Source: Clostridiales bacterium (lineage in GTDB: Bacteria; Bacillota_A; Clostridia; Lachnospirales; Lachnospiraceae). Taken from it: 5,817 nucleotides of DNA. Shown piece after piece: positions 1 through 5,817 of the stretch. Numbering within the stretch: position 1 is the first letter of the stretch; each line of letters begins with the position of its first letter. Under the pieces are notes generated by a model that was not told the origin of the DNA, searched no databases, and worked only from the letters and a program-made list of their open reading frames with translations. Location of the stretch: NCBI GenBank assembly GCA_030154385.1, contig JASKJZ010000177.1, positions 1 to 5,817 on the forward strand. The letters run 5' to 3'. Both the position numbers and the translations under genes were made by a program.

Positions 1-26
1 TTTGTAATATTTTTCATTTTCTTGTT

Positions 27-62
27 AAAAAAACGAGCGGCTCCAAAAGATTGGAAACCGCT
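27..62 (-). terminator. Hairpin with terminator form on the minus strand
   Basis: Read on the minus strand, AGCGG (62-58) pairs with CCGCT (40-36) and CCAA (54-51) pairs with TTGG (46-43), around a UCUU tetraloop and a small internal loop (3 against 2 bases). Two bases after the stem comes a run of seven T (33-27). This is the form of an intrinsic terminator for leftward transcription. On the plus strand no T run follows the stem, so it would not stop rightward transcription in the usual way. No minus-strand gene is visible to its right, so it may block antisense transcription, or it may be a structured part of the leader of the PTS operon. The structure is seen directly; the function is inferred. 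Confidence 0.5.
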
Positions 63-112
63 AAATATAGATATTAATTTTCTTATCTAAATGACATTGA
101 GAAAACAATCAT

Positions 113-538
113 GTGAAATTTGCAAAAAGCGCATCAGACTGGAAAGAAGCGATTCGCATGAGCTGTGAAGTGTTGGAAGCGGATGGAACCGTGGAGGAAA
201 ACTATAAAGAGGACATTATCCGTTGCGTAGAAGAATATGGACCTTATATCGTCATCATGCCTGACATTGCGATGCCACACTCACAAGAGCATGCGAAGGG
301 AGTCAACGGGACTGCTATTTCTTTTATGAAATTAGAGGAGCCTGTAAGTTTTGATCCGTCTGATCCAGAGAAAGAGGCTCGATTATTTTTTACACTGGCA
401 TCTTGTAATTCAGAACAGCATCTAGATAATATGTCAAAGCTGGCAGAGCTGCTTAGTAATGAGGATTTACTCGAAGAGTTAAAGGAAATTACCTGCAAAG
501 GGGATTTATTGAAACTGGAGAAAAAGTATTTTGGTTAA
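113..538 (+). CDS. PTS system EIIA component, ascorbate type (UlaC/SgaA-like)
   Basis: Cytoplasmic phosphocarrier of 141 aa that takes phosphate from HPr and passes it to EIIB. It belongs to the fructose/mannitol-type EIIA fold, ascorbate branch. The motif MPDIAMPH (49-56) carries the predicted phospho-histidine H56, and a second conserved histidine, H103 (EQHLDNM), lies where UlaC has its active-site partner. The N-terminal SDWKEAI (8-14) matches the first helix of the family. The start is GTG at 113: in-frame stops at 92-94 and 98-100 exclude a longer form, and the ATG at 111 is followed at once by TGA. The ribosome binding site is weak. The protein lacks roughly 15 residues that E. coli UlaC has before this helix. 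EIIC follows 18 bp after the stop. Confidence 0.9.
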   Translation: MKFAKSASDWKEAIRMSCEVLEADGTVEENYKEDIIRCVEEYGPYIVIMPDIAMPHSQEHAKGVNGTAISFMKLEEPVSFDPSDPEKEARLFFTLASCNSEQHLDNMSKLAELLSNEDLLEELKEITCKGDLLKLEKKYFG

Positions 539-540
539 GA

Positions 541-548
541 AAAGGGAG
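541..548 (+). promoter_or_regulatory. Ribosome binding site of EIIC
   Basis: AAAGGGAG lies 8 bases before the ATG at 557 and supports that start. Confidence 0.6.
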
Positions 549-556
549 AGCAAACG

Positions 557-2044
557 ATGGATATTTTAATGAAAGTATGGGGATATTTTGCAACAAATAT
601 TTTACAGCAGCCAGCGTTTATGATTGGTTTGATTGTTGCTTTGGGGTATATTTTAATGAAAAAGCCTTGGTATGATATCTTGGCGGGAACCATTAAAGCG
701 ATTGTAGGATATTTGATTTTGGCGGCAGGTTCTGGTGGATTGGTTTCCAATTTCCGACCTGTTTTGGTAGGACTAAAGGATCGGTTTAATTTATCGGCGA
801 TGGTAATTGACCCCTATTTTGGGCAAAATGCGGTGACAGCCGGTGTGGAAGAGGTATTTGGAAAGAGCTTTGGCGATGTTATGATCCTTCTTTTGATTGC
901 ATTTATCGTAAACATTTTATTAGTGCGCTTTAATAAGTTCACAAAGCTTCGTTCCTTGTTTACCACAGGACATGTACAGGTACAGCAGGCTGCAACTGCA
1001 TACTGGTTAATCTTGTTTGCATTGCCAGGATTGTTAACACATAATGTAGCACTTATTGTTGTAATGGCAATTGTACTTGGGGCTTATTGGGCAGTTGGTT
1101 CAAACCTTATCATTAAGCCTTGTCAGGAATTAACGGATGGGGCTGGATTTACCCTTGCGCATCAGCAGATGTTTGGTGTTGCGATTAATTCATGGTTAGC
1201 AGAAAAGTTATTTGGCAAAAAGAAGAATGGTAAAGAAGTAAAGAAAATTGAAGATTTGGAGCTTCCTGGCTTTATGTCAATCTTCAATGAAAATATGGTC
1301 TGTACCTCTATCTTAATGTTGGTATTCTTTGGTGCAATTTTAGCAGTATTAGGAAGAGATTATTTGACCGAACAAGGTTTTTTACAAGAAGGCGCGAGTA
1401 TGGTATTCTATGTAATAAAGACTTGTCTAAACTTTGCAGTATACTTAGCAATTTTACAGCTTGGAGTTCGTACCTTTGTAACAGAGCTTACCGCTTCCTT
1501 CCAGGGAATCTCGGATAAATTACTTCCAGGTTCTGTACCAGGCGTTGACTGTGCGGTATCCTATGGCTTTGGTGCTCCAAATGCGGTTCCACTTGGATTT
1601 CTTGCAGGTTTTGCAGGACAGATTTTAGCAATCATTGCACTGATCGTTTTGAAGAGTCCTGTTCTAGTTATTTGTGGTTTCGTACCTGTATTCTTTGACA
1701 ATGCAACAATTGCGCTCTTTGCAAACGAAAAAGGCGGATTAAAAGCAGCACTTATTTTGCCATTTGTTTCAGGGTTATGTCAGGTATTTGGTTCCGCACT
1801 CATTGCAGGCTGGGTTGGTATGGCAGCCTACGGCGGATACCTTGGAATGTGGGATTGGGCAGTTGTTTGGCCAGTTATGACCGGTATTATGAAATTCTTA
1901 AGCTATGCAGGAGTAGCAGTTGTAGCAATAGCACTGCTTATCATTCCACAGCTTCAATATAGAAGTGACAAGGAAGGATACTTCCTTATCATCAAGGATT
2001 ATGAAGCATATAAGGAATTAAAGGCAAAAAAGGCAGTAAAGTAA
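557..2044 (+). CDS. PTS system EIIC permease, ascorbate type (UlaA/SgaT-like)
   Basis: Integral membrane transporter of 495 aa that moves the substrate across the membrane while EIIB phosphorylates it. It resembles E. coli UlaA along its whole length. Shared blocks are GTIKAIVG (44-51), the AGSGGLVSNFRPV stretch (57-69), TTGH...QQA (136-145), KPCQELTDG (187-195) followed by HQQ (202-204), the IFNENMV...FFGAIL region (242-262), GVRTFVTEL (303-311), PGVDCA (328-333) and APNAV (340-344). Many hydrophobic segments of 18-25 residues run from about 18 to 465. A lysine-rich loop (217-232, KKKNGKEVKK) is probably cytoplasmic. It is about 30 residues longer than E. coli UlaA, partly through a charged C-terminal tail (469-495). 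It lies between EIIA and EIIB, unlike the C-B-A order of the E. coli ula operon. L-ascorbate is the known substrate of the family, but relatives may carry other compounds. Confidence 0.94.
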   Translation: MDILMKVWGYFATNILQQPAFMIGLIVALGYILMKKPWYDILAGTIKAIVGYLILAAGSGGLVSNFRPVLVGLKDRFNLSAMVIDPYFGQNAVTAGVEEVFGKSFGDVMILLLIAFIVNILLVRFNKFTKLRSLFTTGHVQVQQAATAYWLILFALPGLLTHNVALIVVMAIVLGAYWAVGSNLIIKPCQELTDGAGFTLAHQQMFGVAINSWLAEKLFGKKKNGKEVKKIEDLELPGFMSIFNENMVCTSILMLVFFGAILAVLGRDYLTEQGFLQEGASMVFYVIKTCLNFAVYLAILQLGVRTFVTELTASFQGISDKLLPGSVPGVDCAVSYGFGAPNAVPLGFLAGFAGQILAIIALIVLKSPVLVICGFVPVFFDNATIALFANEKGGLKAALILPFVSGLCQVFGSALIAGWVGMAAYGGYLGMWDWAVVWPVMTGIMKFLSYAGVAVVAIALLIIPQLQYRSDKEGYFLIIKDYEAYKELKAKKAVK

Positions 2045-2067
2045 CAAAAAAGTAAGAAGTATGTATT

Positions 2068-2075
2068 GGAGGAAG
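2068..2075 (+). promoter_or_regulatory. Ribosome binding site of EIIB
   Basis: GGAGGAAG lies 7 bases before the ATG at 2083 and gives a strong, well-placed start. Confidence 0.7.
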
Positions 2076-2082
2076 AAGAACC

Positions 2083-2388
2083 ATGGGAAAAGAAAATCTT
2101 ACATTTTTAGTCTGTTGTGCAAATGGTGCAGGAACCAGCTTGATGATGAAGATGACGATGCAAAAGGTACTTGATAAGGTAGGTTTAAAGCCAGCTAAGG
2201 TGCATCATTGTTCGATATCGGAAGGAAAGAGCGCCGCAGCACAGTTCGATGTTGTCTTTTGTTCCCTAAATTTTGCAACAATGTTCAAGGACGCTGAAAA
2301 AAAAGGAACAATGGTGATTGGTTTACGCAATATTATGTCACAAGCAGAGATAGAAGAAAAAATGAAGGAACATGGCATTCTTGATTAA
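2083..2388 (+). CDS. PTS system EIIB component, ascorbate type (UlaB/SgaB-like)
   Basis: Small cytoplasmic phosphocarrier of 101 aa that accepts phosphate from EIIA on a cysteine and gives it to the substrate bound by EIIC. The P-loop-like segment FLVCCANGAGTSLMMKM (8-24) aligns with ILAVCGNGQGSSMIMKM of E. coli UlaB. This makes C12, followed by A-N-G, the predicted phosphocysteine; C11 is a neighbouring extra cysteine. The later segment VIGLRNIMSQAEIEEKM (78-94) matches the conserved VGVRNMLSPADF region of UlaB. Length is normal for a stand-alone EIIB. The gene starts 38 bp after EIIC and closes the permease block; a strong hairpin follows the stop. Confidence 0.93.
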   Translation: MGKENLTFLVCCANGAGTSLMMKMTMQKVLDKVGLKPAKVHHCSISEGKSAAAQFDVVFCSLNFATMFKDAEKKGTMVIGLRNIMSQAEIEEKMKEHGILD

Positions 2389-2411
2389 CTGGTAAGCAAA
2401 AGATTGCCAGA

Positions 2412-2446
2412 CCTTTAGGAGGCGAGAGCATACCGCCTCCTAAAGG
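2412..2446 (+). terminator. Perfect 13-bp hairpin after EIIB (possible terminator or intercistronic stabiliser)
   Basis: The arm 2412-2424 (CCTTTAGGAGGCG) is an exact inverted repeat of 2434-2446, around a 9-base loop (2425-2433). It starts 24 bases after the EIIB stop. A T8 run (2468-2475) and a second T run (2481-2486) lie downstream, but the first is 21 bases past the stem, so this is not a standard intrinsic terminator. It could give partial termination, protect the 3' end of the permease message, or set the ratio between permease and downstream genes. The structure is certain; the role is inferred. Confidence 0.5.
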
Positions 2447-2497
2447 AACCTATCAAATATATGCCTGTTTTTTTTGCGCCTTTTTTGCCAAAATATA

Positions 2498-2525
2498 ATG
2501 ACAAAAATCAAAAAAAGCATATAAT
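2498..2525 (+). promoter_or_regulatory. Predicted sigma-70-type promoter of the regulator and downstream genes
   Basis: A -35 box ATGACA (2498-2503, five of six to TTGACA) and a perfect -10 box TATAAT (2520-2525) are 16 bp apart. Transcription would begin near 2531-2533, leaving a leader of about 47 bases with a strong ribosome binding site. Between the boxes are two tandem CAAAAA runs starting at 2502 and 2509, 7 bp apart, which could be part of an operator. A second TATAAT at 2494-2499 has no good -35 partner. The boxes are seen; their activity is inferred. Confidence 0.6.
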
Positions 2526-2564
2526 GGAATCATAAGAAAACAAATCATTCATATAGGCAATAGT

Positions 2565-2571
2565 TAGGAGG
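2565..2571 (+). promoter_or_regulatory. Ribosome binding site that fixes the GTG start of the regulator
   Basis: TAGGAGG lies 7 bases before the GTG at 2579. This supports GTG as the true start although the codon is not ATG. Confidence 0.75.
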
Positions 2572-2578
2572 CTATTAC

Positions 2579-3358
2579 GTGAAAAGAGAACGAGCGTATG
2601 TCGAGGGCCGCAGAAGGCAGATTATGGAATTGTTACAGAAAAATCCACAGATTCGAGTGGATGAAATCGCGGAGTGTTTGGAGGTATCCGTGGTTACCGT
2701 GCGTCGTGATCTGCAATGGCTCGAAGATGAAAAACAGGTAACACGCTTTTATGGCGGTGCCAGAGTAGCACCTGGGCAGATGAAAGCCGTTGATGAAGTA
2801 GCACTATATCGAAATCTGATTGCAAAATATGCAGCGTCGCTTGTACAAAATGGAGATACCATGTTTATCAATACCAGCAGCAATGCCCTTTCTATGATTC
2901 GTTACATGGAGCAAGCAAACGTGACGGTCATTACCAATAATGGAAAAGCCATTAACTATGAAAAAGGGAATGGTGTCAGTATCATACTGACAGGAGGTGA
3001 GCTTCGTTTTCCAAAAGAAGCGATGGTTGGTGATTTTGCAGTACGCAATTTGCAGAATATTTTTGCAAAAAAGGCATTTATGGGATGCTCGGGTATTTCG
3101 GCAAAGGTTGGAATGACAACGGAGATTGCGAATGAAGTGAATGTCAACCAATTGATGATTGAACACGCGACACAGGAGGTCTATATTTTAGCCGATCATA
3201 CGAAGATTGGACGAAGCAGCAGCTTTACAAGCTGTGGAATTGATATGGTGAAGCACTTGATCACCGATGAGAAGGCGCCCGAGGAAGAATTAGAACGGAT
3301 GCGGGAGCTTGGAGTTCGTATTCATCAGGTGCATAAAGCAGATATGATAGGACGATAG
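2579..3358 (+). CDS. DeoR-family transcriptional regulator (UlaR-like, probable local repressor)
   Basis: Cytoplasmic DNA-binding protein of 259 aa, the normal length for the family. The N-terminal winged helix-turn-helix spans about 10-65: RRRQIMELLQ (11-20), then VDEIAECLEVSVVTVRRDL (27-45) with the family signature VTVRRDL in the recognition helix, then the wing ending RFYGGA (56-61). The C-terminal sugar-phosphate sensor domain covers about 75-240, with FINTSSNA (96-103), the GG turn at 139-140, VGD (150-152), GCSGIS (169-174), LADHTKIG (204-211) and LITD (227-230). Members bind phosphorylated sugars; UlaR of E. coli responds to L-ascorbate-6-phosphate. The position between the permease and the catabolic/PTS genes suggests that it controls this locus and possibly itself. 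The effector is not known from the sequence. Confidence 0.9.
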   Translation: MKRERAYVEGRRRQIMELLQKNPQIRVDEIAECLEVSVVTVRRDLQWLEDEKQVTRFYGGARVAPGQMKAVDEVALYRNLIAKYAASLVQNGDTMFINTSSNALSMIRYMEQANVTVITNNGKAINYEKGNGVSIILTGGELRFPKEAMVGDFAVRNLQNIFAKKAFMGCSGISAKVGMTTEIANEVNVNQLMIEHATQEVYILADHTKIGRSSSFTSCGIDMVKHLITDEKAPEEELERMRELGVRIHQVHKADMIGR

Positions 3359-3440
3359 TTTATAAGAATGCAGTGTTTTTTCTTCCATTTTGAATCGTAG
3401 CAAGGACGGACAAATGGTTCAATCAATCGGGAGGTGAAAC
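3359..3440 (+). other. Intergenic gap between regulator and epimerase
   Basis: These 82 bases contain no gene. An imperfect 7-bp stem pairs TTGAATC (3390-3396) with GGTTCAA (3416-3422), with one G-U pair and a 19-base loop. It lies just before the ribosome binding site GGGAGGTG (3429-3436) of the epimerase. A T6 run (3376-3381) has no stem before it, so no terminator is seen, and read-through from the regulator is likely. Confidence 0.4.
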
Positions 3441-4304
3441 ATGAAAGCATATTCACTCGGACTTTATGAAAAGTCGATTCCTTCGACTTTGTCATGGCGA
3501 GAAAAGTTAGAAACAGCGAAGCAGTCAGGCTTTGATTTTTTGGAGATTAGTATTGATGAATCAGAGGAAAAGCTGGCTCGTCTTGACATGACACAAGAGG
3601 AGCGAGCAGGAATTATCAGTATTATGAATGGAATTGGAATGCCAATTCGCACGATGTGCCTAAGTGGTCACAGGAAATATCCACTTGGAAGCAAGGATCT
3701 TGCCATCTCTGGCAAGGGCATGGAAATTATGGAGAAAGCAATTGCACTTGCGGAGGATTTTGGGATACGAATAATCCAACTTGCTGGATATGATGTTTAT
3801 TATGAGGATTCCAATCAAGAGACGAAGGAGCGCTTTTTACAAAATTTAATTAAGGCGACGCAAATGGCAGCCAGAGCAGGTGTTGTTCTAGGGTTTGAAA
3901 CGATGGAAACAGAATTTATGAATACGGTTGAAAAGGCGATGAACTATGTAAATATTGTAAATTCTTCTTACCTTAGTGTGTATCCGGATATCGGAAATAT
4001 CACCAATGCTGCAAAGACCTATGGAATTGATGTCCTAAAGGACATGGAGACTGGAAATGGTCATTTGGTTGCGATGCACTTAAAAGAAACCGTTCCAGGC
4101 AAGTTTCGTGAGATTCCGTTTGGTATGGGTCACGTTGATTTTGAGGCTGCGATTCATAAGGCATGGGAGCTTGGGGTACGCAAATTTGTAACAGAATTTT
4201 GGTATACGGGAAATGAAGGCTGGCGGGAAGATTTATTATTTGCCAACCGCATGATGACGGATATATTGAACCGACAGAGCATGGAGAGGCAGGAAGTATC
4301 ATGA
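3441..4304 (+). CDS. L-ribulose-5-phosphate 3-epimerase, UlaE/SgaU-like
   Basis: Cytoplasmic TIM-barrel enzyme of 287 aa, predicted to interconvert L-xylulose-5-phosphate and L-ribulose-5-phosphate, as UlaE does in anaerobic ascorbate breakdown. It aligns with E. coli UlaE from the first residues: LGLYEKSIP (6-14), GFDFLEISIDE (30-40), MCLSGHRKYPLGS (72-84), IQLAGYDVYY (112-121), YPDIGN (181-186), PFGMGHVDFE (226-235). The four metal ligands known in UlaE correspond to E153, D183, H213 and E252, and all are present, so the enzyme should be active. Start ATG has RBS GGGAGGTG. Its last bases overlap the next gene by 4 (ATGA), which suggests coupled translation. A related xylose-isomerase-like sugar phosphate isomerase activity is the main alternative. 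Confidence 0.9.
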   Translation: MKAYSLGLYEKSIPSTLSWREKLETAKQSGFDFLEISIDESEEKLARLDMTQEERAGIISIMNGIGMPIRTMCLSGHRKYPLGSKDLAISGKGMEIMEKAIALAEDFGIRIIQLAGYDVYYEDSNQETKERFLQNLIKATQMAARAGVVLGFETMETEFMNTVEKAMNYVNIVNSSYLSVYPDIGNITNAAKTYGIDVLKDMETGNGHLVAMHLKETVPGKFREIPFGMGHVDFEAAIHKAWELGVRKFVTEFWYTGNEGWREDLLFANRMMTDILNRQSMERQEVS

Positions 4305-5383
4305 GGATAGAGAAAAAAGTCATTGCAAATTTAACAAAATGTTATTCCATTGCACCACTTACGCTACATGGAGAAGAGCATTTTCTTGTAGCAGCTGAAA
4401 AGACAGACGAATGCCTGTTGTTTGATTTGGATGGGAATCAAACGGATGTTATCTGGCATGAGCCAGGTGGGACGATGAGCATGGTGCAGGTGCCAGGTAG
4501 TGACGGTCAGTTTTTGGCGACGCAGAAATTTTATTCGCCAAACGATTCTATGGAGGCAAAAATCGTGATTGTGACGCCGCAAACCGATGGAAGCTGGGAG
4601 ATACGTACCTTAGTGGAGCTTCCCTTTGTACATCGTTTTGATGTGGTCACGTGTGAAGGAATCCATTATCTAATCGCTTGCACCATAAAATCAGGTCATG
4701 CATATAAGGAGGACTGGACGAGTCCAGGCAAAATTTATGTGGCCAAATTGCCAGAGGATTTGGGCGAGTACTCGAAGGAGCATCAGCTCGAACTCTCTGT
4801 TTTAAAAGAAGGGCTGACGCGTAATCACGGTTATTATAAGATGGAGATAAATGGGATTCCAACTTGTATCATTTCTGCAGAAAATGGTGTGTTTCAATTG
4901 ACGCCTCCGCACAAGGAGCAGACGGATTGGAATATAAAGGAGCTACTAAATCAGCCAGCCAGCGATGCGGTTTTGGTTGATTTTGATCAAGATGGTGAAT
5001 TGGAGCTTGGAGTCATCGCGCCATTCCATGGTGGTAACATTATGATTTTTAAAGAAACACAAGGCATATATAAAAAGGTATACGAGTACGAAAAGGAGGC
5101 ATTGTTCAGTCATGCGATTTATGGTGGAATGCTTTGTGGAACTCCTTCACTTGTGATTGGACACAGGCAAGGAGAACGCAACCTCATGGTGTTTACCTAT
5201 GACAAGGAAAAAGCAGATTATACCGTAACGATAATTGACAGGGACTGCGGTCCAGCCAATGTCTACCATTTTGTAACGGCTGGAGTAGAGAAAATGGTGG
5301 CAACCAATCGTGAAATTGATGAAGTGGCATTGTATGAATGGAAGGAGGAGAAGGATGAAAGAGTTTCGTTATGTCATAAATGA
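4301..5383 (+). CDS. Unrecognised cytoplasmic protein, probable seven-bladed beta-propeller (FG-GAP/VCBS-like)
   Basis: The protein has 360 aa, with no signal peptide and no membrane segment. I do not recognise a named family with certainty. Its strands recur about every 48 residues, each unit beginning with a short hydrophobic strand and followed by a second strand and a turn: HFLVAAE (27-33), QFLATQK (70-76), HYLIACT (122-128), PTCIISAE (187-194), LELGVIAP (234-241), PSLVIGHR (282-289) and KMVATNRE (331-338). The DFDQDGELE stretch (227-235) resembles the calcium-binding loop of FG-GAP/VCBS repeats. Polar residues that could form a central metal or active site are H53, H111-R112, H133, H176, H243 and H271. 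It is coupled to the epimerase by a 4-base overlap and to HPr by a 29-base overlap, so it should act in the same route. Possible roles are a propeller lactonase, a sugar dehydratase/isomerase like fungal aldos-2-ulose dehydratase, or a sensor. None is proven. Confidence 0.75.
   Translation: MRIEKKVIANLTKCYSIAPLTLHGEEHFLVAAEKTDECLLFDLDGNQTDVIWHEPGGTMSMVQVPGSDGQFLATQKFYSPNDSMEAKIVIVTPQTDGSWEIRTLVELPFVHRFDVVTCEGIHYLIACTIKSGHAYKEDWTSPGKIYVAKLPEDLGEYSKEHQLELSVLKEGLTRNHGYYKMEINGIPTCIISAENGVFQLTPPHKEQTDWNIKELLNQPASDAVLVDFDQDGELELGVIAPFHGGNIMIFKETQGIYKKVYEYEKEALFSHAIYGGMLCGTPSLVIGHRQGERNLMVFTYDKEKADYTVTIIDRDCGPANVYHFVTAGVEKMVATNREIDEVALYEWKEEKDERVSLCHK
5342..5348 (+). promoter_or_regulatory. Ribosome binding site that fixes the HPr start inside the upstream gene
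   Basis: AAGGAGG lies 6 bases before the ATG at 5355, within the end of the propeller gene. It shows that HPr starts at 5355 and not at the in-frame ATG at 5310, which has no such site and would add 15 residues foreign to the family. Confidence 0.8.
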
Positions 5384-5612
5384 CCCACTAGGACTACATG
5401 CAAGGCCGGCAGGGCTTCTTGCAAAGGAGGCAAAAAAATACCAAAGTAAAATAACGTTAACAAAGGATGATAAGTCTGCCACAGCTACCCAGTTATTAGC
5501 CATTATGGGAATGGCAGCTAAAAAGGGTGCGACCGTTTTGGTGTCGATTGAGGGCCAAGATGAAGAGGCTGCCTATTTAGCTATTCATAAATTCTTTCAG
5601 GAGAATCTATAG
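5355..5612 (+). CDS. HPr-family phosphocarrier protein with Ser46 replaced by Gln
   Basis: Cytoplasmic PTS carrier of 85 aa, the usual HPr length. It takes phosphate from enzyme I on a histidine and passes it to EIIA proteins. The active-site motif GLHARPAG (13-20) holds H15 and R17. A gapless alignment to B. subtilis and E. coli HPr from H15 through G58 puts Q46 (in ATQLLAIMG, 44-52) at the place of the regulatory serine 46, with T45 for the usual lysine. It should therefore work in phosphotransfer but not be phosphorylated by HPr kinase at that site, nor act as a normal P-Ser-HPr co-repressor with CcpA. It overlaps the propeller gene by 29 bases, with enzyme I 29 bases downstream, as in ptsHI. 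It is probably a dedicated paralogue of the housekeeping HPr, but the genome would have to show that. Confidence 0.92.
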   Translation: MKEFRYVINDPLGLHARPAGLLAKEAKKYQSKITLTKDDKSATATQLLAIMGMAAKKGATVLVSIEGQDEEAAYLAIHKFFQENL

Positions 5613-5631
5613 GAAACAGGCGTTTTAAGAG

Positions 5632-5638
5632 AAAGGAA
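5632..5638 (+). promoter_or_regulatory. Ribosome binding site of the enzyme I gene
   Basis: AAAGGAA lies 3-4 bases before the ATG at 5642. It is moderate in strength and closer than usual. Confidence 0.4.
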
Positions 5639-5641
5639 ACG

Positions 5642-5817
5642 ATGGAACAGTATAGCGGAAAATCAATTTATCAAAAAATTGTGACAGGGCCTATTTTTTA
5701 TTATGAAAAAAGGGAAGCAGTTGTGAAACGAAAGCACATTGAGGATGTTGAGGCGGAAAAGCAACGTTTTCTAGCAGCGAAAGTGGAAGCAATCCGTCAG
5801 CTCTCTGGTTTGTATGC
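5642..5817 (+). CDS. PTS enzyme I (phosphoenolpyruvate-protein phosphotransferase), N-terminal fragment
   Basis: The reading frame is open from ATG to the right edge (58 codons and two bases), so the gene is cut by the window. Enzyme I takes phosphate from PEP and gives it to HPr. The start shows the usual pattern of the N-terminal domain: YSGKSIYQKIVTGPIFYY (4-21) matches the K/SxxxGxAxGxxxxx opening strand, followed by VKRKHIEDVEAEKQRF (28-43), the first long helix of the family (typically V...EDVEAEIARF). The phospho-histidine and PEP-binding domain lie outside the window. Its position just after HPr supports the call. It is too short here to judge whether the enzyme is complete. Confidence 0.85.
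   Translation, partial: MEQYSGKSIYQKIVTGPIFYYEKREAVVKRKHIEDVEAEKQRFLAAKVEAIRQLSGLY

Follow-up and report, generated by a model that had tools for sequence, protein, structure and literature searches.

In Clostridia, a beta-propeller protein is encoded in the vitamin C operon where the decarboxylase gene is missing, and it therefore probably performs the step of UlaD, as a replacement decarboxylase of L-ascorbate fermentation. The canonical ascorbate route needs UlaD between UlaG and UlaE, according to a published regulon survey (PMC3219644). The decisive fact, the absence of UlaD where there is a propeller, is invisible from the window alone (the whole stretch of 5,817 nucleotides that was analysed). 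The argument starts from what is observed, namely the open reading frame, its predicted fold, the conservation on one face, the operon position and the presence where UlaD is absent; we infer the metal, the substrate and the reaction, the last of these from operon position and complementary distribution.

Judged by its genes, the window covers part of a PTS operon of the ascorbate type. On the forward strand it encodes a PTS EIIA (113..538, PF00359), a UlaA-type ascorbate PTS EIIC (557..2044, NF006919, 397.6 bits for a cut-off of 380), a PTS EIIB (2083..2388, PF02302), a DeoR-family regulator (2579..3358, profile match), a UlaE-type L-ribulose/L-xylulose-5-phosphate 3-epimerase (3441..4304, TIGR00542, 299.2 bits for a cut-off of 272.15), the beta-propeller protein of 360 amino acids with an ATG start (4301..5383, recognised from the ORF list, homologues, predicted fold and conservation), an HPr phosphocarrier (5355..5612, PF00381, start assumed at ATG 5355) and the start of EI (PEP-protein phosphotransferase; 5642..5817), which is cut by the window end and matches only weakly (Pfam 7.9e-5, short of the gathering score; NCBIfam 0.014). 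As described in the initial annotation, the propeller ORF lies between epimerase and HPr and overlaps with both: by 4 bases (ATGA) with the upstream epimerase ORF and by 29 bases with the HPr frame, if HPr starts at ATG 5355. The UlaG profile has no match in the first 180 bases (three forward frames upstream of EIIA, window 1-112); many relatives have UlaG directly upstream of EIIA, and the gene may therefore lie beyond the window edge. The operon brings its own HPr and EI start, and across the propeller loci EI is found in 17/103 and HPr in 24/103. The HPr of the window has the motif LGLHARPAG but an alanine in place of the regulatory serine, which we take to be the residue before I-M-G, and for this reason may escape HPr kinase.

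The 360-residue protein is confidently predicted to fold into an all-beta, seven-bladed propeller with 28 strands (pLDDT 94.4), which fills the whole chain and has its ring closed by the N-terminal strand. By our own blade assignment from the predicted strand list, the inner strands begin at residues 14, 61, 110, 177, 222, 270 and 318, with spacings of 47, 49, 67, 45, 48 and 48; the propeller fold and the about seven units of roughly 48 residues, both proposed from the sequence, are thus borne out. Inspection by eye shows no hydrophobic stretch at the N-terminus, in agreement with the absence of an export signal noted before, and the protein is presumably cytosolic. A chance ORF was rejected because the family has at least 1854 members at E <= 1e-3; of 120 homologues listed, those that carry a name from the source are called 'hypothetical', with a single 'VCBS repeat-containing' exception. 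The protein stays below the cut-off of every Pfam and NCBIfam model: the sole Pfam match is FG-GAP (E 0.15, 12.4 bits, cut-off 22.1), and NCBIfam, including the UlaD profile NF009832, has no match to E 0.1. Searches of the PDB sequences, one with phmmer and two with profiles, also found nothing. Propeller relatives are absent from plasmid records; in a viral structure library, the 50 matches listed include propeller-like folds, with TMq no higher than 0.59. One record of a phage collection (MT836566.1:1927-2973, unannotated, 9.7 kb) encodes a propeller 54.8% identical to the window protein; our guess is that this is probably bacterial DNA and not a phage gene.

The nearest solved fold is the propeller of aldos-2-ulose dehydratase/isomerase, AUDH (PDB 4a7k, 4a7y, 4a7z; Foldseek, TMq 0.76-0.77), an enzyme that the initial annotation had listed for fold comparison, and the window protein is predicted to have a seven-bladed propeller domain of this type. 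AUDH also contains cupin and lectin domains, which bring it to about 900 residues, and has a catalytic metal site in its propeller. The differences are considerable: the AUDH chains have 879-881 residues while the present family is the propeller alone with 360 residues, the identity in the structural alignment is 10-14%, and AUDH is absent from profile searches of the PDB sequences to E 10. In the window protein, topology places four invariant histidines on one face.

A first alignment of 73 sequences, consisting of the window protein and 72 relatives 28-65% identical to it, has twenty invariant residues. Six histidines had been singled out before as candidates: H111, H176, H243 and H271 stood the test, being present in 73/73, but H133 is found in 63/73 (and in 5/28 Clostridiaceae members) and H53 is not conserved, and both were rejected as catalytic residues on these grounds. 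In a wider alignment of 278 full-length sequences (from 281 aligned, near-duplicates included), at least 99% conservation is found for Y15, E33, G57, M59, F77, H111, R112, D138, W139, G143, N175, H176, G177, G196, D222, F242, H243, G244, F269, H271, R289 and Y345. Removal of redundancy at a limit of 98% left 270 sequences and the same result, with H111, R112, D138, W139, H176 and H243 in 270/270 and H271 and R289 in 269/270. The 28 Clostridiaceae members, which are 33-62% identical to the window protein, all have the four histidines, E33, R112, D138, W139 and R289; position 222 holds D in 18 members and E in the remaining 10.

The codons of the invariant residues are, on the forward strand, 4631..4636 for H111-R112 (start of the inner strand of blade 3), 4712..4717 for D138-W139 (B-C loop of blade 3; computed from the ORF start), 4826..4828 for H176 (D-A loop of blade 4), 5027..5029 for H243 (B-C loop of blade 5), 5111..5113 for H271 (start of the inner strand of blade 6) and 5165..5167 for R289 (B-C loop of blade 6; computed from the ORF start). 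Of 35 near-invariant residues, 25 are in D-A or B-C connections or edges, on one face, five are on the other face and five in strand cores; the imbalance between the faces has a Fisher p of 0.0006, with top and bottom assigned by us by topology from the predicted strand list. On the predicted model, this one-sided conservation is what an enzyme active site looks like, and the four histidines suggest a candidate metal in the pocket.

The single Ca-type loop, already noted in the initial annotation, is DxDxDG (D227-x-D229-x-D231-G232, 4979..4996, forward strand) in the A-B loop of blade 5 only. It appears dispensable, since D229 is a gap in 70/89 sequences of the set around L098, the subfamily in which the loop is lost. 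A propeller with DxDxDG in the A-B loop is shared with the VCBS/FG-GAP proteins (PF13517, PF01839; integrins, PVL lectins), and this loop position is described for the VCBS superfamily in PMC8023676. In contrast to these, the window protein has the loop on one blade, has no visible export signal, has an enzyme-like pocket and scores below the Pfam cut-off; a secreted FG-GAP adhesin was rejected as its identity. Predicted fold, AUDH-like match and pocket conservation together support well the earlier suggestion of an undescribed intracellular propeller enzyme.

The distribution of UlaD was determined with the model NF009832 (cut-off 250 bits), and an E. coli control genome was over cut-off for both UlaG and UlaD. 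Among 200 genomes of Lachnospiraceae (the family of Lachnotalea glycerini), 23 have the propeller and 18 have UlaG over cut-off, all of them within the 23, and none of the 200 has UlaD over cut-off. In 12 of the 200 genomes, 5 of them among the 18 with UlaG, the UlaD model gives a weaker match; 13 of the 18 have no match even at E <= 1e-5. The strongest of the 12, in the UlaG genome G472, which also has the propeller, reaches 247.7 bits, 2.3 below the cut-off; it is on another contig, with a UlaE-like gene present and UlaG and the propeller absent, and it weakens a strict exclusion of propeller and UlaD. A phylum sample of 398 genomes has eight with the propeller (partial in G282) and eight with UlaG over cut-off, six of them shared; the UlaG genomes without propeller are G254 and G263. 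The same two are the only ones to pass the UlaD cut-off among 66 genomes searched, and the other 64 all bear the propeller (again partial in G282). Weaker UlaD matches are found in 7 of these 64, the best in G612 (221 bits; its operon has neither UlaG nor UlaE), and such UlaD-like proteins below the cut-off could act as decarboxylase.

In the order of G254 (198 genomes), 48 genomes have UlaG and all 48 have UlaD, and the propeller is found in only one of the 48 (49 searched, G263 included): this genome, G661, has both, with UlaD in an ordinary ula operon and the propeller elsewhere. In Clostridiaceae (the family of Clostridium algoriphilum, 166 genomes), 27 of 30 UlaG genomes have the propeller; of the three that do not, G878 (L232) has UlaG without other ula genes nearby, the contig of G947 (L196) ends after UlaA and G984 (L225) has an incomplete UlaG match (positions 155-355 of 355). 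For the 72 distinct UlaG genomes of the Lachnospiraceae, phylum and order samples, UlaD was sought genome-wide: 23 have only the propeller, 48 only UlaD, one has both and none has neither (Fisher p = 6e-18, a value made too small by lineage). Across all 102 UlaG genomes, 50 have the propeller without UlaD over cut-off, 48 have only UlaD, one has both (propeller unlinked) and three have neither; for 27 of these genomes, the search for UlaD was confined to the surroundings of UlaG (24 of the 27 Clostridiaceae with propeller and the three without, the genome-wide search having covered G004, G618 and G631), and these surroundings are shortened by contig ends in some cases (3.3 kb in L196, 7.0 kb in L247 and 8.0 kb in L231). 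The distribution is partly confounded by lineage.

The neighbours of the propeller were counted by profile searches of all ORFs at 103 loci; left out were L111 (a duplicate of L080), L081-L085, L089, L090 and L092-L096 (same places as other loci) and L091 (G282, partial propeller only). UlaE is present in 84 of the 103 loci, UlaG or a UlaG-like protein in 79, UlaA in 58, AraD in 55, an FGGY kinase in 28 and EI in 17, while UlaD is found by its profile in none; the UlaG count includes weak relatives, for example at L098 (221 bits, below cut-off). In the 75 well-flanked loci (5 kb or more to either side), the numbers are 66 for UlaG or UlaG-like, 63 for UlaE, 47 for UlaA and 24 for the kinase. 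From these counts, the steadiest partners of the propeller are the enzymes of the ascorbate pathway and the importer varies: the propeller is linked to ascorbate catabolism and not to the PTS as such, UlaA being present in only 47/75. UlaE directly precedes the propeller, in the same orientation, in 72 of the 103 loci, most commonly with the 4-base overlap of the window (12/72). Six loci (L026, L028, L032, L038, L043 and L060; titled as three Lacrimispora, one Hungatella and two Paenibacillaceae MAGs) have a methyl-accepting chemotaxis protein directly after the propeller, which perhaps serves chemotaxis to ascorbate.

In the Clostridiaceae operons, the usual order is UlaG-IIA-UlaA-IIB-propeller-AraD-UlaE, complete except for UlaD, which is found in 0/31 loci of this family, and many continue with transketolase halves and a transaldolase-like gene. 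For 20/28 Clostridiaceae propellers, IIB and AraD are the nearest recognised neighbours on the same strand. L247, a contig of 7 kb, contains exactly these seven, and nothing else on it was called as an ORF: one step is missing and one gene is without assignment. For comparison, the canonical locus L154 (G254) reads UlaG-IIA-UlaA-IIB-UlaD-UlaE-AraD, with UlaD between IIB and UlaE and co-occurring with UlaG. UlaD (KGPDC) belongs to the orotidine-5'-phosphate-decarboxylase family and is a TIM barrel; the likeness to the propeller is in the proposed reaction and in the place in the ula pathway, not in the fold, as the window protein is predicted to be a seven-bladed propeller and matches no OMP decarboxylase model. 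The regulon survey has the ulaABCDEF unit in all cases examined, naming Clostridium botulinum and Catonella morbi, in contrast to the Clostridiaceae loci without UlaD described here; according to its section 9, ulaF in Catonella morbi is followed by a duplicated, uncharacterized gene (PMC3219644). Searches of the open-access literature listed no account that links a propeller to the breakdown of ascorbate.

The proposed route would start with the entry of ascorbate as ascorbate-6-phosphate via the UlaA-type PTS, or, at other loci, perhaps via an ABC transporter and the FGGY kinase. UlaG would open the lactone, and the propeller, as a cytosolic metalloenzyme, would convert 3-keto-L-gulonate-6-phosphate to L-xylulose-5-phosphate and CO2. 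L-xylulose-5-phosphate would then be epimerised by UlaE, encoded just upstream, and UlaE and AraD (UlaF) together would yield D-xylulose-5-phosphate. In AUDH, zinc probably serves as the Lewis acid towards a keto sugar. In the propeller, a divalent metal on H111, H176, H243 and H271 might polarise the C3 keto group, CO2 loss would leave a metal-stabilised enediolate, an acid residue of the pocket could protonate C2, and R112 and/or R289 may hold the carboxylate or phosphate. A metal that polarises the keto group and holds the enediolate is the chemistry that the step requires.

A beta-keto acid may decarboxylate unaided, which is a point against the need for a propeller decarboxylase, and the propeller could instead be another enzyme of the same route (an AUDH-like dehydratase, a tautomerase or an epimerase), with CO2 loss being spontaneous or due to an unlinked gene. 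We consider this rather unlikely. The nearest solved fold is indeed that of a dehydratase/isomerase, the UlaD matches below cut-off in 5/18 Lachnospiraceae UlaG genomes are conceivable unlinked genes, and 12/75 well-flanked loci are without UlaE; however, CO2 loss must occur because UlaE and AraD need a pentose phosphate, operons like L247 have all other steps and nothing else without assignment, and 13/18 UlaG genomes have no UlaD match even at E <= 1e-5.

The initial annotation had itself offered a sensing subunit as the alternative to an enzyme, and had named ascorbate-6-phosphate as a substrate to test; neither is favoured. A non-catalytic subunit that senses sugar or phosphate for the PTS or for the DeoR regulator would agree with the overlaps of the propeller ORF with UlaE and HPr in the window and with the DeoR-type regulator recognised in 63/103 loci, but it is very improbable: only one of the 24 well-flanked loci with an FGGY kinase also has UlaA (neither is present in 5/75), 15 of the 23 with kinase and without UlaA have a recognised ABC permease, the polar pocket of multiple residues is rigidly conserved and the propeller alternates with an enzyme, UlaD. 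We give hardly any credence to the idea that the protein opens ascorbate-6-phosphate, the substrate suggested before, as a propeller lactonase akin to 6-phosphogluconolactonase or SMP30. The pathway does contain a lactone, and Foldseek does list the lactonases 8djf and 4qrj, but, compared by fold, they are lower in the list than AUDH (TMq 0.51-0.53 versus 0.76-0.77), and ascorbate-6-phosphate is an unlikely substrate because the lactonase UlaG or a UlaG-like protein is present in 66/75 well-flanked loci, the step being already filled. 3-Keto-L-gulonate-6-phosphate fits better. Thus, the earlier observation is confirmed and its interpretation partly supported: the enzyme half was right, and a decarboxylase in place of UlaD is the reading that we prefer.

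Part of the propeller family may do other reactions, as 5/23 propeller genomes of the Lachnospiraceae sample have no UlaG over cut-off and 12/75 well-flanked loci have no UlaE and 9/75 no UlaG. Some relatives lie at loci without UlaG. At L114, the second copy in Lachnotalea glycerini, the neighbours are UlaE, a D-2-hydroxyacid dehydrogenase, a kinase resembling xylulokinase and an ABC transporter of the ribose type; L102 has a D-2-hydroxyacid dehydrogenase, L097 a TctA-type carboxylate transporter with KduD-like and D-2-hydroxyacid dehydrogenases, and L116 a kinase, AraD and UlaE. By analogy, these neighbours suit sugar-acid substrates. The E. coli yia pathway is such a sugar-acid route, and its decarboxylase SgbH (yiaK-S/sgb) is a paralogue of UlaD; the kinase, hydroxyacid dehydrogenase, UlaE and propeller of L114 resemble a diketogulonate pathway, with the difference that the propeller stands at the place expected for SgbH. 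UlaE is not recognised at L097, L098, L099 and L102, and L099 is beside other oxidoreductases, so these far members may do something else.

The subfamily of L098 and most of P0121-P0209 has the same pocket, mostly without the Ca loop, and differs by K for H133 in 85/89, Q for D82 in 70/89 and Q for N320 in 73/89 sequences; L098 itself has beside it an amidohydrolase, an ABC transporter for sugars and the UlaG-like protein that misses the cut-off, and this subfamily perhaps takes another substrate. L158 (G612) is a second PTS operon with UlaA, the UlaD-like protein of 221 bits, transketolase halves and an AraD-like protein, without UlaG or UlaE, and is possibly a separate sugar-acid route. L168 (G474) and L159 (G282) have partial propeller ORFs of ~125-130 amino acids, apparently remnants or broken copies. 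Taken at its widest, the proposal is of a propeller decarboxylase family with a four-histidine metal pocket on an AUDH-type fold, which acts on beta-keto sugar acids and replaces UlaD/SgbH across Clostridia in the use of ascorbate, with subfamilies that would handle diketogulonate-like and other sugar acids; we lean towards this wider version, with more reserve than towards the ascorbate step itself.

If the proposal is true, vitamin C fermentation by many anaerobic, largely gut-derived Clostridia uses an enzyme that is named neither in Pfam nor in NCBIfam, and pathway software that scores UlaD would for this reason judge these genomes incomplete. It would also place UlaD-type decarboxylase chemistry on a propeller fold and suggest AUDH-type propellers as a general scaffold for keto-sugar chemistry, and a family of at least 1854 proteins would gain a function.
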